Assembly (NCBI RefSeq): GCF_004336745.1
Contig: NZ_SJXD01000025.1
Coordinates: 186,001 to 250,000, forward strand
From: Roseococcus sp. SYP-B2431
GTDB lineage: Bacteria > Pseudomonadota > Alphaproteobacteria > Acetobacterales > Acetobacteraceae
Reading direction: 5' to 3'
Length of the DNA stretch: 64,000 nucleotides
A program made the position numbers and the translations under genes. The notes beneath the pieces are model-generated. The model searched no databases, was not told where the DNA came from, and saw only the letters and a program-made list of their open reading frames with translations. This document shows positions 1-64,000 of the stretch, in pieces; positions within the stretch are counted from its first letter, which is position 1; every line of letters starts with the position of its first letter.

Positions 1-725
1 ATGGTCCCTTCATCGCCTTCCGCTGGCTGAAGGCTCCCGGCGAGGTCTATGGCCGCGGCCCGGTCGTCAAGGCACTCCCGGACATTCGCACGGCCAACCG
101 CGTCGTCGAGCTGGTGCTGAAGAACGCCTCCATCGCGGCGACCGGCATCTGGCAGGCGGAGGACGACGGCGTGCTGAACCCCGCCACCGTGCAGCTCGTG
201 CCGGGCGCGATCATTCCGAAGGCCCCGGGCAGCGCGGGCCTGACCCCGCTCGCCGCGCCCGGCAATTTCGACGTCTCGCAGCTCGTGCTGAACGACCTGC
301 GCGCGCGCATCCGCTCGGCCCTGCTGGTCGACCGGCTCGGCACGCCGAAGGATGCGCGGATGACCGCGACCGAGGTGCTGGAGCGCAGCGCGGAGACGGC
401 GCGGCTGCTCGGCGCCACCTATGGACGATTGCAGTCGGAGCTGCTGACCCCGCTGGTCGCGCGCAGCCTTGCGATCCTCGCGCGGCGCGGCGAGATCCCG
501 CCGGTGCTGCTTGACCAGGGGCGCGTGGCGCTGCGCTACGAGAGCCCGCTGGCCCGCGTGCAGGGCCGCGCCGACGCGGCCAATACGCTGCTCTTCCTCG
601 AGGCCGTCGCGAAGATGGGCGAGGCTGCCGCGTCCCAGGTCGACGCGCCGGCGGCCGCGCGCTGGCTCGCCCGCACGCTCGGCGCGCCCGCCGAAATCCT
701 CGTCCCCGTTCCCAGCCCGGAGTGA
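1..725 (+). CDS. T7-like portal (head-tail connector) protein, 3' part
   Basis: Only the last 240 codons are present; the reading frame enters at base 3 and the start lies left of the window. In T7-type podoviruses this protein forms the ring at the capsid vertex through which DNA is packaged and ejected. The visible part carries the Y-G-R-G-P segment close to the edge that is typical of head-tail connector proteins, followed by a long helical C-terminal half rich in Arg and Leu. The following genes (scaffold, capsid, tail tubes A and B) keep the order of T7 genes 8-12, which is the main support. It overlaps the scaffold gene by a GTGA stop/start. Confidence 0.85.
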   Translation, partial: GPFIAFRWLKAPGEVYGRGPVVKALPDIRTANRVVELVLKNASIAATGIWQAEDDGVLNPATVQLVPGAIIPKAPGSAGLTPLAAPGNFDVSQLVLNDLRARIRSALLVDRLGTPKDARMTATEVLERSAETARLLGATYGRLQSELLTPLVARSLAILARRGEIPPVLLDQGRVALRYESPLARVQGRADAANTLLFLEAVAKMGEAAASQVDAPAAARWLARTLGAPAEILVPVPSPE

Positions 726-1450
726 TGCCCCACATGTCCGACAACCTGCTGCAGGCCGCGCCCGAACCCACCCGCCCGTCCGACATCCCGGAAAAATTCT
801 GGGACAGCGAGAACGGCGCGATGCGCGTGGACGCGCTGCTGAAAAGCTACCGAGAGCTGGAGCGGCGCATGTCGCATCGCCTGGCGCCGCCGACCGACGC
901 CTCGGACGACGAGGAGCGCCGCCGCTGGCGCGAGATGATGAACATCCCCGACAGCCCCGAAGGCTATCACGTCGAGGCAAAGCACGAGCTCTGCGGCCCA
1001 GATCCGGCGATCAATGCGCGGCTGCACGCGGCCGGCTTCTCCTGCGATCAGGTGCAGCTCGTCTATGATCTCGCCTCCGAGCGGCTGCTGCCGCTGATCG
1101 CCGAGGCGGCGCAGCAGTTCGAGGCCGACCGCCAGGCGGAGAAGCTGCGCGAGCATTTCGGCGGCGACGAGCGCTTCCGCCGCGTGGCCGCACAGCTCTC
1201 CGCCTGGGGCCGCGCCAATCTGCCGCCCGCCGTCTTCGAGGCGCTGGCCACGACTTCGGAGGGCGTGCTGGCGCTGGAACGCATGATGCAGGGCAACGAG
1301 CCCGGACTGGCGCGCGACGCTGCGCCGCCGGCCACGATGGACGAGGGCGAGCTGCGCCGGATGATGCGCGACCCGCGCTACTGGCGTCAGCGCGAGCCGG
1401 AATTCGTGAAGCGCGTGACCGAGGGCTTCCGCAAGCTCGTGAACGGCTGA
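722..1450 (+). CDS. T7-like capsid assembly (scaffolding) protein
   Basis: A 242-residue, strongly charged and largely helical protein with no membrane segment. Scaffolding proteins of this kind guide procapsid assembly and leave before DNA packaging. The identification rests on position between portal and capsid genes, on the length, on the Pro-rich N-terminus leading into an I-P-E-K-F-W-D segment typical of podoviral scaffolds, and on the basic C-terminus (residues about 215-242, with repeated Arg and a K-R-V-T-E-G-F-R-K-L end) that in this family contacts the capsid. The GTG at 722 overlaps the portal stop; ATGs at 725 and 734 are alternatives, the last best spaced from the GGAG at 718-721. 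Confidence 0.7.
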   Translation: MMPHMSDNLLQAAPEPTRPSDIPEKFWDSENGAMRVDALLKSYRELERRMSHRLAPPTDASDDEERRRWREMMNIPDSPEGYHVEAKHELCGPDPAINARLHAAGFSCDQVQLVYDLASERLLPLIAEAAQQFEADRQAEKLREHFGGDERFRRVAAQLSAWGRANLPPAVFEALATTSEGVLALERMMQGNEPGLARDAAPPATMDEGELRRMMRDPRYWRQREPEFVKRVTEGFRKLVNG

Positions 1451-1506
1451 TGCCGGATTGATCCGGGGCGAGTGACGCGCTGCCGATCGCGCGCCCGCCC
1501 CGTGAG

Positions 1507-1540
1507 GCCGCCGGTTCTCCTCCTCCCCGGAACCGGCGGC
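1507..1540 (+). other. 11-bp stem-loop in the scaffold-capsid gap
   Basis: The 271-base gap between scaffold and capsid holds no convincing gene. It contains a perfect inverted repeat, GCCGCCGGTTC at 1507-1517 and its complement at 1530-1540, around a pyrimidine-rich 12-base loop. No T-run follows, so it looks more like an RNA-processing or mRNA-stabilising hairpin ahead of the highly expressed capsid gene than an intrinsic terminator. That role is inference. Confidence 0.5.
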
Positions 1541-1721
1541 CCGCGCCCGCCGCCGCAGCCTCGGCCATGCCCCCTCGGACAGGCCCTGGCGCGCGGCGGG
1601 CGCGCACCCTTTCGTCCGCGCAGAACCCGGCTTCCGGGCGCGTGGCGCCGGCACGATGCCGCGGCCCGTCCCGGTCAACCGCGCGCCGTGTCTTCCCGAC
1701 AATCCATCTGGAGAACGACAG

Positions 1722-2555
1722 ATGTCCGGTTCCATCGACCAGGCTTTCGTCAAGCAGTACCAGGCCGAGGTTCACCTCGCCTATCAGCGGCAGGGCTCCA
1801 AGCTGCGCCCCACCGTGCGCAGCAAGTCCGACATCAAGGGCGCCAGCACCGTCTTCCAGCGCGTCGGTCGCGGCACCGCGACCTCCAAGTCGCGCAACGG
1901 CGTGGTGCCGGTGATGAACCTCGAATACTCCGCGGTGGAATGCTTCCTCGCCGACCATTACGCCGGCGACTGGATCGACAAGCTCGACGAGCTGAAGACC
2001 AATGCCGACGAGCTCGCCGTGCTGGCGGCCTCCGGCGCCTACGCCCTCGGCCGCAAGACCGACGAGATGATCATCGCGGCGCTCGACCTCGGCACGCGCG
2101 AGGCGGTGGGCACGCAGTCCGGCCAGACCGACAATGACGGCCTGACGCGCGCCAAGGTCCTGCTCGCCTTCGAGATGCTGGGCGCGATGGAGGTGCCGGA
2201 TGACGGGCATCGCTACGCCGTCGTCGGCTGGAAGCAGTGGTCCGAGCTGCTGACCCTGCAGGAGTTCTCGAACGCCGAATACATCGGCTCCGACGAGCTG
2301 CCCTGGAAGGGCACGCAGGCCAAGCGCTGGCTGGGCGCGACCTGGATTCCGCATACCGGCCTGACCCTCACCGGCACGATCCGCAGCTGCTACTTCTACC
2401 ACAGGACCGCGATCGGCCACGGCGTCGGCGCCGAGATCACGACCGACGTGACCTGGCATGGCGACCGCGCCGCGCATTTCGTCAACAGCATGATGAGCCA
2501 GGGAAGTTGCCTGGTCGACGACGCGGGCGTGGTGCGGATGCGCTGCAAGGAATGA
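1722..2555 (+). CDS. T7-like major capsid protein
   Basis: A 277-residue protein that should form the icosahedral head (HK97 fold in T7 gp10 relatives). The start at 1722 is chosen because GGAG at 1710-1713 lies at a good distance and because the text upstream in the same frame is Pro/Arg-rich noise. The N-terminus (A-F-V-K-Q-Y-Q-A-E-V-H-L-A-Y-Q) and the mid-part naming a long helix with 'LKTNADELAVLAASGAYALGR' type composition match podoviral capsids that begin with a short helix and have no separate maturation protease. It is followed by a strong double stem-loop, as in T7 where terminator T-phi follows the capsid gene. Confidence 0.85.
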   Translation: MSGSIDQAFVKQYQAEVHLAYQRQGSKLRPTVRSKSDIKGASTVFQRVGRGTATSKSRNGVVPVMNLEYSAVECFLADHYAGDWIDKLDELKTNADELAVLAASGAYALGRKTDEMIIAALDLGTREAVGTQSGQTDNDGLTRAKVLLAFEMLGAMEVPDDGHRYAVVGWKQWSELLTLQEFSNAEYIGSDELPWKGTQAKRWLGATWIPHTGLTLTGTIRSCYFYHRTAIGHGVGAEITTDVTWHGDRAAHFVNSMMSQGSCLVDDAGVVRMRCKE

Positions 2556-2572
2556 GTCTTTCGCCGCCCTCA

Positions 2573-2638
2573 GGCGCCGCGCCCACTGGTGCGCCAGTCG
2601 GAAGGTTGAGTGGGCGGCGCCGGCCGCTTTGCGGCCGG
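2573..2638 (+). terminator. Double stem-loop after the capsid gene
   Basis: Two structures follow each other. The first is a long inverted repeat, GGCGCCGCGCCCACT at 2573-2587 pairing with 2609-2621 apart from a two-base bulge. The second is a perfect 8-bp stem with a TTT loop (2620-2638, CCGGCCGC and its complement) followed by ATTCTT. Position matches the T7 terminator between genes 10 and 11. The weak T-tract makes partial termination the likelier outcome. Confidence 0.6.
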
Positions 2639-2736
2639 ATTCTTGTGACGAGCGCCACTTCCTGATGAAGCGCGCTGTCGGGCGGCGCGGGTTCCTCCGT
2701 GCCGCCCTTTCCCGTTCCCCCTCGGAGGTCTTCCCC

Positions 2737-3306
2737 ATGGCGCTCACCGCGCTCGAGCTCTGCACGCGGGCCTTGCTGCGCATCGGCGCGCAGGCCATCG
2801 CCTCGCTGGACGAAGGCACGGCCGAGGCCGAGATCGCCTCCGGTCTCTACGCCGGCACGCGCGATGCGCTGCTCTCCCTGCACCCCTGGAGCTTCGCGAC
2901 CGGCCAGGCCACGCTGCCGCGCCTCGCGGCCCAGCCCACGGCCGATTTCCAGCACGCCTTCCAGCTTCCGGCGGGCTTCCTCCGCGCGCTCTCCGCGGGC
3001 GCGCCGGGCGCGGGGCGCGGGCTGCCCTATCGCCTGCTGGAGGACCGCCTGCACGCCCATGCCGCGCAGGTGACGCTCACCTACATCTTCCGGCCCGACG
3101 AGAGCACCTTTCCGGCCTTCTTCGCCGCCGCGCTGGTCGCGCGCCTCTCCGCCGAGTTCTGCATCCCGCTCACGGAGAGCAGCACGCGCGCCAGCATGCT
3201 CTTCGACCAGGCCGAGGGCGAGCTGCGCGCCGCGCGCCGTGCGGACAGCCAGCAGGCCACCACGCGCGCGATCGACGGCTTCCCGCTCATCCAGGCGCGG
3301 GGCTGA
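2737..3306 (+). CDS. Tail tubular protein A (T7 gp11-like)
   Basis: A 189-residue protein of the adaptor family that joins the portal to the tail nozzle. The start at 2737 is set by CGGAGG at 2722-2727; the upstream in-frame ATG has no such site. Family features are the opening A-L-E-L-C-T-R-A-L-L-R-I-G, an L-H-P-W-S-F-A segment around residue 50 that packs the helical bundle, and a C-terminal helix of small residues and Arg. It lies five bases upstream of the tail tubular B gene, as in T7-like phages. Confidence 0.85.
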   Translation: MALTALELCTRALLRIGAQAIASLDEGTAEAEIASGLYAGTRDALLSLHPWSFATGQATLPRLAAQPTADFQHAFQLPAGFLRALSAGAPGAGRGLPYRLLEDRLHAHAAQVTLTYIFRPDESTFPAFFAAALVARLSAEFCIPLTESSTRASMLFDQAEGELRAARRADSQQATTRAIDGFPLIQARG

Positions 3307-3310
3307 AGCC

Positions 3311-5191
3311 ATGGCCGCCTCCCGCCAGATCAAGGCGAACTTCACCGCGGGCGAGCTGGCGCCCGAGCTGCTCGGCCGCGGCGACCTGCGCGCCTATGCC
3401 AACGGCGCCCGCCGCCTGCGCAACGTCTTCATCCAGCCTACCGGCGGCGTGACGCGCCGGCCGGGGCTGCGCCATGTCGCGAGCCTGCCGGGCCCCGCGC
3501 GGCTGCTCGCCTTCGAGTTCAACACCGAGCAGACCTACCTGCTCGTCTTCACCGCCGGCGCCTTCCGCGTCTTCCTGGACGACGCGCAGGTCGCGCAGGG
3601 CGTCGGCCCCTGGGCGGGCTGGCAGCTCCCGGGCCTGTCCTTCACGCAGAGCGCGGACACGCTGCTCGTCTGCCACCCGGATCTGCCGCCGCAGCGGCTG
3701 ACGCGGACGAGCCACACCGCCTGGACGCTGGCTGGCTGGAACTGGGTGAGGGCGCCGACCTACCGCTTCGCGCCGGCCGACGTCACGCTCACGCCGGGGG
3801 GAAGCTCGGGCAGCGTGACGGTCACGGCCTCGGGCCCGGTCTTCGCGGCGGCGCAGCTCCACTCGGCCTTCCGGCTGCGGGGCAGGCCGGCGACGGTCAC
3901 GGGCGTCGCCTCCGCGACGCAGGCGACGCTCACCCTCGCGGAGGACCTGCCGGACACGGCGGCCAGCACCGATTGGGAGGAGGGGGTCTTCAGCGGGGTC
4001 AGGGGGTTTCCCGTGACCGCCTGCTTCCATCAGGACCGGCTCGTGATCGGCGGCTCGCGCGACCTGCCGAACCGGCTCTGGCTCTCGCGCTCCGGCTCGC
4101 TCTTCGACTTCGACAAGGGCACGGGCCTCGACGACCAGGCGATCGAGTTCGGCCTCTTCTCGGACCAGGTGAACGCGATCCGCGCCGTCTTCTCCGGCCG
4201 GCATCTCCAGGTCTTCACCACGGGCGGCGAATGGATGGTCACGGGCGATCCGCTCACGCCGTCGTCGATCCAGCTCCACCGGCAGACGCGCATCGGCAGC
4301 AGCCCCACGCGGATGATCCAGCCGGTGGATGTCGACGGCAGCACCATCTTCGCCGCCCGGAGCGGCAGGGCGATCCACGAATTCGCCTATACCGACGTGC
4401 AGCAGGCCTATCAGTCGAACGACCTCGGCATGGTGGCGCAGCACCTCCTCCGCAATCCGGTGTCCATGGCCTACGACCAGGCGCAGCGGCTGCTGCACGT
4501 GGTCATGGAGGATGGCGGCATGGCCACGCTCACCCTCTTCCGCCAGGAGGAGGTGACGGCCTGGACCCTGCAGCAGACGAACGGCGCCTTCCGCGCCGTG
4601 GCCGAGCTGGACGGGCGCGTCTTCGTGACGGTGGAGCGCGGCGGCAGCACCCGGCTGGAGCGCTTCGAGCCCGGCTTCGGCCTCGACGCCGCGCTGGAGG
4701 GGACGAGCGGCGCGCCGCAGGACCGCTGGAGCGGCCTCTCGCATCTGGAAGGCTCGACCGTCGGGATCCTCGCCGACGGCGCGCCGCGCGACGACGCGCT
4801 GGTCTCCCAGGGCGCGGTGGGCATCGACCCGCCGGCGCATGCCGTGCAGGTCGGCCTGCGCTTCACCCATGAGATCGAGCCGCTGCCGCCCGAGATGTTC
4901 ACCGCGGCCGGCGCGCGCTCGGCGCCGCTGCGGCTGGTCTCTGTGGGCTTCCGGCTGCTGGAGACCTCGGCGCTCGACGTCGATCTCGGCCGCGGGCCTT
5001 CGCCCGTCTCCTTCCGTCGGCTGGACACGCCGCTGCTCGACGCACCGCCGCCGCGCTTCAGCGGTGACGTGCGGCTCTCGGCGCTGGGTTGGCGGCGCGA
5101 TGCGATGCGGCCGCTCTGGCGCATCGCCGGCGACGCGCCGCTGCCGCTCATCCTGCTCTCCGTCACCACCGACATGAGGACGACCGACTGA
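3311..5191 (+). CDS. Tail tubular protein B / stabilisation protein (T7 gp12-like)
   Basis: A 626-residue nozzle protein. The N-terminus (F-T-A-G-E-L-A-P-E-L-L-G-R-G-D-L, then G-G-V-T-R-R-P-G-L) is the standard opening of phage stabilisation proteins, in which the first 40 residues dock on the adaptor ring. The remainder is beta-rich, in keeping with the propeller-type fold of T7 gp12, and contains L-W-L-S-R-S-G-S-L-F-D-F-D near residue 255, a common motif of the family. The stop overlaps the next start by TGATG. Confidence 0.9.
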   Translation: MAASRQIKANFTAGELAPELLGRGDLRAYANGARRLRNVFIQPTGGVTRRPGLRHVASLPGPARLLAFEFNTEQTYLLVFTAGAFRVFLDDAQVAQGVGPWAGWQLPGLSFTQSADTLLVCHPDLPPQRLTRTSHTAWTLAGWNWVRAPTYRFAPADVTLTPGGSSGSVTVTASGPVFAAAQLHSAFRLRGRPATVTGVASATQATLTLAEDLPDTAASTDWEEGVFSGVRGFPVTACFHQDRLVIGGSRDLPNRLWLSRSGSLFDFDKGTGLDDQAIEFGLFSDQVNAIRAVFSGRHLQVFTTGGEWMVTGDPLTPSSIQLHRQTRIGSSPTRMIQPVDVDGSTIFAARSGRAIHEFAYTDVQQAYQSNDLGMVAQHLLRNPVSMAYDQAQRLLHVVMEDGGMATLTLFRQEEVTAWTLQQTNGAFRAVAELDGRVFVTVERGGSTRLERFEPGFGLDAALEGTSGAPQDRWSGLSHLEGSTVGILADGAPRDDALVSQGAVGIDPPAHAVQVGLRFTHEIEPLPPEMFTAAGARSAPLRLVSVGFRLLETSALDVDLGRGPSPVSFRRLDTPLLDAPPPRFSGDVRLSALGWRRDAMRPLWRIAGDAPLPLILLSVTTDMRTTD

Positions 5192-5631
5192 TGGCCTCCC
5201 TGGGTTCCCTCGCGACGCTCGCCTCGGCCGGCATCGGGCTCTACACGCAGAACCGCGCCGCGCAGCAGAGCGCAACCACGCAGCGCGCGCAGGTCGAGCT
5301 CTCGCAGCAGCAGGAGACCGCGCGCCAGCAGCAGCTCACGCTGCAGCAGCAGGCCGAGCAGCGCGCGCGCGGCGAGCAGGTGGCGCGCACGGTCGCCTCC
5401 GCGCGGGCGCGCATCGCCGCCGGAGGGCTCTCCACCAATGGCGGCTCGGCCGCGACGGTGACGGAGGGGCTGCGGGCCGACGCGGCCGCCGGCCAGGCCG
5501 ACAGCGACGCGATCTTCCGCGCGCGTCTCGCCTCGGGCCGCTCCTCCCTGCTGAACCCCGACGGCACGCTCACCACGGCGCTGCGCGCGGTGCCGAGCTT
5601 CGGCAGCGCCCTGCGCAATCTCTTGGATTGA
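5191..5631 (+). CDS. Small internal virion-like protein
   Basis: 146 residues. An apolar Gly/Ala/Leu stretch at residues 3-17 is followed by a Gln/Ala/Arg-rich helix (about 20-75) likely to be a coiled coil, then a Gly/Ser-rich middle with G-G-L-S-T-N-G-G-S-A. This pattern resembles the small internal core protein (T7 gp14 position) that helps form the ejection channel. It occupies the place where T7 has gp13-16; no counterparts of the large gp15 and gp16 follow. The function is inferred from position and composition. Confidence 0.5.
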   Translation: MASLGSLATLASAGIGLYTQNRAAQQSATTQRAQVELSQQQETARQQQLTLQQQAEQRARGEQVARTVASARARIAAGGLSTNGGSAATVTEGLRADAAAGQADSDAIFRARLASGRSSLLNPDGTLTTALRAVPSFGSALRNLLD

Positions 5632-5702
5632 TGCCCCCTGACAGCGCGCGCACCGCCCGACCGAGTCGCGTGTCCCATCCCCTCGATCTCCCGGAGTAAA
5701 CG

Positions 5703-7982
5703 ATGTCCGAGCACATCCGCATCGGCGATATCGCGCCGCGCGTGCACTACGTCGCCGACGGCCTGCAGGCGGAATTCACCTATCCCTTTCCGATCTTCGA
5801 TGCCGGCGACATTGCCCTGCTGCGCGACGGCGTGCCGTCGGATTTCGGCTTCACCGTCCAGGGCGCCGGCAACTCCTCCGGCGGAACGATCCGCTTCGCC
5901 GAGGCGCCGGCGGCGGGCACGGACCTCACCCTCCTCCGCCGGCTGCCCGTCGCGCGCGTCACCGACTTCCAGTCCAACGGCGTGCTGCGCGCGGCCACGC
6001 TGAACGACGAGCTGGACCAGCAGGTCGCCTCGCTGCAGGAGGTGCGCGACGGCGCCGCGGGCGCGATCCGCCTCGACCTGTCGGAGCCGCCGTCCGGCAT
6101 GGTGCTGCCGCTGCGCGAGGCGCGGGCGGACAAGCTGCTCGGCTTCGACTCCACGGGCGAGGTCACCGTCTATGGCCGCACCGGCACGGTGGCCGCCGTC
6201 TATCCGGGCGCGATCCCGCGCAGCGTGGAGGACAAGCTGGCCGAGACACTGACGGCGCGCGACTTCGGCGCGGTGGGCGACGGCATCGCCGATGACGGCC
6301 CCGCGCTCCAGGCGGCGATGAATGCCGCCGGCTCGACGGGCCGCCACCTGCTGATCGGCGAGGGCACCTTCCGCACCACCATGCCGCTGATGCTGCCCGG
6401 CGGCGCCGTCGGCCTCACCATGCAGGGCAGCCTGCTCTATGCGGGCGCGGGCGGGCAGGCGGCGCTGACCATCGGCGATGGCGGCGCGGTGCGCAACGCC
6501 ACCAAGATCTACCAGGGCCTCCGCGTGGTGCGCGCGGCGGTCAGCGACTGGACCGACTTCGGCGACATCGGCGTCGTCCTGCGGAACATGGATTCCAGCA
6601 CGATCGAGATCCGCCATGTCGAGGGCTTCACGATCGGCATCCGCACGCTGGGCGTGGAGCGCGGCTTCGAGGACAGCAACCTCTCTCTCGGCCGCATCGT
6701 CAACAACTGCATCGGCCTCGACATCCATTGCCAGACCGCCGCCGCCTGGAACACCTCGGTGCGCTACCATGGCGGCCATTTCGCGGTGGCGAGCGCGCTT
6801 CACCCGACGCTGAGCCGTTACGGCATCCGCTTCTCCGCCGCGCCCGGGGCTTATGTCGCGCATAACCGCCACGTCTTCTTCGGCCCGGCCTTCGAGCTCC
6901 AGGCGCGCGACCGGCCGGCGATCCTGGGCGTGCCCTTCCTCTCGGAGGTGAGCAGCCGCGCGGTCCTGGCCTATGGCATGCGGATGGAGGGCTGCTCGCC
7001 CCATGCCGCCTTCCATACCGGCAATGCGCAGGACCATGTCTACGAGATCGCCTGGGCGAGCCAGGGCTATCTGGTGGACGTGCTCTACGGCGCGGCCTCG
7101 ACGCGGGTCGGGGCGGTGGTGCGCGGGCTGCACCAGGCCGCGGCGCATCGCGAATTCACCCGCGAGATCGCCAGCGTGCCCAGCCTGCGGGCGGCCGCCT
7201 TCCGCTGGAACGCCTCGCAGACCGGCTTCGACAAGCTGGCCTGCCTCTCGAGCAACGTGACCGGCGCGGCCACGCTGGCGGACTTCGCCTTTCCCGGCCT
7301 CGAGGACTATGTGCTGACCAGCCGCGGCGTGGTCCTGCCCGGCGGCCGGGGCCTGGGCTTCGTCGTCGACACGCGCCGCGCGCGGGAATTCGCGCTCTCG
7401 GTGGATGCCGACAATCCGCGCCTCGTCGTGCAGTGCTTCGACGGCGCGATGAACCTGCTGACCGACGCCGCGGGCCAGCTCGTTCGCGCCTCCGGCATGT
7501 CGATGGCGTGGAACGCAGCCGCGCATTGGTGGCAGGGCTCGGCCGACATGACGGACGCCGACCTCACCCGCCTGCAGGTCCTGCGGCTGGAGCCCGCCGT
7601 GGCCTATGCCATCATCGGCGTGGCGCGCATCGGCACGGATTACGAGGTGCGCGCGATGCGTCTTTCGACGGATCCTTCCGTCTCGCCGCCGCTCCTCTAC
7701 GGCCTGCCGGACCTGCGGCACGGCACGCGTGAGCTGAAGGCCGAGGCCGATTGGGATCCGCCGGCCATCGCCGCCGGCGCGACGGCGCAGCTCAGCGTCG
7801 CGCTGAACGGCGCGCGGCCGGGCGACTTCGCGCAGGCGGCCTTCAGCCTCTCCACCTCGGGCGTCATCTTCCTCGCCCAGATCGGCGCGCAGGACATGGT
7901 GACCGTCACCGCCTGGAACCGCACGGGCGCGGAGGTGAACCTGAATGGAGGCACGGTGCGCGTGCGGGTGGTGAAGTCTTGA
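5703..7982 (+). CDS. Tailspike/tail fibre with beta-helix domain
   Basis: 759 residues. Residues 1-145 match the T7 gp17-type particle-binding domain (the text runs F-T-Y-P-F-P-I-F, then L-L-R-R-L-P-V-A-R-V-T-D-F and A-T-L-N-D-E-L-D-Q-Q). From about residue 185 (A-R-D-F-G-A-V-G-D-G-I-A-D-D-G) begins the pectate-lyase-type right-handed beta helix found in tailspikes that bind and often cleave surface polysaccharide. The C-terminal 250 residues match nothing I recognise and probably form the trimerisation or receptor-binding tip. It should decide host range. Its stop overlaps a TTG start. Confidence 0.85.
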   Translation: MSEHIRIGDIAPRVHYVADGLQAEFTYPFPIFDAGDIALLRDGVPSDFGFTVQGAGNSSGGTIRFAEAPAAGTDLTLLRRLPVARVTDFQSNGVLRAATLNDELDQQVASLQEVRDGAAGAIRLDLSEPPSGMVLPLREARADKLLGFDSTGEVTVYGRTGTVAAVYPGAIPRSVEDKLAETLTARDFGAVGDGIADDGPALQAAMNAAGSTGRHLLIGEGTFRTTMPLMLPGGAVGLTMQGSLLYAGAGGQAALTIGDGGAVRNATKIYQGLRVVRAAVSDWTDFGDIGVVLRNMDSSTIEIRHVEGFTIGIRTLGVERGFEDSNLSLGRIVNNCIGLDIHCQTAAAWNTSVRYHGGHFAVASALHPTLSRYGIRFSAAPGAYVAHNRHVFFGPAFELQARDRPAILGVPFLSEVSSRAVLAYGMRMEGCSPHAAFHTGNAQDHVYEIAWASQGYLVDVLYGAASTRVGAVVRGLHQAAAHREFTREIASVPSLRAAAFRWNASQTGFDKLACLSSNVTGAATLADFAFPGLEDYVLTSRGVVLPGGRGLGFVVDTRRAREFALSVDADNPRLVVQCFDGAMNLLTDAAGQLVRASGMSMAWNAAAHWWQGSADMTDADLTRLQVLRLEPAVAYAIIGVARIGTDYEVRAMRLSTDPSVSPPLLYGLPDLRHGTRELKAEADWDPPAIAAGATAQLSVALNGARPGDFAQAAFSLSTSGVIFLAQIGAQDMVTVTAWNRTGAEVNLNGGTVRVRVVKS

Positions 7983-8308
7983 GGCGGTCCTGGAAGGGCG
8001 GGGCGGCGGCCGGCAAGGAGGCGGAATTCGACCGCGCCTTCGACGCGGTGCTGGCCGACTACATGGAGTTCCTGCGCCGCTCGCGCGAGGCCGACGAGAC
8101 CAACGACGACCCTAAAACCTTCACCGCCCGGCACGCGGCGGGCAAGACCGCACTCTCGCATATCGAGCACATCATGAAGCTTTCCGGCGACGACGGGGAG
8201 AAAGCGAAGCGGCTCGACGAGGTCCAGGCGCTCCTTGGGGAGATGCGGCGCGACATGAGCGCGGAAAGGGAGGAGACGCCCGCCGATGACGACCGAGACA
8301 GCGGCTGA
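7979..8308 (+). CDS. Probable small terminase subunit
   Basis: A 109-residue charged protein sitting directly in front of, and overlapping by 23 bases, the large terminase gene; T7 keeps its small terminase (gp18) near the same place. The TTG at 7979 overlaps the tailspike stop (TTGA), which I prefer over the internal ATG at 8063 that lacks a ribosome site. The sequence has a basic N-terminal patch, a helical D-Y-M-E-F-L-R-R-S-R segment, and an acidic tail. Assignment is by position and size, with no diagnostic motif seen. Confidence 0.55.
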   Translation: MRRSWKGGAAAGKEAEFDRAFDAVLADYMEFLRRSREADETNDDPKTFTARHAAGKTALSHIEHIMKLSGDDGEKAKRLDEVQALLGEMRRDMSAEREETPADDDRDSG

Positions 8309-9710
8309 CCTCCTGGAATTCGTCTGGATCTGGAACCGACTCCAGGGCCAGTCCACGCCCGCCGTCCATCGCCGGATCCTGCGCTGGATCGAGGGCGAGG
8401 CGCCGTCCCGGCGCCTGCTGCTCATGGCTTTCCGCGGCTGCGGCAAATCCACGCTGATCGGGCTCTTCTGCGCCTGGTCCCTGTACCGGCGGCCGGAGCT
8501 GCGCATCCTGGTCCTGGCGGCGGAGCAGTCGCTGGCGGGCAAGATGGTCGGGCATGTGCGCCGGATCATCGAGCGGCATCCGCTCTGCGCGTCCCTGCTT
8601 CCGGAGGGCGACGAGGCCTGGGCCGCCGACCGCTTCACCGTCGCGCGGCCGGGCGCGCTGCGCGATCCCTCGATGCTCGCCCAGGGGCTCCAGGGCAACA
8701 TCACCGGCGCGCGGGCGGAGCTGGTGATCTGCGACGACGTCGAGGTCGCGGGCAATTGCGACACGCCGGGCAAGCGGCTCGACCTGCGCGAGCGGCTGGC
8801 CGAGACGGAATTCGTGCTGACGCCGGGCGGGACCATCCTCTATGTCGGCACGCCGCACACGGAGGAGAGCCTGTATCGCGGCGGCGACGCCTTCCTGGCC
8901 GGCTACCGGCGGCTCGAGGTGCCGATCGAGGATGCGCGGGGCGCGAGCGCCTGGCCCGAACGCTTTTCCGGGGAGGCCATCGCGGCGCTGCGCCATCGCG
9001 TCGGCCCGCTGCATTTCGCGCGGCAAATGCTGCTCCAGCCCATCGCGGCGGATGCGGCACGGCTCGATCCCGCGCTGCTGCTGCGCTATCCCGAGGAGAC
9101 GGAGTATCGCGAGGCCAACGGCCACGCGCAGCTCTGGCTGCTGGGCCGGCGCATGGTCTCGGGCGGCGGCTTCTGGGATCCCTCCTTCGGGCGTCCGGAG
9201 GCCGGCGACGGCTCGGTGCTGGCCGCGACCTATACGGACGGGGAGGGTGGGCACTACCTGCACCGCCTCGCCTGGATCACCCAGCGCGCCGACGCCCCGG
9301 AGGATCCGGCGACGCAGCAGTGCCGCCAGGTGGCCGAGCTCGCGCGCGAGCTGCACCTGCCGGCGCTGCGCGTGGAGACCAACGGGCTCGGGCGCTTCCT
9401 GCCCGCGCTGCTGAAGCGGGAGATGGCGCGGGCGGGCGCGGCCTGCGCCGTGGTGGAGCACACCAGCCACCGCGCCAAGGCGGAGCGCATCCTCGCCGCC
9501 TTCGACCCGCTGCTGGCGGCGCGCCGGCTCCATGCCCATGAGAGCGTGTTCCGGACCAGCTTCGCGCGCGAGATGGCCGAGTGGCGGCCCGAGGCGCGCG
9601 GCGCCCGCGACGATGCGCTCGACGCGGTCTCCGGCTGCATCCTGGCCGAGGCGGTGCGGATGCCGGCCCTGCCACGGGCGGTCGCACCGTCCTGGCGGGG
9701 GGCCAGGTGA
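8286..9710 (+). CDS. Large terminase subunit (packaging ATPase/nuclease)
   Basis: 474 residues. The N-terminal ATPase shows a Walker A loop, F-R-G-C-G-K-S-T, near residue 45 and a Walker B strand, L-V-I-C-D-D, near residue 150. The C-terminal RNase H-like nuclease half has E-A-G-D-G-S-V-L (about 305), E-T-N-G-L-G-R (about 362) and R-D-D-A-L-D-A (about 442), the acidic positions that bind metal in T7 gp19-type terminases. It cuts concatemeric DNA and drives it through the portal. With all key residues present, this packaging motor looks intact. Confidence 0.92.
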   Translation: MTTETAADLLEFVWIWNRLQGQSTPAVHRRILRWIEGEAPSRRLLLMAFRGCGKSTLIGLFCAWSLYRRPELRILVLAAEQSLAGKMVGHVRRIIERHPLCASLLPEGDEAWAADRFTVARPGALRDPSMLAQGLQGNITGARAELVICDDVEVAGNCDTPGKRLDLRERLAETEFVLTPGGTILYVGTPHTEESLYRGGDAFLAGYRRLEVPIEDARGASAWPERFSGEAIAALRHRVGPLHFARQMLLQPIAADAARLDPALLLRYPEETEYREANGHAQLWLLGRRMVSGGGFWDPSFGRPEAGDGSVLAATYTDGEGGHYLHRLAWITQRADAPEDPATQQCRQVAELARELHLPALRVETNGLGRFLPALLKREMARAGAACAVVEHTSHRAKAERILAAFDPLLAARRLHAHESVFRTSFAREMAEWRPEARGARDDALDAVSGCILAEAVRMPALPRAVAPSWRGAR

Positions 9711-9784
9711 TTCGTCCGGAAAATGCCGCCCCGCGGGAATTCTCAAACAGCCCCATAGCCCGTAATCACTTTGGCGAGGTTGTG

Positions 9785-10918
9785 ATGACCCGTCATTCCA
9801 GGGACGAAAGCGTGCTTCCCAATCCCTTCGACGACCGGCCGTCCGGCGTCCGGCTCAAGGCCGGCCTGACCTTCGCGGTCCTGATCGCCTTCAACCTCGC
9901 GGCCTGGGCCTGGGCCTGGATCGCCTTCGCCGACCGGCCGACGCTCTTCGGCACGGCCGTGCTCGCCTATATGCTCGGCCTGCGCCATGCCTTCGACGCC
10001 GACCACATCGCGGCGATCGACAATGTGGTCCGCAAGCTGATGCAGGAGGGCAAGGCACCCATCTCGGCGGGGTTCTTCTTCTCGCTGGGCCATTCCAGCA
10101 TCGTGATCCTGGCGACGCTCGCGATCGCCGCGACGGCGGCGGCGCTGCAGGACGAGATGGAGCAGTTCCACACCATCGGTGGCGTCATCGGCACGGCCGT
10201 CTCGGCGACCTTCCTGCTGGCGATCAGCCTCGCCAACCTCATCGTCCTGCGCGGCGTCTGGGCCGCCTTCCGCCGGGCGCGGCGGGGCGAGAGGATCGTG
10301 GACGAGGACCTCGACATGCTGCTCGCCGGGCGCGGGCTGATCGCGCGGATCTTCCGGCCGCTGTTCCGGGTCGTCTCGCGCTCCTGGCACATGTACCCGG
10401 TCGGCTTCCTCTTCGGCCTGGGCTTCGACACGGCCACCGAGATCGCGGTGCTCAGCATCTCGGCCACGCAGGCGGCGCAGGGGATGTCGATCTGGACGAT
10501 CCTGGTCTTCCCGGCGCTCTTCACCGCCGGCATGTCGCTGATGGACACGGCCGACAGCGTGCTGATGACGCGCGCCTATGGCTGGGCCTTCGTCCATCCG
10601 ATGCGCAAGCTCTGGTACAACCTGACCATCACGGCGGCCTCGGTGGTCGTCGCGCTCTTCATCGGCGGCGTGGGCGCGCTGGGGCTGATCAGCGAGAAGC
10701 TCGGCCTCGAAGGCGGCTTCTGGGACTTCATCGCGAGCCTCAGCGAGGATCTGGCGAATTTCGGCTTCATCGTCGTGGGCATCTTCGTGGTGAGCTGGAT
10801 CGTCTCGGTCGTCGTGTATCGCGCGAAGGGCTACGACCGGCTTCAGGTCGAGACGTCGCAGCCGGGCGCTCCGCCCCGGACTGACAGGGGCCAGGGCGTG
10901 TCTTCCCTTGTGGGGTAG
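9785..10918 (+). CDS. Nickel/cobalt permease, NiCoT (HoxN/HupN/NixA) family
   Basis: A 377-residue inner-membrane protein with eight or so hydrophobic segments. The family signature R-H-A-F-D-A-D-H-I in the second segment (about residue 67) supplies the metal-selective His/Asp pair. F-S-L-G-H-S-S-I-V and L-G-F-D-T-A-T-E-I-A are the other two conserved loops. The start at 9785 follows GAGG at 9775-9778. It sits between the phage terminase and phage-type lysis genes, so it is either cargo of the phage module or marks a rearrangement. No urease or active hydrogenase is in the window; the hydrogenase-like complex at 33-41 kb lacks a nickel site. Confidence 0.9.
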   Translation: MTRHSRDESVLPNPFDDRPSGVRLKAGLTFAVLIAFNLAAWAWAWIAFADRPTLFGTAVLAYMLGLRHAFDADHIAAIDNVVRKLMQEGKAPISAGFFFSLGHSSIVILATLAIAATAAALQDEMEQFHTIGGVIGTAVSATFLLAISLANLIVLRGVWAAFRRARRGERIVDEDLDMLLAGRGLIARIFRPLFRVVSRSWHMYPVGFLFGLGFDTATEIAVLSISATQAAQGMSIWTILVFPALFTAGMSLMDTADSVLMTRAYGWAFVHPMRKLWYNLTITAASVVVALFIGGVGALGLISEKLGLEGGFWDFIASLSEDLANFGFIVVGIFVVSWIVSVVVYRAKGYDRLQVETSQPGAPPRTDRGQGVSSLVG

Positions 10919-10942
10919 TTTCCGGGGCTGAAGCCTCTCAGG

Positions 10943-11164
10943 TCACGCCGCGGGCCGCTTCAGGATCTCGCTCGCGTGCCGGCCGCGTCCGGCCGCCGTG
11001 ATCTCGAACCGCCCATCCGCGCGCTGACGCGCGAATCCCATCTCCCCCAGCCGCCGCAGGCAGGGCTCGTCCGCGAGCCCGGCCGGGCGGCCGTGCCCCC
11101 GCACCAGCGTCAGCCGGTGCAGCGCGGAGCGGCAGCAGGTCTCGAGATAGGGCTCGTTCCACAT
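10943..11164 (-). CDS. Small hypothetical protein
   Basis: 73 residues in the opposite direction to its neighbours. The text reads as a plausible small winged-helix-like or DUF protein: a Cys pair near residue 10, then R-L-G-E-M-G-F-A-R-Q-R-A-D-G-R-F-E-I-T-A-A-G-R-G, a helix-turn-strand pattern. A GGGCGGGA stretch lies just before the ATG. I do not recognise the family. An overlapping frame (10938-11180) is far more Ala/Arg/Pro-rich and looks like noise. It converges on the permease gene. Confidence 0.5.
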   Translation of the reverse strand: MWNEPYLETCCRSALHRLTLVRGHGRPAGLADEPCLRRLGEMGFARQRADGRFEITAAGRGRHASEILKRPAA

Positions 11165-11209
11165 TCCCGCCCTTTACCACGCGCCGCGGCGCAGCCCCAA
11201 GGAGGCTCC

Positions 11210-11512
11210 ATGGATCCGACCGACCCCACCCCCCTGTGGTGGCTCAACGCCGCCCAGGCGCCGATCGTCGGCGCCCTCTACTGGCTGGTGCACGGCATCA
11301 AGCGCGACCTCGATCGCATCGACCGCGGCGACCTGCGCCAGGTCGACGGGCTCAGCCGCACGCGCGACGAGCTGGCCGCCTTCAAGCTGGAGGTGGCGCG
11401 CACCTACGTGCCGCTCTCGCTCATCCGCGACGTGGACCGGCGGCTGACGGAGCAGCTGATCCGCATCGAGAACAAGCTGGGCGAGGTCCGGCGCCGGCAG
11501 GAGAAGGATTGA
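11210..11512 (+). CDS. Small phage-type membrane-anchored protein
   Basis: 100 residues. An N-terminal apolar stretch (residues 7-26, L-W-W-L-N-A-A-Q-A-P-I-V-G-A-L-Y-W-L-V) is followed by a charged helix ending in R-R-R-Q-E-K-D. One membrane anchor plus a coiled coil, directly before a cell-wall hydrolase, is the layout of a holin- or spanin-like protein. The start is fixed by GGAGG at 11201-11205. Its stop overlaps the next start (ATGA). The holin or spanin role is inference; many tailed phages of alphaproteobacteria have a similar uncharacterised protein here. Confidence 0.55.
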   Translation: MDPTDPTPLWWLNAAQAPIVGALYWLVHGIKRDLDRIDRGDLRQVDGLSRTRDELAAFKLEVARTYVPLSLIRDVDRRLTEQLIRIENKLGEVRRRQEKD

Positions 11513-11994
11513 TGAGGATGCAGCCCGACCCCACCCGCATCACCGCCGGCGCCGCCGCCGAGGAGCTTCTGGCCCGGATCCTCTACGCCGAGGCCGGCCA
11601 TCGTCCGGTCCGCGCCGTCGAGGCGCTGGCCTCGCTGGCCATGAACCGCGCGCGCGCCGCGCTGGCTTCGGAGGAGGCGCGGCTGCGCTTCGCCGGCGGC
11701 GCGGCGCCCGCGACCCTGCCGCGCGCGCTGATTGCCGTGCTGCGCGCGCCCTTCCAGTTCCAGGTGCGGCATTCGCGCCATCCGGACCATGTCCGCTTCG
11801 CGCAGCCGCCCGAGGGCGATCCGGCGCTGGCGGTCTGCCGCCGCGTGGCGGCGCGGGCGCTGTCCGGCGCGCTGCGCGACGTGACGGGCCAGGCGCTGCA
11901 CTGGCATGACGCGGCGCGCCAGCCGGGCTGGGCGCTGGGCCGCGTGCCCACGGCCGAGTGCGGCGGCCTCGCCTTCTACCGGCTGGAGGGGTGA
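11512..11994 (+). CDS. SleB-type cell wall hydrolase (probable endolysin)
   Basis: 160 residues. The segment A-R-I-L-Y-A-E-A-G-H-R-P-V-R-A-V-E-A-L-A (from about residue 20) fits the Hydrolase_2/SleB family, whose conserved Glu cleaves the glycan strand; the C-terminus G-G-L-A-F-Y-R-L is also typical. No signal peptide is visible, consistent with a phage lysin that needs help crossing the membrane, perhaps from the protein encoded just upstream. ATGA overlap and a GGAGAAGG site precede it. Confidence 0.75.
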   Translation: MRMQPDPTRITAGAAAEELLARILYAEAGHRPVRAVEALASLAMNRARAALASEEARLRFAGGAAPATLPRALIAVLRAPFQFQVRHSRHPDHVRFAQPPEGDPALAVCRRVAARALSGALRDVTGQALHWHDAARQPGWALGRVPTAECGGLAFYRLEG

Positions 11995-12046
11995 CGGCGC
12001 GGCCCGGATCGGGGATGGTTCCGGCCCCGGACAATGGCGGCCCCAC

Positions 12047-12670
12047 ATGCTCACGCTCTACTACTCGCCCAATGCCTGCTCCCTCGCCTCGCATGTCGCG
12101 CTGGAGGAGATCGGCGCGCCCTACGAGGCCAAGCGCGTGAACTTCGGCGCGGAGCAGCAGAAGTCGCCGGACTACCTCGCGCTCAACCCCAAGGCGCGGG
12201 TGCCGGCCCTGGTGACGCCCCGCGGCATTCTCACCGAGACGCCGGCCATCCTCGCCTTCCTCGCCCAGAGCTTCCCGGAGAAAAGGCTGGCGCCGCTGGA
12301 CGACCCCTTCGCCTTCGCCGAGCTGCAGGCCTTCAACAGCTATCTCTGCTCCACCGTGCATGTCGCGCATGCGCATAAGGGGCGCGGCCCGCGCTGGGCC
12401 GACGAGGTCTCCTCCATCGCCGACATGAAGCGAAAGGTGCCGCAGACCATGACCGCCTGCTTCGAGCTGATCGAGGAGCGGATGCTGAAGGGCCCCTGGG
12501 CGATGGGCGAGGCCTTCACGGTCGCCGACCCCTATCTCTTCGTCGTCACCCGCTGGGCGGCGGGCGACGGCGTGGACCTCTCCCGCCTCCCGCGCGTGTC
12601 CGACCACTATGCCCGCATGCAGGCGCGGCCCGCCGTGAAGACGGTGCTGGCCCGCGAGGCCGCCGCCTGA
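12047..12670 (+). CDS. Glutathione S-transferase family protein
   Basis: 207 residues with a thioredoxin-like N-terminal domain (residues 1-80) and an all-helical C-terminal domain. The start M-L-T-L-Y-Y-S-P-N-A-C-S-L-A-S-H puts Cys10 at the position used by beta-class bacterial GSTs to contact glutathione. N-P-K-A-R-V-P-A-L (about 47-55) contains the cis-Pro, and L-T-E-T-P-A-I the glutathione-binding acid and hydroxyl residues. It probably acts in detoxification or redox repair. The next gene starts seven bases downstream. Confidence 0.85.
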   Translation: MLTLYYSPNACSLASHVALEEIGAPYEAKRVNFGAEQQKSPDYLALNPKARVPALVTPRGILTETPAILAFLAQSFPEKRLAPLDDPFAFAELQAFNSYLCSTVHVAHAHKGRGPRWADEVSSIADMKRKVPQTMTACFELIEERMLKGPWAMGEAFTVADPYLFVVTRWAAGDGVDLSRLPRVSDHYARMQARPAVKTVLAREAAA

Positions 12671-12677
12671 CCCGGTG

Positions 12678-13034
12678 ATGGAACCGCTGATCTACACCCT
12701 CGTCCGCGGCGAGGACTGGCGCGCGGCCGAATCCGCCGGTGCCTATCACGGCAGCGCCGACGACCGGCGCGACGGCTTCCTGCATTTCTCCGGCGCCGCC
12801 CAGCTCCGGGCCAGCGCGGCGAAGCACCGCGCCGGCGAGGCCGACCTCTGGATGATCGAGGCCGAGGCCGCCGCGCTCGGTGAGGCGCTGCGCTGGGAGC
12901 CCGCCGCCGGCGGCAGCCGGCCCGGCCTCTTCCCGCATCTCTATGCGCCGCTGCCCCTTGCCGCCGTCCGCCGTGCCGTCCACGTGCCGCTCGGCGCGGA
13001 TGGGCGTCACGCGTTCCCGGCCGGGATTCCCTGA
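12678..13034 (+). CDS. DUF952 family protein
   Basis: 118 residues. I-Y-T-L-V at residues 5-9, then A-Y-H-G-S-A-D-D-R-R-D-G-F-L-H-F-S and a C-terminal F-P-H-L-Y-A-P-L are the conserved blocks of DUF952, a family of unknown function resembling the ADP-ribosyltransferase-like fold. The conserved His residues are present. ATG 12678 is preferred over the GTG one codon upstream. It shares a likely transcript with the GST gene and overlaps the convergent exporter gene by 28 bases. Confidence 0.8.
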   Translation: MEPLIYTLVRGEDWRAAESAGAYHGSADDRRDGFLHFSGAAQLRASAAKHRAGEADLWMIEAEAAALGEALRWEPAAGGSRPGLFPHLYAPLPLAAVRRAVHVPLGADGRHAFPAGIP

Positions 13035-13903
13035 ACCCGCCGGGCTGCGCGCCCCACCGCGCGCTCGCTCATCACGCAGGCCATCACCACGACCGCGCCA
13101 CCGGCGATGACGGGCAGGCTCGGCGCGTTGCCGAAGATCAGATAATCCAACGAGACAGCCCAGGGCAGGGCGATGAACTCGAAGGGCGCGAGCCGCGCCG
13201 GCGTGGCCACGCGGAAGGCCAGCGCCAGGCACACCGTCGCGGCGCCTGCCAGCACCCCGTTCACCAGGAGCTGGGTCCATTGCAGCGCCGTCGGCGCCGC
13301 CCAGTGCCAGGCGGCGAAGGGCGCCGTCGCGGCCCCGCCCACGATCCCGGGCCAGAGCACCAGCCGCGCCACCCCTCTCTCGCCTCGCAGGCTGCGGTTG
13401 ATGGTGATGTTCGTGGTGTAGCAGAGCGTGCCCAGCGTCGCGCAGGCGAAGCCGAAGAGGCTGCCCTCGCGGCCCTCGCCGAGCTGCGGCGCCAGCGCCG
13501 TCAGCACGCCCAGGAAGCCCACGACGGACCAGATCCAGGCCGCGCCGGGGATGCGCTCCTTCAGGAACACCGCCGCGGCGATCAACGTCAGGAAAGGCGC
13601 GGTGAAGAAGATCAGGTAGCCGTCGGCCAGCGGCAGGTGGCGAAAGGCCAGGAAGAACAGGGTGCCCGCCCCCAGCATCGACACGGCCCGGGTGAGATGC
13701 AGCCAGGGGTGACGGGTCCCGAGCTTCCCGCCCGCTCCGCGCACCAGCATCCGGGCCGCAAGGAGCAGCCCCAGCAGCACGGCGTAGCGGAGAAAGATCG
13801 TCTGCGAGGCCGAGAAGCTGCCCGCGAGCAGCTTGCTGTTGGCGTCCAGCAGGCCGAACAGGCCGATGCCTGCCATGAGCAGCAGCGGGCCGCGCACCAT
13901 CAT
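13007..13903 (-). CDS. DMT-superfamily (EamA) transporter
   Basis: 298 residues with ten predicted membrane helices in two five-helix EamA repeats. Recognisable points are L-F-G-L-L-D-A-N-S-K-L in helix 1, A-P-F-L-T-L-I-A-A-A-V-F-L-K-E-R at the end of the first repeat, and A-L-P-W-A-V-S-L-D-Y-L-I-F in the second. These carriers usually export metabolites or amino acids; the substrate cannot be read from sequence. It is read divergently from pyrD with an 81-base gap. Confidence 0.8.
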   Translation of the reverse strand: MMVRGPLLLMAGIGLFGLLDANSKLLAGSFSASQTIFLRYAVLLGLLLAARMLVRGAGGKLGTRHPWLHLTRAVSMLGAGTLFFLAFRHLPLADGYLIFFTAPFLTLIAAAVFLKERIPGAAWIWSVVGFLGVLTALAPQLGEGREGSLFGFACATLGTLCYTTNITINRSLRGERGVARLVLWPGIVGGAATAPFAAWHWAAPTALQWTQLLVNGVLAGAATVCLALAFRVATPARLAPFEFIALPWAVSLDYLIFGNAPSLPVIAGGAVVVMACVMSERAVGRAARRVQGIPAGNA

Positions 13904-13984
13904 GTTCCTTGCCGTGTGGAACCGGTGTCGCCGCGGAGGCCCCGCCTGTCAACGCGGCGCGATCTGCCCTATCCAGGGCCTGCC

Positions 13985-15031
13985 ATGACCCCCCTCCTCG
14001 CTTCCGCCCTCATGCCGCTGATGCGCGGCCTCGACGCCGAACTGGCGCACCGGCTGGCCCTCAAGGGCCTCGCGATGGGGCTGGCCGGCCGCGACTCCAG
14101 GCCCGACGCGCCGAATCTCGCCACCCGCGCCCTGGGCCTGGACTTCTCCAACCCGATCGGCCTCGCCGCAGGCTTCGACAAGGACGCGACCGCGATCCTG
14201 CCGCTCATGCGGCTGGGCTTCGGCTTCGTGGAGGCCGGCACCGTCACGCCCCGGCCGCAGGAGGGCAATCCGCGCCCGCGCCTCTTCCGGCTGACGGAGG
14301 ACAAGGCGGTCATCAACCGCATGGGCTTCAACAATGCCGGGCTGCACGAATACCTGCTGCGCCTGAAGCATCTGGAGCGGCCGCTGCCCGCCGTGCTCGG
14401 CGCCAATGTCGGCGTGAACAAGGAGGGCGCGGATCCGGAGCGCGACTATCCGGGCCTCTGCGCCTCGGTCGCGCCCTATTCGGATTACGTGACCATCAAC
14501 GTCTCCTCGCCCAACACGCCGGGCCTGCGCGACCTGCAGGGCGAGGAGCGGCTGGCCGCCATCCTCGCCGCCGTCGCCCCGCCGACAGTCGGCAAGCCCG
14601 TGCTGGTGAAGCTGGCGCCCGACCTCGCGGAGGAAGCCCTGGAGCCCATCATCGAGGTCTGCGTGGCCGCCGGCGTGGCGGGGCTCATCATCAGCAACAC
14701 CACCGTGGCGCGGCCCGGGAGCCTGCGCTCGCCCCTGAAGGACCAGATTGGCGGTCTGTCCGGCGCGCCGCTCTTCGAGCCCTCGACGGAGATGCTGTCG
14801 CGCGCGTGGCGGATCACCGCCGGGCGCCTCGTGCTGATCGGCGCTGGCGGCGTCTCCTCGGGCGCCCAGGCCTATCGCAAGATCAGGGCCGGCGCCTCGC
14901 TGGTGCAGCTCTACACCGGCTTCGCCTATGGCGGCCCGGCGCTGGTCGGCAAGATCAAGCGTGAACTTTCCAGATTGCTGAAGCGGGACGGTTTCGCCTA
15001 CGTCGCGGACGCGGTAGGGACCGATGCATGA
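13985..15031 (+). CDS. pyrD: Quinone-dependent dihydroorotate dehydrogenase
   Basis: 348 residues, class 2. It oxidises dihydroorotate to orotate in pyrimidine synthesis and passes electrons to the membrane quinone. The class 2 N-terminal helical extension (residues 1-40) is present. N-P-I-G-L-A-A-G-F-D-K-D binds FMN, R-M-G-F-N-N lies over the flavin, and the catalytic Ser is in N-V-S-S-P-N-T-P-G-L-R near residue 175. The stop overlaps the start of the HAD gene, so the two are co-translated. The ATG at 13985 gives the normal family length. Confidence 0.97.
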   Translation: MTPLLASALMPLMRGLDAELAHRLALKGLAMGLAGRDSRPDAPNLATRALGLDFSNPIGLAAGFDKDATAILPLMRLGFGFVEAGTVTPRPQEGNPRPRLFRLTEDKAVINRMGFNNAGLHEYLLRLKHLERPLPAVLGANVGVNKEGADPERDYPGLCASVAPYSDYVTINVSSPNTPGLRDLQGEERLAAILAAVAPPTVGKPVLVKLAPDLAEEALEPIIEVCVAAGVAGLIISNTTVARPGSLRSPLKDQIGGLSGAPLFEPSTEMLSRAWRITAGRLVLIGAGGVSSGAQAYRKIRAGASLVQLYTGFAYGGPALVGKIKRELSRLLKRDGFAYVADAVGTDA

Positions 15032-15894
15032 GCCTGCCCATCCTCGAGAGCCTCGCCCCGATCGCTGATCGCTATGACGGCTATGTCTTCGATCTCTGGG
15101 GCGTCGTGCATGACGGGCGCCAGCCCTATCCCGGCGTGGTGGATTGCCTGGGCGAGTTGAAGGCGCGCGGCAAGAAGGTCGTCTTCCTCACCAATGCGCC
15201 GCGCCGCTCCTGGTTCATCCAGGGCATGCTGGACCGCATGGAGATCGACCGCGGCCTCTATGACGGCATCATCTCCTCGGGCGAGGTGGCCTGGCGCTGG
15301 CTGCACAAGCGCGACCAGCCCTGGTTCGAGAAGCTGGGCCGCAAGGCCTTCCACATCGGCCCGGAGCGCGACCTCTCCGTGGTCGAGGACGGCGCGGCCG
15401 AGCTCGTGGCCACGCCGGAGGAGGCCGACTTCCTCCTCAACACCGGCCCCGATCCCGACCGCAAGTCGAAGTCGGTCGAGCCCTACCGCGACCTGCTGGA
15501 GGCCTGCTTCAGGGCCGGCCTGCCGATGGTCTGCGTGAACCCCGACCGCGCGGTGATGGTGGGGGGCGAGCGGCTGATCTGCGCCGGCGCCTTCGCCGAT
15601 GTCTATGCCGAATGGGGCGGCGACATCTTCGAGGTCGGCAAGCCTGACCCGGCCGTCTACGGGCCGGTGATGGAGATGCTGGAGCTGGCCGACCGCAGCC
15701 GGGTGATCGCGGTGGGCGATACCCCGCATACCGACCTGGCCGGCGCGCAGGCGGCGGGCATCGACAGCCTGTGGGCGCTCACGGGCCTCGCGGCGGACGC
15801 CCATGGGGCGGACCCCTCGCCGGCTTACCTCTTCGAGGTGGCGGCGGAGGAGAAAGTGGCGCCGATCGCCGCGCTGCGCAGCCTGCGCTGGTAG
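15028..15894 (+). CDS. HAD-superfamily class IIA hydrolase (TIGR01459 type)
   Basis: 288 residues. The HAD nucleophile is in Y-V-F-D-L-W-G-V-V-H-D-G (Asp about 21); L-T-N-A-P-R supplies motif II, and V-G-K-P-D plus V-G-D-T-P-H-T-D-L-A-G-A motifs III and IV. The family is related to NagD-type phosphatases of sugar phosphates and nucleotides. Co-transcription with pyrD is common in alphaproteobacteria and hints at a nucleotide substrate, which is inference. Its stop lies three bases from the stop of the convergent receptor gene. Confidence 0.85.
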   Translation: MSLPILESLAPIADRYDGYVFDLWGVVHDGRQPYPGVVDCLGELKARGKKVVFLTNAPRRSWFIQGMLDRMEIDRGLYDGIISSGEVAWRWLHKRDQPWFEKLGRKAFHIGPERDLSVVEDGAAELVATPEEADFLLNTGPDPDRKSKSVEPYRDLLEACFRAGLPMVCVNPDRAVMVGGERLICAGAFADVYAEWGGDIFEVGKPDPAVYGPVMEMLELADRSRVIAVGDTPHTDLAGAQAAGIDSLWALTGLAADAHGADPSPAYLFEVAAEEKVAPIAALRSLRW

Positions 15895-15897
15895 GCC

Positions 15898-16881
15898 TCA
15901 GTCCTCCGGCCTGAAGCCGGATTCCTGCACGACCGGTCCCCATTTGGTGGTCTCGCGCTGGATGCGCGCCGCGAACTCCGCGCTGGAGCTCGTGATCGCC
16001 GCGAACTCGCGCGCTTCCAGGTTCTGCCGCAGCTCGGCATTGCCGGCCGCCGCCACCAGCGCGGCGTTCAGCGCCTGCACCAGCGAGGCCGGCGCGCGGG
16101 CCGGCAGGAAGGCGCCGAACCACTCGTCGGCCGTCAGGTCGGGATAGCCCTGCTCCGCGAAGGTCGCGACCTCCGGGAAGCGCGGCACGCGCTGCGCGCT
16201 GGACACCGCGATCATCTTCAGCCGGCCGCCGCGATGGTGCTCCACCTGGTCGCCGATGACGTTGATCGTCGCCGGGATCTGGCCGGCGATGGCATCGGTG
16301 ATGGCCGGCGCGGCGCCGCGATAGGGCAGGTGGGTCAGCTCAATTCCCGCCGCGCGGGCCAGCATCACGCCGGTGAAATGCGGCACCGAGCCGGCGGCCG
16401 GTGAGGCATAGGAGATGCCGTTGCGCGACTTCGCGAGCTCGATGAATTGGGCGAGGTTCGCGACGTTCGGCGCCGCAGGGCCGACCGCCATGGCGAAGGG
16501 ATAGATCACCACCGGCGTCACCGCCTGCATGTCCGTCATCGGGCTGTAGCGGAGGCGGTTGCCGTAGAGGTGCGGGTAGATCGTCACCATGCTGGCCGGC
16601 GTGACGAGGAGGCTGGTGCCGTCCGGCTCGGAGCGGATCAGCTCCTCGATGGCCAGCCGTCCGGTGGCGCCGACCCGGTTCTCCACCACCACCTGCGGCG
16701 CCCAGACGCCGCGCAGCCGCTCGGCGAAGAGGCGGCAGGCCACGTCCACCGTGCCGCCCGCGGGAAAGCCCGCCAGGATCCGCGCCGTGCGGTTCACGAC
16801 GGGCGCCTGGGCGCGCAGGAGGGCCGGCGCGGCGAGCAGCGGGACGGCCGCGAGGATCGCGCGGCGATGCAGGACGGTCAT
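15898..16881 (-). CDS. Bug/TctC-family periplasmic solute receptor
   Basis: 327 residues. An N-terminal export signal with an R-R pair (residues 5-6, then A-I-L-A-A-V-P-L-L-A-A-P-A-L-L-R-A-Q-A) may be a Tat signal. The G-G-T-V-D loop after the first strand (F-P-A-G-G-T-V-D) is the ligand-binding motif of these receptors for small carboxylates. The ATG at 16881 follows GGGAGAAAG; the in-frame extension upstream is rejected. No TctA/TctB permease genes lie nearby, so it is an orphan receptor, a common state in this family. Confidence 0.85.
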   Translation of the reverse strand: MTVLHRRAILAAVPLLAAPALLRAQAPVVNRTARILAGFPAGGTVDVACRLFAERLRGVWAPQVVVENRVGATGRLAIEELIRSEPDGTSLLVTPASMVTIYPHLYGNRLRYSPMTDMQAVTPVVIYPFAMAVGPAAPNVANLAQFIELAKSRNGISYASPAAGSVPHFTGVMLARAAGIELTHLPYRGAAPAITDAIAGQIPATINVIGDQVEHHRGGRLKMIAVSSAQRVPRFPEVATFAEQGYPDLTADEWFGAFLPARAPASLVQALNAALVAAAGNAELRQNLEAREFAAITSSSAEFAARIQRETTKWGPVVQESGFRPED

Positions 16882-16952
16882 GGGCGTCACTTTCTCCCTG
16901 TGATGATTCTTGGCCGCATCTATGCATGGCGCCCGGCGCGGAGGCCACCCGC

Positions 16953-17672
16953 ATGTCTGGACGAACCCCTGCACCGGGGCGATCCTGCGGCATGATCTTC
17001 CGCTCCGCCGTCTGCGAGGCCCTGGGCGCGCCGGCGCTCGCCATGGCGACCACCTTCCTGGCCTTCGGAGCGGCGGTGCAGGCGGCGGGGATCGGGCTCG
17101 GCTGGGCCTTGGCCGCGGCCCAGCTGGTCTATGGCATGCCGGGGCAGATGGTGCTGCTGGCGGCGCTCGGCGCGCCGGGCGGACCTTTGCCGGCGGTGCT
17201 CGGCGCCGTGGCGGCCAATGCGCGTTTCCTGCCCATGGCGGTGGCGCTGGCCCCCTGGCTGGGTGGGCGCGGGGCGGCGCGCTTCCTCGCGCTGCCCTTC
17301 ATCGCGGTGACGCCCTGGGCCATGGCGATGCGCCGCCTGCCGCAGATGCCGGTGCCGGAGCGGCTCACCTGGTTCCTCGGCTTCGCGCTGACCTCCTGGA
17401 CGGTGGCCGGCCTCTCCACCTGGCTCGGCTTCGTGATCGCGCCGATGCTGCAGGGCTGGGTGCTCGCCGCGCTGCTCTTCGTGAACCCGCTCTATTTCGG
17501 CGTGATCCTGGCGGGCGAGACGCGCTTCGCGCCGGCCCGGCGCGCCGTGCTCTGCGGCATGGCGGCGACGCCGCTGGTGCTGCTGCTGCCGGCCTCCTGG
17601 GCGCTGCTCGGCGCGGGGCTGGTCGGCGGGACCGCGGCCTTCCTCTGGAGCCTTCGCGTTGAGCAACGCTGA
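16953..17672 (+). CDS. AzlC-family branched-chain amino acid exporter subunit
   Basis: 239 residues with six or more membrane helices. The N-terminal part from F-R-S-A-V-C-E-A-L-G, the Q-L-V-Y-G-M-P-G-Q-M-V segment and the N-A-R-F-L-P-M-A block (about residue 90) match AzlC, the large subunit of two-component amino acid exporters. The start at 16953 follows GGAGG (16940-16944) with eight-base spacing; 16926 and 16992 are alternatives. It overlaps the azlD-like gene, its usual partner. Confidence 0.8.
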   Translation: MSGRTPAPGRSCGMIFRSAVCEALGAPALAMATTFLAFGAAVQAAGIGLGWALAAAQLVYGMPGQMVLLAALGAPGGPLPAVLGAVAANARFLPMAVALAPWLGGRGAARFLALPFIAVTPWAMAMRRLPQMPVPERLTWFLGFALTSWTVAGLSTWLGFVIAPMLQGWVLAALLFVNPLYFGVILAGETRFAPARRAVLCGMAATPLVLLLPASWALLGAGLVGGTAAFLWSLRVEQR

Positions 17673-17982
17673 GCTCGCGCTCCTCCTGCTGATCCTGGGC
17701 TGCGCGGCGATGCGGGGCGCGGGGCTGCTGGTCGCCGGTCGCCTCCGGACCGACCATCCCTTCGTGCGCTGGGCGGCCGCGGTCTCGCTGGCCACGCTGA
17801 CCGCCTTCGTCCTGGCCGCCGTGGTGGCGCCGGGCGGGATCCTCGCCGAAATTCCGCTGGCGGCACGCGGGGCGGGGCTGACGGCCTCGGTCTCGATCCT
17901 GTTCTGGCGCGGCGGGCTGGCGCTGCCGGTGCTGGGCGGCCTGGCCGTGACGCTGGCGCTGGCGGCGCTTTTTAACGCGTAA
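17659..17982 (+). CDS. AzlD-domain small exporter subunit
   Basis: 107 residues with about four hydrophobic helices, the size and pattern of AzlD, which pairs with AzlC. The first codon is TTG at 17659, inside the end of the azlC-like gene and after a GGAG. R-T-D-H-P-F-V-R-W-A-A is the conserved cytoplasmic loop of the family. The protein ends at L-F-N-A, so the helix set looks complete. There is only a 40-base gap to the convergent gene and no strong terminator in it. Confidence 0.75.
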   Translation: MSNAELALLLLILGCAAMRGAGLLVAGRLRTDHPFVRWAAAVSLATLTAFVLAAVVAPGGILAEIPLAARGAGLTASVSILFWRGGLALPVLGGLAVTLALAALFNA

Positions 17983-18022
17983 TGATTGAAGGCGCGGAGG
18001 CGCCGGAGATGCGAATCACGAT

Positions 18023-18418
18023 CTAGCCTCGTGGCGGCGGGGAGGCCGAGACGTGCAGATCCGCGAAGCGCCAGCCCTGGGCGTCGCGCATCACCGTGCC
18101 ATTCGCCCGCAGCACCGCGGTCCGCTCCGGCCGAACGAGGCGGCAGATGGCCGAGAACAGCACCACGTCCGGCGCCGGCTGCTGGAAGACGGGATCGCAG
18201 GTCATGCGGCCCGGCGCCGCATCGGCCCAGGCGGCGCGGAAATAGCCGAGCGCGCCTTCCGGGCCGCGGAGCAGGCCCGGGACCGAGGAGCCGAGGAAGG
18301 TCGCATCCGGCCGGAACAGCGCGGCCTGCGCGGCCGCGTCCCGGGTCTGGAAATTCGCCGCGAAGCGTTCGAGCACCGCCTGTGGGCTCGCCTCGCCGGC
18401 CGGCGCCGCGCCGCTCAT
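18023..18418 (-). CDS. NTF2-like/SnoaL-like small protein
   Basis: 131 residues with the cone-shaped fold pattern of NTF2-like proteins: helix A-V-L-E-R-F-A-A-N-F-Q-T-R-D-A-A-A-Q-A-A-L-F, strand D-A-T-F-L-G-S, then Y-F-R-A-A-W and a final strand W-R-F-A-D-L-H-V-S. Such proteins bind or isomerise small ligands; catalytic residues cannot be assigned. The ATG at 18418 is 12 bases after the stop of the receptor gene upstream, with GGATGGA between, so the two form one transcript. Confidence 0.65.
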   Translation of the reverse strand: MSGAAPAGEASPQAVLERFAANFQTRDAAAQAALFRPDATFLGSSVPGLLRGPEGALGYFRAAWADAAPGRMTCDPVFQQPAPDVVLFSAICRLVRPERTAVLRANGTVMRDAQGWRFADLHVSASPPPRG

Positions 18419-18429
18419 GCGTCCATCCG

Positions 18430-19401
18430 TCAATCGACCTTGATGTTCCGCTCGCGGATCAGCCGGCCCCAACGCTCGTAGTCGCGCGCGATGACCACCT
18501 CCATCTCGGCCGGCGTGCTGCCCACCGCGTCGAGGCCGGCCGACGCCATGCGCTGGACCACCGGCGGATGCGATACCGCCTCGCGCACCGCGGCGCCGAT
18601 GCGCTCGATCGCGGCCGGCGGCGTGCCGGCGGGCACCGCGATGGCGCCCCAGCTTTGCGAGGTCGCCTCGGCGAGGCCCGCCTCCGTGAAGGTCGGCAGG
18701 TCCGGCAGGAGGGCGAGGCGGCGCTCGCCGCTGGTCGCCAGCGCGCGGATCGCGCCCTGCCGCACCTGCGCGATGGAGCTGGCCGGCTGGTCCAGCATCA
18801 CCTGCACCGTGCCGTTCACCAGATCCGCCATCGCCTGGCCCGAGCCCCGATAGGGCACGTGCACCATCTGGATGCCCGCCACGGCCATGAAGAGCTCAGT
18901 GAAGATATGGGTGCCGGAGCCCACGCCCGAGGTCGCGAAGGAGAGCGCCCCGGGGCGCGCGCGGGCATAGGCCAGGAACTCGCCGATGGTCTGGGCGGGG
19001 AGGCGGGGGTTCACCACCACGATCACGTCCGAGGTGAAGATCTTCGAGGCCATCGCCAGCTCGCGCCGCACGTCCACCTGGCGCATCAGGCCCAGATGCG
19101 GCGCCAGGGTGAAGGCGCCGTTGGTGGCGACCAGCATGGTATAGCCGTCCGGGGCGCTGCGGGCCGCGGCCTCCACGCCGACCGCGCCGCCGGCGCCGGT
19201 CCGGTTCTCGACCACCACGGACTGGCCCAGCGTCTCGCCCATGCGCTCGGCGATTAGGCGGCCGCCGACATCGGTGCTGCCGCCGGGCGCGAAGGGGACG
19301 ATGAGGCGCAGCGGCCGGGTGGGCTGCCAGGCGGGCTGCGCCCGGACGGCGCAGGGGGCCAGGGCAGCGGCGGCCAGCAGGCCGCGTCGGGCGATGTTCA
19401 T
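18430..19401 (-). CDS. Bug/TctC-family periplasmic solute receptor (second copy)
   Basis: 323 residues with a signal peptide (R-R-G-L-L-A-A-A-A-L-A-P-C-A-V-R-A, possible Tat type). P-F-A-P-G-G-S-T-D-V is the ligand loop and V-V-E-N-R-T-G-A-G-G the second conserved block. It is clearly divergent from the receptor at 15898-16881, so it is not a recent duplicate. Again there is no TctAB permease in reach. It is followed by the NTF2-like gene on the same strand. Confidence 0.87.
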   Translation of the reverse strand: MNIARRGLLAAAALAPCAVRAQPAWQPTRPLRLIVPFAPGGSTDVGGRLIAERMGETLGQSVVVENRTGAGGAVGVEAAARSAPDGYTMLVATNGAFTLAPHLGLMRQVDVRRELAMASKIFTSDVIVVVNPRLPAQTIGEFLAYARARPGALSFATSGVGSGTHIFTELFMAVAGIQMVHVPYRGSGQAMADLVNGTVQVMLDQPASSIAQVRQGAIRALATSGERRLALLPDLPTFTEAGLAEATSQSWGAIAVPAGTPPAAIERIGAAVREAVSHPPVVQRMASAGLDAVGSTPAEMEVVIARDYERWGRLIRERNIKVD

Positions 19402-19457
19402 GGTTCTGGGACGTTCCGTTCTTGGAAGTGGCTATGCGGAGAGGAAGCCGGCGGCCC

Positions 19458-20066
19458 TCACAGGGCCTCGCGGCCGACGGGGGGCGGGGGCGCGCCGGTG
19501 CCCTCGACGAGATAGGGGCGCAGCGCGCGGCGGATCTGGAACTCGAACTCCGTGTTCAGGTCGAACATCGTCTGGCGAAGCAGGGACTCCGCCGCGATCC
19601 GGCGCTCGTTCGGCGTGCTCCCGGCGGTCTGCGAGCGCTGGGCCTGCGCCTCCGCGAAGCCCAGCCGGCGGTCGTTCTCGCCCAGGATCTCGAGCCGCGC
19701 GGTGAGCTGGCAGGTGAGCTGCTCGCCGGGATCGGCCGCGAAGACGCCGACGCGGCCTGAATCGCGCGCCCGCAGGATCTGCGCGCGGGTGACGGCGAAT
19801 CGCGCGCGGTTCTCCGTGCCGAAGGCGGCCAGGCGATCGCGCCCCATGATCAGCACGGCCTCCGCCGCCGTGGGCTGGAGCGTGCGGCCCAGATCGTTGG
19901 GGCCAGGGCTGGGGTTGCGGTCCTCGGTCTCGATGGCCGAGACATCCAGGCGGATCTGCGTCAGATAGGCATAGGAGATCGGCGGGCCTTCCACGCGCGG
20001 CGGCGGGGAGCCGCCGCAGCCGCCGAGCGCGGCGGGCAGGATCAGCAGGGCGCGGCGTGGCAGCAT
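19458..20066 (-). CDS. Hypothetical lipoprotein
   Basis: 202 residues. The leader L-L-I-L-P-A-A-L-G-G-C (Cys17) is a lipobox, so the protein should be lipid-anchored. The mature part shows I-S-Y-A-Y-L-T-Q-I-R-L-D-V early and long Arg/Gln/Ala-rich helices later, ending in a Pro-rich tail. I recognise it as a type seen in Acetobacteraceae genomes without assigned function. It lies between the receptor and hslO genes on the same strand. Confidence 0.65.
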   Translation of the reverse strand: MLPRRALLILPAALGGCGGSPPPRVEGPPISYAYLTQIRLDVSAIETEDRNPSPGPNDLGRTLQPTAAEAVLIMGRDRLAAFGTENRARFAVTRAQILRARDSGRVGVFAADPGEQLTCQLTARLEILGENDRRLGFAEAQAQRSQTAGSTPNERRIAAESLLRQTMFDLNTEFEFQIRRALRPYLVEGTGAPPPPVGREAL

Positions 20067-20100
20067 GTCTTCTCCCTTGGGCGTGTCCGGCGCTTCGCTT

Positions 20101-21060
20101 CTACGCGTGGCCGGCGGCGCGGTCGATGCTCTCCCGGCTGAAGCGGAAGTCGAAATTGCAGAACTCGCAGGTCATGGTGATGGTGCCCTCCTCGGCCATG
20201 TGGTCGAGGTCTTCGGTGGGGAAGCCCTCCAGCACGCCCAGCAGGCGCGAGCGGGAGCAGCGGCAGCCATAGGCCAGGGCCCGGGACTGGCCGACGGCCA
20301 GCCCCTCCTGGTGGAATAGGCGGTACAGCAGCCGCTCGGGCGCCAGATCGTCGTCCAGCAGCTCCTCGGCCTTCAAGGTGCCGGCCAGGGCGAGGGCGGT
20401 GTTCCACGCCTCCTCCTGCTCCAGCGGGTCGGCCGAGGCGCCGATGCCGCCCTCGCCCGCCACGCGCTCCATGATGAAGGCGGTGGCGCGCCAGCCGGCC
20501 GCCGTCTTCGCGCAGGCCAGCCGGACATGCGAGCGCAGCTGCTCGGAGGTGGCGAAATAGGTCCCGGTCATCTCGGTCAGGTCCTGCCCCTCGATGGGCA
20601 CGATGCCCTGGTAGCGCTCCGTCTCCGGGCCCTGGTCGCAGGTGAAGGCCAGGTAGCCGCGGCCAAGCAGCGCCCGGGCGGAGGGGTTCTTGCCGTACAT
20701 GGCGAGCTTGTCGGGCGCGACGCGGGCATAGCCGCGCAGCTCCCCCGAATCGGTGCAGTCGGCGAGCAGCATGGAGATCGGCCCGTCGCCCTTGGCCTGG
20801 AGGGAGAAGCTGCCGCGGAACTTGAGCGCGGAGGCGAGGCCGGCGGTCAGCGCCAGCGCCTCGCCCAGCAGGCGCGTCACCGCGTCGGGGGCGGTGTGGC
20901 GGGTCAGCAGGGCATCGGCCAGCGCGCCGAGGCGGACGAGCCGCCCGCGCACCGGCTTGCCCTCGAGGTGGAAGGGGGTGACGCCGCGGGGCACGACGAG
21001 GTCGGGCACCGGCGGCCGGTCATGGTCGAGAAAGGCGGGATTCGGCTGGGTCACGCCCAA
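20101..21060 (-). CDS. hslO: Redox-regulated chaperone Hsp33
   Basis: 319 residues. Hsp33 is a cytoplasmic holdase switched on when its zinc cysteines are oxidised by peroxide or hypochlorous acid. All four ligands are present in the usual spacing: C-R-C near residue 268 and C-E-F-C near 300. The N-terminal substrate domain has the family text L-A-S-A-L-K-F-R-G-S-F-S-L-Q. A GTG or ATG near 21060 starts the gene in the usual place. Confidence 0.95.
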   Translation of the reverse strand: MGVTQPNPAFLDHDRPPVPDLVVPRGVTPFHLEGKPVRGRLVRLGALADALLTRHTAPDAVTRLLGEALALTAGLASALKFRGSFSLQAKGDGPISMLLADCTDSGELRGYARVAPDKLAMYGKNPSARALLGRGYLAFTCDQGPETERYQGIVPIEGQDLTEMTGTYFATSEQLRSHVRLACAKTAAGWRATAFIMERVAGEGGIGASADPLEQEEAWNTALALAGTLKAEELLDDDLAPERLLYRLFHQEGLAVGQSRALAYGCRCSRSRLLGVLEGFPTEDLDHMAEEGTITMTCEFCNFDFRFSRESIDRAAGHA

Positions 21061-21148
21061 GGAGATAATGCAGGCGGCCGCCGGTTGCGAGGGACGGTCA
21101 CTCCGGCCGCCCCAGATGGCGACGTCCGGCGGGCCTCGAAGCGCCCGC

Positions 21149-21244
21149 TCAGGGCAGCACCAGGACCAGGATCTGCACCACCGCCCCCAGCGCGACCAGG
21201 ATCAGGGCGATCCGGCCGAGCTGGTCGGGCTGCGGCAGCTTCAA
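21149..21244 (-). CDS. Possible single-helix mini-protein
   Basis: 31 codons starting at a TTG that overlaps the MarR-type gene stop (TTGA). It would encode a short polar head (K-L-P-Q-P-D-Q-L-G-R) and one uninterrupted hydrophobic helix, I-A-L-I-L-V-A-L-G-A-V-V-Q-I-L-V-L-V-L-P. The clean head-plus-helix pattern and the coupling argue for a real small membrane protein, but no ribosome site is visible and nothing is known of a family. Confidence 0.3.
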   Translation of the reverse strand: MKLPQPDQLGRIALILVALGAVVQILVLVLP

Positions 21245-21729
21245 GCGGCGATGGCAACCGCGCTGCGGCGGGCTCGCGGCGGCTTGGCCAGCATGGCACG
21301 CAGGAGCTGCTTGAGCTGCATGCGGTCGACGGCCGGGAAGCGGGCCATCACCTCGCTCTCATGCGCCTTGGCCGAGATCAGCAGGTCGCGGACCATCTGC
21401 TCGCCGCGGGGCAGCATCTGGATGCGGACCACGCGGCGGTCGCGCTGGTCCGGCAGGCGCTTCACGATCCCGTCGCGGACCATGCGGTCGAGCAGCTTGG
21501 TCATGGTGGGCTGCTGGAGCAGGCAGGCCTCGGCCAGGCCGGTCACGGTCTCGCCCGGGCTGCCGGAGAGGGTCGCCAGCACGCGCCAGACGGGGACGGA
21601 GATGCCGGCCTTGCGCAGCGTCGAATGGAACTCGGACGAGACCGCGTGCGAGGCGCGCGCCATCAGATAAAGGAGATAGTCGTCCACGAATCGCTCGTTG
21701 GAGGTGGAGCGAACCAGAATCCCGTCCAT
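21241..21729 (-). CDS. MarR-family transcriptional regulator
   Basis: 162 residues with the winged-helix layout of MarR: a dimerisation helix (F-V-D-D-Y-L-L-Y-L-M-A-R-A-S-H), the W-R-V-L-A-T-L-S segment, the recognition helix Q-Q-P-T-M-T-K-L-L-D-R-M, and the wing D-Q-R-D-R-R-V-V-R-I. I chose ATG 21729, which has GGGGAA upstream; ATG 21789 would add 20 residues. It is divergent from the nicX-like gene. In Pseudomonas putida nicotinate degradation the repressor NicR is also a MarR protein, so it probably represses the neighbouring operon until substrate appears. That is inference. Confidence 0.88.
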   Translation of the reverse strand: MDGILVRSTSNERFVDDYLLYLMARASHAVSSEFHSTLRKAGISVPVWRVLATLSGSPGETVTGLAEACLLQQPTMTKLLDRMVRDGIVKRLPDQRDRRVVRIQMLPRGEQMVRDLLISAKAHESEVMARFPAVDRMQLKQLLRAMLAKPPRARRSAVAIAA

Positions 21730-21817
21730 GAATGTTCCCCTGACCCGGTTGATTTCGTGGGGGAGATTGGTCGTCACGTTCATCGGCATGCAATTAAGGG
21801 GAATTACGGATCGCTGA

Positions 21818-21834
21818 CATATGAGTTTTCATGC
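21818..21834. promoter_or_regulatory. Candidate operator between marR-like and nicX-like genes
   Basis: The gap between the two divergent genes is unusually A+T-rich for this DNA. It contains the inverted repeat ATGA-GTTT-TCAT at 21821-21832, nested in a wider CAT...ATG symmetry (21818-21834). Its position, 30 to 47 bases before the TTG start, would let a bound MarR dimer block transcription. There is no second copy close by, so support is modest. Confidence 0.35.
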
Positions 21835-21864
21835 GATAGGCTGGCGGGAGCCAAGGAGCTTCCG

Positions 21865-22899
21865 TTGCCCGTTACCGCCCTGGAACCCTCCTGGATCGAG
21901 GCCTTCGAGGCGGTGTTCCGCCGGTGCCGGGTGGCGGAAGGGGAGGCCGTATGCCTCCTCGCGGAAAGCCGCTCCCGCGCGCTGAACGTCGCGCTCGCCG
22001 AGGCGGCGCTGGCGCGGCTCGGGGCACGCCCCCTCCGCTGCACGCTGCCGACGCCGCGTCAGACGGCGCCCGTGCCGGTGCGCTCGACCGGGGCCTCGCG
22101 CGCCGTCGCCGGGCACCCGGCCGCGCTGGCGGCGATGGCCGCCTCGCCCTTCGTCGTGGACCTGACCGTGGAGGGGCTGCTGCATGCGCCGGAGCTCCGG
22201 CAGATCCTCGGCGCCGGCAGCCGCGTGCTGATGGTCAGCAACGAGCATCCCGATGCGCTGGAACGTCTCGTCCCGACGGACGAGGACGAGCGGGTGGCCA
22301 AGGCCGCCGTGAAGCGCGCGCGGGCGGCCAAGCGCATGCACGTCTCCTCCGCCGCGGGCACCGACCTGCATGTCGCGATGGAGGGCGCGCCGAGCGTCGG
22401 CGTCTGGGGCTGGACCGACCGGCCCGGCACCATCGCGCACTGGCCCGGCGGGATCCTGGTGAGCTTCCCGCGCGAGGGCGGCGTCCGGGGCCGGCTGGTG
22501 CTGGATGCCGGCGACGTGAACCTCACCTTCAAACGATATATTGAATCGCCGATCGCCCTGACGATCGAGGACGACCACATCACGCGCATCGAGGGCCGGG
22601 GCGCCGATGCCGAGATGATGCGGCGCTACCTCGAATCCTGGGGCGACCGCGCGGCCTATGCCGTCTCCCATGTGGGATGGGGGCTGAACCGCCGCGCGCG
22701 GTACGAGGCGCTGGCCTTCTACGACCGCGAGGACACCAACGGCACGGAGCTGCGCGCGGTGGCCGGTAACTTCCTGTTCTCGACCGGCGCGAACGAGTTC
22801 GCGAACCGCTTCACCGAGGGGCATTTCGACATCCCGGTCTTCAACACCACGATCGCCCTCGACGGCGAGGCCGTCGTGCGCCAGGGCGTCCTGCTGTGA
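21865..22899 (+). CDS. 2,5-dihydroxypyridine 5,6-dioxygenase-like protein
   Basis: 344 residues, the size of NicX. NicX uses Fe(II) to open the ring of 2,5-dihydroxypyridine to N-formylmaleamate, and belongs to a fold shared with M29 aminopeptidases. Family blocks seen here are F-V-V-D-L-T-V-E-G-L-L-H near residue 93, V-L-M-V-S-N-E-H-P, H-V-S-S-A-A-G-T-D-L-H-V and the C-terminal E-G-H-F-D-I-P-V-F-N. The start is TTG 21865, six bases after AAGGAG. GTGA overlap links it to the hydrolase gene, which suits the next step of the same pathway. Confidence 0.8.
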   Translation: MPVTALEPSWIEAFEAVFRRCRVAEGEAVCLLAESRSRALNVALAEAALARLGARPLRCTLPTPRQTAPVPVRSTGASRAVAGHPAALAAMAASPFVVDLTVEGLLHAPELRQILGAGSRVLMVSNEHPDALERLVPTDEDERVAKAAVKRARAAKRMHVSSAAGTDLHVAMEGAPSVGVWGWTDRPGTIAHWPGGILVSFPREGGVRGRLVLDAGDVNLTFKRYIESPIALTIEDDHITRIEGRGADAEMMRRYLESWGDRAAYAVSHVGWGLNRRARYEALAFYDREDTNGTELRAVAGNFLFSTGANEFANRFTEGHFDIPVFNTTIALDGEAVVRQGVLL

Positions 22900-23648
22900 C
22901 CATCGTGGCGGGAAGCGGCCCCGCCGTGCTGCTGCTGCACGGCATCGGCGGACGGGCGAGCCTGTGGCGGCCGACGATCGACGCGCTCTCGGCGGACCAC
23001 CAGGTCATCGCCATGGACATGCCCGGCTATGACGGCGTGGAGCCCGCGCTGGAGAGCTTCCCGGCCGTCGCCGATGCGGCCATGGCGCTGCTCGCCGCGC
23101 ACGGGATTCCCCGCGCCGATGTGGTGGGGCATTCCCTCGGAGGGATGGTCGCGCTGGAGATGGCGCTGCGGCATCCGGACCATGTGCGCCGGCTGGCGAT
23201 CGTGGCGAGCTCGCCGGCCTTCGGCAGCCGCGACCTCGCCTTCCGCGAGGCTTTTCTCGCCGCGCGCCAGAAGCCGCTGGACGAAGGGCTCGGCATGGCC
23301 GGCGTCGCCGCCGCGCTGGTGCCGACCATGCCCGGGCCGGCCGCCGATCCTGGCGCGATCCCGGCGGCGATCGCGGCAATGGCGAGCGTGGACGAGCGCG
23401 CCTATCGCGCCACGCTGGGCATGCTCACCGGCTTCGACCGGCGCGGGGATCTGGGCCGGGTGTCGCAGAAGACCCTGCTCATCGCGGGCGAGACCGATGC
23501 GACGGCGCCACCGCGCGGGATGCAGCGCATGGCGGATACGATGCCGGAGGCCCGGCTCGTGGTGATCCCTGGCGTCGGCCATCTGCTACCGCTGGAGGCG
23601 CCGGACGCGTTCCACGCGGCGCTGCGCGGCTTCCTGGCGGAGGGTTGA
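22896..23648 (+). CDS. Alpha/beta hydrolase, possible N-formylmaleamate deformylase
   Basis: 250 residues. The oxyanion loop is H-G-I-G-G, the nucleophile elbow G-H-S-L-G-G-M (Ser about 78), the acid in G-E-T-D-A-T-A-P, and the catalytic His in G-V-G-H-L-L-P-L-E. The GTG start overlaps the dioxygenase stop. In nicotinate degradation the product of NicX is deformylated by NicD, an alpha/beta hydrolase, so this gene fits that step by context. The fold alone does not fix the substrate. Confidence 0.75.
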   Translation: MTIVAGSGPAVLLLHGIGGRASLWRPTIDALSADHQVIAMDMPGYDGVEPALESFPAVADAAMALLAAHGIPRADVVGHSLGGMVALEMALRHPDHVRRLAIVASSPAFGSRDLAFREAFLAARQKPLDEGLGMAGVAAALVPTMPGPAADPGAIPAAIAAMASVDERAYRATLGMLTGFDRRGDLGRVSQKTLLIAGETDATAPPRGMQRMADTMPEARLVVIPGVGHLLPLEAPDAFHAALRGFLAEG

Positions 23649-23650
23649 GC

Positions 23651-24910
23651 ATGGACGTTTCCCCGACGATGGCGGATGCGCCCATCTTCGACCCGCGCGG
23701 CTTCCGGCTCTCGCCCTTCGAGGCGGAGCTGACGGCCCGCGCGCGCGAGTTCGCCGCGCGCGTGCTGGCGCCGCGCGCGGCGACATGGGACCGCGAGGCG
23801 AGCTTCCCCACCGACAACTATGACGACATGCGCCGCGAGGGCTGGCTCGGCATCTGCGTGCCGATCGGGGACGGCGGCATGGGCGCGGACTTCCGAGCCT
23901 ATTGCCTGGCCGCGGCAGAGTTCGGGCGGTATTGCGGCGCGACCGCGCTCACCTGGAACATGCATGTGTGCAGCACGCTCTGGACCGGGCTGCTGACCGA
24001 CGACCTGGACATGGACCCGGCCACCCGCGCCCTGCACCGCGAGCGCCGGGCGCTGCACTACGCCAACATCCTGGAGCGTGGCGCGGTCTTCTCGCAGCCC
24101 TTCTCCGAGGGCGGCGCGGCGGCGGCCGGGACGGTGGCCTTCGGCACGACGGCAACGCCGGTCGAGGGCGGCTTCCGCATCAACGGGCGAAAGATCTTCG
24201 CGTCGCTGGCGGGGCATGCGGACTGCTACGGCATCCTCTGCACGGAGGTGCATGGGGAGGAGAAGCTGTCCCGCCGCGACACGCTGTATCTCGCCGTCCC
24301 GAAGGACGCGCCGGGCGTCAGCGTCGAGGGCGAGTGGGATCCGCTGGGCATGCGCGGCACGGTCAGCCGCAACCTGGTCTTCCGCGACGTCTTCGTCCCC
24401 GCGAGCGCGGCGCTCATGCCGCCCGGCCTCTACTTCCAGGCCGCGAGCCGCTGGCCGCACATGTTCATGACGCTGACGCCGACCTATATGGGCCTGGCCC
24501 AGGCGGCCTACGATTTCTGCCTGCGCTACCTGCGCGGCGAGCAGCCCGGTACGCCTCCCGTGAAGCGGCGCATGTATCCCACCAAGCAGATCGCGTTCGC
24601 CGAGATGCGCGTGACGCTGGAGCAGACCAAGGCGCTCTGGTTCCAGGCCATCTCGGAGGCTGGCCCGGATCCCTCGAAGGAACAGCTCCTGCGCGCGCTC
24701 GCGGCGCAGAACACGGTGATGGAGAACGCCAATGCCATCGCCGCCAAGGCGGTGCGCACCTGCGGCGGCCAGGCCATGCTGAAGTCGCTGCCGCTGGAGC
24801 GAATCTATCGCGACAGCCGCTGCGGCTCGCTGATGCTGCCCTGGACGGCCGAGCTCTGCATCGACCGCATCGGCCGCGACGCCCTCTACGAAAGGGGCGA
24901 GGCGGATTGA
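23651..24910 (+). CDS. Acyl-CoA dehydrogenase family protein
   Basis: 419 residues with the three-domain layout of the family: N-terminal helices, a central beta domain (F-S-Q-P-F-S-E-G-G-A and G-F-R-I-N-G-R-K-I-F) and a C-terminal helical bundle ending in C-G-G-Q-A-M-L-K-S-L-P-L-E-R-I-Y-R-D-S-R. FAD-dependent members oxidise acyl-CoA or act as flavin monooxygenases or desulphurising enzymes. GGAGG at 23640-23644 sets ATG 23651. Co-directional with a CoA ligase, it probably works on a CoA thioester. Confidence 0.85.
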   Translation: MDVSPTMADAPIFDPRGFRLSPFEAELTARAREFAARVLAPRAATWDREASFPTDNYDDMRREGWLGICVPIGDGGMGADFRAYCLAAAEFGRYCGATALTWNMHVCSTLWTGLLTDDLDMDPATRALHRERRALHYANILERGAVFSQPFSEGGAAAAGTVAFGTTATPVEGGFRINGRKIFASLAGHADCYGILCTEVHGEEKLSRRDTLYLAVPKDAPGVSVEGEWDPLGMRGTVSRNLVFRDVFVPASAALMPPGLYFQAASRWPHMFMTLTPTYMGLAQAAYDFCLRYLRGEQPGTPPVKRRMYPTKQIAFAEMRVTLEQTKALWFQAISEAGPDPSKEQLLRALAAQNTVMENANAIAAKAVRTCGGQAMLKSLPLERIYRDSRCGSLMLPWTAELCIDRIGRDALYERGEAD

Positions 24911-24931
24911 GAAGCCTTTCCGATCGAAGGT

Positions 24932-24997
24932 GCAGGAAACTGAGTTTCCTGCTGGGGCTGGCCGCAAAGCGGAGACAGCCGAGGGGCAAAGCCCCTC
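24932..24997 (+). repeat. Tandem array of three stem-loops
   Basis: Between the dehydrogenase and ligase genes lie three adjoining palindromes. The first is GCAGGAAA with its complement around CTGAG (24932-24952). The second is a two-tier stem, GGCTG with CAGCC enclosing CCGC-AAA-GCGG (24956-24980). The third is GAGGGGC-AAA-GCCCCTC (24981-24997), ending one base before the ligase ATG. The build looks like a mobile REP-type intergenic element rather than a terminator, since no T-run follows. Confidence 0.6.
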
Positions 24998-24998
24998 G

Positions 24999-26300
24999 AT
25001 GACCTTCGATCTGAATGCGCTCGCCCCCGTGATCGCCGCCGAGGAGGTCGCGCTGCGGCGTGCCGGCGCGGAGAGGGGCGACCGCATCGGCTGGATCGGG
25101 CTGAACGATCCCTCGATGATCGCGTTGCTCTTCGCCTGCGAGCGGCTGGGTCTCACGCTGGTGCCGCTGAACTGGCGGCTGGCCGCCGACGAGCTGCAAT
25201 GGATCGCCGAGGATGCCGGGCTGCGGCTGGTGCGCTTCGGCCCGGACAGCGGCGCCGTCCCGCCGCGCCCCGCTCCGGACGAGGCGCGCTGCGACGCGCT
25301 GCTCATCGGCTATACCTCGGGCACCACGGGCCGGCCCAAGGGCGCGATGCTCTCGGCCGAGGCGTTGCGCGCCAATGCGGAGAACGCGGCGCAGGTCTTC
25401 GGGTTCACGCCCGAGGATCACGTGCTCACCGTGCTCCCGCTCTTCCATGTCGGCGGGCTGAACATCCAGACGGTGCCGGCGCTGCTGGCCGGCGCGCGCG
25501 TGACGCTGCTGCCGAAGTTCGATCCGGACGGCTTCTTCGACGCGATGGCCTCGCTGCGGCCGACGCTGACCTTGCTCGTGCCGGCCGTGATGGCGGCGCT
25601 GGTGAACCACCCGCGCTGGCCGGCGGAGGACCTGTCGTCGCTGCGGGCGATCGGCGCCGGTTCGTCCGAGGTGCCGCTGGCGCTCATCCAGGCCTTCCAC
25701 GACCGCGGCATCCCCGTGCAGCAGGTCTATGGCATGACCGAGACCAGCCCCATCGCCATCGCGCAGACGCGCAGTGAGGCGCTGGCGGCGCCCGGCTCCA
25801 TCGGCCGCGCGGCGCCGCTCTGCGAGGCGCGGATCGGCGCGGCGGGCGAGATCGAGATCCGCGGGCCCAACGTCATGTCCGGCTACTGGCGGCGCCCCGA
25901 AGAGACGGCCGAGGCGCTGCGCGACGGCTGGTTCCGCACCGGCGATGTCGGGCACCAGGACGCCGAGGGCCGCTTCTGGTTCACCGACCGGCTGAAGCGC
26001 GTGATCATCTCCGGCGGCGAGAACATCTACCCGGCCGAGCTCGAGCGCGTGCTGCACGAGCTGCCCGGCCTGCGCGAATGCGCCGTGATCGGCCGTGCCG
26101 ACCCCAGATGGGGCGAGGTGCCGGTCGCGGTCGTCGTGGCCACGCCGGAGTTCGACGAGGCCCGCATGGCCGCGCATTTCGAGCGCCGGCTGGCCCGCTT
26201 CAAGCATCCGCGCGGCGTGATCCGCGTCGACGCCCTGCCCAGGACGGCGCTGGGCAAGGTGCAGGTGGAGAAGCTGCGCGGCCTCATGGAAGGCGGTTAG
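24999..26300 (+). CDS. AMP-dependent acyl-CoA ligase
   Basis: 433 residues. Adenylate-forming motifs are intact: Y-T-S-G-T-T-G-R-P-K-G near residue 105, Y-G-M-T-E-T-S, G-W-F-R-T-G-D-V and the hinge R-L-K-R-V-I-I-S-G-G-E-N-I-Y-P, plus the catalytic Lys in L-G-K-V-Q-V-E-K-L. It is about 60-70 residues short at the N-terminus: M-T-F-D-L-N-A-L-A-P runs almost directly into A-L-R-R-A-G-A-E-R-G-D-R-I-G-W, skipping the usual first strands. The enzyme may still work. The stem-loop array abuts its start and covers any ribosome site. Confidence 0.83.
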   Translation: MTFDLNALAPVIAAEEVALRRAGAERGDRIGWIGLNDPSMIALLFACERLGLTLVPLNWRLAADELQWIAEDAGLRLVRFGPDSGAVPPRPAPDEARCDALLIGYTSGTTGRPKGAMLSAEALRANAENAAQVFGFTPEDHVLTVLPLFHVGGLNIQTVPALLAGARVTLLPKFDPDGFFDAMASLRPTLTLLVPAVMAALVNHPRWPAEDLSSLRAIGAGSSEVPLALIQAFHDRGIPVQQVYGMTETSPIAIAQTRSEALAAPGSIGRAAPLCEARIGAAGEIEIRGPNVMSGYWRRPEETAEALRDGWFRTGDVGHQDAEGRFWFTDRLKRVIISGGENIYPAELERVLHELPGLRECAVIGRADPRWGEVPVAVVVATPEFDEARMAAHFERRLARFKHPRGVIRVDALPRTALGKVQVEKLRGLMEGG

Positions 26301-27216
26301 CGGCCCGCCTCTGCTCGTAGCTGCGCGCCTGCAGCGCCGCCATATCGTGGATGGCGGTGTCGATGCCGGCGCGATGCGCGGCCTCGGCGAGGAATCCCAG
26401 GATGTGCTCGCCCTCGATGCGGTTCCCGGCCTCGACGTCGCGCAGCATCGAGGTGGCGTAGGCGCTGGCCGCATCGCCGAACAGGGCCCGGTACTCGGCC
26501 ATGAAGGCGTCGGGCATGGGGTGGCCGTGATGGGCGGCGATGGCGGCGTTGCGCTCCAGGAGCGTGAGCAGCATCGGCGATCCGCCGGCGCGCACGATCT
26601 CGCCGACATTGGCCCGCATCAGCACGGTGCCGACGGCGCTGGTGCCGAGATGAACGAGCTTCTCCCACATCCGCTGGTCGATGTTCGGCACGGCCTTCGC
26701 CTCGACGCCGACGGCCTTGGAGAAGGCCGCCTCCAGCGCCTGCACGCGCGGGCTCATCGTGCCGTCGCGCTCGCCGAAGGTCAGCCAGCGCCAGTCGTTG
26801 AGCTGCTTCACCACGCCGGCCGGCGTCAGCGTCGCCTGGATCTTGCAGAGCCCGCCCAGCACGCGCTCCGCGCCGAATTCCCGCGCCAGGATGTCGATAT
26901 GCGATAGGCCGTTCAGCACGGGCAGGATGACCGTGCGATCGTCCACCCCGGGGCGGATGGCGGCGATGGCGTCGTCCAGGTCGTAGGCCTTGTTGCTGAG
27001 CAGGATGATGTCCCAGCCGCGCCGCAACTCCGCGGCCTGGATCGTCTTCACGGCGAGCTTCGCATCGCCGAACGGGCTCTCGATGACGAGGCCGTCCCTC
27101 GCCAGCGCCGCGGCACGTCCCGGGCGCACGAGGAAGGTCACGTCGCCGCCGGCCTCGGCCAGGCGACCGCCGAAATAGCCACCCAGCGCGCCCGCGCCCA
27201 GCACCAGAACCCGCAT
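26284..27216 (-). CDS. Ketopantoate reductase (PanE/ApbA) family protein
   Basis: 310 residues. The N-terminal Rossmann domain opens with L-V-L-G-A-G-A-L-G-G-Y-F-G-G-R-L, and S-N-K-A-Y-D (about residue 75) holds the catalytic-type Lys. N-D-W-R-W-L-T-F-G-E and the helical C-terminal domain with K-L-V-H-L-G-T-S-A-V-G-T are family blocks. Many bacteria carry several PanE paralogues acting on other 2-oxo acids; placed tail-to-tail with the CoA ligase, it may be one of these. ATG 27216 is preferred to the GTG one codon upstream. Confidence 0.85.
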   Translation of the reverse strand: MRVLVLGAGALGGYFGGRLAEAGGDVTFLVRPGRAAALARDGLVIESPFGDAKLAVKTIQAAELRRGWDIILLSNKAYDLDDAIAAIRPGVDDRTVILPVLNGLSHIDILAREFGAERVLGGLCKIQATLTPAGVVKQLNDWRWLTFGERDGTMSPRVQALEAAFSKAVGVEAKAVPNIDQRMWEKLVHLGTSAVGTVLMRANVGEIVRAGGSPMLLTLLERNAAIAAHHGHPMPDAFMAEYRALFGDAASAYATSMLRDVEAGNRIEGEHILGFLAEAAHRAGIDTAIHDMAALQARSYEQRRAANRLP

Positions 27217-27348
27217 CACGTTCCCCGTTCGAATGGGCTCCGAGCATCGCGCGTCCGGGGGCGAAAGCCTAGATGGCGACGCTTTCCCCCGCGCGGACGC
27301 CGCCCCGAGGGGCAGGATGTGAGCGTCACGCGCGGAGGCGCGCCGGCT

Positions 27349-28122
27349 TCACCGCATCGCGGCGATGTCGATCACCGAGGTGCCGCGCGGCAAGGCCACA
27401 TCGCCGCGCGAGGTCAGCGCGCCGCTGGCAAGGTCGAGCGCGTGCAGCGTGCCGCCCGCCATAACGAAGCCCCAGTTGCTGGTGCCGTCGCTCAGGATAT
27501 CGAGCGCGACATTCGCCGGAACCTGCATCGACAGGCGCGCGCGCGGGGCCTGCACGCCGTCATTCGGCGGATTCTGCACATTGAGGCTGTTCGACGCGGT
27601 GTCGATCGTCAGCAGCATGGTCGCGGTCGCGCCCGTCATGCTGTTGGTATAGGCGCCGGCGGTGACCCGCGGCGTGCCTGTGGTGCCGGGCGCGTTCTTG
27701 ATGGCGCCGTCGGTCGTGGCCTCGCCGGTCTCGACGTTCACGCGCAGGTTCTGCCCGTCCATGCCCATCAGGCGAAGGCGGTTGGCGACGGGGTTGAAGT
27801 CGAAGATCGCATGGCCCGCCGGCTGGAAGGGCACGTTGAGCTGGCTGACGCGCGTGGCGCGGCCGTTCGCGGGATCGATCGTGATGATCTGCCCTGAGTT
27901 CGTGATGCCGTAAAGGCGGCCGTCTTGCGGGCGCTGGTCGATGCCGACGACCGTGCCGCTGGCGCCGGTGATGGCCACGGCGGGGCTCGCGCGGCGCGTC
28001 TCGCTGTCGATGCTGATGATTTTGTTGTCGCCGGTCAGGGCAACGATCGTGGCCGCCTCGGCGCGCGCGGCGGCGAGCAGGGCGACCGTGCCCAGAAGGG
28101 CGAGGCGAAGGGGGTGCGTCAT
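27349..28122 (-). CDS. DUF4394 domain secreted protein
   Basis: 257 residues. A signal peptide (residues 1-23, L-A-L-L-G-T-V-A-L-L-A-A-A-R-A-E-A-A) precedes a beta-propeller-like repeat region with G-I-D-Q-R-P-Q-D-G-R-L-Y-G-I-T-N and F-D-F-N-P-V-A-N-R-L-R-L. These are hallmark phrases of DUF4394, an exported family of unknown role often found next to ECF sigma/anti-sigma pairs, as here. It may be the main target of the sigma factor encoded upstream. The 213-base gap before it is gene-free and should hold its promoter. Confidence 0.8.
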   Translation of the reverse strand: MTHPLRLALLGTVALLAAARAEAATIVALTGDNKIISIDSETRRASPAVAITGASGTVVGIDQRPQDGRLYGITNSGQIITIDPANGRATRVSQLNVPFQPAGHAIFDFNPVANRLRLMGMDGQNLRVNVETGEATTDGAIKNAPGTTGTPRVTAGAYTNSMTGATATMLLTIDTASNSLNVQNPPNDGVQAPRARLSMQVPANVALDILSDGTSNWGFVMAGGTLHALDLASGALTSRGDVALPRGTSVIDIAAMR

Positions 28123-28335
28123 GGCGTTTCGTCTCCGTTGTCGCGCGGCTGCATCGCCTCGCTGGACACGTTACGGAGCGCGCCGCGTCGTGGATGCAGC
28201 ACGGTGCGGATTCATGCCGTGAAAAACGCGTTCGAAGAGTCCGGCCGCACAGCGGCCTGGCGCTGCCCACTCCCCTTTCCGACCAGCGTGACAGTGGCGC
28301 GGCGAAGCCAAGCCGCCCGGCGTCTGAGGCAAGAA

Positions 28336-29004
28336 TCAAGCCCCGCCGGCCGCGCTCAACCGGCCGATGAACAGGATGGGGCCGGTGGGCCGCCCGGTCG
28401 GCGATCCGCCCGGCGGCTCCAGCGTGATCTCGATCAGCATGCCCGGCGTGGGTCGCAGCGTCGTCGGCGTCACGCTGAACCGCCCGCCTTCCGGCACGAG
28501 GCCGAGGGAGGTCGGCGCCGTGGCGCCCTGCGGCAGCGCCCAGAGCTGCGCGACGCGCCCGGGCTCGACCGGCCGCTGGTTCAGCGCGGCAAGGCGGATG
28601 GTGTCGCCCTGCGCCTCGACGAGCCAGGCCGGCTGGTCGCGGCTGGTGAGCAGCACGGTCATCAGCGGCGCCTGCGGCGGCGGACGCAGCACCAGGAAGG
28701 CCGCGAGGCCGGCGGCGACGGCGCTGGCGCCGATGCCGAGCGCCGGCCAGGGGAAGCGCCATCCTGTGCGTGCCGGAGCCGCGATCCCGCCCAGGCTGCG
28801 CTCGATGCGTGCCCAGAGGTCCGGCGGCGGCGCCTCGGGCGGCGCGAGCGCGAGCAGCGGCGCGAGCCGGCGCTCCCAGCCCGCGACGGCGGCCGCCAGC
28901 TCCGCGTCGGTCTCCATTCTCCTGCGAAGCTCGGCGGCCTCGCGGGCCTCCAGCGTGCCCAGCACATATTCGGCGGCCAGCCCGTCGCGTTCCTCCGGGG
29001 TCAT
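28336..29004 (-). CDS. RskA-type anti-sigma factor
   Basis: 222 residues. The N-terminal cytoplasmic part (L-A-A-E-Y-V-L-G-T-L-E-A-R-E-A-A-E-L) is the sigma-binding domain of the RskA family; it lacks the zinc cysteines of ZAS-type anti-sigmas. One membrane helix follows at about residues 90-112 (A-L-G-I-G-A-S-A-V-A-A-G-L-A-A-F-L-V-L). The periplasmic domain ends I-T-L-E-P-P-G-G-S-P-T, the usual RskA finish. ATGA overlap with the sigma gene indicates coupling; it should hold the sigma factor inactive at the membrane. Confidence 0.88.
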   Translation of the reverse strand: MTPEERDGLAAEYVLGTLEAREAAELRRRMETDAELAAAVAGWERRLAPLLALAPPEAPPPDLWARIERSLGGIAAPARTGWRFPWPALGIGASAVAAGLAAFLVLRPPPQAPLMTVLLTSRDQPAWLVEAQGDTIRLAALNQRPVEPGRVAQLWALPQGATAPTSLGLVPEGGRFSVTPTTLRPTPGMLIEITLEPPGGSPTGRPTGPILFIGRLSAAGGA

Positions 29005-29531
29005 GCCAGGCACTCCCGAAGGGTGAGCAGCCCGCGCCGGATCCAGGCCTTCACCGTGCCGAGCGGCAGCTCCAGCCGTGCCGCGATCTGCGGATGCGAG
29101 AGCCCGTCCACGAAGGCGAGCAGGATGCCCTTGCGGTTCTTCTCCGGCAGCTGCTCCAGGCAGGAGCGCAGCCGCACGCCCTCCTCGCCGGCGGCGATGG
29201 CGTCGAGCTGCGTCGCCTCGACCGGCGTATCGCCGAGCGTCGCGTCGTCGGTCGGCATCTCGCGGCCGCGGCGGCGGGCGATATCGAGGGCGGCATGGCG
29301 GATGACGGCGCCGGTCCAGGCCTCGGCGGCACCGAGCGCGGGGTCGAACTGGCCAGCGCGCCGGGCGATGTTGACGAAGCCGTCATGCAGCGCGTCCGCC
29401 GCGGCGTCGCGGTCGCGCAGGATGGCCATGGCGACGCCGAAGAGCCGCACCGACTGCGCCTTGTAGAGCGATTGCAGCGCCGCGCGGTCGCCCCCGGCGA
29501 TGCGGGACAGCAGGGTGGCGGCGTCGCTCAA
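29001..29531 (-). CDS. ECF RNA polymerase sigma factor
   Basis: 176 residues with region 2 (L-Y-K-A-Q-S-V-R-L-F-G-V-A-M-A-I-L-R-D-R-D-A-A-A-D-A-L-H-D-G-F) and region 4 (L-P-E-K-N-R-K-G-I-L-L-A-F-V-D-G-L-S-H-P-Q-I-A, then L-P-L-G-T-V-K-A-W-I-R-R-G), and no region 1 or 3. The start is TTG 29531 inside the preceding gene's stop (TTGA). Paired with the RskA-type protein it forms a SigK/RskA-like module answering an envelope signal. The order periplasmic protein, sigma, anti-sigma, DUF4394 suggests a self-contained regulon. Confidence 0.9.
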   Translation of the reverse strand: MSDAATLLSRIAGGDRAALQSLYKAQSVRLFGVAMAILRDRDAAADALHDGFVNIARRAGQFDPALGAAEAWTGAVIRHAALDIARRRGREMPTDDATLGDTPVEATQLDAIAAGEEGVRLRSCLEQLPEKNRKGILLAFVDGLSHPQIAARLELPLGTVKAWIRRGLLTLRECLA

Positions 29532-30142
29532 CGCACGAGGTTCTGCAGGCGGCCGAGGATGTCGCGCAGGTCGAGGCCCGGCTCGGCGGGGGGCGTGGCG
29601 CCGGCCGAGCCGGCGGGCTGGGCCGCGCGGAGGCGCGCCAGCGCGCTGGCCGTGCCCGAAAGGCGCAGCTCCGCGGGCTCGGTCGTCGCCGTCGTGTTGC
29701 TGCCGAGGCCCGCCATGCGGACCAGCGCGCGCTCGGCCATGGGCAGCTCCTGCGCGGCGCGGTCGGCATCGGCGCGGCGGGGCGCGCAGACGAGGTTGCG
29801 GCCCTCCAGCCCGCAGGGCAGCTCCATCATGGCGTTGCGGTCGAGGCGGAGCTGCGCCGTGCCCGTCACCGCGAGCACCGCGCGGGAGGCGCTGTCCAGC
29901 GAGAGGTCGCGCGCGGTCACCACCGGCACCAGCTTGCCGCCGCGGTCCTGGATCTCGAGGCTGAGCCCGGCGCCGACGGTGGGGCGCTCGACCCAGTCGC
30001 GGTGCCGCAGGACGCAGGCGCTGCGGTCGGTCATGCGGTCGGTGGCGCAGGTCAGCCGCCAGCTGCCGATCTCCTCGGTCGCGGGCTGGGCCAGCGCCGC
30101 GGCGGGCAGGAGAAGGCAGAGGGCGGTGGCAAGCTTCGGCAT
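29528..30142 (-). CDS. Periplasmic protein, weakly IalB-like
   Basis: 204 residues with a signal peptide (residues 1-18, ending A-L-A-Q). The mature start E-E-I-G-S-W-R-L-T-C-A-T-D-R and two further Cys (C-V-L-R, P-C-G-L) resemble invasion-associated locus B proteins, which have a small beta-sandwich fixed by disulphides. The C-terminal 50 residues are Ala/Pro-rich and then form a helix, L-R-D-I-L-G-R-L-Q-N-L-V-R. First gene of the sigma-factor transcript, so it may be the sensor or part of its output; that is inference. Confidence 0.55.
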   Translation of the reverse strand: MPKLATALCLLLPAAALAQPATEEIGSWRLTCATDRMTDRSACVLRHRDWVERPTVGAGLSLEIQDRGGKLVPVVTARDLSLDSASRAVLAVTGTAQLRLDRNAMMELPCGLEGRNLVCAPRRADADRAAQELPMAERALVRMAGLGSNTTATTEPAELRLSGTASALARLRAAQPAGSAGATPPAEPGLDLRDILGRLQNLVR

Positions 30143-30177
30143 GGCGGCTATCCTACCAGCCCGCAGGAGGAACGACG

Positions 30178-31008
30178 ATGGCGCGTGTGAGACTTCCCGA
30201 CGGCACCGAGATCCCGGCCCTCGGCCAGGGGACCTGGCACATGGGCGAGCGGGGCAGCGACCGGAAGGCCGAGGCCGCCGCCCTGCGGCTGGGCATCGAG
30301 CTCGGGCTGACCCTCATCGACACCGCCGAGATGTACGGTGAGGGTGGCGCCGAGGAGGTGACGGCCGAGGCCATCGCCGGCCAGCGCGACCAGGTTTTCC
30401 TCGTCTCCAAGGTCTATCCGCACAATGCCTCGCGCCGCGGCCTGCCGCAGGCCTGCGAGCGCAGCCTCCAGCGCCTGCGGACTGAGACGATAGACCTTTA
30501 CCTGCTTCACTGGCGGGGCTCCGTTGCTCTCGCGGATACGGTCGAGGCCATGGAACGGATGCAGGCCGCCGGAAAAATCCGCCACTGGGGCGTCTCCAAC
30601 CTGGATGTGGACGATCTGGAGGAGCTGGGCCCGGCGCTGGCCGGCTGCGCGACGGACCAGGTGCTGCTGAACCTGGAGCATCGCGGGCCGGAATATGACC
30701 TGCTGCCCTTCTGCGCGGCGCGCGGCATGCCGGTGATGGCCTATTCGCCGGTCGGGCAGGGGGGCGCGCTGCTGCGCCATCCGGAGCTCGTGAAGGTGGC
30801 GAAGGCCCGGGCGGCGACACCGGCGCAGGTGGCGCTGGCCTGGACGCTGTCGAAGCCGGGGGTGATCAGCATCCCCAAGGCGGTACGGCCGGAGCATGTT
30901 CGGCTCAACGCGGCGGCGGGCGAGATGGTGCTGACAGCGGAAGAGCATGCGGCGCTGGACGCGGCCTTCCCGCCGCCGAGGCGGAAACGCCCGCTGGCGA
31001 TGCTGTAG
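30178..31008 (+). CDS. Aldo/keto reductase
   Basis: 276 residues of the (beta/alpha)8 NADPH-dependent family. The catalytic tetrad is visible: Asp in L-I-D-T-A-E-M-Y, Tyr at the end of that segment, Lys in V-S-K-V-Y, and His in L-L-H-W-R. I-P-K-A-V-R-P-E-H-V-R near the C-terminus binds the 2'-phosphate of NADPH. It reduces aldehydes or ketones of unknown identity. The stop codon TAG is the first three bases of a REP-like element. Confidence 0.9.
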   Translation: MARVRLPDGTEIPALGQGTWHMGERGSDRKAEAAALRLGIELGLTLIDTAEMYGEGGAEEVTAEAIAGQRDQVFLVSKVYPHNASRRGLPQACERSLQRLRTETIDLYLLHWRGSVALADTVEAMERMQAAGKIRHWGVSNLDVDDLEELGPALAGCATDQVLLNLEHRGPEYDLLPFCAARGMPVMAYSPVGQGGALLRHPELVKVAKARAATPAQVALAWTLSKPGVISIPKAVRPEHVRLNAAAGEMVLTAEEHAALDAAFPPPRRKRPLAML

Positions 31009-31074
31009 AGCATGATCGCTGCAGGTGGAATCACCGGGAGCCTGAACCAGGCTCTCAAACAAAAGGCTCCAGGG
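31006..31074 (+). repeat. REP-like intergenic element, copy A
   Basis: The 80-base convergent gap is filled by an element opening TAGAGCATGATCGC (31006-31019) and closing AAAAGGCTCCAGGG (31061-31074), with an inner stem GAGCCTG/CAGGCTC (31038-31055) around AAC. The same two ends, with a different middle, recur in reverse at 55305-55399. In both places the leading TAG is the stop codon of the neighbouring gene. Confidence 0.55.
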
Positions 31075-31088
31075 ACGGGCCGTCGGCG

Positions 31089-32498
31089 TTACCGGAAGAC
31101 CGGCACCGCGTCGTCGTCCGTCGGCGGCGGCGGCGGCACCTCGATCGTGACGCTCGCCGGGTCCACCCCCGTGCCACGGCTCACGAAGTAGGTCACGCTC
31201 TGCGGCCAGAAGATCACGATGGCCACCAGCAGCAGCTGCAGCCCGAGCCAGGGGATCGCGCCCCAGTAGATGTCCCGCGTCGGCAGGGATTTGGGCGCGA
31301 TGCTGCGCAGATAGAAGAGCGCGAAGCCGAAGGGCGGGTGCATGAAGCTGGTCTGCAGGTTGATGCAGAGCAGCACCCCGAACCAGACGAGGTCGATGTC
31401 CAGCTTGGCCGCCACCGGCGCCAGCAGCGGAACGATGATGAAGGCGATCTCGAAGAAGTCGAGGAAGAAGGCCAGCAGGAAGACGAAGACGTTGACGAAG
31501 ATCAGGAAGCCGACCTGGCCGCCAGGCAGGTGGCTCAGCAGGTATTCCACCCAATGCGAGCCGTCGACGCCCTGGAAGACCAGGCTGAACACCGTGGCGC
31601 CGATCAGGATGAAGATCACCATCGCGGTCAGGCGCATCGTGTTGCCCATGGCCTCGCGCATCAGCGCCCAGGAGAAGCGGCGGTTGACGACGGCCAGGAC
31701 GACCGCGCCCACCGCGCCCATGGCGCCGGCCTCGGTCGGCGTGGCGAGGCCCATGAAGATGGTGCCCAGCACGATCAGGATCAGTGCGATGCAGGGCACC
31801 ATGCCCTTGATCACCCGCCAGTAGAGCGGCCAGCCGCGCGCCACCAGCGCCTCGGGCGGCAGGGGCGGCACCTTGTGCGGGGCGAAGATCGCGACGCCCG
31901 CGATGAAGGCCATGAAGAGCAGGATCTGCAGCACCGAGACGCCGATGGCGCCGGCATACATGTCGCCCACCGAGCGGCCGAGCTGGTCGCCCAGCACAAT
32001 CAGCACCAGCGAGGGCGGGATCACCTGGGTGATGGTGCCCGAGGCGGCGATGACGCCGGTCGCGATCCGGGTGTCGTAGCCGTATTTGAGCATGATCGGG
32101 AGCGAGATCATGCCCATGGCGATGACCGAGGCCGCGACCGTGCCCGTGATGGCGCCCAGCACGGCGCCCACCAGGATCACCGCATAGGCCAGCCCGCCCG
32201 GCACCTTACCGAAGAGCTGACCGGTGCCCTCCAGCAGGTCCTCGGCCAGGCCGCAGCGCTCCAGGATCGCGCCCATCAGGGTGAAGAAGGGAATGGAGAG
32301 CAGCAGGTCGTTGGACAGGATGCCGAAGACCCGCAGCGGCAGGTTCCCCAGATAATTCGCGTTGAAGAAGCCGAGCTCGATCGACAGGAAGCCGAAGAAG
32401 AGGCCCACCGCCGTCAGGCTGAAGGCGACCGGGAAGCCGATCAGCAGGAAGACCACGAGCCCGCCGAACATCAGCGGCGGCATGATATCGAGGCTCAT
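31089..32498 (-). CDS. TRAP transporter large permease subunit (DctM type)
   Basis: 469 residues with about twelve membrane helices. Family blocks include G-F-P-V-A-F-S-L-T near residue 22, P-F-F-T-L-M-G-A-I-L-E-R-C-G-L-A, I-P-P-S-L-V-L-I and M-H-P-P-F-G-F-A-L-F-Y-L-R near the C-terminus. The last block is typical of the subgroup annotated for mannitol or chloroaromatic compounds. It uses the sodium or proton gradient to import small organic acids. The small subunit is encoded four bases upstream; no DctP receptor gene is in the window. Confidence 0.93.
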   Translation of the reverse strand: MSLDIMPPLMFGGLVVFLLIGFPVAFSLTAVGLFFGFLSIELGFFNANYLGNLPLRVFGILSNDLLLSIPFFTLMGAILERCGLAEDLLEGTGQLFGKVPGGLAYAVILVGAVLGAITGTVAASVIAMGMISLPIMLKYGYDTRIATGVIAASGTITQVIPPSLVLIVLGDQLGRSVGDMYAGAIGVSVLQILLFMAFIAGVAIFAPHKVPPLPPEALVARGWPLYWRVIKGMVPCIALILIVLGTIFMGLATPTEAGAMGAVGAVVLAVVNRRFSWALMREAMGNTMRLTAMVIFILIGATVFSLVFQGVDGSHWVEYLLSHLPGGQVGFLIFVNVFVFLLAFFLDFFEIAFIIVPLLAPVAAKLDIDLVWFGVLLCINLQTSFMHPPFGFALFYLRSIAPKSLPTRDIYWGAIPWLGLQLLLVAIVIFWPQSVTYFVSRGTGVDPASVTIEVPPPPPTDDDAVPVFR

Positions 32499-32502
32499 GG
32501 GT

Positions 32503-33051
32503 CTATTGCTCGGGCCGGTGGTATTCGGTGACGACGTCGACCTCGCGGCGGAGGCCCTGGAGCAGCGCGACGCGCTTCACCAGCTCGGAGAGGCCCTGCA
32601 GCACCAGCAGGAAGAAGCCCAGCGGCATCAGCAGCTTGGCCGGCCAGCGGATCAGCCCGCCCGGCGCCGGCGAGAATTCCTCTCGCAGGAGGGAGTCCAG
32701 GAAATAGGGCCAGGTCATCCAGGCCAGCAGGATCATGCCCGGCAGCAGGAAGACGACGATGCCGAAGATGTCGACATAGAGCCGCCCGCGCTCTCCGAGG
32801 GCGCCGAAGACCAGGTCCACCCGCACATGCTCGTTCCGGTAGAGCGTGTAGCTGGCGCCGAGCATGACCACGGCCGCGAAGAAGTACCACTGCACTTCGA
32901 GCCAGCCGTTGGAGGAGATGTTGAAGCCGTAGCGGCTGAGCGCGTTGCCGGCGCTGACGGCGCAGGCCAGCAGGACGCACCAGTCGGCGACCCGGCCGAA
33001 CTTGTCGTTCATCCAGTCCACGCCCCGGCTGAAGGCCAGAAGCAGCGCCAT
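32503..33051 (-). CDS. TRAP transporter small permease subunit (DctQ type)
   Basis: 182 residues with four membrane helices, the DctQ plan. Recognisable text is N-A-L-S-R-Y-G-F-N-I-S-S-N-G-W-L-E-V-Q-W-Y-F-F and Y-R-N-E-H-V-R-V-D-L-V-F, the conserved cytoplasmic loop. It stabilises the large subunit and contacts the periplasmic receptor. A 9-bp stem-loop stands in its leader about 28 bases upstream of the start. Confidence 0.88.
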   Translation of the reverse strand: MALLLAFSRGVDWMNDKFGRVADWCVLLACAVSAGNALSRYGFNISSNGWLEVQWYFFAAVVMLGASYTLYRNEHVRVDLVFGALGERGRLYVDIFGIVVFLLPGMILLAWMTWPYFLDSLLREEFSPAPGGLIRWPAKLLMPLGFFLLVLQGLSELVKRVALLQGLRREVDVVTEYHRPEQ

Positions 33052-33078
33052 CCCTGATGATCCCCCAGAACGCCGTTA

Positions 33079-33104
33079 GGGACGGGGAACTGCGGCCCCG
33101 TCCC
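33079..33104. other. 9-bp stem-loop in the dctQ-like leader
   Basis: GGGACGGGG at 33079-33087 pairs perfectly with 33096-33104 around an 8-base loop, in the 190-base divergent gap between the TRAP genes and the hyf-like operon. On the leftward strand it lies within the expected 5' leader. No T-run follows in either direction, so it is not a standard terminator. A control or mRNA-stability role is possible. Confidence 0.45.
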
Positions 33105-33241
33105 AAAAAGCTGCATCGCGCGCGATCCCTAAAGATCATTCGGCGAAAGTCCAGAGCGTTGCGCTCGCCCCGGCGGCCGGCGGCGCCTAAACTCCGCGCC
33201 ATGCGGATGCGAATCGGAGCCGTTGGAGAGGGGGCGGCGGC

Positions 33242-35239
33242 GTGCTGACGCTGCTGGGCCTCTGCTTCCTAGCGCTGCTGGGCCTCGCGGTGTGGGGTGG
33301 CTCCGGGCGGGCGCCGCGGGCCATGTTCCTGGGCTGCGCGGCCTGCATGGCGGGACTTGGCCTCGTCGGCGGCGCGGCGCTGACCGGCCTCGGCCTTCCG
33401 GCGACGCCCCTGCCGATCGGGCCGCCATGGGCGCCCTCGCTGATCGCCGTGGACGCGCTGTCGGGCTGGTTCCTGCTGATCCTGGCGCTCGTCGGCCTGC
33501 CGGCCGCGCTCTTCGCCGCTGCCTCGCCGGCCCCGCCGCGCGCCGAGGGCGCGGCGTTTCCGCTCTTCCTGGCGGGAATGGCGGGGGTGCTCGTCGCGGC
33601 CGACGGGTTCTCGATGCTGCTGGGCTTCGAGGCCATGTCGCTCGCCTCCTGGGGGTTGATCGCGGCGCGGCATCCGCGCGGCCCCGGCCGGCGGACGGCG
33701 CGGCTCTACCTGGGCTTCGCGATCTTCTCCGGCCTCTGCCTGATCGCCGGCTTCGCGCTGCTGGCCCCGGCCGGGCTGAGCTTCGCCGCGATCCGGGCCG
33801 CGCCGCCGGAGGGCTGGCGGGCCGGGGTCGTGCTGATGCTCGTGCTGCTCGGCGCTGGCTCCAAGATGGGCCTGGCGCCGTTCCACGTCTGGCTGCCCCT
33901 GGCCCATCCGGCGGCGGCGACGCCGGCCTCGGCGCTGATGTCGGGCGCGATGGTGAAGGTCGCGCTCTACGTGATGTTGCGCATGCTGCTGGATCTTTCC
34001 GGCCCCGCGCAACCTCTCTGGTGGGGGCTGCCGCTGGTGGCGGCCGGCGCCGCGACGGCGCTGATCGGCGGCCTGCGCGCCAATCTGGAGCAGGACATCA
34101 AGGCGGCGCTGGCCTGCTCCACGCTGGAGAACATGGGCCTGATGGTGATCGGGATCGGCCTCGCGCTCGTCTTTCGCGGCGCCGACCTGCGGCCGCTGGC
34201 GGCGCTGGCCCTGGCGGCGGTGCTGCTGCATGCGCTGAACCACGCCGGCTTCAAGGCGCTGCTCTTCCTCTGCGCGGGCGCGGTCGCCAGCCTCGCCGGC
34301 AGCCGCGACCCGGACCGGCTGGGCGGGCTGATCCACCGCATGCCCTGGGTGGCGGGCTGCGCCCTGCTGGGCGCCGCCTCGGCCGCCGCGCTGCCGCCCT
34401 TCTCCGGCTTCGCGAGCGAGTGGCTGCTGCTGCAGTCGCTGATCCAGGGCTGGCGGGTGGCGGAGATGTCCGTCCAGCTCCTCGCGGCGGCCACGCTGGC
34501 GGTGGCCGGCATGGCGATCGGGCTGGCGGCGGCGGCGATGGTGCGGTTCGCGGGCCTCGTCTTCCTCGGCCGGCCGCGCACGCCCATGGCCGCAGGCGCG
34601 CGGGACGCGACGGGGCTGATGCGGGCGGCGCTGCTGGTCCCGGCCGTCGCGAGCGCGGCGCTGGCGATCCTGGCCGCGCCCGTTCTCGCGCTCGGGGGCG
34701 GCGCGATCGCCGTCCTGCTGGGCCCCAATGCCCGTGCCCCCGTCGCGGGCTTCGATCTCGCTCTGGGCGAGGTGGGCGCCCGCTACGCGCCCTGGGCCGT
34801 GGCGGGGCTGCTGGCGCTCGCGACCGTGCTGATTCTCCTGGCCGTGAAGAATCGCTCGAAGCATGAGCCCGTCCGCGGCCCGGCCTGGGATTGCGGTTTC
34901 CTGCCGCCGCCCGCGCATCTGCCCTTCGGCGATCCGCTCAGCCAGGTGAGCGCCGCGGGCCTCGGGCAGCCCATACGCCGGAGCCTCGGCGCCGTCGCGC
35001 TGACCTTGTCCGAGCGGCATGGGGCGGCGCCGCCCGGCTCGCCGCAGCCCGCGACGCTGCGCGTGGAGGCGGAGGATCGGGGCTTCAGCCATGTCCTCCA
35101 GCCGCTCAGGCGTCTGCGTCAGGCCCTGTCCCGCGAGGCGGAGGCGCTGCGGAACCTCACCCTGCGCGCCTATCTCTCGATTTCGTTCGGCACGCTGGTC
35201 CTGCTGCTGGCGCTGGTCGCCTGGCTGGAGCGCGAATGA
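33242..35239 (+). CDS. hyfB: Hydrogenase-4 subunit B-like antiporter module
   Basis: 665 residues, mostly membrane helices of the Mrp/NuoL-M-N proton-antiporter family. L-G-F-E-A-M-S-L carries the conserved Glu of helix 5, G-S-K-M-G-L-A-P-F-H-V-W-L-P the Lys/His helix, and the long C-terminal extension with G-P-A-W-D-C-G-F is specific to HyfB/HycC. The start is GTG 33242 after GAGAGGGGG. It leads an operon with four-base overlaps (hyfB, C, E, F, G, VOC, I), so the products should assemble together. Confidence 0.92.
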   Translation: MLTLLGLCFLALLGLAVWGGSGRAPRAMFLGCAACMAGLGLVGGAALTGLGLPATPLPIGPPWAPSLIAVDALSGWFLLILALVGLPAALFAAASPAPPRAEGAAFPLFLAGMAGVLVAADGFSMLLGFEAMSLASWGLIAARHPRGPGRRTARLYLGFAIFSGLCLIAGFALLAPAGLSFAAIRAAPPEGWRAGVVLMLVLLGAGSKMGLAPFHVWLPLAHPAAATPASALMSGAMVKVALYVMLRMLLDLSGPAQPLWWGLPLVAAGAATALIGGLRANLEQDIKAALACSTLENMGLMVIGIGLALVFRGADLRPLAALALAAVLLHALNHAGFKALLFLCAGAVASLAGSRDPDRLGGLIHRMPWVAGCALLGAASAAALPPFSGFASEWLLLQSLIQGWRVAEMSVQLLAAATLAVAGMAIGLAAAAMVRFAGLVFLGRPRTPMAAGARDATGLMRAALLVPAVASAALAILAAPVLALGGGAIAVLLGPNARAPVAGFDLALGEVGARYAPWAVAGLLALATVLILLAVKNRSKHEPVRGPAWDCGFLPPPAHLPFGDPLSQVSAAGLGQPIRRSLGAVALTLSERHGAAPPGSPQPATLRVEAEDRGFSHVLQPLRRLRQALSREAEALRNLTLRAYLSISFGTLVLLLALVAWLERE

Positions 35240-36201
35240 TGCTCGTGGCCTTCGGCAGCCTCATCACGCAGCTCCTGCATGTCGCGCTGATGCTGGCGGC
35301 GGCGCCGGTGATCGTGGGTGCGGTTCGGTGGCTGAAGGCGCGGCTGATGGGGCGGCGCGGGCCGCATCCCCTCCAGCCCTGGCGCGACCTCCTCAAGCTT
35401 CTCCGCAAGCGCCCCGTCCTGGCCGAGACCGCGAGCGTCGTCTCCCGCGTCGCACCCTACCTCGCGCTCGGCGCCACGACCCTGGCCGCCGCGCTGGTCC
35501 CGAGCTTCGCCCAGGGCATGTGGCTGGCGCCGCTCGCCGACCTCGTGCTCATCGGCGGATTGCTGGCGCTGGCCCGCGTCGCGCTGGCACTGAACGGGCA
35601 CGACGCCGGCACGCCCTTCGGCGGCATGGGCGCCGCGCGCGAGATGACCTTCGCCGTCTTCGCCGAGCCCGCGCTGCTGGTCTGCGTGATGGTCTTCGCC
35701 GTCCTGGCCGGCGGCTCCAACCTCGACGCGATCGGCGCCGCCCTGCGCGATGGGGCCCTGGGCCTGCGCGTCTCGCTGCTCTTCGCCGGCCTGGCGCTCG
35801 TCGCGGTGATGCTGGCCGAGAACGCCCGCATCCCGGTGGACAATCCGGCGACGCATCTGGAGCTCACCATGGTGCATGAGGCGATGCTGCTGGAGGCCTC
35901 GGGCCGGCATCTCGCCGTCTGGGAGATGCAGGCGGCGCTGAAGCTGACGCTGTGGTTCGCGCTGCTCGCCGCGATCTTCCTGCCCTTCGGCACGGCACCG
36001 GCCGGAAGCGGACCGCTGGCCTGGGCGGCCGGACTGGGCCTCTGGGGGCTGAAGATGGGCCTGCTGGCCCTCGGGCTGGCCTTCTTCGAGAGCGCCATCG
36101 CGAAGATGCGCGTCTTCCGCGTGCCGGATTTCCTGGGCGGCGCCCTGCTGCTGGCGCTGCTCGCCGCCGCGCTCATCTTCGTCTCGACAGGATTGGCCTG
36201 A
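35236..36201 (+). CDS. hyfC: Hydrogenase-4 subunit C-like (NuoH/HycD family)
   Basis: 321 residues with about eight helices. The G-P-H-P-L-Q-P-W-R-D-L-L-K-L-L-R-K segment is the cytoplasmic loop that connects the membrane arm to the iron-sulphur module, and E-N-A-R-I-P-V-D-N-P-A-T-H-L-E-L-T-M-V-H-E is the conserved acidic loop of NuoH/HycD. This is the link subunit in energy-converting complexes. The ATG at 35236 overlaps the hyfB stop. Confidence 0.93.
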   Translation: MMLVAFGSLITQLLHVALMLAAAPVIVGAVRWLKARLMGRRGPHPLQPWRDLLKLLRKRPVLAETASVVSRVAPYLALGATTLAAALVPSFAQGMWLAPLADLVLIGGLLALARVALALNGHDAGTPFGGMGAAREMTFAVFAEPALLVCVMVFAVLAGGSNLDAIGAALRDGALGLRVSLLFAGLALVAVMLAENARIPVDNPATHLELTMVHEAMLLEASGRHLAVWEMQAALKLTLWFALLAAIFLPFGTAPAGSGPLAWAAGLGLWGLKMGLLALGLAFFESAIAKMRVFRVPDFLGGALLLALLAAALIFVSTGLA

Positions 36202-36869
36202 TGGGTTTCGGCCAGCTCCCCTACGACGTGGCGCATGTGCTGGGCGGCGCCATGCTGCTCGTCTCCTTCGTGCTGCTCTATCAGCGGCGGATCGCGGCGC
36301 TGGTGAACGCGCTGGCCCTGCAAGGCTGCCTCCTCGCCGCCGCCGCCGTCTGGCAGGGTTACGTGCAGGGCGCGCCGCAGCTCTACGTCACCGGGCTGAT
36401 CGCGCTCGCGGCCAAGGGCATCGCCATCCCGGTCTTCCTGCACCGGATGATGCGGAGCCGCATGCCGGACCGCGCGGTCGAGCCCGTCGGCAGCATCGGC
36501 CTCTGCATGCTGGGCGGCGTGCTGCTGGTGGCGCTGGCCATCCTGGTCGTGCTGCCGGCCACCACCGGCGCGCGTGCCCTGGCGCGCGAGGACCTCGCCA
36601 TCGCGCTCTCCATCGTGCTGCTCGGGCTGCTGACCATGATCACGCGGCGCAGCGCGCTCGGCCAGGTCGCGGGGCTGATGACGCTGGAAAACGGGCTGGT
36701 GCTCGGCGCCGTCGGCGTGGCCGGGATGCCGCTGGTGATCGAGCTCTCGACCGCGGGCCTGGTCCTGGTCATCATCGTCATCGCCGGCTTCTTCGCGCGG
36801 CTGCTGCGCGAGCGCTTCGACAGCCTCGACACCGACATGCTGCACCCGCACCGGGGCGAGGGCCAATGA
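36201..36869 (+). CDS. hyfE: Hydrogenase-4 component E-like
   Basis: 222 residues with about seven hydrophobic helices. HyfE corresponds to NuoK with extra helices: the Glu-bearing segment M-T-L-E-N-G-L-V-L-G-A (about residue 157) matches the conserved proton-path Glu of NuoK. It begins on the last base of the hyfC stop and ends overlapping hyfF. The C-terminus R-E-R-F-D-S-L-D-T-D is cytoplasmic. Confidence 0.9.
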   Translation: MGFGQLPYDVAHVLGGAMLLVSFVLLYQRRIAALVNALALQGCLLAAAAVWQGYVQGAPQLYVTGLIALAAKGIAIPVFLHRMMRSRMPDRAVEPVGSIGLCMLGGVLLVALAILVVLPATTGARALAREDLAIALSIVLLGLLTMITRRSALGQVAGLMTLENGLVLGAVGVAGMPLVIELSTAGLVLVIIVIAGFFARLLRERFDSLDTDMLHPHRGEGQ

Positions 36870-38287
36870 GCCTCGCCGCCCTCATCGTCCTGCTGCCGCT
36901 GCTGGCGGCGCTTCTGCTGGCCGCGCTGCCGGGCCAGGCCGTCCGGCTAAACATCGCGGCCTCGGCCGGCTCGCTCGCCCTGGCGCTGCTGCTGCTGGCC
37001 GAAGGGCCGGGCGGGGCGGGCCTGCTGCGGCCCGACGCGCTTAACCAGCCGCTGGTGCTGATCGCGTCCCTCGTCGGCCTCGGCACCGCGATCTTCTCCG
37101 CGCAGGACGTGGCGCACGAGAATTTCGACCGCCGGCGCATGCGCTGGTTCCACGCGGCCTTCCAGGGCTTCATGGCGACGCATTTCCTCGCCCTGCTCTC
37201 CGACAATCTGGGCATCATGTGGGTGGCCATCGAGGCCGGCACGCTGGCCTGCGTGCTGATGGTGGCGCTGCACCGCACGTCGGCGGCGCTCGAGGCCGCG
37301 TGGAAGTTCTTCATCCTGTGCAGCGTGGGCATCGCGCTGGCGCTCTTCGGCATCATCGTGCTGGCGCTGGCCGCGCAGCCGCTGCTGGGCCATGGCGAGC
37401 AGCTCTCCTTCGCCGCGCTGCGGCTGGCCGCCCAGGGCGCCGACCCGGCGCTGCTCAACCTGGCCTTCGTCTTCCTGCTGGTGGGCTTCGGCACCAAGGC
37501 CGGGCTGGTGCCGCTGCATTCCTGGCTGCCCGACGCGCATGCCGAGGGCCCGACGCCCATCGCCGCCGTGCTCTCGGGGCTGCTGCTCAACGCGGCCATG
37601 CTCGGCATCCTCCGCAGCAAGGCGGTCGTGGGCGCGAATGCCGAGGTCATCCCGCCGGGCGGCTTCCTGATCGCGCTGGGCCTGGCCTCGCTGCTGCTGG
37701 CGGGCTTCTCGCTGTGGCGGCGGCGCGACGCGAAGCGCCTCTTCGGCTGGAGCAGCATCGAGCATATGGGCATCGCGACCATCGCCTTCGGGATCGGCGG
37801 CGTGCCCGGACACATGGCGGGGCTGCTGCATCTCTGGGGCCATTCGCTGGTGAAGTCGGCCGCCTTCTTCGCGATCGGCCGGGCCGCACGGATCAAGGGC
37901 GGCCAGACGATGGACGCGATCGGCGGCCTCGTCGGGACGCATCCCATGCTGGGCTGGGGCCTTGCCATGGCCATGGCGGCGCTGGCTGGCCTGCCGCCCT
38001 TCAGCCTCTTCGCCTCCGAGCTCCTGCTGGCGACCGAGGCGGGGCGCGAGCGGCCGTGGTTGCTGCCGCTGCTGATCCTGGGGCTGCTCGTGGCCGGCAC
38101 GGCGCTGCTGCACAACATGCAGCGCCTCTGCTTCGGCGCGCCCACGCCCGAGCCGGCGCCGATGCGCGCTGGGATCGCCACCCTGCTGCCGCTCTGGACC
38201 AACCTCGTGCTCGCCGCGCTGCTGGCGCTGGCCCTGCCGGCGCCGCTCGCCGCCATGCTGCTGGACGCCGCGAGGGCGCTGTCATGA
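36866..38287 (+). CDS. hyfF: Hydrogenase-4 subunit F-like antiporter module
   Basis: 473 residues, fourteen or so helices. W-V-A-I-E-A-G-T-L-A holds the helix-5 Glu, W-K-F-F-I-L-C-S-V-G-I the helix-7 Lys, and V-G-F-G-T-K-A-G-L-V-P-L-H-S-W-L-P-D-A-H-A-E-G-P the broken-helix motif shared with NuoM/N. With HyfB it gives the complex two antiporter-type subunits, hence more than one possible ion path. HyfD, a third one in E. coli, is absent. Confidence 0.92.
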   Translation: MSLAALIVLLPLLAALLLAALPGQAVRLNIAASAGSLALALLLLAEGPGGAGLLRPDALNQPLVLIASLVGLGTAIFSAQDVAHENFDRRRMRWFHAAFQGFMATHFLALLSDNLGIMWVAIEAGTLACVLMVALHRTSAALEAAWKFFILCSVGIALALFGIIVLALAAQPLLGHGEQLSFAALRLAAQGADPALLNLAFVFLLVGFGTKAGLVPLHSWLPDAHAEGPTPIAAVLSGLLLNAAMLGILRSKAVVGANAEVIPPGGFLIALGLASLLLAGFSLWRRRDAKRLFGWSSIEHMGIATIAFGIGGVPGHMAGLLHLWGHSLVKSAAFFAIGRAARIKGGQTMDAIGGLVGTHPMLGWGLAMAMAALAGLPPFSLFASELLLATEAGRERPWLLPLLILGLLVAGTALLHNMQRLCFGAPTPEPAPMRAGIATLLPLWTNLVLAALLALALPAPLAAMLLDAARALS

Positions 38288-39783
38288 GCGCGCGCGCCAT
38301 CATCGAAAGCGGGCGCGCAGCCGGATGCCGGCCCTGGCCGCGCTACGTGCTGGACGCGGCCGGCTGGATGCGGCTGCGCGACGCGCTGGCGGCGGAGCCC
38401 GGCTTCGCCCTGCTCGGGCTATGGGGCGAGCCGGGCATGGCGCATGCCGCCTTCCTCGACGAAGCGCGGATGGAAGTGCTCCTGGCCTCCGTCGCCGCCG
38501 CGGAGGGCTGGATCCCGGCGCTCTCGCCCGTCCGTCCCTCCGCCTCCTGGTTCGAGCGGGGGCTGCGCGATCTCTGGGGCATCGGCGCGGAGGACGGCAC
38601 CGACGGCCGCCCCTGGCTCGACCATGGGCGCTGGCCGCTGCTGGGCCCGCTCTCCGGACGGCCCGCGCGGCACGAGCCCGACGCCTATCCAATGGAATTC
38701 CTGCCGGTGGAGGGCGAGGGCATCCACATGGTCCCCGTCGGGCCCATCCATGCCGGCATCATCGAGCCCGGCCATTTCCGCTTCCACATCCAGGGCGAGA
38801 TCATCGTCCGGCTGGAGGCGCGGCTGGGCTATCTGCACAAGGGCCTGCTCACCCTGATCCAGGGCAAGTCGCCGCGGGCGGCCGCGCGATTCGCGGGGCG
38901 GCTCTCGGGCGACAGCACGGTCGCGCACGGCATCGCCTTCGCCCGTGCGGCCGAGGCGGCGCTGGGCGTCGAGATCCCGTTGCGCGCGGTGGCGATCCGC
39001 GCCGCGATGCTGGAGCTCGAGCGGCTGCACAACCACCTCAACGACCTGGGCTTCATCGCCAACGACGCGGCCTTCGCGGTGATCCATGCGCGCATGGGCC
39101 TGCTGCGCGAGGGGCTGCTGCGCGCGAATGCCTTCGCCTTCGGCCACCGGCTGATGATGGACTGCGTGATGCCGGGCGGCATCGCGCAGGACCTGACGCA
39201 GGACGGCATCGCGACGCTGCTCGGCGCGCTCGCCACCGTCGCGGCGGAACTGCCCGTGCTGCTCCGCCACTACGAGGAGCATGCGAGCCTGCAGGACCGC
39301 GTGCTGGGCACCGGGGTCATGAGCGCCGAGATCGTCGCGGCCTTCGCGCCGGGCGGCGTGGTCGGCCGCGCGGCGGGGCGCGCCTTCGATGCGCGGCTGC
39401 TCTCGGGCGAGCTGCCGCCGGGCGGGGTGATCGCCCAGGCCGGCGCCGATGTCGATGCCCGCTGGCGCCAGCGCCACGCCGAGGCGCTGCAATCCATCGC
39501 CCTGCTGCAATCCTGGCTGCCCGCGCTGCCGGAGGGCGAGGCCCTTACCACCCCCATGCCCCATGCGGGCGGCGAGGGCGTGGCGCTGGTCGAGGGATTC
39601 CGCGGCGAGTGCCTGGCCTGGATGCGGCTGGACGACGGTGGGCTCATCGAGGCCTGCTACCTGCGCGACCCGTCCTGGCTGCACTGGCCGCTGCTGGAAG
39701 CCGCGGTGATCGGCAATATCCTCGCCGACTTCCCGCTCATCAACAAAAGCATCAATGGCAGCTACAGCGGAGTGGACCTGTGA
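38284..39783 (+). CDS. hyfG: HyfG-like large subunit lacking [NiFe] ligands
   Basis: 499 residues: a NuoC-like domain (about 1-140) fused to a NuoD/HycE-like domain. Active group 4 hydrogenases bind nickel by two C-x-x-C pairs. Here the first pair reads S-G-D-S (Ser208, Ser211; R-L-S-G-D-S-T-V-A-H) and the second D-P-S-W-L-H (Ser464, His467), so all four cysteines are gone. The rest is well preserved (G-Y-L-H-K-G, H-N-H-L-N-D-L-G). It should be a non-hydrogenase homologue like the Ehr (energy-converting hydrogenase-related) complexes, which also lack the site. Electron donor unknown. Confidence 0.88.
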   Translation: MSARAIIESGRAAGCRPWPRYVLDAAGWMRLRDALAAEPGFALLGLWGEPGMAHAAFLDEARMEVLLASVAAAEGWIPALSPVRPSASWFERGLRDLWGIGAEDGTDGRPWLDHGRWPLLGPLSGRPARHEPDAYPMEFLPVEGEGIHMVPVGPIHAGIIEPGHFRFHIQGEIIVRLEARLGYLHKGLLTLIQGKSPRAAARFAGRLSGDSTVAHGIAFARAAEAALGVEIPLRAVAIRAAMLELERLHNHLNDLGFIANDAAFAVIHARMGLLREGLLRANAFAFGHRLMMDCVMPGGIAQDLTQDGIATLLGALATVAAELPVLLRHYEEHASLQDRVLGTGVMSAEIVAAFAPGGVVGRAAGRAFDARLLSGELPPGGVIAQAGADVDARWRQRHAEALQSIALLQSWLPALPEGEALTTPMPHAGGEGVALVEGFRGECLAWMRLDDGGLIEACYLRDPSWLHWPLLEAAVIGNILADFPLINKSINGSYSGVDL

Positions 39784-40154
39784 TGCAGAGCGTGACGCCC
39801 ATCCTGCGCATCTTCGACCTCGCGAAGACGCGCGAATTCTATATCGACTATCTCGGCTTCGCCTGGGACTGGGAGCATCGCTTCGACGACAATGCGCCGG
39901 TCTACGCGCAGGTCTCGCGCGACGGCGTGGTGCTGCACCTGTCCGAGCATCACGGCGACTGCTGCCCGGGCACGGCTTTCCGCATCCTCTGGCCGGACAT
40001 CGCCGCTTTTCACGCCGAGATTTCCGCGAAGAACTATCGCTATGCGCGGCCGGGGCTGGAGACGGTGCCCTGGGGCGAGCGGCAGGTCCGCATCCAGGAT
40101 CCGTTCCACAACCGGCTGGTCTTCTGGACGCCGGACGCGGCGGCGGCGGGCTGA
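39783..40154 (+). CDS. VOC/glyoxalase superfamily protein
   Basis: 123 residues with the beta-alpha-beta-beta-beta repeat of the vicinal oxygen chelate fold: T-P-I-L-R-I-F-D-L-A-K-T-R-E-F-Y-I-D-Y-L-G-F at the start, G-V-V-L-H-L-S-E-H-H-G-D, and I-Q-D-P-F-H-N-R-L-V-F at the end. It resembles the bleomycin-resistance-like glyoxalase group. It is embedded, with four-base overlaps on both sides, between the large and small subunit genes of the Hyf-like complex, which has no counterpart in E. coli hyf or hyc operons. Confidence 0.85.
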   Translation: MQSVTPILRIFDLAKTREFYIDYLGFAWDWEHRFDDNAPVYAQVSRDGVVLHLSEHHGDCCPGTAFRILWPDIAAFHAEISAKNYRYARPGLETVPWGERQVRIQDPFHNRLVFWTPDAAAAG

Positions 40155-40672
40155 TGCTCTGGCCCAAGCTCGCCCGCTGCCTGGTCTCGCGCCCGCTCAC
40201 CGATCCGCCGCCGCCGGTCGCGCCCGAGATCGTGGCCGAGCTGCGCGCGCGGCTGGACGAGGCGGCGCAGGCGCGGCTCGGCCGCTCGCTCGCCATCCGC
40301 CAGGTGGATGCCGGAAGCTGCAACGCCTGCGAGCTCGAGATCAACGCGCTGCAAAACGTGGTGCATGACCTGGAGCGCTTCGGCCTGCGCTTCGTGGCGA
40401 GCCCGCGCCATGCCGATATCCTGCTCGTCACCGGCCCGCTGACGCGCAACATGGCCGAGGCGCTGTTGCGCGCCCGGGCCGCGACGCCGGACCCGATGTG
40501 GGTGGTGGCGCTCGGCGACTGCGCGGTGGATGGTGGCGTCTTCAAGGGCAGCTACGCCGTGCTCGGGGGCGTCGAGGCCGCGCTGCCGGTGGACCTCGTG
40601 ATCCCCGGCTGCCCGCCTTCGCCGACGCAGATTCTCGAAGGGCTGGTGGCGCTGGTGGAGGCGCATGGGTGA
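40154..40672 (+). CDS. hyfI: HyfI/NuoB-like [4Fe-4S] small subunit
   Basis: 172 residues. Four cluster ligands are intact in hydrogenase style: C-N-A-C near residue 56-59, Cys in L-G-D-C-A-V-D-G-G and Cys in P-G-C-P-P-S-P-T. In complex I the first pair is adjacent (C-C); the C-x-x-C here groups it with Hyf/Hyc/Ech small subunits. An intact proximal cluster beside a large subunit with no nickel site implies that electrons still flow, but from a different donor. Last gene of the operon. Confidence 0.92.
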   Translation: MLWPKLARCLVSRPLTDPPPPVAPEIVAELRARLDEAAQARLGRSLAIRQVDAGSCNACELEINALQNVVHDLERFGLRFVASPRHADILLVTGPLTRNMAEALLRARAATPDPMWVVALGDCAVDGGVFKGSYAVLGGVEAALPVDLVIPGCPPSPTQILEGLVALVEAHG

Positions 40673-40840
40673 CAGGAGATGCGCGGGCAGGTGGCCCGCG
40701 TAATCGCGTCGGCCAGCGCCGTCTCCCCTTCGCGGCCGTAGCAGGCCTCGTAGCCCTCCCAGAGCGGAAGCCGGTTGGCGAAATCCTCGCGGGCAACGGG
40801 CGTATGGCGATGGGCATGGAAGCTGTTCCGCCGCCATCCT
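40673..40840 (-). pseudogene. Possible gene remnant
   Basis: This 188-base gap has one leftward frame with normal codon use and protein-like text: S-F-H-A-H-R-H-T-P-V-A-R-E-D-F-A-N-R-L-P-L-W-E-G-Y, then E-A-C-Y-G-R-E-G-E-T-A-L-A-D-A. A stop closes it upstream at about 40855, and no ATG or GTG lies before the coherent part. The frame runs on, less convincingly, antisense to hyfI. It may be the decayed end of a small gene once downstream of the DUF1194 gene. I do not recognise the family. Confidence 0.3.
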
Positions 40841-40860
40841 CCGGGGCCGCGCGCGCCCCA

Positions 40861-41448
40861 TCAAGGGCTGCCGGCGAGCTCCAGCGTCACCTTGCGGCGG
40901 ATCGCGACGGCGAAGCTCGGCCAGTCGGGCGCCTCCATCGCGAATCCGCCGGAGGTCACGGCATGCTCGCGCAGCCACGCGCCGGCGCGGGGCGAGCCTA
41001 CGCCGATGGCATTGATCCGCACGCCGCGCTCCTCGGCGCGCGCCCGCGCCTCCCGCGCGCGCTGCGCATTGGCCTCGCCGTCGGTGGCGAGGTCGATCAC
41101 CTGCTGCTCGGCCGCGCAGGGTGCGGCGTCCAGCCGGTCCATCGCGACCAGGAGCGCGCCGCCGAGATTCGTGCCGGCCGGAAAGCCGCGCGGCGCCTCC
41201 CGCAGCGCGGCGGCGAAGATCGCGGCATCGGCCTGGTCGCGCAGGATGCGCCAGGCCACCATCTCGCGCGTATTGTCGCTGAAGGAGAGCGCCGTGACGG
41301 CGACGCCCTCGCCGCGCGCGATGGCGCGGTGAACGGCGATATCCTCGAAGGCGGCGGCATGGCCCTGCGTCTGCAGCTGCCACTCGGGCGGAAGGATGGA
41401 AGCGCTGGCGTCCAACAGCAGCACCAGCGCGACGGTGCACGCGCTCAT
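40861..41448 (-). CDS. DUF1194 (VWA-like) protein
   Basis: 195 residues. The opening A-L-V-L-L-L-D-A-S-A-S-I carries the D-x-S-x-S metal (MIDAS) motif of von Willebrand A domains; T-N-L-G-G-A-L (about residue 94) and I-D-L-A-T-D-G-E supply the Thr and Asp partners. DUF1194 proteins are mostly exported; a short hydrophobic start may serve as signal. It is the last gene of a four-gene leftward operon that begins at an SOS box. VWA domains bind proteins, so an assembly or adhesion role is possible. Confidence 0.85.
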   Translation of the reverse strand: MSACTVALVLLLDASASILPPEWQLQTQGHAAAFEDIAVHRAIARGEGVAVTALSFSDNTREMVAWRILRDQADAAIFAAALREAPRGFPAGTNLGGALLVAMDRLDAAPCAAEQQVIDLATDGEANAQRAREARARAEERGVRINAIGVGSPRAGAWLREHAVTSGGFAMEAPDWPSFAVAIRRKVTLELAGSP

Positions 41449-42371
41449 GGCAGCAGTTCCCAGAAGGTCGGCACGGGGTCGCCCGGTCGCTCGCCGCTCG
41501 CGAAGAGCGCGTAGGTATCGCCCAGATGGGCGATGAACGTGTCAGCGTGCCAGGCGTTGCCGCGCCTGGTCTGGATCAGGCCCCAGGGATTCCGCGAGTC
41601 GCGGTCCGCGCGCAGGCTGCCGGCATTGTAGGCGGCCGCCACCAGCGGCGGATCCAGGCGCGTCGTGGCCTGGGACTGTCGCTTGACATAGGCCGCGCCC
41701 GCCGCCGCCGAGACGGCGGGATCGAGCAGCCTCGCGCGGTCGAGCGTCGGATCGGCGAGCGCCTCGCGCGCGGTGGAGATCAGCGTCTGCATGAGCCCGG
41801 GCGAGACGCGATGCGGCGTCGCGGCGTCGGAGGTGAAGCCGGGCTCCTCGCGGACGGCCTCGGCGCGGCCGGCGCTCTCGGTGCAGGCGGTGGCGATCAG
41901 CAGCTCGACGGGCACGGCGAAGCGGAGGGCCGCCGCTTCAAGCGCGCCGCGATGGACGGACCAGCAGCGGGCGGCGACATCCGGCTTCGGGTTGCGGCGT
42001 GGCCCGGCCTCGCCCTCGACCTCGATGCCGGCCCGCGTCAGGCGCCAGCGGTTGCGGCCGGGGCCCACGGGCGCGCCGCGCCAGTCGAGCAGCGCGGGGA
42101 GGAAGGGACGCAGCCCCTCCTGCCAGGGGCGCTCGCGCTTCAGTGCCGGCTGGCCGGTGAGGCGCGTCCAGGTGAGGGGGCCGACGATGCCGTCGGCCGC
42201 CAGCCGCTCGCGCCGCTGATAGGCGGCCACGGCATCGCGCGTAGCGGGGCCGAAGGCGCCGTCGGCCTCGCCGCGCAGGGCGCCCGCGCGGATCAGTGCA
42301 AGCTGGGCGGTGCGGACATCCTCGCCGCGGATCAGCGGGAGGCGGAAGGCGAGGTTGCGCTCGAGCATCAT
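41445..42371 (-). CDS. Peptidoglycan-binding lytic transglycosylase-like protein
   Basis: 308 residues. Residues 10-70 form a PG_binding_1 domain (D-V-R-T-A-Q-L-A-L-I-R-A-G, F-G-P-A-T-R-D-A-V-A-A-Y-Q, D-G-I-V-G-P-L-T-W). The second half has SLT transglycosylase signatures: catalytic Glu in T-E-S-A-G, then S-P-G-L-M-Q-T and A-A-A-Y-N-A-G-S. There is no signal peptide, which is usual for phage-derived lysins. ATGA overlaps join it to both neighbours. The C-terminal text (R-N-P-W-G-L, F-I-A-H-L-G-D) is common in phage-associated relatives. Confidence 0.8.
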   Translation of the reverse strand: MMLERNLAFRLPLIRGEDVRTAQLALIRAGALRGEADGAFGPATRDAVAAYQRRERLAADGIVGPLTWTRLTGQPALKRERPWQEGLRPFLPALLDWRGAPVGPGRNRWRLTRAGIEVEGEAGPRRNPKPDVAARCWSVHRGALEAAALRFAVPVELLIATACTESAGRAEAVREEPGFTSDAATPHRVSPGLMQTLISTAREALADPTLDRARLLDPAVSAAAGAAYVKRQSQATTRLDPPLVAAAYNAGSLRADRDSRNPWGLIQTRRGNAWHADTFIAHLGDTYALFASGERPGDPVPTFWELLP

Positions 42372-42949
42372 GGCGTGGCTCCGCAATGGGGGATGGTGGC
42401 GATGCGGCGGGCGAGGTCGGCGGCCTCGCGCGATCCGGCGGGGGCGAGGGGCAGGCCGCCCTGGGCGGCGGCGCAGCGCCTCGCGTCGGCGCCGGCACCG
42501 GGGCGCGCGGCGAGCAGCGCGACGCGGGCGCCGAGCAGGGGCGAGTTCGCGGCAGAGGCGGCGCTCGCGGCCTCGGCCAGATCCTCGCCGGGCGGCGACA
42601 GCTCGGCCAGGCAGAGGCGGGCCTGGGCCTCGCCGGCCGCCAGCTTCGGGTCGGGCGTCAGCGCGCGGGCGGCGGCATAGGATTGGGCCGCGCAGGGCAG
42701 GTGGCCACGCAGCGCGGGGCATGCCGCGCCGGGCGCCCGCGCGGCCATGGCGAGGCGCATGCAGGCCTCGGCACGAAGCAGGTGCAGGCGCGGGCAGGCC
42801 GCGTGTCCGGCGGGGCAGGCGACCGGCTCGACGGCGATCTCGGCCGGAGCGGCGTGCCGCCAGCGATCGAGCTGCGCGATCGTCGGATCGACGACGGCGG
42901 CGAGAGGCGCGCAGCCGGCGAGGAGGAGCAGGACGGCGGGGCCCCTCAT
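42368..42949 (-). CDS. Cys-rich lipoprotein of the SOS operon
   Basis: 193 residues. The leader L-L-L-L-A-G-C (Cys13) is a lipobox. The mature protein has around eight further Cys, several in pairs (C-P-A-G-H-A-A-C-P, C-L-A-E, A-R-R-C), which suggests disulphides in the periplasm. Helical Ala-rich stretches dominate. I do not recognise the family. It lies between the membrane protein and transglycosylase genes with four-base overlaps; an outer-membrane partner in wall attack, like an o-spanin, is one possibility. Confidence 0.65.
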   Translation of the reverse strand: MRGPAVLLLLAGCAPLAAVVDPTIAQLDRWRHAAPAEIAVEPVACPAGHAACPRLHLLRAEACMRLAMAARAPGAACPALRGHLPCAAQSYAAARALTPDPKLAAGEAQARLCLAELSPPGEDLAEAASAASAANSPLLGARVALLAARPGAGADARRCAAAQGGLPLAPAGSREAADLARRIATIPHCGATP

Positions 42950-44373
42950 GGCGTCAGCTCCGCGAGCAGGGGGACGGGATCGGTGTGGCTCTCGCGCAGC
43001 TCGCCGAGCAGCAGAGCGAGCGCCTGGAGCGCGGCCTGCGCGGGCTCGCCGCCGGGCTGCGGCAGCACGGCGCGGGCGGCGGCAGCGGGACGGAGGCCGG
43101 GCGCGGCGCCGTTCAGCGACTGCGCGATGCGGGCCACGAGGTCGGGCGAGAGGTCGGCCTCCACGCGGTCCTCCAGCAGGGCGCGGCGGAATTCGGCGAG
43201 GCCCTGGGCGGCCTCGGCCGGACTCGCGAAGCCGGGGTAGCGGGCCCAGAGCCGCTCGGCCGCGTCCTCGCGCAGGCAGGTGTCGAGCAGGCCGGCGAGA
43301 AAGCCGGGCTCGGCGAGCCGGGGCGCGAAGAGGCGCGCGAAGACGGGCGCATCGGCGAGGCGGAGCTCGGCCGAAGCGGGGGTGATCGCGCCGGGCTCGA
43401 AGAGCGCCGGATCGTGCGGCGCTTCGAGGAGATGCGCCCGGAAGCGGCGCCAGGCGGCCGAGCCCAGATTCCAGCCCAGGCCGAGCAGCATCGCGACGCC
43501 GGCCAGCGGCCCGCCCGCGGCGGCCGGCAGCAGCGGCGCCGCGGCGCGGAGCAGCGAGGCGAGGGGGCTGCCGCTGCCCGTCAGCGCGGCCGAGGCGGAT
43601 TGGAGCGCGCCGAGCTCCGCCATGCCTGCCCCGCGGCCGCCGGCAGCGCGCGCGGCGCCGAGCGCCCGTTCCGCATCCTCCAGCCAGCCCTCCGCCTGGG
43701 GCGGGATGACGCCGGCCGGCAGGGCCGGGCCGAGGCGCTGGACCAGGATCCGGGCCACGGAGAGCTGGCGCTCCAGCGTGGCCATCGCCTCCGCGATGCG
43801 CGAGGGCTGGCCGGCCCGGGCGGCGGCGTCGCGCGCAGCCGCCTCGCTGGTGCGGAGCGTCTCGTTCGCGCGCTGCTGGCCCTCCAGCGCATCGCCCAGG
43901 CGGCGGGCGGCCTGGGCCTCGGGCGTGGAGGAGCGGGCCCCGAAATAATAGCCGAAGACGCCTGCGATGATGCCGTTCACGTAGCCGGCGATGGCGTCGT
44001 TCAGCGCCAGGGCCTGGCTGAAGAGCAGCAGCGGCAGGCCGATCACGCCCACGATCAGCGCCAGCAGCGCGCGCACGGTGCCCTCGGGCAAAGCGAGCGG
44101 GAGGTCGCGCAGCGCGGCGATCTGCTCGGGGGTCGTGGCCGGGTCGCGCAGCAGGGTGAAGCAGCGCGAGGCCAGCCACCACAGGAAGGCCGCGAAGCCG
44201 AGGCCGACCAGGAAAACCAGCAGCGCGGCCAGCGTTCCCGGCGTGCTGAGGAGGGCGGCCGGTCCGATCCCGGCCAGCCGGGCGCAGAACAGGATGGAGA
44301 CGGCGGACAGGCCGATCAGCAGGATCTTCAGGGGGGCGGCGAGGAAGCTGGGCAAAGGGAGACCTCCAGGCAT
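42946..44373 (-). CDS. Polytopic membrane protein, first gene of the SOS operon
   Basis: 475 residues. Membrane helices are expected at about 15-38, 47-68, 101-122 and 127-146, with another apolar stretch at 285-305. Between lies a helical, coiled-coil-like segment (150-215) and after it a 150-residue soluble tail containing L-L-E-A-P-H-D-P-A-L-F and a later R-R-A-L-L-E-D-R-V-E-A-D-L. No known domain is recognised. The ATG at 44373 starts 13 bases after the SOS box, so LexA would block transcription directly. Confidence 0.7.
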   Translation of the reverse strand: MPGGLPLPSFLAAPLKILLIGLSAVSILFCARLAGIGPAALLSTPGTLAALLVFLVGLGFAAFLWWLASRCFTLLRDPATTPEQIAALRDLPLALPEGTVRALLALIVGVIGLPLLLFSQALALNDAIAGYVNGIIAGVFGYYFGARSSTPEAQAARRLGDALEGQQRANETLRTSEAAARDAAARAGQPSRIAEAMATLERQLSVARILVQRLGPALPAGVIPPQAEGWLEDAERALGAARAAGGRGAGMAELGALQSASAALTGSGSPLASLLRAAAPLLPAAAGGPLAGVAMLLGLGWNLGSAAWRRFRAHLLEAPHDPALFEPGAITPASAELRLADAPVFARLFAPRLAEPGFLAGLLDTCLREDAAERLWARYPGFASPAEAAQGLAEFRRALLEDRVEADLSPDLVARIAQSLNGAAPGLRPAAAARAVLPQPGGEPAQAALQALALLLGELRESHTDPVPLLAELTP

Positions 44374-44386
44374 GGGAAGGCCATAT

Positions 44387-44401
44387 GTTCTTCTTTTGTT
44401 C
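44387..44401 (-). promoter_or_regulatory. LexA/SOS box, GTTC-N7-GTTC
   Basis: A perfect direct repeat, GTTC at 44387-44390 and GTTC at 44398-44401 with seven bases between (GAAC-N7-GAAC on the leftward strand). This is the LexA operator established for Rhodobacter, Caulobacter and rhizobia. It stands in a 60-base A+T-rich island in otherwise G+C-rich DNA, just before the membrane-protein ATG. The divergent halogenase-like gene starts 233 bases away and is less likely to be controlled. Confidence 0.75.
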
Positions 44402-44633
44402 TCATTTGCAAGCAAAATCAGGAAGGATGTCCTACGAGCGAACCGTCGCGGACTTATCGGCCGGTCCAGCGAGCGCCGGCAGGTGAAGACGTGCGGGCTG
44501 ACTTCCCGCGGCCACATTGGAGCGTCGCCGGAATGGACCGGCGCCGCCTGACCGCCTTCGCCGAGCCGTCCGCTTCCGCCCCGCCGACCGGTGCGCACTT
44601 GACGCTCGCGGCGCGGGACAGGATTTTCCCCCC

Positions 44634-45935
44634 ATGACGAACACCGCGTCGCCCGACATCCTGGTCATCGGCGGCGGCCCCGCCGGTTCCACCGCGGCCG
44701 CCCTCCTGGCCATGCGCGGGCGCGACACCCTGCTGGTCGAGAAGGAGGCGCATCCGCGCTTCCACATCGGCGAGAGCCTGCTGCCCGCCAATCTCGACAT
44801 TCTCGAACGCCTCGGCGTGCTGGAGGAGGTCCGCGACATCGGCGTCCACAAGCCCGGCGCGGAATTCGTCTCGGACCGCACCGGGCGCAGCTGCGCCTTT
44901 CCCTTCGCGCATGCGCTCAACAGGAACCGCACCCATGCGTGGCAGGTGAAGCGCGCCGAACTCGACGCGCTGCTCTTCGCCAATGCCCGCCGCAAGGGCG
45001 CGACGACGCTGGAGAACACCCGCGTCACCGACGTGCAGTTCGGCGCTCCCGGCGAGCGCGCGACGGTACGCGCGAGGACCGGGGGTGGCGAGGAGCTCAC
45101 CTTCCGCCCGCGTTACGTGCTGGACGCCTCGGGGCGGGACACCTTCCTCGCCGGCCGCATGCGGGTGAAGGCGATGAACAAGTACAACAACACCGCCGCC
45201 ATCTACGCGCATTTCCAGGGCGTCGAGCGACGGTCCGGCGAGCTGGACGGCTATATCAGCATCCACCTCGCCGAGGACGGATGGTTCTGGCTCATCCCGC
45301 TCCCCGGCGACGTCATGAGCATCGGTTTTGTCGGCAACCAATCGGCCTGGAAGGGCCGCAAGGGCACCCCGCAGGAGCTGTTCGAGGCGCGCATCGCCAG
45401 CAGCCCCACCGTCGCGGCCCGCACGCGCGGCGCCGAAATGGTCTCGGAGATCTACTCGACCGGCAACTACAGCTACCGCGCGCAGCAGGGCTGCGGCGAA
45501 GGGTTCCTGATGATCGGCGACGCCTATGGCTTCGTCGACCCGATGTTCTCCACCGGCGTGTTGATGGCCATGACGGCGGGCGAGCTGGGGGCGAAGGCCG
45601 CGCACGCCTGGCTGGACGACCCGGTCCAGGGCCATCGCCTGGCGCAGCGCACCAACCGCGAGCTGGCGCAGGCGATGGACCGCATCAGCTGGCTCATCTA
45701 CCGCATCAACGATCCGGTGATGCGCTCGCTCTTCATGGCGCCGCGCAACACGCTCTGGATGCGCGACGGCATCATCAACATGCTGGCCGGCAACCTGCGC
45801 GGCGATCCGCGCGCGGTGGTGCCGATCCTGAGCTTCAAGGCCGTGTTCCACACCCTCTCGGCACTGCACCGGATCGGGCTCGGCCCGGCCATGCCCGAGG
45901 CCCTGCCGGAACGCCTGCCGGCCGCGGCGGAGTGA
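44634..45935 (+). CDS. Flavin-dependent halogenase-like oxidoreductase
   Basis: 433 residues. FAD binds through I-G-G-G-P-A-G-S near residue 12. P-R-F-H-I-G-E-S-L-L-P is the usual halogenase/geranylgeranyl reductase-like block. Two points favour a halogenase: W217-F-W219-L-I-P, matching the W-x-W-x-I-P signature, and Lys73 in G-V-H-K-P-G-A-E-F at the place of the catalytic Lys of phenol/pyrrole halogenases. Xanthomonadin pigments are brominated aryl polyenes whose clusters include a halogenase, so proximity to the cluster at 46-60 kb is telling. A plain reductase is the alternative. Confidence 0.72.
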   Translation: MTNTASPDILVIGGGPAGSTAAALLAMRGRDTLLVEKEAHPRFHIGESLLPANLDILERLGVLEEVRDIGVHKPGAEFVSDRTGRSCAFPFAHALNRNRTHAWQVKRAELDALLFANARRKGATTLENTRVTDVQFGAPGERATVRARTGGGEELTFRPRYVLDASGRDTFLAGRMRVKAMNKYNNTAAIYAHFQGVERRSGELDGYISIHLAEDGWFWLIPLPGDVMSIGFVGNQSAWKGRKGTPQELFEARIASSPTVAARTRGAEMVSEIYSTGNYSYRAQQGCGEGFLMIGDAYGFVDPMFSTGVLMAMTAGELGAKAAHAWLDDPVQGHRLAQRTNRELAQAMDRISWLIYRINDPVMRSLFMAPRNTLWMRDGIINMLAGNLRGDPRAVVPILSFKAVFHTLSALHRIGLGPAMPEALPERLPAAAE

Positions 45936-45988
45936 AGGGAATCCTGGCACCATGCCAGGATCGCAGGCGTGAGGACTGGAGACCGAGA

Positions 45989-46237
45989 ATGAGCTTTCCG
46001 AAGCTGAGCGTGATCGCGATCGGCGGCCTGCTGGCCCTGGCCGGCTGTCACCGGAACGGCCAGGGCGAAGGCCCCATGCAGCGCACCGGCCAGGCGCTCG
46101 ACCGCGCGGGCAGCGACACGGGCCAGGCGCTCGGGCGCGCGGCGGATTCGACCGGCAACGCGCTCAATCGCGCGGGCGAGGACACCGGTGCAGCGCTGAA
46201 CCGCACGGGCAACTGGATCCGCAACCGGACGCAGTGA
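45989..46237 (+). CDS. Small repeat-containing lipoprotein
   Basis: 82 residues. The lipobox is L-A-L-A-G-C (Cys20). The mature 60 residues are built from four or five copies of an 11-residue amphipathic unit of the form T-G-x-A-L-x-R-A-x-x-D, a helical repeat like those of small outer-membrane lipoproteins or LEA-type stress proteins. It is co-directional with the halogenase-like gene, 53 bases downstream. GAG before the ATG is a weak ribosome site. Confidence 0.7.
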   Translation: MSFPKLSVIAIGGLLALAGCHRNGQGEGPMQRTGQALDRAGSDTGQALGRAADSTGNALNRAGEDTGAALNRTGNWIRNRTQ

Positions 46238-46267
46238 TCCCGCGCCCGGCGGCCCCTCCCGAGGCGA

Positions 46268-46975
46268 TCAGCCCAGCCCGCCGCTGACGGCAACGGTCTG
46301 GCCGGAGATATAGGCGGCGCGCTCGGAAGCCAGGAAGGCGACGAGCTCCGCCACCTCCTCGGGCCGCCCGGCGCGGCGCGCCGGCACCAGTTCGGCGATG
46401 CGCTCGCGCGGCATCGCGGCGGCCACGGCCGGGCTTTCGATGATGCCCGGCGCCACGACATTCGCCGTCACGCCGCGCGAGGCGTATTCCAGCGAGACGG
46501 ACTTCACCGCGCCGATCAGCCCGGCCTTCGCCGCCGCGTAATTCGCCTGGCCGCGATTGCCGAGCAGGCCCGAGATCGAGGAGATGGCGACGATCCGCCC
46601 CCAGCGCGTGCCGATCATCGGCAGGATCAGCGGCCGCAGCGCGGCGTAGAAGCCGGTCAGGGTCACGTCGACCACGCCCCGCCATTGCGCCTCGGACATG
46701 CCGGCGAGCGGCACGTCGTCATGCGTGCCGGCATTGTGCACGAGAATCTGTATGGGCCCGGCCGCGAGCAGGCCTTCCAGCGCCGCCGCCGTGGCGGGAA
46801 CGTCGGTGAGGTCGCAGGCGAAGGCGGCTCCATCGATCTCCGCGGCCAGGGCCTCGGCCCGGCCAAGGTTGCCATGGGCATGGACCAGCACCTCGTGCCC
46901 CTCGGTCGCGAGGCGCCGGCAGATGGCCGAGCCGATCGGGCTGGAGCCGCCGGTCACCAGGGCGCGGCGCATCAT
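46268..46975 (-). CDS. Aryl-polyene 3-oxoacyl-ACP reductase (FabG-like)
   Basis: 235 residues of the short-chain dehydrogenase family. T-G-G-S-S-P-I-G binds NADPH; the catalytic set is Ser in A-I-S-S-I-S-G and Y-A-A-A-K (about residues 145-149). It reduces the 3-oxo group after each condensation, as ApeQ does in the E. coli aryl-polyene pathway. It is the last gene of the leftward cluster and overlaps the dehydratase by ATGA. Confidence 0.9.
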   Translation of the reverse strand: MMRRALVTGGSSPIGSAICRRLATEGHEVLVHAHGNLGRAEALAAEIDGAAFACDLTDVPATAAALEGLLAAGPIQILVHNAGTHDDVPLAGMSEAQWRGVVDVTLTGFYAALRPLILPMIGTRWGRIVAISSISGLLGNRGQANYAAAKAGLIGAVKSVSLEYASRGVTANVVAPGIIESPAVAAAMPRERIAELVPARRAGRPEEVAELVAFLASERAAYISGQTVAVSGGLG

Positions 46976-47409
46976 TCGGCCCTTCGCAGGATGATGGCGG
47001 CCTGGCCACCGATCAGCGCCCGGTCGCCGGCGGAGATCTCGAATCGGTAGATGAAGCCCGCGGCCTCCGCGACCAGGGCCGTGGCTTCGATCCGCAGCGG
47101 GCCGGGCACATCGTCCAGCCGGTCCGCATCCAGCGCGAGATCTCGCAGGCTGCTGACGAAGCCTACGGGCTGCGGCGCGCCGGAGGTCAGCGCGCCGTGC
47201 AGCGCCATGGCCTGCAGCGCGAACTCGACGCCGCAGACCGCCGGCAGCAGGCCGTCGCGGCACAGTGGATGGGCCGGGTCGCGATGGCGCTCCGTCTCGC
47301 AGACGATCCGGGAGCCGTCCCACAGCACGGCCCGGTCCAGCAGGCACATGGCGCCCTGATGCGGCACGAGCCGGGCGATGTCCGCCCGCAGGATCGGCGC
47401 CGTCAGCAT
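46972..47409 (-). CDS. Aryl-polyene 3-hydroxyacyl-ACP dehydratase (ApeP-like)
   Basis: 145 residues with a hot-dog fold pattern. P-H-Q-G-A-M-C-L-L-D-R near residue 17 and A-V-C-G-V-E-F-A-L-Q-A-M-A-L-H-G (about 57-72) are the two halves of the ApeP active-site region, with His and Glu as the acid/base pair. It removes water to create each double bond of the polyene. It overlaps the KS-like gene by seven bases. Confidence 0.85.
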   Translation of the reverse strand: MLTAPILRADIARLVPHQGAMCLLDRAVLWDGSRIVCETERHRDPAHPLCRDGLLPAVCGVEFALQAMALHGALTSGAPQPVGFVSSLRDLALDADRLDDVPGPLRIEATALVAEAAGFIYRFEISAGDRALIGGQAAIILRRAE

Positions 47410-48191
47410 GGCGCGACCCGAAGCTCCAGATGCGCGTCATCGAGATAGGGCAGGCGCAGCACCGCCGCGCGGCGGCCGGCCAGGGCGCGCAGGAGCGGGA
47501 GGGCGCGCGCGGCGGCGTTCCCCTCGGCCAGCGCGTCCAGCCCCTCGGAGGGGGCGAACGGCGCGGCGCCCTCGCGATAGGCCAGCTCCAGCTCCGCCCG
47601 GGCTCCCTCCGGCCTCACGCGCAGGACCATCGCCGCGGCGAAGGCGAAGTCCGTCCGCCGCACCGCGTCGAAGGGCGGCGGCATGGGCGCGTCATAGGCG
47701 CAGAGCAGGATGGGCTTTGCGCCGGCCGCTACCGAGCTCATGGCGGCCAGCAGCCCGGCCGCGAAGGCACCGTCATGCCCGCCGAGGCTCAGCGAGGGCG
47801 CGGTCGAGCCGGCCGCGATGTGCCAGTAGCCGGCGGCGGCGTTGTGCACGGAGTTGTGGAACTGGGTGGGCGAGATCGCGCCTCCGGGCTCGTGCATCGC
47901 CGCCATCATGGCCCCGATCACCGCCCCGTCGCCATTGGCGCTGGCGAAGACGGTCTCGATCGCCGCGCGGTCCTCGCCCTCCGTCGCCTCCAGGGCGGCG
48001 GCCAGCGCGAAGCGGACGGTCGCGCCCGCACGGCGGCGTTCCGCGGGCCCGAGGAGGGCCGGCGGCGGCGCGGCCGCCTCCGCGAAGGACCAGGGCGCCA
48101 GGCCCGCCAGCACGGGCTCCGAGGCGGACCAGCCCGGCAGGCCGGGCCCGAGCACGGAGAGGCCCCCGACGAAACACCGCAAGGGCCTCAA
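47403..48191 (-). CDS. Ketosynthase-like partner (ApeC / chain-length-factor type)
   Basis: 262 residues, matching the N-terminal ketoacyl-synthase domain only (Ketoacyl-synt_2 type). The segment F-H-N-S-V-H-N-A-A-A-G-Y-W is a hallmark of ApeC. No active-site Cys occurs where a ketosynthase has it (S-T-A-P-S-L-S-L-G-G-H-D), so it cannot condense on its own and probably pairs with the intact ketosynthase encoded just upstream. The TTG at 48191 overlaps that gene's stop (TTGA). Confidence 0.85.
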   Translation of the reverse strand: MRPLRCFVGGLSVLGPGLPGWSASEPVLAGLAPWSFAEAAAPPPALLGPAERRRAGATVRFALAAALEATEGEDRAAIETVFASANGDGAVIGAMMAAMHEPGGAISPTQFHNSVHNAAAGYWHIAAGSTAPSLSLGGHDGAFAAGLLAAMSSVAAGAKPILLCAYDAPMPPPFDAVRRTDFAFAAAMVLRVRPEGARAELELAYREGAAPFAPSEGLDALAEGNAAARALPLLRALAGRRAAVLRLPYLDDAHLELRVAPC

Positions 48192-49372
48192 GCCCCGAGG
48201 ATCAGGCTGCAATTGCTGCCGCCGAAGCCGAAGGAATTGCTCATCACCCGCTTCAACGCCGCAGGGGTGTTGGCGGTCGCCACCCGGGCCTGAAAAGCGG
48301 GGTCCGGGGCCTCGATGCCGAGGCAGCCCGGGATCAGCCCGTCCTCGATGGCGAGGGTCGCCAGGATCGCCTCGACGGCGCCCGAGGCGCCCAGCGTGTG
48401 CCCTATCCAGCCCTTGGTGGAGCTGCAGGGCACCGCATCGCCGAAGACATGATGGACGGCGCGGTCCTCCATGGCGTCATTGGCGCGGGTGCCGGTGCCG
48501 TGGAGGTTCACGTAGCCGATCTCCGCCGGGGTGAATCCGGCCGCGGCCAGCGCGGCGCGCATGGCGCCGACCGCGCCCAGCCCGTCCGGATGCGGCGAGG
48601 ACATGTGATGGCCGTCGCTGCTGGCACCGGCGCCCAGCAGCAGCGGCGCGCCGGGGCGCGCGTCCGAGGGCCGCTCCAGCAGAAGCAGCCCGGCCGCCTC
48701 GCCGATGGAGATGCCGTCGCGGTCACCGGCGCAGGGGCGGGTGGGGCCGGGGCTCAGCAGCTCCAGCGCGTTGAAGCCGTTCAGCGTCAGCCGGCAGAGG
48801 CTGTCCACCCCGCCCGTGACGGCGGCGTCGGCCAGGCCGCCGGCGATCAGCGTGGCGGCCTGCATGATCGCCCGTGCGCCGGAGGTGCAGGCGGTGGAGA
48901 CCACCAGCGCCGGGCCGGCGAGGCCGAGGCGCGCGCGGAGGTAGTTGGCCAGCGCCTGGAGGTCATGGGTGCGCGCATAGTCGAAATCGGCCGGCAGCGC
49001 GGTCTCGCCGGGCGCGCGGCGGGCATGGGCCCGCTCGGTCTCCTCGATGCCGGCCGTGCTGGTGCCGACGATCACGGCAACCCGGTCCGCGCCATGGCGC
49101 GCGCGCGCCTCGGCCACGGCGGCCTCGAAGCCGTCGGCGCGCAGGGCGAGCTCGGCGAGGCGGTTGTTGCGGCAGTCGAAGCCCGCCAGCGCCGGGGGCG
49201 GCGCCGCGCCCTCGAGTCCCTGGACCGCGCCGACCCAGATTCCGTCCGGCGCGCCGGGGAATCCGCAGGGGGCCAGCCCGCCGCGGCGGGCCCGCAGCGC
49301 CTCCCGCAGGCTGTTCGTGCCCGTGCCCAGCGCGGTCACGAGGCTGCGGCCCGTGATGGCGAGCGGCCACAT
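48188..49372 (-). CDS. Beta-ketoacyl-ACP synthase of the aryl-polyene pathway
   Basis: 394 residues, full-length FabF-type. Catalytic residues are Cys in V-S-T-A-C-T-S-G-A (about 162), His in H-G-T-G-T-R-A-N-D and His in K-G-W-I-G-H-T-L-G-A-S-G-A. It elongates the growing polyene with malonyl-ACP, probably as a heterodimer with the KS-like partner. E. coli uses a second complete ketosynthase (ApeR) as well; no other is found in this cluster. It ends the MMPL-exporter transcript with a three-base gap. Confidence 0.92.
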   Translation of the reverse strand: MWPLAITGRSLVTALGTGTNSLREALRARRGGLAPCGFPGAPDGIWVGAVQGLEGAAPPPALAGFDCRNNRLAELALRADGFEAAVAEARARHGADRVAVIVGTSTAGIEETERAHARRAPGETALPADFDYARTHDLQALANYLRARLGLAGPALVVSTACTSGARAIMQAATLIAGGLADAAVTGGVDSLCRLTLNGFNALELLSPGPTRPCAGDRDGISIGEAAGLLLLERPSDARPGAPLLLGAGASSDGHHMSSPHPDGLGAVGAMRAALAAAGFTPAEIGYVNLHGTGTRANDAMEDRAVHHVFGDAVPCSSTKGWIGHTLGASGAVEAILATLAIEDGLIPGCLGIEAPDPAFQARVATANTPAALKRVMSNSFGFGGSNCSLILGA

Positions 49373-49375
49373 CGC

Positions 49376-51736
49376 TCAGCGCTCCCGGGCGGGCGCCGAG
49401 AGGGCGCAGGCCAGCAGGAAGGCGGCCGCCACGCCGACCGCCACGGTCAGGCCGATGCCGTGCAGCACGGGCGTGTCACAGAGCGCGAGGAGGCCGAAGG
49501 TGAGCAGCGTTGAGATCGCGCAGGTCAAAACGGCTCCTGGTCTGTGGTCATCGCAATGCGGGCCGCCGCCGTTGGCCGGCGCATTCTGTGGGGGGGCTTG
49601 ATCGCTGTCCCTTATCGCGAGGAACAGCGAATAATCAATGGCGAGGCCGGCGAGCAGCAGAAGCGCCGCCAGGTGGAAGAGGCCGATCGCCTCGCCGGAG
49701 AGCGCCAGCACCGCCAGGGCCACCACGACCGCCCCGCCGATGGGCAACGCCACGACCATTCCGGCGCGAAGGCCACGGAGCCCGGCCATCAGCAGCGCCA
49801 CGACCAGCGCCGCGCCGGCCATCGCCCAGCGCAGCGTCGTCGCGCCGTAATCCGCCAGCAGGCGCTCCATCTCGAGCTTCACGTCGAGGAACAACACGCC
49901 GGGCAGGTTCAGGGCGCGGGCGGCCGCTTCCAGGGCCGCGGGATCGGTGACGCCGCTCGCCGGGGCGATGCCCCAGACCTGCCCCCCGTGCCGGCTGATC
50001 AGCGGGGAGAGCCGGGCGGAGATCGTGGGGGCGCCCTCCGCGAAGCCCGCCGCGTCGAGGGTCGGCCAGGTGCGGCTCTCCTCCACCGCTGCCAGGAAGG
50101 GCGCGAAGGCCGTGGGGCGGAAGGGCAGGCCTTCGGCGGCGGAGCGGATCGCCCCGGCGAGGGCGCCGGAATCCGGCAGGGCGGCCTGCCGCTGCCGCTG
50201 GAGGCCAGGGCTCGGCAGGTAGCGGCTCGGGAGGTCCAGGCCCGCGAGCAGCCCGCGCCCGACGAGAGGGCGGATGGCGGCGGACAGCGCTTCGGAGCGG
50301 GCCAGCACCTCGGCTTCCGTGCCGGGGCCGATGACGAAGAGGCTGCGCACGTCCGGCGCGCCGAGCTGGCCGCGCAGCTCCCCATCCAGCGCCTGCTGCG
50401 CCGCCGGGATGGGGCTGAGGGCCGCGAGGTCGCGCTGCCAGGGGGGGCCGCCTGTCGCCGCCAGGACCGCGAGGGCGGCGAGGATCGCGCCGAAGGCCCA
50501 GCGCCGCCGCCCCCGCAAGGCGGCCAGCGCCCGGGACATCCACCCCGGCAGCGGGCGCGCGGCGATGCGGGCCCCTGCCGGAATCAGGCGCGGCAGCCCC
50601 CAGCACGTCGTGGCGGCCGCCGCCAGCAGCCCGGCCCCGGCGAAGACGCCGATCTGCACGAGGCCCGGCAGCCCCGATCCGAGCATGGCCAGCAGCCCGG
50701 CCGCCGCCGAGACCGCGGCGAGGCGCAGCGTCGGCCAGATGCGCGCCGCCGCCTCCGCCAAGGTCTCGTCCGGCCGGCGCAGGGTCAGGAGCAGGATGGG
50801 ATAGTCCACCGTCACGCCCAGCATGGTCATGCCGAAGCCCAGCGAGATGGCGTGGACGGAGCCGAAGAGTGCGGCCGCCGCCGCATAGCCGGCCACCGTC
50901 GCCGCCAGCAGCGGCACCGCGACCGCGCCGAGCAGCATCGGCGAGCGGAAGCGCCAGAAGAGGAAGGCCCCGAGCAGCGCCGCCGAGGCCAGGGTGATCA
51001 TCTCCACGTCGCCGCGGATCTGCGCCGCGGCAGCGGCGGCGAAGACGCCGGGCCCGCTCAGCAGCAGCCGTGCCTCTCCGGGCCGGGCAGCCTCGAAGGC
51101 GGCGCGGAAGGCGTCCATGGCCGCCTGCTGCGCCTCCGCATCGAGGCCGGCGCCCTGGCCCCGCGCCACCAGCAGCGCGCGCGCCCCGCGCCCTTCCTCC
51201 CGCGGCGCGAACCAGGCGCCGTCGGCGCTCTCGATCCGGCTGTCGTCCAGCCAGCCGGCGGCCAGGCCCAGGAAGGCGCCGGTCGGGTCGGCGAAGCCGA
51301 AGCGCGCCAGCAGGGGCGCGGCGGCGGAGCGCAGCCCGTCCAGCAGCGCCTCCAGCTTCGGGCGGAGCGCCGCCGCGGTGAAGCTCTCCGGCACCGTGTC
51401 CGGCGAGAGGAGGTAGCGATGGCGGAACAGGAAGGCCTCCTCCGCCTCGGCGATGCGCAGGCTGCCGTCGCCCACGAAGGCGAAGCGGCCGGAAGCGCGC
51501 AGGCCCGCCGCCGTCTCGCGGGAGAGCCGGGCCAGCTCCTCCCGCGGCGCGCCCTCGATGGCGGCCAGCAGCAGGGTCGTCGCCGCGCCGCTCCGCAACT
51601 CGCGGAACAGGAAGGCGCTGGCGGGCGTGCGGCCGGCAGGGAGGAACTCGACGAGGTCGGCGCGCGGCGGGACGCGCCAGGCCAGGAGCCCGCCCGCCAC
51701 CGCCAGGACCAGGAGTGCGGCCAGCAGGCGCCTCAT
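49376..51736 (-). CDS. RND/MMPL-family exporter (ApeM-like)
   Basis: 786 residues: two repeats of one helix, a large periplasmic domain and five helices. S-L-G-F-G-M-T-M-L-G-V-T-V-D-Y-P-I-L-L in the first half and L-L-A-G-L-A-I-D-Y-S-L-F-L in the second carry the proton-relay Asp residues. In aryl-polyene clusters it moves the pigment or its lipid conjugate out of the inner membrane. A hydrophilic loop after the second Asp helix (about residues 713-740) is longer and less G+C-rich than in usual relatives. Confidence 0.9.
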   Translation of the reverse strand: MRRLLAALLVLAVAGGLLAWRVPPRADLVEFLPAGRTPASAFLFRELRSGAATTLLLAAIEGAPREELARLSRETAAGLRASGRFAFVGDGSLRIAEAEEAFLFRHRYLLSPDTVPESFTAAALRPKLEALLDGLRSAAAPLLARFGFADPTGAFLGLAAGWLDDSRIESADGAWFAPREEGRGARALLVARGQGAGLDAEAQQAAMDAFRAAFEAARPGEARLLLSGPGVFAAAAAAQIRGDVEMITLASAALLGAFLFWRFRSPMLLGAVAVPLLAATVAGYAAAAALFGSVHAISLGFGMTMLGVTVDYPILLLTLRRPDETLAEAAARIWPTLRLAAVSAAAGLLAMLGSGLPGLVQIGVFAGAGLLAAAATTCWGLPRLIPAGARIAARPLPGWMSRALAALRGRRRWAFGAILAALAVLAATGGPPWQRDLAALSPIPAAQQALDGELRGQLGAPDVRSLFVIGPGTEAEVLARSEALSAAIRPLVGRGLLAGLDLPSRYLPSPGLQRQRQAALPDSGALAGAIRSAAEGLPFRPTAFAPFLAAVEESRTWPTLDAAGFAEGAPTISARLSPLISRHGGQVWGIAPASGVTDPAALEAAARALNLPGVLFLDVKLEMERLLADYGATTLRWAMAGAALVVALLMAGLRGLRAGMVVALPIGGAVVVALAVLALSGEAIGLFHLAALLLLAGLAIDYSLFLAIRDSDQAPPQNAPANGGGPHCDDHRPGAVLTCAISTLLTFGLLALCDTPVLHGIGLTVAVGVAAAFLLACALSAPARER

Positions 51737-52296
51737 GGGCCGGGGCGGATCCTCATGCGGGTCACGCCGCCATGGCCCTCGGTGTCCACCCCGGTTGGCT
51801 GGGCACCCTGGCCCGTGACGAGGATGCGCTGCACCGAGGCGCGGATCCGCATCGAGGTCGGGCGCAGGACGAGGCGCCAGGCGTCGTCGTGCCGGCCTTC
51901 GAGGGCGACCTCGTAGTGGCGGCGCAGGGCCGGGAGGTCGCCGGCCAGCGTGCCGCGGATGGCCTCCACCAGCGCCTGCATCTCGGGCTGGTCGGCCAGC
52001 GAGAACTCCCGGCGGACGTCGCGGTCGCGCCGCTCGTAGAGGAGGCGGCCGCCCGAGACGGTGAGGCGTTCGTCGATGGGCGAGAGCGTGTGCTTCTCCA
52101 GCCTGTCCGGCGCCGACCAGGAGAGCGTGCCCTCATTGGGCAAGGGCAGGTCCAGCTCGGGGATGGCCCGCTCCTCGGTGAAACGGTCGCGCCGCTCGCG
52201 CACGGCGGCGAGCGAGCGCATGAGTTGGGAGAGTTCGTCTTCCTGGGCGAGCGCCGGGCCGGAGATCAGCAGCGCGAGGGTCAGCCGCCGCCTCAC
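51733..52296 (-). CDS. LolA-like outer-membrane carrier protein (ApeL-like)
   Basis: 187 residues. A signal peptide (L-T-L-A-L-L-I-S-G-P-A-L-A) precedes a LolA-type beta-barrel-half domain with F-T-E-E-R near residue 40, G-T-L-S-W-S-A-P-D-R-L-E-K and the final strand pair. It probably carries the polyene product across the periplasm, receiving it from the adjacent MMPL exporter. The GTG at 52296 overlaps the acyltransferase stop (GTGA). Confidence 0.87.
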   Translation of the reverse strand: MRRRLTLALLISGPALAQEDELSQLMRSLAAVRERRDRFTEERAIPELDLPLPNEGTLSWSAPDRLEKHTLSPIDERLTVSGGRLLYERRDRDVRREFSLADQPEMQALVEAIRGTLAGDLPALRRHYEVALEGRHDDAWRLVLRPTSMRIRASVQRILVTGQGAQPTGVDTEGHGGVTRMRIRPGP

Positions 52297-53219
52297 GGCT
52301 CTTCCGCCCAGAAGTTGTGGAAGTTGAACCAGTTGTAGGGGTGCTCCCGGCACATCGCCTCCAGCCGCGCCGCGTAGCGCGCGACGGAGGCCGAGACGGC
52401 CTGCTCCCGGCCCGCCCGGGGGCTCGCCCCGCCGGGGGAGAACGCCTCGAACCGCACCTCGTAGCGGCGCGGGCCGCGCCAGACCCCGAAGGCCAGCATG
52501 ACGGGCGCGCCCAGCACCTCGGCCAGCAGATGCGGGCCGGTCGGCAGCGGCGCCGGGTGGCCCAGGAAATCCACGCGCCGGACGCGATCGCCGCGGGGAA
52601 TCCGGTCGGCCAGCAGGCCCACCAGCCCGCCCGCCTCCAGGGCCTCGCGCACGCGGAGCATGGAATCCGGCTCGCCCAGCGGGATCACGGCGCTGGCGCG
52701 GTTCGGCCCGCCCAGGGCGTCGATGATGGCCTTCAGCCGCGCATTGGCCTCGTGCATCAGCACCGAGACCTCGACGGGCGAGCCCGCATCGGCCACCGCG
52801 CGCAACGCCTCGAAGCTGCCGAAATGCGCGCCGAAGAGGAGGCAGCCGCGGCCCTCGGCGATGATCGCGCGCAAGGCTTCCAGCCCGCAGATCTCCAGGG
52901 TGAAGCCGCGCGTCTCGCCGGGCACCAGCCAGACCCGGTCCAGGATGGTCGAGGCGAAGGCGAAGTAGAGGCGCCAGAGGTCCCGCAGCCCGGCCGGCCG
53001 CCCCAGGGCGCGGCCGAGATAGGTGCGCGACACGGCCTGCTGCCGGGGCGAGGAGGCCAGGAAATAGGCTGTGACCGGATGGAGCAGGACCTGCGCCGTC
53101 CTCCAGCCGAGACGGCGGGCGATCCAGATCATGGCCCGGATGACCCCGTCGCTGCCGCGCTCCGGCGTCGCCGTCCAGGCCGCGGCGGGGATCGCGCCGG
53201 CCGCGGGCGTGCCTCGCAT
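52293..53219 (-). CDS. LpxL/HtrB-type acyltransferase of the pigment cluster
   Basis: 308 residues. The catalytic H-x4-E motif is H-F-G-S-F-E (about residue 132), and A-D-R-I-P-R-G and Y-N-W-F-N-F-H-N-F-W complete the lysophospholipid acyltransferase pattern. In aryl-polyene clusters such enzymes (ApeD or ApeJ place) transfer the polyene acyl chain to a lipid or glycan acceptor. One N-terminal hydrophobic segment anchors it to the membrane. Confidence 0.87.
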   Translation of the reverse strand: MRGTPAAGAIPAAAWTATPERGSDGVIRAMIWIARRLGWRTAQVLLHPVTAYFLASSPRQQAVSRTYLGRALGRPAGLRDLWRLYFAFASTILDRVWLVPGETRGFTLEICGLEALRAIIAEGRGCLLFGAHFGSFEALRAVADAGSPVEVSVLMHEANARLKAIIDALGGPNRASAVIPLGEPDSMLRVREALEAGGLVGLLADRIPRGDRVRRVDFLGHPAPLPTGPHLLAEVLGAPVMLAFGVWRGPRRYEVRFEAFSPGGASPRAGREQAVSASVARYAARLEAMCREHPYNWFNFHNFWAEEP

Positions 53220-53491
53220 CAGAGCTCGCCCAGCAGGACGGTGGTCCCGCCGCAGCGGCAGGTGAAGCCGGTGCGGCCGCCGGCCCGGCTCTCGAAGCGG
53301 ATCTCGACCTCGGCGCCGGGCGCGACCGGGGCGGCGAACTTGGCGCGGCGGATGCGAACCGGGGCGTCGCCCAGGCCGGCCGCCGCCCGCAGGACCGCAT
53401 CCAGCAGCAGCACGCCCGGCACGACCGGCCGGCCTGGAAAATGGCCGGGCAGGCAGGGATGGTCCGCCGGCACGGTGAAGCGCGCCGTCAC
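53219..53491 (-). CDS. Small hot-dog dehydratase (ApeI-like)
   Basis: 90 residues. H-P-C-L-P-G-H-F-P-G-R-P-V-V-P-G-V-L-L-L-D-A-V closely follows the FabZ active-site helix region, with His at residue 10 and Asp/Glu in the helix. The protein is shorter than FabZ (about 140), as ApeI is. It would be the second dehydratase of the polyene pathway. The start is GTG 53491 inside the ligase stop. Confidence 0.85.
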   Translation of the reverse strand: MTARFTVPADHPCLPGHFPGRPVVPGVLLLDAVLRAAAGLGDAPVRIRRAKFAAPVAPGAEVEIRFESRAGGRTGFTCRCGGTTVLLGEL

Positions 53492-54795
53492 GGGTCGAGC
53501 GCCGCCAGCGCCCGCTTCGGCAGCTTGCCTACCGCATCGCGGGGGAGGGCGTCCACCAGGATCATCCGCCGCGGCAGGAAGGCCGGGTCCACCCGCCCGC
53601 GCAGCGCGCCGAGGATGTCGTCGGCCGAGCGGCCGGGGGCCACGACATAGGCCGTCAGCCGGGAGGTCGGATTGCTGTCGAGGTCCTCCGGCGCGACGAA
53701 GACCCCGTCGATCACGCCCTGCACGCCGGCCAGGGTCCGGTTGAGCTCGGCCAGGGAGGCGCGCTTGCCGCCGAGCTTCACCAGGTCGGAGAGGCGGCCC
53801 ATCAGCCGGAAGCGCCCGTCGGGATCGAATTCCAGGGCATCGGACAGCGCGACCTCGCCGATCCCCGGCACGGTCGCGACGCCGGGGCGCAGCTTCAGCC
53901 CGGGATAGGGCAGCCAGCGATCGCCCTCGACGGTGCGGCGGCTGGCCATGGAGCCGGCCTCGCTGGCGCCGTAGATCTCGAGCATGGGCGTGCCCCAGTC
54001 GCGCTCCACCGCCTCGGCCGTCTCGCGCGGCAGGGGCGCGGTGGCGGAGATGACCGCCGCGAGCGGCGCCAGTGGCCGGCCTTCCGCCACCAGCGCGCGC
54101 AGGTGCAGCGGCGTGGTGATAAGGAGGCGGCGCCCGGGCACCGAGGCCAGGGCGTCCCGCACGTCGGAGGGGAAGAAGGTCGCGCCCGAATGGATGGCGA
54201 CTGCGGCCCGGAGCGGCAGCATCATGGTCGTCTCGAAGCCGTACATGTGCTGCGGCGGGACGGTCGCGACCACGCTCGTCACCGCTCCCTCGCGCAGCCC
54301 GAAGCGCTGAGCCGCGGCCTCGGCCGCCTGGACCAGCGCGCCCCAGGGCTTGATATGGGCGGTGGGCTGCCCGGTGGAGCCGGAGGTGAAGGCGATGGCC
54401 GCCACGCGGTCGGGCGGGATGGCGGGCCACCCCGCGGCGGGGGCCGCGGAGGGCGCGTCCACGCGGCAGAGGGGCATGGACGTGCCCGGCCGCTCCTGGT
54501 CCACCATCGCATAGGCGCCGGGATAGTTCCGGGCCGCCATGTCGAGGAAGGCCGGCGCCGCGCCCGGCCCGCCGCCGAGCAGCGTCGGGTGGCCGCGCAG
54601 CACCGCCGCCGCGAAGCCCAGCAGGGCGTGGTAGCGGTCGCCGCAGAGGTTCACCGCGTGGCCCGCCTCGGGCAGCCGCGCCGCCAGTGCCGCCGCCGCG
54701 TCGAGAAAGGCGCCGACGGTGACCGGCCCGGCCGCGCCGCGGTAAAAGATGATCTCGCCGCGCCCGCGCGGGGTCAGCGTCCCGTCAGACCGCAT
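53488..54795 (-). CDS. Acyl-ACP/CoA synthetase of the pigment cluster (ApeH-like)
   Basis: 435 residues of the adenylate-forming family: F-T-S-G-S-T-G-Q-P near residue 135, I-Y-G-A-S-E-A-G (about 268), G-R-F-R-L-M-G-R-L-S-D-L-V-K-L-G-G-K-R, and G-K-L-P-K-R near the C-terminus. It lacks the Lys following the first motif that most CoA ligases show, a feature of ApeH-type proteins. It probably loads the aryl starter acid on the ACP. It overlaps the DUF/COG4648 gene by 11 bases. Confidence 0.87.
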   Translation of the reverse strand: MRSDGTLTPRGRGEIIFYRGAAGPVTVGAFLDAAAALAARLPEAGHAVNLCGDRYHALLGFAAAVLRGHPTLLGGGPGAAPAFLDMAARNYPGAYAMVDQERPGTSMPLCRVDAPSAAPAAGWPAIPPDRVAAIAFTSGSTGQPTAHIKPWGALVQAAEAAAQRFGLREGAVTSVVATVPPQHMYGFETTMMLPLRAAVAIHSGATFFPSDVRDALASVPGRRLLITTPLHLRALVAEGRPLAPLAAVISATAPLPRETAEAVERDWGTPMLEIYGASEAGSMASRRTVEGDRWLPYPGLKLRPGVATVPGIGEVALSDALEFDPDGRFRLMGRLSDLVKLGGKRASLAELNRTLAGVQGVIDGVFVAPEDLDSNPTSRLTAYVVAPGRSADDILGALRGRVDPAFLPRRMILVDALPRDAVGKLPKRALAALDP

Positions 54796-55303
54796 GGGGG
54801 CGGTCCGGGCGCTGCGTGCTGGCCTGCCAGATCGCGGAAAAGGTGCGCCAGGGCGTGGCGAGGCCGAGCTGCGGCATCACCAGGCTGCGCAGCACATGCT
54901 CGCCCAGGAAGAACAGCACGAAGGCGATGCCCTGGGCCCGCGCGACCGCCGCCATCGGCCAGGCATCCAGCAGGGTGAGGCCGTGCAGCAGCGCGAAGCC
55001 GGCGACCAGCAGCGCCCAGGCGGCCGTCAGCCGGCGCGTGTAGCCCTCGCATTCGGCGGGCAGGCCCATGCGGTCGCAGCGCGCATATCGGGTGATGAGG
55101 GGCACGTCCCCGGGCCGCAGCGTCAAGGCGAAGCGCAGCCCGACCACGAGATTGACCAGGATCGCCGCCAGGGCCGGACCGTGCCGGCCGGCCAGCCAGA
55201 CGGCCGCCGCGCCCAGCGCCAGCTCGGGCAGGATCGCCAGGGCCCAGAGGGCCGGCCCGGCCCAGGACCTCCCCTCGCCGGCGCGATCTCGCCGCCGGGA
55301 CAC
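54785..55303 (-). CDS. COG4648-type membrane protein (ApeG-like)
   Basis: 172 residues with about four membrane helices. V-V-G-L-R-F-A-L-T-L-R-P-G-D-V-P-L-I-T-R-Y-A-R and Y-T-R-R-L-T-A-A-W are hallmark blocks of COG4648, a family nearly confined to aryl-polyene clusters; its exact role is unknown. The GTG at 55303 begins two bases after the REP-like element ends. Confidence 0.85.
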   Translation of the reverse strand: MSRRRDRAGEGRSWAGPALWALAILPELALGAAAVWLAGRHGPALAAILVNLVVGLRFALTLRPGDVPLITRYARCDRMGLPAECEGYTRRLTAAWALLVAGFALLHGLTLLDAWPMAAVARAQGIAFVLFFLGEHVLRSLVMPQLGLATPWRTFSAIWQASTQRPDRPHAV

Positions 55304-55304
55304 G

Positions 55305-55399
55305 CCCTAGAGCCTTTTCCGTTCGCAAGGGCTCACGACGAGCCTCTAGCCCGTCGTCTTGCGGGCGTGATCCGCGCTTCCGGCCGCGATCATGCCCTA
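55305..55399 (-). repeat. REP-like intergenic element, copy B
   Basis: Read leftward, the element opens TAGGGCATGATCGC (55399-55386) and closes AAAGGCTCTAGGG (55317-55305), matching the ends of the element at 31006-31074 in 25 of 27 positions while the middle differs and contains its own stems. As in the other copy, the leading TAG is the stop codon of the gene before it, here the ACP gene. It fills the whole gap between the ACP and COG4648 genes. Confidence 0.55.
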
Positions 55400-55693
55400 G
55401 CCCGCCCGCTGCCGGGCGATGTGCCCGGCCAGGCTGCGCAGGGAGGCGAAAATGCGGTGGTTCCGCTCGTCGTCCGAGCGCAGCTGGACGCCGTAGGTCT
55501 TGGAGATGACCAGCGACATCTCCAGCGCATCGATGGAATCCAGGCCGAGCCCCTCCCCGAAGAGCGGGGCCTCCGGGTCGATCTCCTCGGGCGGGATCTC
55601 CAGGGAGAGGGCGCCGACGATCAGCCGCGCGACTTCGGACTCGAAAAGATCGGCGGACTGCGCCTGCAGTGCCGTGGCGTCCTGGGTGGTCAT
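55397..55693 (-). CDS. Acyl carrier protein of the pigment cluster
   Basis: 98 residues. Ser in G-L-G-L-D-S-I-D-A-L-E (about residue 51) is the 4'-phosphopantetheine site. The ATG at 55693 has GGGGAG just upstream; the in-frame extension is rejected. E. coli aryl-polyene clusters have two ACPs (ApeE and ApeF); only one is visible here. The 126 bases before it hold no gene and may include a promoter of its own. Confidence 0.92.
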   Translation of the reverse strand: MTTQDATALQAQSADLFESEVARLIVGALSLEIPPEEIDPEAPLFGEGLGLDSIDALEMSLVISKTYGVQLRSDDERNHRIFASLRSLAGHIARQRAG

Positions 55694-55819
55694 GGGCTCC
55701 CCGCAAGGGTGATGGCAGTTCAGCGCTGCACCAACACCGATGGTTGAGTGCCAACCCCAACTTTCATAGCAGAGCCCGCGCGGCTCCCGCAACGCCGGGC
55801 ACATCCGCTGGACATCCGC

Positions 55820-56488
55820 TCATCGCCGTTCCGCGACCAGCATGACGTTGGGCAGGGGGGTCCAGCCCCAGCAGGGCCGGACCCGGGTGACGAATCCCTG
55901 CCGGCGCAGCGGCTCGGCGATCTGCTCGACCGGCAGGGGCCGGAAGTCCGAGCCGTCTCCGCGCAGCCGGCGGCCGGCCTCCTCCATCGCGCTGCCCAGC
56001 CGGGCGCGCCAGCCGCAATCGGGATCGAAGGCACGGATCACCACCCGTTGGCGCGCCGCCGCGGCCATCCGGCCGACGAGATCCAGCTGGGCGGCGGCCG
56101 GCATCTGCAGCAGCACGTCGAAGATCAGCACGGTGTCGCAGGCCGGAACCGGCGCCAGGCCGAGGTCGGCCGCCTCGAACCGGGCCGGGAGGCCCTGCGC
56201 CGCCCGATTCGCGTCGCGGATCTTGCCGGCATCGAGGTCCAGGCCCGCGACGCTCTCGGCCAGGCCCGCCAGCAGCAGGGCGAGCCCCACCTGGCCGCGG
56301 CCGCAGCCGAGATCCGCCACCCGGCCGAAGCCGCCCGCCTCCGCCGCCAGCCGCAGGACCGCGGTGGTGGCGGGGTCGGTCAGGAGCTTGCCCCGGACGA
56401 AGCCGCGGGCGTAGCGCGATGTGCCGGCGTAGCGGCCCACCACGCGCGCGGCGAGCGGCCGCAGCTCCGGCACGGCCACGGCCGTCAT
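55820..56488 (-). CDS. Class I SAM-dependent methyltransferase
   Basis: 222 residues. Motif I is V-A-D-L-G-C-G-R-G-Q-V-G (about residues 57-67), followed by G-L-D-L-D-A-G-K-I, the acidic loop, and L-I-F-D-V-L-L-Q-M. It begins inside the stop of the UbiE-like gene. Aryl polyenes carry methyl groups on the ring or ring hydroxyl; having two methyltransferases in a row suggests two methylations, which is inference. Confidence 0.82.
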   Translation of the reverse strand: MTAVAVPELRPLAARVVGRYAGTSRYARGFVRGKLLTDPATTAVLRLAAEAGGFGRVADLGCGRGQVGLALLLAGLAESVAGLDLDAGKIRDANRAAQGLPARFEAADLGLAPVPACDTVLIFDVLLQMPAAAQLDLVGRMAAAARQRVVIRAFDPDCGWRARLGSAMEEAGRRLRGDGSDFRPLPVEQIAEPLRRQGFVTRVRPCWGWTPLPNVMLVAERR

Positions 56489-57243
56489 GGGCGGCGGGCC
56501 ATGTAGGCGCGGAAGGCGCCGAGCTGGGTGTCGCAGGCCAGGTCCTGGAGGCCGGCCTCGCCCAGCTGCCGCAGGATCTCGGCGGGCGGGACGCAGGCGT
56601 CGATCGTGTCCCAGTAGTAGCGCATGAGGGTGCGCGAATCGGCGCCCAGCAGGCGGCTGAGCGCGGGGACGACCCGCCCCACATAGGCCTTCACCAGGGC
56701 ATAGCCGATCCGGCTCTCCGGCCGGGCGATCTCCATCACCAGCACGCGTCCGCCGGGGCGCAGCACCCGCCGGAACTCGGCGAAGAGGAGCCGGAGGTCC
56801 GTCACATGCCGCAGGGCGTAGCCCATGCTGACGAAGTCCAGGCTGGCGTCGGCCAGGGGCAGCTCCTCCGCGCGGGACTGGATGAGGGGGATCGCCAGCG
56901 CCCGCCGCGCCTCGCCCAGCATGCCGAGGCTGAGGTCCAGGCCGATCACGTCTGCCGGACGGTCCAGGATGGCCAGCCCCTCGCGGGCCACGAGGCCGGT
57001 GCCGACCGCGACGTCGAGCATCCGGTCCCCCGGCTTCAGCCCCGCGCGCAGCAGCGCCCGCCGGCGGTACCAGCCGCCCGAGCCGAAGGAGAGGACGCCG
57101 TTGATCCGGTCGTAGGAATGCGCGGTGCGGTCGAAGAGGTCGCGGACGAAGCCGGCACGGGCCTGCGGCGCGCGGTAATAGCCGAGCAGCGGGGCATGCG
57201 GCGCGCCGGTTCCGGCCTCCAGATCCTTGGTCAAGCCCGTCAC
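56485..57243 (-). CDS. UbiE/COQ5-type methyltransferase
   Basis: 252 residues. It reads F-D-R-T-A-H-S-Y-D-R-I-N-G-V-L-S-F-G near residue 37, then M-L-D-V-A-V-G-T-G-L-V-A (motif I), L-D-L-S-L-G-M-L, and the UbiE-type segment V-S-M-G-Y-A-L-R-H-V-T-D, and so resembles ubiquinone/menaquinone methyltransferases. Its place as the first gene of the leftward pigment cluster makes C-methylation of the aromatic starter more likely than quinone synthesis. GTG start at 57243 after AAGGTGAGGA. Confidence 0.82.
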   Translation of the reverse strand: MTGLTKDLEAGTGAPHAPLLGYYRAPQARAGFVRDLFDRTAHSYDRINGVLSFGSGGWYRRRALLRAGLKPGDRMLDVAVGTGLVAREGLAILDRPADVIGLDLSLGMLGEARRALAIPLIQSRAEELPLADASLDFVSMGYALRHVTDLRLLFAEFRRVLRPGGRVLVMEIARPESRIGYALVKAYVGRVVPALSRLLGADSRTLMRYYWDTIDACVPPAEILRQLGEAGLQDLACDTQLGAFRAYMARRP

Positions 57244-57377
57244 GCGTCCTCACCTTCATCCCGTCGTCTCTTTCCGAGCCGACCCGGCGGAAGATAACAT
57301 GGGGCGCTGCCGCCACCACCCGCCCGATGACGAAGCCTGGGCAACGACCCGACAACACGGCCACGAATCGAAGAACG

Positions 57378-58190
57378 ATGGAAGAGACGACGCCGCCAGG
57401 AGGAGGGGGCCATAGGCAGGGTCCAGGGCAGGGGCGGCAGCGGCAGGGATTCCTGACCGCGCTCTATTTCCGCCTGGCCTTCTACTTCTGCCTCGCCGTC
57501 TTCGGCATCAGCTGCCTCGCCTGGAGCCTCCCGGCCTCCCTGGTCTATCTGCTGCTGCCCCCGGGGCCCGCCCGACGGCATGGCCAGCGCGTCGGGCAGT
57601 TCGGCATCGCCTATGGCTTCCGCTGGTCGCTCTGGGTCATGCGGATGACGGGCGTGCTGCGCGCCGATCTCCGCGCCCTGGACGCCCTGCGGCACGAGCC
57701 CGGCCTCGTCATCGCCGCCAACCACCCCACCATGCTGGACGCGGTGCTGCTGATCTCGCGGCTGCCGAAGGTGGTGTGCATCACCAAGGCGGCCCTGTGG
57801 GACAGCCTCTTCCTCGGCGGCGGCATCCGGCTGGCGGGCTATGTGCGCAACGACGCGCCGCTGGCCATGATCCGCGATGCGGCGGAGGCCGTCCGAAGGG
57901 GGAGGCAGCTCATGATCTTTCCCGAGGGATCCCGCACCGCGGTCCCGCCGGTGGACCCGATGCACCGCAGCTTCGCCGTCATGGCCAGCGCCGCCCGGGC
58001 GCCGGTGCAGACGGTGCTGATCGAGGCCGACAACCCCTACCTCTCCAAATCCTGGCCGCTGCTGCGGCCGCCGGTCCTGCCGCTGGTCTTCCGCGTCCGG
58101 CTCGGGCGGCGCTACGAGGTCGGCGCCGATTCGCAGGCCTTCCTGGAGCGGCTGGAGGATTACTTCCGCGCCGAGCTGGCGCCCGCCTGA
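57378..58190 (+). CDS. PlsC-type 1-acylglycerol-3-phosphate acyltransferase family
   Basis: 270 residues. A membrane helix (about 28-50) precedes the catalytic N-H-P-T-M-L-D (NHx4D) motif and F-P-E-G-S-R-T, the acceptor-binding motif. ATG 57378 follows AAGAACG; ATG 57327 upstream would add 17 residues without a ribosome site. Acyltransferases of this type recur in aryl-polyene and flexirubin clusters, where they may esterify the polyene. Divergent from the UbiE-like gene, with the shared promoter region in between. Confidence 0.85.
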   Translation: MEETTPPGGGGHRQGPGQGRQRQGFLTALYFRLAFYFCLAVFGISCLAWSLPASLVYLLLPPGPARRHGQRVGQFGIAYGFRWSLWVMRMTGVLRADLRALDALRHEPGLVIAANHPTMLDAVLLISRLPKVVCITKAALWDSLFLGGGIRLAGYVRNDAPLAMIRDAAEAVRRGRQLMIFPEGSRTAVPPVDPMHRSFAVMASAARAPVQTVLIEADNPYLSKSWPLLRPPVLPLVFRVRLGRRYEVGADSQAFLERLEDYFRAELAPA

Positions 58191-58214
58191 GCCGCCCTGC
58201 GCCTTCGCGAACGA

Positions 58215-59009
58215 ATGATCGAGAGCATGATTCACCCGTCTGACCCTCCTGAGCCGAAGGCCCTGGTGCTCATCCCCAGCTACGACAGCGGGATGAAGCT
58301 GATGGAGACGGTGCGCGCGGCCCGCGCCGAATGGCCGGACGTCTGGGTCGTGGTGGACGGCAGCACCGACGGCAGCGACGCCCCGGTGCGCGAGGCCGCC
58401 GCCGGCGACCCTGGCCTGCGCGTGCTCCTCCTGCCGCGCAATTCCGGCAAGGGCGCGGCCGTGCTGCACGGGATGCGGGCGGCGATGGCGGAAGGCTTCA
58501 CCCATGCGCTCACCATGGATGCCGACGGCCAGCACCCGGCCGCGCTGATCCCGGCCTTCCTGGACGCGGCCCTGGCTGCGCCGGACGCCATGATCCTGGG
58601 CCTCCCCGTCTTCGGCGAGGACGCGCCGCAGCTGCGGGTGCGCGGACGCAGGATCTCCAACTGGTGGGCCAATGTGGAGACGGCCGGCCTCGGCATCGGC
58701 GATTCGCTCTTCGGCTTCCGCGTCTATCCGATCGCGCCCCTGGTCCGGATCATGGAGCGCAACCCCTGGATGCGCCGTTTCGACTTCGATCCGGAGGCGG
58801 CGGTGCGGCTGTGCTGGGCCGGCGTCCGGCCGGTCAACATGAGCGCGCCGGTGCGCTACCTGCGGCCCGAGGAGGGCGGCGTCTCGCATTTCCGCTACGG
58901 GCGGGACAACCTTTTGCTCACCTTCATGCACCTCCGGCTGGTCCTGGGGATGCTCTGGCGGCTGCCCTGGCTGCTCAGGCGCCGGGGGGCGGCAGCGCGA
59001 TCGCGGTAA
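58215..59009 (+). CDS. Glycosyltransferase family 2
   Basis: 264 residues. The GT-A fold opens A-L-V-L-I-P-S-Y-D-S-G; V-V-D-G-S-T-D-G-S and the D-x-D-like M-D-A-D-G-Q-H-P (about residue 99) bind the nucleotide sugar and metal. No long membrane region is present, so it is not of the GtrB type. It may glycosylate the pigment or its lipid anchor. Start at ATG 58215 or 58227; the ribosome site is weak. It overlaps the convergent deacetylase by 35 bases. Confidence 0.87.
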   Translation: MIESMIHPSDPPEPKALVLIPSYDSGMKLMETVRAARAEWPDVWVVVDGSTDGSDAPVREAAAGDPGLRVLLLPRNSGKGAAVLHGMRAAMAEGFTHALTMDADGQHPAALIPAFLDAALAAPDAMILGLPVFGEDAPQLRVRGRRISNWWANVETAGLGIGDSLFGFRVYPIAPLVRIMERNPWMRRFDFDPEAAVRLCWAGVRPVNMSAPVRYLRPEEGGVSHFRYGRDNLLLTFMHLRLVLGMLWRLPWLLRRRGAAARSR

Positions 59010-59733
59010 GGCCCTGCTCCGCGATCCGGCGTAGCAGGCCGGGGAGCACGTCGAGCACGGGCAGATGCCCCCCGACGGCCTCTCCAGGACGGCGGGACAG
59101 GGAGCCGTCATGCAGCAACAGGATGTCGCCCGCCGCCAGCCCGTCCGCGAGGCGCGCGAGCACCCGTTCCGGCGGTCTGCGCCGCGTGTCCAGGCCCCGC
59201 CGCGTCCAGGAGACAAGGCGGAGCCCCTCGGCCGCCAGCGCGGGATCGAGCAGCGGGTTGCGCAGGCCCATGGGCGCGCGGAAGTAGCGCGGCGCCTGGC
59301 CGCAGGCGTCGAGGATGGCGTCCTGCGCCCGGCGGATCTCGCGCCACTGGGCCACCGGCCCCATGCAGGCGAAGCCATAGGGATGGCCGTGCGTGTGGTT
59401 CTCGACGCCATGGCCACGGCGCAGTGTCTCGCGCAGCAGCGCGGGATGCCGCTCGGCGCGGCGACCGAGGACGAAGAAGCTGGCCTTCGCGCCCTGGGCG
59501 TCGAGCAGGTCCAGCACCCGGGGCGTGACCTCCGGGTCCGGTCCGTCGTCGAAGGTCAGGGCCACGCGCGCCCCATGTCCCTCGGGCAGGCGCGTCAGGT
59601 TGGGGCCGAGCATGGCGCTGCGCGGGTGCATGCCGCAGGTCAGGGCCGCATGGTTCAGCGCCAGGAGGCCGAGCAGCGGCGGCCAGAGCTGCGGCATCGC
59701 CGCCAGGACGGCGGCGCCGGCGCCGTGCGCCAC
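58975..59733 (-). CDS. Polysaccharide deacetylase family protein
   Basis: 252 residues from GTG 59733. The NodB domain has T-F-D-D-G-P-D (motif 1, metal Asp), H-T-H-G-H (motif 2) and F-R-A-P-M-G (motif 3), with L-L-H-D-G near the end. N-terminal apolar text and M-L-G-P-N-L-T-R-L-P are typical of members in aryl-polyene clusters. Coding-like text continues upstream in frame (L-G-E-F-R-R-G-L-A-R-W-S-P-S-P-A-I-T-A-S-L) to about 59780 without ATG, GTG or TTG, so the true start may be a rare codon such as CTG. Confidence 0.82.
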   Translation of the reverse strand: MAHGAGAAVLAAMPQLWPPLLGLLALNHAALTCGMHPRSAMLGPNLTRLPEGHGARVALTFDDGPDPEVTPRVLDLLDAQGAKASFFVLGRRAERHPALLRETLRRGHGVENHTHGHPYGFACMGPVAQWREIRRAQDAILDACGQAPRYFRAPMGLRNPLLDPALAAEGLRLVSWTRRGLDTRRRPPERVLARLADGLAAGDILLLHDGSLSRRPGEAVGGHLPVLDVLPGLLRRIAEQGLTAIALPPPGA

Positions 59734-59848
59734 CAGCGAGGCGGTGATGGCCGGGGAGGGGGACCACCGCGCCAGGCCGCGCCGGAACTCCCCGAGGCTG
59801 GCGGGAGGCGGCGCGGGGAGGCTTTGGACGATGTCGATCCCCTTGCCC

Positions 59849-60880
59849 TCAGGCCGGCTGCTTCGCCAGGAGGCCCTGGCGGTGCAGCTCCTCGGCGATC
59901 TGCACGGCGTTCAGCGCGGCGCCCTTGCGCAGGTTGTCGCTGACGCACCAGAAGGCCAGGCCGTGCGGCACGGTCGGATCCTTGCGCAGGCGGGAGATGA
60001 AGACCTCGTCGTCGCCGGCCGCGTCGAGCGGCGTGATGTAGCCGGCGTCCTCGCGCTTGTCGAAGACCGAGACGCCCGGTGCCTTCTTCAGGGCCGCGGT
60101 CGCCTGGGCCACGCTGATCGGGTTCTCGAATTCGACATGGATTGCCTCGGCATGGCCGATGAACACCGGCACCCGCACGCAGGTGGCGATGACCTGGATG
60201 TCGGGGTCGAGGATCTTCCGGGTCTCCACCGACATCTTCCATTCCTCCTTGGTCGCGCCGTCCTCCATGAACTTGTCGATGTGGGGGATGACGTTGAAGG
60301 CGATCGGCTTGGTGAACTGCTCGGCCGTCGGAAAATCGTTCACGAAGCTGCCCTTGGTCTGCATGAAGAGCTCGTCCATGCCCTCCTTCCCGGCGCCCGA
60401 GACGGACTGGTAGGTCGAGACCACGACGCGCTTCACCTTCGCGAGGTCGTGCAGCGGCTTGAGCGCCACCACCATCTGGATGGTGCTGCAATTCGGGTTG
60501 GCGATGATGTTGCGCTTGCGGAAGCGGGCCAGCGCCTGCGGATTCACCTCGGGCACGACCAGCGGCACGCCCGGCTCCATGCGGAACTGGCTGGTGTTGT
60601 CGATGACGACGCAGCCCTGCTCGGCGGCGCGCGGCGCGTGAATGGCGGAGACGGCGGCGCCCGGGCTGAAAAGCGCGATGTCGGTGCCGGTGAAGTCGTA
60701 GGTCTCCAGGTTGCGGATCTTCAGCACCTGATCGTCGCCGAAGCTGACCTGCTGGCCGGTCGAGCGCGGCGAGGCGAGGGCGACCACCTCCGAGACCGGA
60801 AATTTCCGCTCGGCCAGGATCTTCAGCAGCTCGCGCCCCACCGCCCCGGTGGCACCCACGATCGCGACCCGATAGGCCAT
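59849..60880 (-). CDS. asd: Aspartate-semialdehyde dehydrogenase
   Basis: 343 residues. It makes aspartate semialdehyde for lysine, diaminopimelate, threonine and methionine. G-A-T-G-A-V-G-R-E binds NADP; the catalytic Cys is in N-P-N-C-S-T-I-Q (about residue 130), with Q-S-V-S-G-A-G-K-E and R-V-P-V-F-I-G-H as further family blocks. Length and start are normal. It is divergent from pqqA across 143 bases that must hold both promoters. Confidence 0.96.
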   Translation of the reverse strand: MAYRVAIVGATGAVGRELLKILAERKFPVSEVVALASPRSTGQQVSFGDDQVLKIRNLETYDFTGTDIALFSPGAAVSAIHAPRAAEQGCVVIDNTSQFRMEPGVPLVVPEVNPQALARFRKRNIIANPNCSTIQMVVALKPLHDLAKVKRVVVSTYQSVSGAGKEGMDELFMQTKGSFVNDFPTAEQFTKPIAFNVIPHIDKFMEDGATKEEWKMSVETRKILDPDIQVIATCVRVPVFIGHAEAIHVEFENPISVAQATAALKKAPGVSVFDKREDAGYITPLDAAGDDEVFISRLRKDPTVPHGLAFWCVSDNLRKGAALNAVQIAEELHRQGLLAKQPA

Positions 60881-60984
60881 GGCATCATCTCCAGAAGGTC
60901 AGGGGCGGGCTTTACGCCTTCGGGGCCAACCGCGTCCAGCAATCGGGGTTCTTGAAGGACCCGGGCAATCTTGCCATCTTCGGG

Positions 60985-61005
60985 GGGCCGGCGAAGTGCC
61001 GGCCC
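60985..61005 (+). other. 8-bp stem-loop in the pqqA leader
   Basis: GGGCCGGC at 60985-60992 pairs perfectly with 60998-61005 around a 5-base loop (GAAGT). It lies just ahead of the AGGGAG ribosome site of pqqA. A stem here can stabilise the short, abundant pqqA message or gate its translation. It lacks a T-run and is not a terminator. Confidence 0.5.
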
Positions 61006-61023
61006 AAGTTAGGGAGTCACATC

Positions 61024-61104
61024 ATGGCCTGGAAAAAGCCCCGCATCGTCGAAGTGTCGCTGGCACTCGAGATCAACAGCTACGCCTGCGCCGAGATCGG
61101 TTGA
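61024..61104 (+). CDS. pqqA: PQQ precursor peptide PqqA
   Basis: 26 residues. The PQQ carbon skeleton comes from a Glu and a Tyr three residues apart; here they are Glu16 and Tyr20 in A-L-E-I-N-S-Y, at the classical positions. The opening M-A-W-K-K-P is typical. AGGGAG sits 8 bases before the ATG. It is too short for ordinary gene finders and is followed by pqqB, C, D and E in order, which makes the call certain. Confidence 0.96.
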   Translation: MAWKKPRIVEVSLALEINSYACAEIG

Positions 61105-61111
61105 GAGTCTT

Positions 61112-61132
61112 GCCCAGGCGATGAGCCTGGGC
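61112..61132 (+). terminator. Attenuator-like stem-loop between pqqA and pqqB
   Basis: GCCCAGGC (61112-61119) pairs with 61125-61132 around GATGA, and CTTTCAC follows before the pqqB ATG at 61140. pqqB has no recognisable ribosome site outside this structure. A partial terminator here would explain how pqqA can be made in large excess over the enzymes, as is known for other PQQ producers. Confidence 0.6.
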
Positions 61133-61139
61133 CTTTCAC

Positions 61140-62045
61140 ATGCTGCGCGCGATCGTGCTGGGCGCGGGGGCCGGAGGCGGCTTCCCGCAGTGGAACTCGG
61201 CTGGTCCGGGCTGCCGGCGCGCGCGTTCGGGCGATGCCCTGGCCAAGCCCCGGACCCAGGCCTCGCTGGCCGTCAGCGCCGATGGCGCGCATTGGGTGGT
61301 GGTGAACGCCTCGCCCGACCTGCGCCAGCAGATCGCCGCCACGCCGGCGCTGCATCCCCGCGATGAACCCCTGCGCAACTCGCCCATCGCCGCCGTGGTG
61401 CTGACGGGGGCGGAGGTGGACACGCTGGCCGGCCTTCTCACGCTGCGCGAGCGCCAGCCCTTCCGGCTTTTCGCCGCCGCGCCCGGCCTCGCGGTGCTGG
61501 ATGAGAATCCCATTTTCCGCGCCCTCAACCCCGGTTTCGTGACGCGGGAGAAAATGGCGCTGGAAACCCGCTTCGATCCGGTCGCGGGCCTGACCTTCGA
61601 GGCCTATCCGGTTCCCGGGAAGGTCCCGCTCTTCGCCGAGGCCGGCGAGGATCCGGGCGTGGCGGAGGACGGCGAGGCGGTCGGCCTCGCGATCTCGGCC
61701 GGCGGCGCCACGCTGCACTATATCCCCGGCTGCGCGATGATGACGGAGGCGCTGTCCCGCCGGCTGCGCGGCGCGGCCTGCGTGCTGTTCGACGGCACGC
61801 TCTTCGCCGACGACGAGATGATCGTCGCCGGCGCGGGCCCGAAGACCGGCCGCCGCATGGGCCACATGCCCATGACGGGCGAGGGCGGCTCGCTGGAGGC
61901 CTTCGAGGGGCTGGGCGTCTCCCGCCGCGTCTATGTCCATCTTAACAACACGAACCCGGCCCTGCTGGACGACAGCCCGGAGCGCGCGCATCTCGCCGCG
62001 AAGGGCTGGGAGGTCGCCGAGGACGGGATGGAGATCACGCTGTGA
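61140..62045 (+). CDS. pqqB: PQQ biosynthesis protein PqqB
   Basis: 301 residues of the metallo-beta-lactamase fold. It opens with the family text L-G-A-G-A-G-G-G-F-P-Q-W-N, then N-A-S-P-D-L-R-Q-Q-I and M-G-H-M-P-M-T-G-E-G-G-S. PqqB acts after PqqE and the protease, as an iron-dependent hydroxylase of the Glu-Tyr-derived intermediate. It overlaps pqqC by four bases. Confidence 0.97.
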   Translation: MLRAIVLGAGAGGGFPQWNSAGPGCRRARSGDALAKPRTQASLAVSADGAHWVVVNASPDLRQQIAATPALHPRDEPLRNSPIAAVVLTGAEVDTLAGLLTLRERQPFRLFAAAPGLAVLDENPIFRALNPGFVTREKMALETRFDPVAGLTFEAYPVPGKVPLFAEAGEDPGVAEDGEAVGLAISAGGATLHYIPGCAMMTEALSRRLRGAACVLFDGTLFADDEMIVAGAGPKTGRRMGHMPMTGEGGSLEAFEGLGVSRRVYVHLNNTNPALLDDSPERAHLAAKGWEVAEDGMEITL

Positions 62046-62764
62046 CGCTGCTCAGCCCTGAGGAACTGGAAGCCGAGCTCCGCGCGATCGGTGCCGAGCG
62101 CTACCACATTCTGCACCCCTTCCACCGGCTGCTGCACACGGGGAAGCTGACGAAGCCGCAGGTCCAGGCCTGGGCGCTCAACCGCTACTACTACCAGGCC
62201 AGCATCCCGGCGAAGGACGCCTCGCTCCTCGCGCGCCTGCCCACGACCGACCTGCGCCGCGAATGGCGCCGCCGCATCGAGGACCATGACGGCGACGGCT
62301 CCAAGCCCGGCGGCGTGGAGCGCTGGCTGGTGTTGACCGACGGCCTCGGCCTCGATCGCGACTATGTCGTCTCGCTGCAGGGCTTGCTGCCCGGCACGCG
62401 CTATGCCGTCGACGCCTATGTCCATTTCGTGCGGGAGAAGAGCGTCCTGGAGGCCATCGCCTCCTCGCTGACGGAAATGTTCTCCCCGAATATCATCCAG
62501 GAGCGCGTCGCCGGCATGCTGCGCGGCTACGACTTCGTGAGCGAAGCGACGCTGGCCTATTTCACGCCCCGCCTGACCCAGGCGCCGCAGGACGTGGATT
62601 TCGCGCTGGGCTACGTGAAGCGGCACGCCGACACGCGCGAGAAGCAGGAGCTCTGCCTCGCCGCGCTGCGCTTCAAATGCGACTTGCTCTGGGCGCAGCT
62701 CGACGCGCTGCACTTCGCCTATGTCGCGCCCGCTCTGCCGCCGCCGGGCGCCTGGCGGCCATGA
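62042..62764 (+). CDS. pqqC: Pyrroloquinoline-quinone synthase PqqC
   Basis: 240 residues, all-helical, of the TENA/haem-oxygenase-like fold. Y-H-I-L-H-P-F-H-R-L-L-H (about residue 21), N-R-Y-Y-Y-Q and I-E-D-H-D-G are family blocks with the His/Tyr residues that line the active site. It closes the ring and carries out the final eight-electron oxidation without a metal. The start is GTG at 62042. Confidence 0.97.
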   Translation: MTLLSPEELEAELRAIGAERYHILHPFHRLLHTGKLTKPQVQAWALNRYYYQASIPAKDASLLARLPTTDLRREWRRRIEDHDGDGSKPGGVERWLVLTDGLGLDRDYVVSLQGLLPGTRYAVDAYVHFVREKSVLEAIASSLTEMFSPNIIQERVAGMLRGYDFVSEATLAYFTPRLTQAPQDVDFALGYVKRHADTREKQELCLAALRFKCDLLWAQLDALHFAYVAPALPPPGAWRP

Positions 62765-62877
62765 GGCTCTTGGCCGCCGATTCACGCCTCCGGGCTTGCG
62801 CCCTCCGGCGATCGGAGGCCGGATGCGCCGCCGATCCACGCCTTCGGGCTCGCGCCCGGCGATCGGAGGCGATGTGA
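62761..62877 (+). CDS. Mini-ORF over a tandem repeat between pqqC and pqqD
   Basis: 38 codons. The ATG overlaps the pqqC stop (ATGA), and the ATG-TGA at its end contains the GTG start of pqqD. The peptide is two repeats, A-A-D-S-R-L-R-A-C-A-L-R-R-S-E-A-G-C and A-A-D-P-R-L-R-A-R-A-R-R-S-E-A-M. It probably has no function as a protein but lets ribosomes pass from pqqC to pqqD across inserted DNA. Confidence 0.4.
   Translation: MRLLAADSRLRACALRRSEAGCAADPRLRARARRSEAM
62773..62870 (+). repeat. Imperfect tandem repeat, period 54 bases
   Basis: Copy 1 (62773-62819, 47 bases) and copy 2 (62827-62870, 44 bases) differ by a few transitions and a three-base gap. Each starts GCCGCCGAT and ends CGATCGGAGGC. 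Within each, GCCTYCG pairs with CGGAGGC to give a stem-loop. Both the period and the gap are multiples of three, so the reading frame across them is kept. Confidence 0.65.
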
Positions 62878-63131
62878 TCCCGAAATTCGGCCCCGGCGTC
62901 CGCCTGCAGGAGGACAAGGCCCGGGCGCGCTGGATCGTGATGGCGCCGGAGCGTATGTTCCTCCCCGACGAGACCGCGCTGGAGGTGCTGCGCCTCGTGG
63001 ACGGCACGCGCGACGAGGGCGCCATCGTTGCCTTGCTCGCGGAAAAATTCGCGGCGCCCGCCGAGGAGATCCGAGCCGATGTCGCCGAGATGCTGCGTGA
63101 CCTGATCGCCAAGGGCGCGCTCCGGGAATGA
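62874..63131 (+). CDS. pqqD: PQQ peptide chaperone PqqD
   Basis: 85 residues. PqqD binds the PqqA peptide and presents it to PqqE. Residues such as P-K-F-G-P-G-V-R-L-Q, Y/F-less A-R-W-I-V-M-A-P-E-R-M-F-L-P-D-E and I-V-A-L-L-A-E-K-F-A form the winged-helix-like RRE fold. GTG 62874, with GGAGG at 62865-62869, gives the normal length; starts further upstream would add repeat-encoded Arg/Pro-rich sequence. Confidence 0.93.
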   Translation: MIPKFGPGVRLQEDKARARWIVMAPERMFLPDETALEVLRLVDGTRDEGAIVALLAEKFAAPAEEIRADVAEMLRDLIAKGALRE

Positions 63132-64000
63132 GCGCGATCGAGCCTCCGCTGGCGCTGCTCGCGGAGCTCACGCATCGCTGCCCGCTGCGCTGCCCCTATT
63201 GCTCCAACCCGACCGAGCTGGCGCGCGCGAAGGACGAGCTGACCACCGCCGAATGGGCGCGCGTCTTCCGTGAGGCGGCCGCGCTCGGCTGCCTCCAGCT
63301 CCATCTCTCCGGCGGCGAGCCGACGGCGCGGCGCGACATCGTCGAGATCACCGCGGCCGCGCGCGAGGCCGGGCTCTACAGCAACCTCATCACCGCCGGC
63401 GTGCTGCTCAACGCGGCGCTGATGGCGCGCCTCGTCGAGGCCGGGCTCGACCATGTGCAGCTCTCCGTCCAGGACGCCGACGAGGCGGGGGCCGAGCGCA
63501 TCGGCGGGATGCGCGGCGCCCAGGAGAAGAAGCGCCAGGCGGCCGCGCTCGTGCGCGCATCGGGCCTGCCGCTCACGCTCAACGCCGTCGTCCACCGGCA
63601 GAACCTGCACAACCTGCCGCAGCTGATCGATATCGCGCTGGACTGGGGCGCGCAGCGGCTCGAGGTCGCGCATGTGCAGTATTACGGCTGGGCGCTGGCC
63701 AATCGCGACGCGCTGCTGCCCACGCGCGCGCAGCTCGATGTCGCGACCCGGCTCGTGGAGGAGGCGCGGTCGGCGCATCGCGGCCGTCTCGTCATCGACT
63801 ACGTGGTGCCGGACTACCACGCCGCGCGTCCGAAGGCCTGCATGGGCGGCTGGGGGCGGCGCTTCCTGGCGGTCTCGCCGATGGGCGAGGTGCTGCCCTG
63901 CCATGCGGCGAAATCCATCGCGGGGATGCGCTTTCCGAACATCCGCGACAGCTCGCTGGAAGACGCCTGGACCGGCAGCGACGCCTTCAACGCCTTCCGC
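63128..64000 (+). CDS. pqqE: PqqA peptide cyclase PqqE, 5' part
   Basis: 291 codons are visible; the gene runs off the right edge. The radical-SAM cluster motif is C-P-L-R-C-P-Y-C (about residues 18-25), and H-L-S-G-G-E-P is the SAM-binding turn. It forms the C-C bond between Glu16 and Tyr20 of PqqA. C-M-G-G-W-G-R-R near residue 238 and L-P-C-H-A-A belong to the SPASM region that binds auxiliary clusters. The ATG overlaps the pqqD stop. Confidence 0.96.
   Translation, partial: MSAIEPPLALLAELTHRCPLRCPYCSNPTELARAKDELTTAEWARVFREAAALGCLQLHLSGGEPTARRDIVEITAAAREAGLYSNLITAGVLLNAALMARLVEAGLDHVQLSVQDADEAGAERIGGMRGAQEKKRQAAALVRASGLPLTLNAVVHRQNLHNLPQLIDIALDWGAQRLEVAHVQYYGWALANRDALLPTRAQLDVATRLVEEARSAHRGRLVIDYVVPDYHAARPKACMGGWGRRFLAVSPMGEVLPCHAAKSIAGMRFPNIRDSSLEDAWTGSDAFNAFR

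Follow-up and report, generated by a model that had tools for sequence, protein, structure and literature searches.

The window analysed here, a stretch of 64,000 nucleotides from Roseococcus sp. SYP-B2431, carries an operon which, judging from comparison with its relatives, is very likely under SOS control. Tentatively, we read it as a host SOS-regulon operon in which a peptidoglycan-cutting module stands under LexA, likely for damage-triggered lysis or the release of vesicles or DNA. Four genes, all on the minus strand and each overlapping the next by 4 bases, compose it: g1 (44355-42946), coding for a 469 aa protein of no known family with four transmembrane (TM) segments and a large helical domain; g2 (42949-42368), for a lipoprotein containing Cys; g3 (42371-41445), for a signal-less protein with PG_binding_1 and SLT lytic transglycosylase domains; and g4 (41448-40861), for an accessory DUF1194/VWA protein with a DxSxS motif and no evident signal peptide. 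The tight overlaps bear out the four-gene operon of the original prediction as far as the window goes, but g4 falls outside the conserved unit, g4-type genes having been found in five genomes. The conserved core is g1-g2-g3, whose order is fixed in the 26 loci where all three were called. In loci L114 and L145, g2 seems absent and g3 directly follows g1. Gene calling in the relatives relied on a simple script that overlooked some genes, e.g. the g2 of genome G007, recovered by tblastn.

As for the promoter, a perfect LexA box of the alphaproteobacterial type (GTTC-N7-GTTC) is present at 44387-44401 (GTTCTTCTTTTGTTC; in gene sense GAACAAAAGAAGAAC), as had been predicted. The bare pattern is expected 0.52 times per window, and a match within one window is not in itself beyond chance, since 40 out of 100 shuffled windows also contain at least one. 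It is from the genome counts, the score and, above all, the conservation that the box draws its significance. Over the whole genome, 55 matches to GTTC-N7-GTTC were counted vs. 25 for the reversed pattern. The operon box scores 30.4, while nine known-type SOS sites of the same genome range from 9.7 to 29.4 (computed leave-one-out) and the second-best LexA-type site in the window reaches 15.4. The genome possesses lexA, with a box of the same kind, and a recA box. Similar boxes adjoin recA, imuA, uvrA/ssb, radA and others, and lexA itself carries one in ten of the eleven lexA loci.

Out of 58 homologous operons, 17 carry the exact box at their promoter, vs. 0.13 expected and none of the 58 for a control motif. 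Locus L093, which has no upstream DNA, was excluded from the 58; locus L088, with an exact box 5' of the likely start, enters the wider count (18/59) and lies outside the narrower interval used for the 17. At the genus level, the box is present in each of the eleven genomes that possess lexA and whose operon promoter is readable, and none of the five genomes of the genus clade that lack lexA has it at the operon. Among the relatives, Roseococcus pinisoli possesses lexA and Rubritepida flocculans does not. Conservation holds across the genomes of the genus with lexA and becomes uneven outside them: the exact box is missing from 41 of the 58 promoters, including those of the lexA-bearing genomes G064, G061 and G056, and neither it nor CTGT-N8-ACAG was found near g1 in the non-alphaproteobacterial loci L094, L110, L112, L118, L119, L121 and L130. 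One genome, G011, has a decayed operon, though lexA and the box remain. As a whole, a box that is conserved and tracks lexA within the genus supports the SOS control originally proposed. The five lexA-less genomes retain the core operon with dN/dS values of 0.08-0.24, i.e. under purifying selection, which indicates that its expression without LexA is tolerated and argues against a simple lethal cassette.

Concerning the start of g1, the TTG at 44355, located behind a GGAGG (44367-44363), is the likelier candidate from the sequence, because the alignment of the orthologues begins at a TTG, GTG or ATG that follows the GGAGG site. This start leaves 31 bases between the box and g1. The distance of 13 bases given before applies to an alternative ATG at 44373, which is indeed in frame but is the less likely start. 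When ten congener promoters were aligned, the invariant blocks were the LexA box, a TTG and the ribosome-binding site. We read the TTGCAA at 44406-44411 (minus strand), the TTG of which is unchanged in the ten congeners, as a possible -35 element; the box would then possibly sit between this -35 and the -10. Further 5' of the box lies a TAGGAC...TCCT element (44420-44434, minus strand), whose AGGAC and TCC columns are nearly invariant in these congeners. A consensus scan of the promoter region detected neither promoter nor terminator.

The g1 protein is the polytopic membrane protein that had been announced; beside its four TM segments it has a probably cytoplasmic helical domain, some 330 residues long. 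Searches of Pfam and PHROG gave no match for it at E up to 1, nor was a known fold recognised. Its earlier description as holin-like is borne out by position only, given its length, its large domain and the lack of any family match. Loci with a g1 shorter than 300 aa were excluded from the g1 tree. A g1-type hairpin also occurs in two small proteins that are otherwise unrelated; one of them lies near a SMODS gene, a link that was dropped as the two are on opposite strands.

The g2 product is confirmed as a lipoprotein, but its predicted fold, a TPR-like solenoid, does not support a spanin-like nature, and Pfam and PHROG gave no family match for it. The assignment of g3 as a lysin-like, signal-less, peptidoglycan-binding transglycosylase stands, with catalytic residues invariant across 12 aligned g3 sequences and no signal peptide in any of 38 homologues. 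A narrow pattern for the SLT catalytic motif matched 28 of these 38 proteins, and three of the ten misses are of a Burkholderiales type with another domain. In four beta- and gamma-proteobacteria, the SLT part is swapped for an apparently lysozyme-like domain, which supports wall cutting as the retained function. The VWA/DUF1194 assignment of g4 also holds, though for an accessory rather than a core component.

Relatives of g1 recur in Acetobacteraceae, some Betaproteobacteria and Methylomonas, and the operon is sparsely spread over distant groups. No relative of g1 was found in 50,697 phage records, the plasmid records or the IMG/VR contigs as scanned, and for g3 the resemblance to 40 phage records and eight viral contigs is confined to parts of the protein. 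The neighbours of the operon look like housekeeping genes, and no larger prophage was seen around it in relatives. These results support its placement outside any phage cluster. The literature searched, which included few subscription journals, held no description of this operon or of an Acetobacteraceae LexA regulon.

In the mechanism that we propose, LexA bound at the promoter box would repress the operon, as comparison between genomes strongly suggests, and DNA damage would lift this repression. Once made, g1 would open or gate the inner membrane, giving g3 access to the wall, while g2 would work on the periplasmic side as an adaptor and the VWA protein g4 would be a partner in some species. 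The likely outcome would be that some cells of the population lyse or release vesicles or DNA, much as in explosive lysis of the pyocin type, though through ordinary chromosomal genes; lysis itself is plausible. Since the operon stays intact in relatives without lexA, the g1 protein probably does no harm until a trigger activates it, instead of killing the cell each time it is produced.

Explosive cell lysis in Pseudomonas aeruginosa, as described in PMC4834629, is a RecA/SOS-dependent lysis by the SOS-induced holin and endolysin of a pyocin/prophage. It shares with the present operon RecA/SOS-dependent expression (here deduced from the box) and a cytoplasmic wall enzyme needing a membrane partner to get to the wall. 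It differs in that, within the records searched, the operon genes show no phage origin, that g1 has no relation to any known holin and that g2 is a predicted TPR-like lipoprotein. Likewise, the layout of membrane protein, lipoprotein and signal-less wall enzyme resembles a phage holin-endolysin-spanin cassette, but neither a match to a holin or spanin family nor a phage context was found, and g1 has a large soluble domain. Prophage-derived genes are a known source of SOS-triggered lysis; here, a conserved chromosomal wall-cutting module would stand under LexA. With the lexA-less relatives as natural controls, a lysis or wall-remodelling programme of the cell's own, induced by DNA damage, would become directly testable, and a function would be gained for a membrane-protein family matching none in the libraries searched.

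A possible alternative, to which we give a lower probability, is non-lethal wall remodelling under SOS control during the division arrest that follows DNA damage, with g2 scaffolding g3, g1 exporting or anchoring g3, and the wall of elongating cells being trimmed. NlpI and CpoB are TPR adaptors that scaffold wall-enzyme partners, and g2 resembles them as an envelope lipoprotein with a predicted TPR-like fold encoded together with a wall hydrolase. The purifying selection in genomes without LexA is consistent with such a role, as are five loci in which the operon is near genes read as TsaE, AmgK and MurU, the last two of which we take to act in wall recycling. Yet g2 has no sequence match to these adaptors, its partner g3 lacks a signal peptide and SOS control sets the operon apart from them. 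An enzyme for normal wall remodelling would be expected to carry the signal peptide that is missing from all 38 g3 homologues.

Less likely than not, the operon represents a programmed-lysis or abortive system of non-viral origin that the host itself encodes, centred on an unnamed membrane-protein family. Its effector would be a gated 4-TM protein, joined by a TPR-like lipoprotein and a wall-cutting enzyme stored in the cytoplasm; one bacterial lineage would have brought it into the SOS regulon, another under TIR-type sensing. In the congener genome G016, the genes stand in the same order, a SLATT-like region precedes the C-terminal domain of g1, and TIR-REC and TPR-S genes lie upstream. SLATT is a predicted pore-forming effector according to PMC7159879, and SLATT/TIR conflict systems share with the operon a membrane effector with a helical domain. 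This variant and the sparse spread would fit an anti-phage, abortive effector whose trigger varies by lineage and whose LexA control was acquired in this genus. Such a conflict system is nevertheless improbable: G016 is a single locus and its SLATT match (20.7 bits) is below the Pfam cut-off (26.3), the neighbours elsewhere are housekeeping-like, and in the window the operon has no sensor, its g1 no SLATT match in Pfam or PADLOC and its four proteins no PADLOC match, while a wall hydrolase and LexA control are present. Weak PADLOC matches of the L118 g1 (LeoBC, PbeC) and of two G016 proteins (PDC-S66, a TIR effector) were set aside as evidence.

Very improbable is a lysis module serving a prophage, tailocin or gene transfer agent (GTA) encoded elsewhere in the genome. 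SOS control and the holin/endolysin-like layout would suit it, and such genes can stand apart from the structural cluster, as the lysis genes of RcGTA do. Against this, GTA_TIM was found in none of 21 genomes of the genus, while the search did match the Caulobacter control and six genomes in the full set of 120, and a phage sheath, needed for a contractile tailocin, is absent from the genome itself and from 16 of 20 congeners (present in four). The GTA_holin_3TM search was uninformative, as nothing matched, controls included.

Scarcely credible, and already contradicted by the conservation in homologous promoters, is a box that arose by chance or serves the divergent FAD-dependent gene at 44634 alone: matches in shuffled windows and its position between g1 and that gene would allow it, yet in the congener neighbourhoods displayed another gene lies upstream and the box stays with g1.

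The operon lies on the minus strand (about 44355 to 40861) and comprises four genes with 4-base overlaps, coding for a membrane protein with four transmembrane helices (g1), a lipoprotein (g2), a transglycosylase (g3) and a DUF1194/VWA protein (g4). The exact LexA box (GAACAAAAGAAGAAC in gene sense) is located at 44401-44387, which confirms the predicted overlapped genes behind a perfect box. The presumed start, ATG 44373, probably does not hold: it is in frame with g1 but lies 5' of the ribosome-binding site GGAGG, and the alignment of g1 orthologues begins at a TTG, GTG or ATG downstream of GGAGG, so that g1 probably starts at TTG 44355. Across the promoters of ten congeners, invariant runs of at least 3 bases are confined to a TTG (a possible -35), the ribosome-binding site and the box together with its edges.

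By itself the motif says little, since one exact match in the 64-kb window (0.52 expected) is near chance. The whole genome contains 55 exact boxes vs. 25 for the reversed pattern; several adjoin genes read from their translations as recA, radA, uvrA/ssb, imuA, parE, an lhr-type helicase gene, mmcB and YedK-type genes, and lexA itself also has a box. With a scoring matrix built from nine such SOS-type gene sites, each left out for its own score, the operon box reached 30.4, the left-out sites 9.7 to 29.4 and the next best site of the window 15.4. The exact box stands in 17 of the 58 homologous g1 promoters for which upstream DNA was available, and the control motif in none; the flanks of these loci (764,520 bases with 7 boxes) predict 0.13. 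Because many of the 17 come from close relatives, they do not count as 17 independent events.

The LexA DNA-binding domain was detected in 14 of the 21 genomes of the genus (G000, G001, G002, G005-G008, G011, G012, G014-G016, G019 and G020). It was not found in five genomes that are 91-100% complete (G003, G004, G009, G010 and G018), nor in two incomplete ones (G013 and G017). As for the lexA-positive congeners, the operon promoter was readable in 11 and the exact box was present in all 11, including G011, whose operon is decayed; g1 was not found in G001 or G002, and no box occurred within the 18 kb fetched from G016, which has a variant operon. The five lexA-negative genomes have no exact box at either the operon promoter or recA. 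The stricter GTTCT-N5-TGTTC has 1-3 matches per genome in these five (reversed control 0-1) and 8-13 in three lexA-positive congeners (control 0-2). SOS-type boxes are nearly gone from this group, which seems to be a lineage that lost lexA. In the g1 tree, which includes four of the five, the group is a single clade, and the loss therefore counts as one event, not five. On a 55-row tree, in which L093, a locus without upstream DNA, was scored as having no box, the box label changes 6 times vs. 14.0 when shuffled, with none of 500 shuffles as low. The box follows lexA.

In other genera, G035 and G025 combine lexA with a box at the operon, while G064, G061 and G056 carry lexA but lack an exact operon box; one-mismatch forms are visible by eye in the Rhodovarius group. 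The recA promoter is not a perfect marker, as its box was found in only 7 of 10 lexA-positive genomes examined (missing in G035, G056 and G064). From this pattern, SOS control is strongly supported by comparison in this lineage, as the original prediction had it, but not for the whole family of homologous operons; conservation of the box holds among lexA-positive congeners with a readable operon promoter and fails in genomes such as G064, G061 and G056. In 14 of 15 promoters of close relatives (L090, L091, L095-L099, L102-L108 and L111, the last being the exception), CCTTGACAAAATAGGAA replaces the LexA box, mostly inside the inverted repeat TTCCT-N9-AGGAA.

Concerning the proteins, g1 is hydrophobic at about 1-66 and 86-122, and its structure model (mean pLDDT 85.2, pTM 0.61) places helices at 3-27, 39-70, 91-111 and 120-141, after which come a long helix and a helical domain. 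Judging by the charges, the C-terminal 330 residues would lie in the cytoplasm. Invariant residues in 40 sequences include P86, P90, G92, R95, A96, Y137, F138 and G139. A lipobox was found in 33 of 35 g2 proteins, and C13, C45 and C52 are invariant across 28 sequences; the predicted structure is TPR-like, which does not support the proposed spanin-like role. The description of g3 as a signal-less peptidoglycan-binding transglycosylase was upheld: it combines PG_binding_1 and SLT domains, and none of 38 proteins has a hydrophobic N-terminus (maximum 1.46 vs. a lipoprotein minimum of 1.63). E165, S166, G168, M194-Q195-T196 and Y248-N249-A250-G251 are invariant in 12 sequences. The second domain of g3 at loci L112, L118, L119 and L121 (CKET, GYG(I/L)FQYD, RYNG) is read as a divergent lysozyme-like site; for L112 and L118, Pfam returned the wall-binding domain and nothing for the second. 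The DUF1194 protein g4 carries a DxSxS motif; 19 of the 102 DUF1194 proteins reported in a T11SS locus survey are likewise without signal peptide (PMC12282271).

Of 120 genomes, 23 gave a g1 match: its own, 17 of 20 congeners and five genomes from other genera. A genome-collection scan gave 59 loci. The gene is rare in evenly drawn wider sets: at class level, 385 genomes yielded a single further one (hairpin only), and at phylum level, 398 yielded two (G720 full-length, the other hairpin only). Hosts include Roseococcus, Rubritepida, Rhodovarius, Elioraea, Humitalea, Roseomonas-type MAGs, Rhodocyclus, Derxia, Roseateles and other Burkholderiales, Methylomonas and Steroidobacter. The order g1-g2-g3 occurs in all 26 surveyed loci where gene calls found all three, and also in Methylomonas (L112); g2 seems absent from L114 and G720 (L145), as g3 directly follows g1 there. 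The predicted four-gene unit is thus retained as a g1-g2-g3 core, g4 being present in five genomes (G000, G015, G014, G018 and G009). By our reading, the flanks resemble housekeeping genes, with an asd-like gene and pqq-like genes upstream in many congeners. In five loci of other genera (L066, L069, L089, L123 and L124), the operon is near AmgK-like and MurU-like wall-recycling genes, and in four of them also near a TsaE-like gene. In the window, genes at 33242-40672 resemble a hydrogenase-4/Ehr-type membrane complex, whose large subunit (38284-39783) seemingly misses, by eye, the nickel-binding cysteine motifs. The operon is dispensable, since G011 retains lexA and the box but has only fragments of g1 and g3, with an internal stop in g1.

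On paper, a wall-cutting enzyme that stays in the cytoplasm and shares its operon with a multi-transmembrane protein resembles a holin and endolysin pair. DNA damage would then trigger lysis through the operon; we favour this triggered lysis tentatively. The core genes persist in the five lexA-less genomes, with dN/dS of 0.08-0.24 in three pairs, close to the 0.12-0.28 of three lexA-positive pairs; this argues against plain suicide and for sublethal wall remodelling, a possible if rather doubtful alternative. The promoters of these five genomes have a CTGGCA block in common; either control has passed to another regulator or g1 requires a second trigger, hence the odds are split between triggered lysis, remodelling and an immunity effector, the last being unlikely. 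Service to a phage or tailocin is highly improbable. The operon differs from phage lysis cassettes in having no holin family match, which also speaks against a holin-like g1, no phage context, as predicted, and no relatives of g1 among the phage records and IMG/VR contigs scanned. A fortuitous box is scarcely credible, given its promoter conservation and its tracking of lexA. SOS-controlled wall attack is of a known kind; what appears new is that its genes would belong to the host and centre on a membrane-protein family that has no name.

The G016 unit (L070, 6715-14377) has the gene order of the window operon: a g1 counterpart with a SLATT-like region (match below the Pfam cut-off), a g2-like stretch and a larger PG_binding-VanY-SLT enzyme, with TIR-REC and TPR-S protein genes upstream. 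The SLATT-like region is fused in front of the g1 C-terminal domain. This single case suggests that the N-terminal part of g1 is an exchangeable membrane effector. The unit itself may be an uncharacterised conflict system. At L146 (3866-8504), a 119-aa protein with a g1-type hairpin has genes for a SMODS nucleotidyltransferase and an AAA protein nearby, on the opposite strand.
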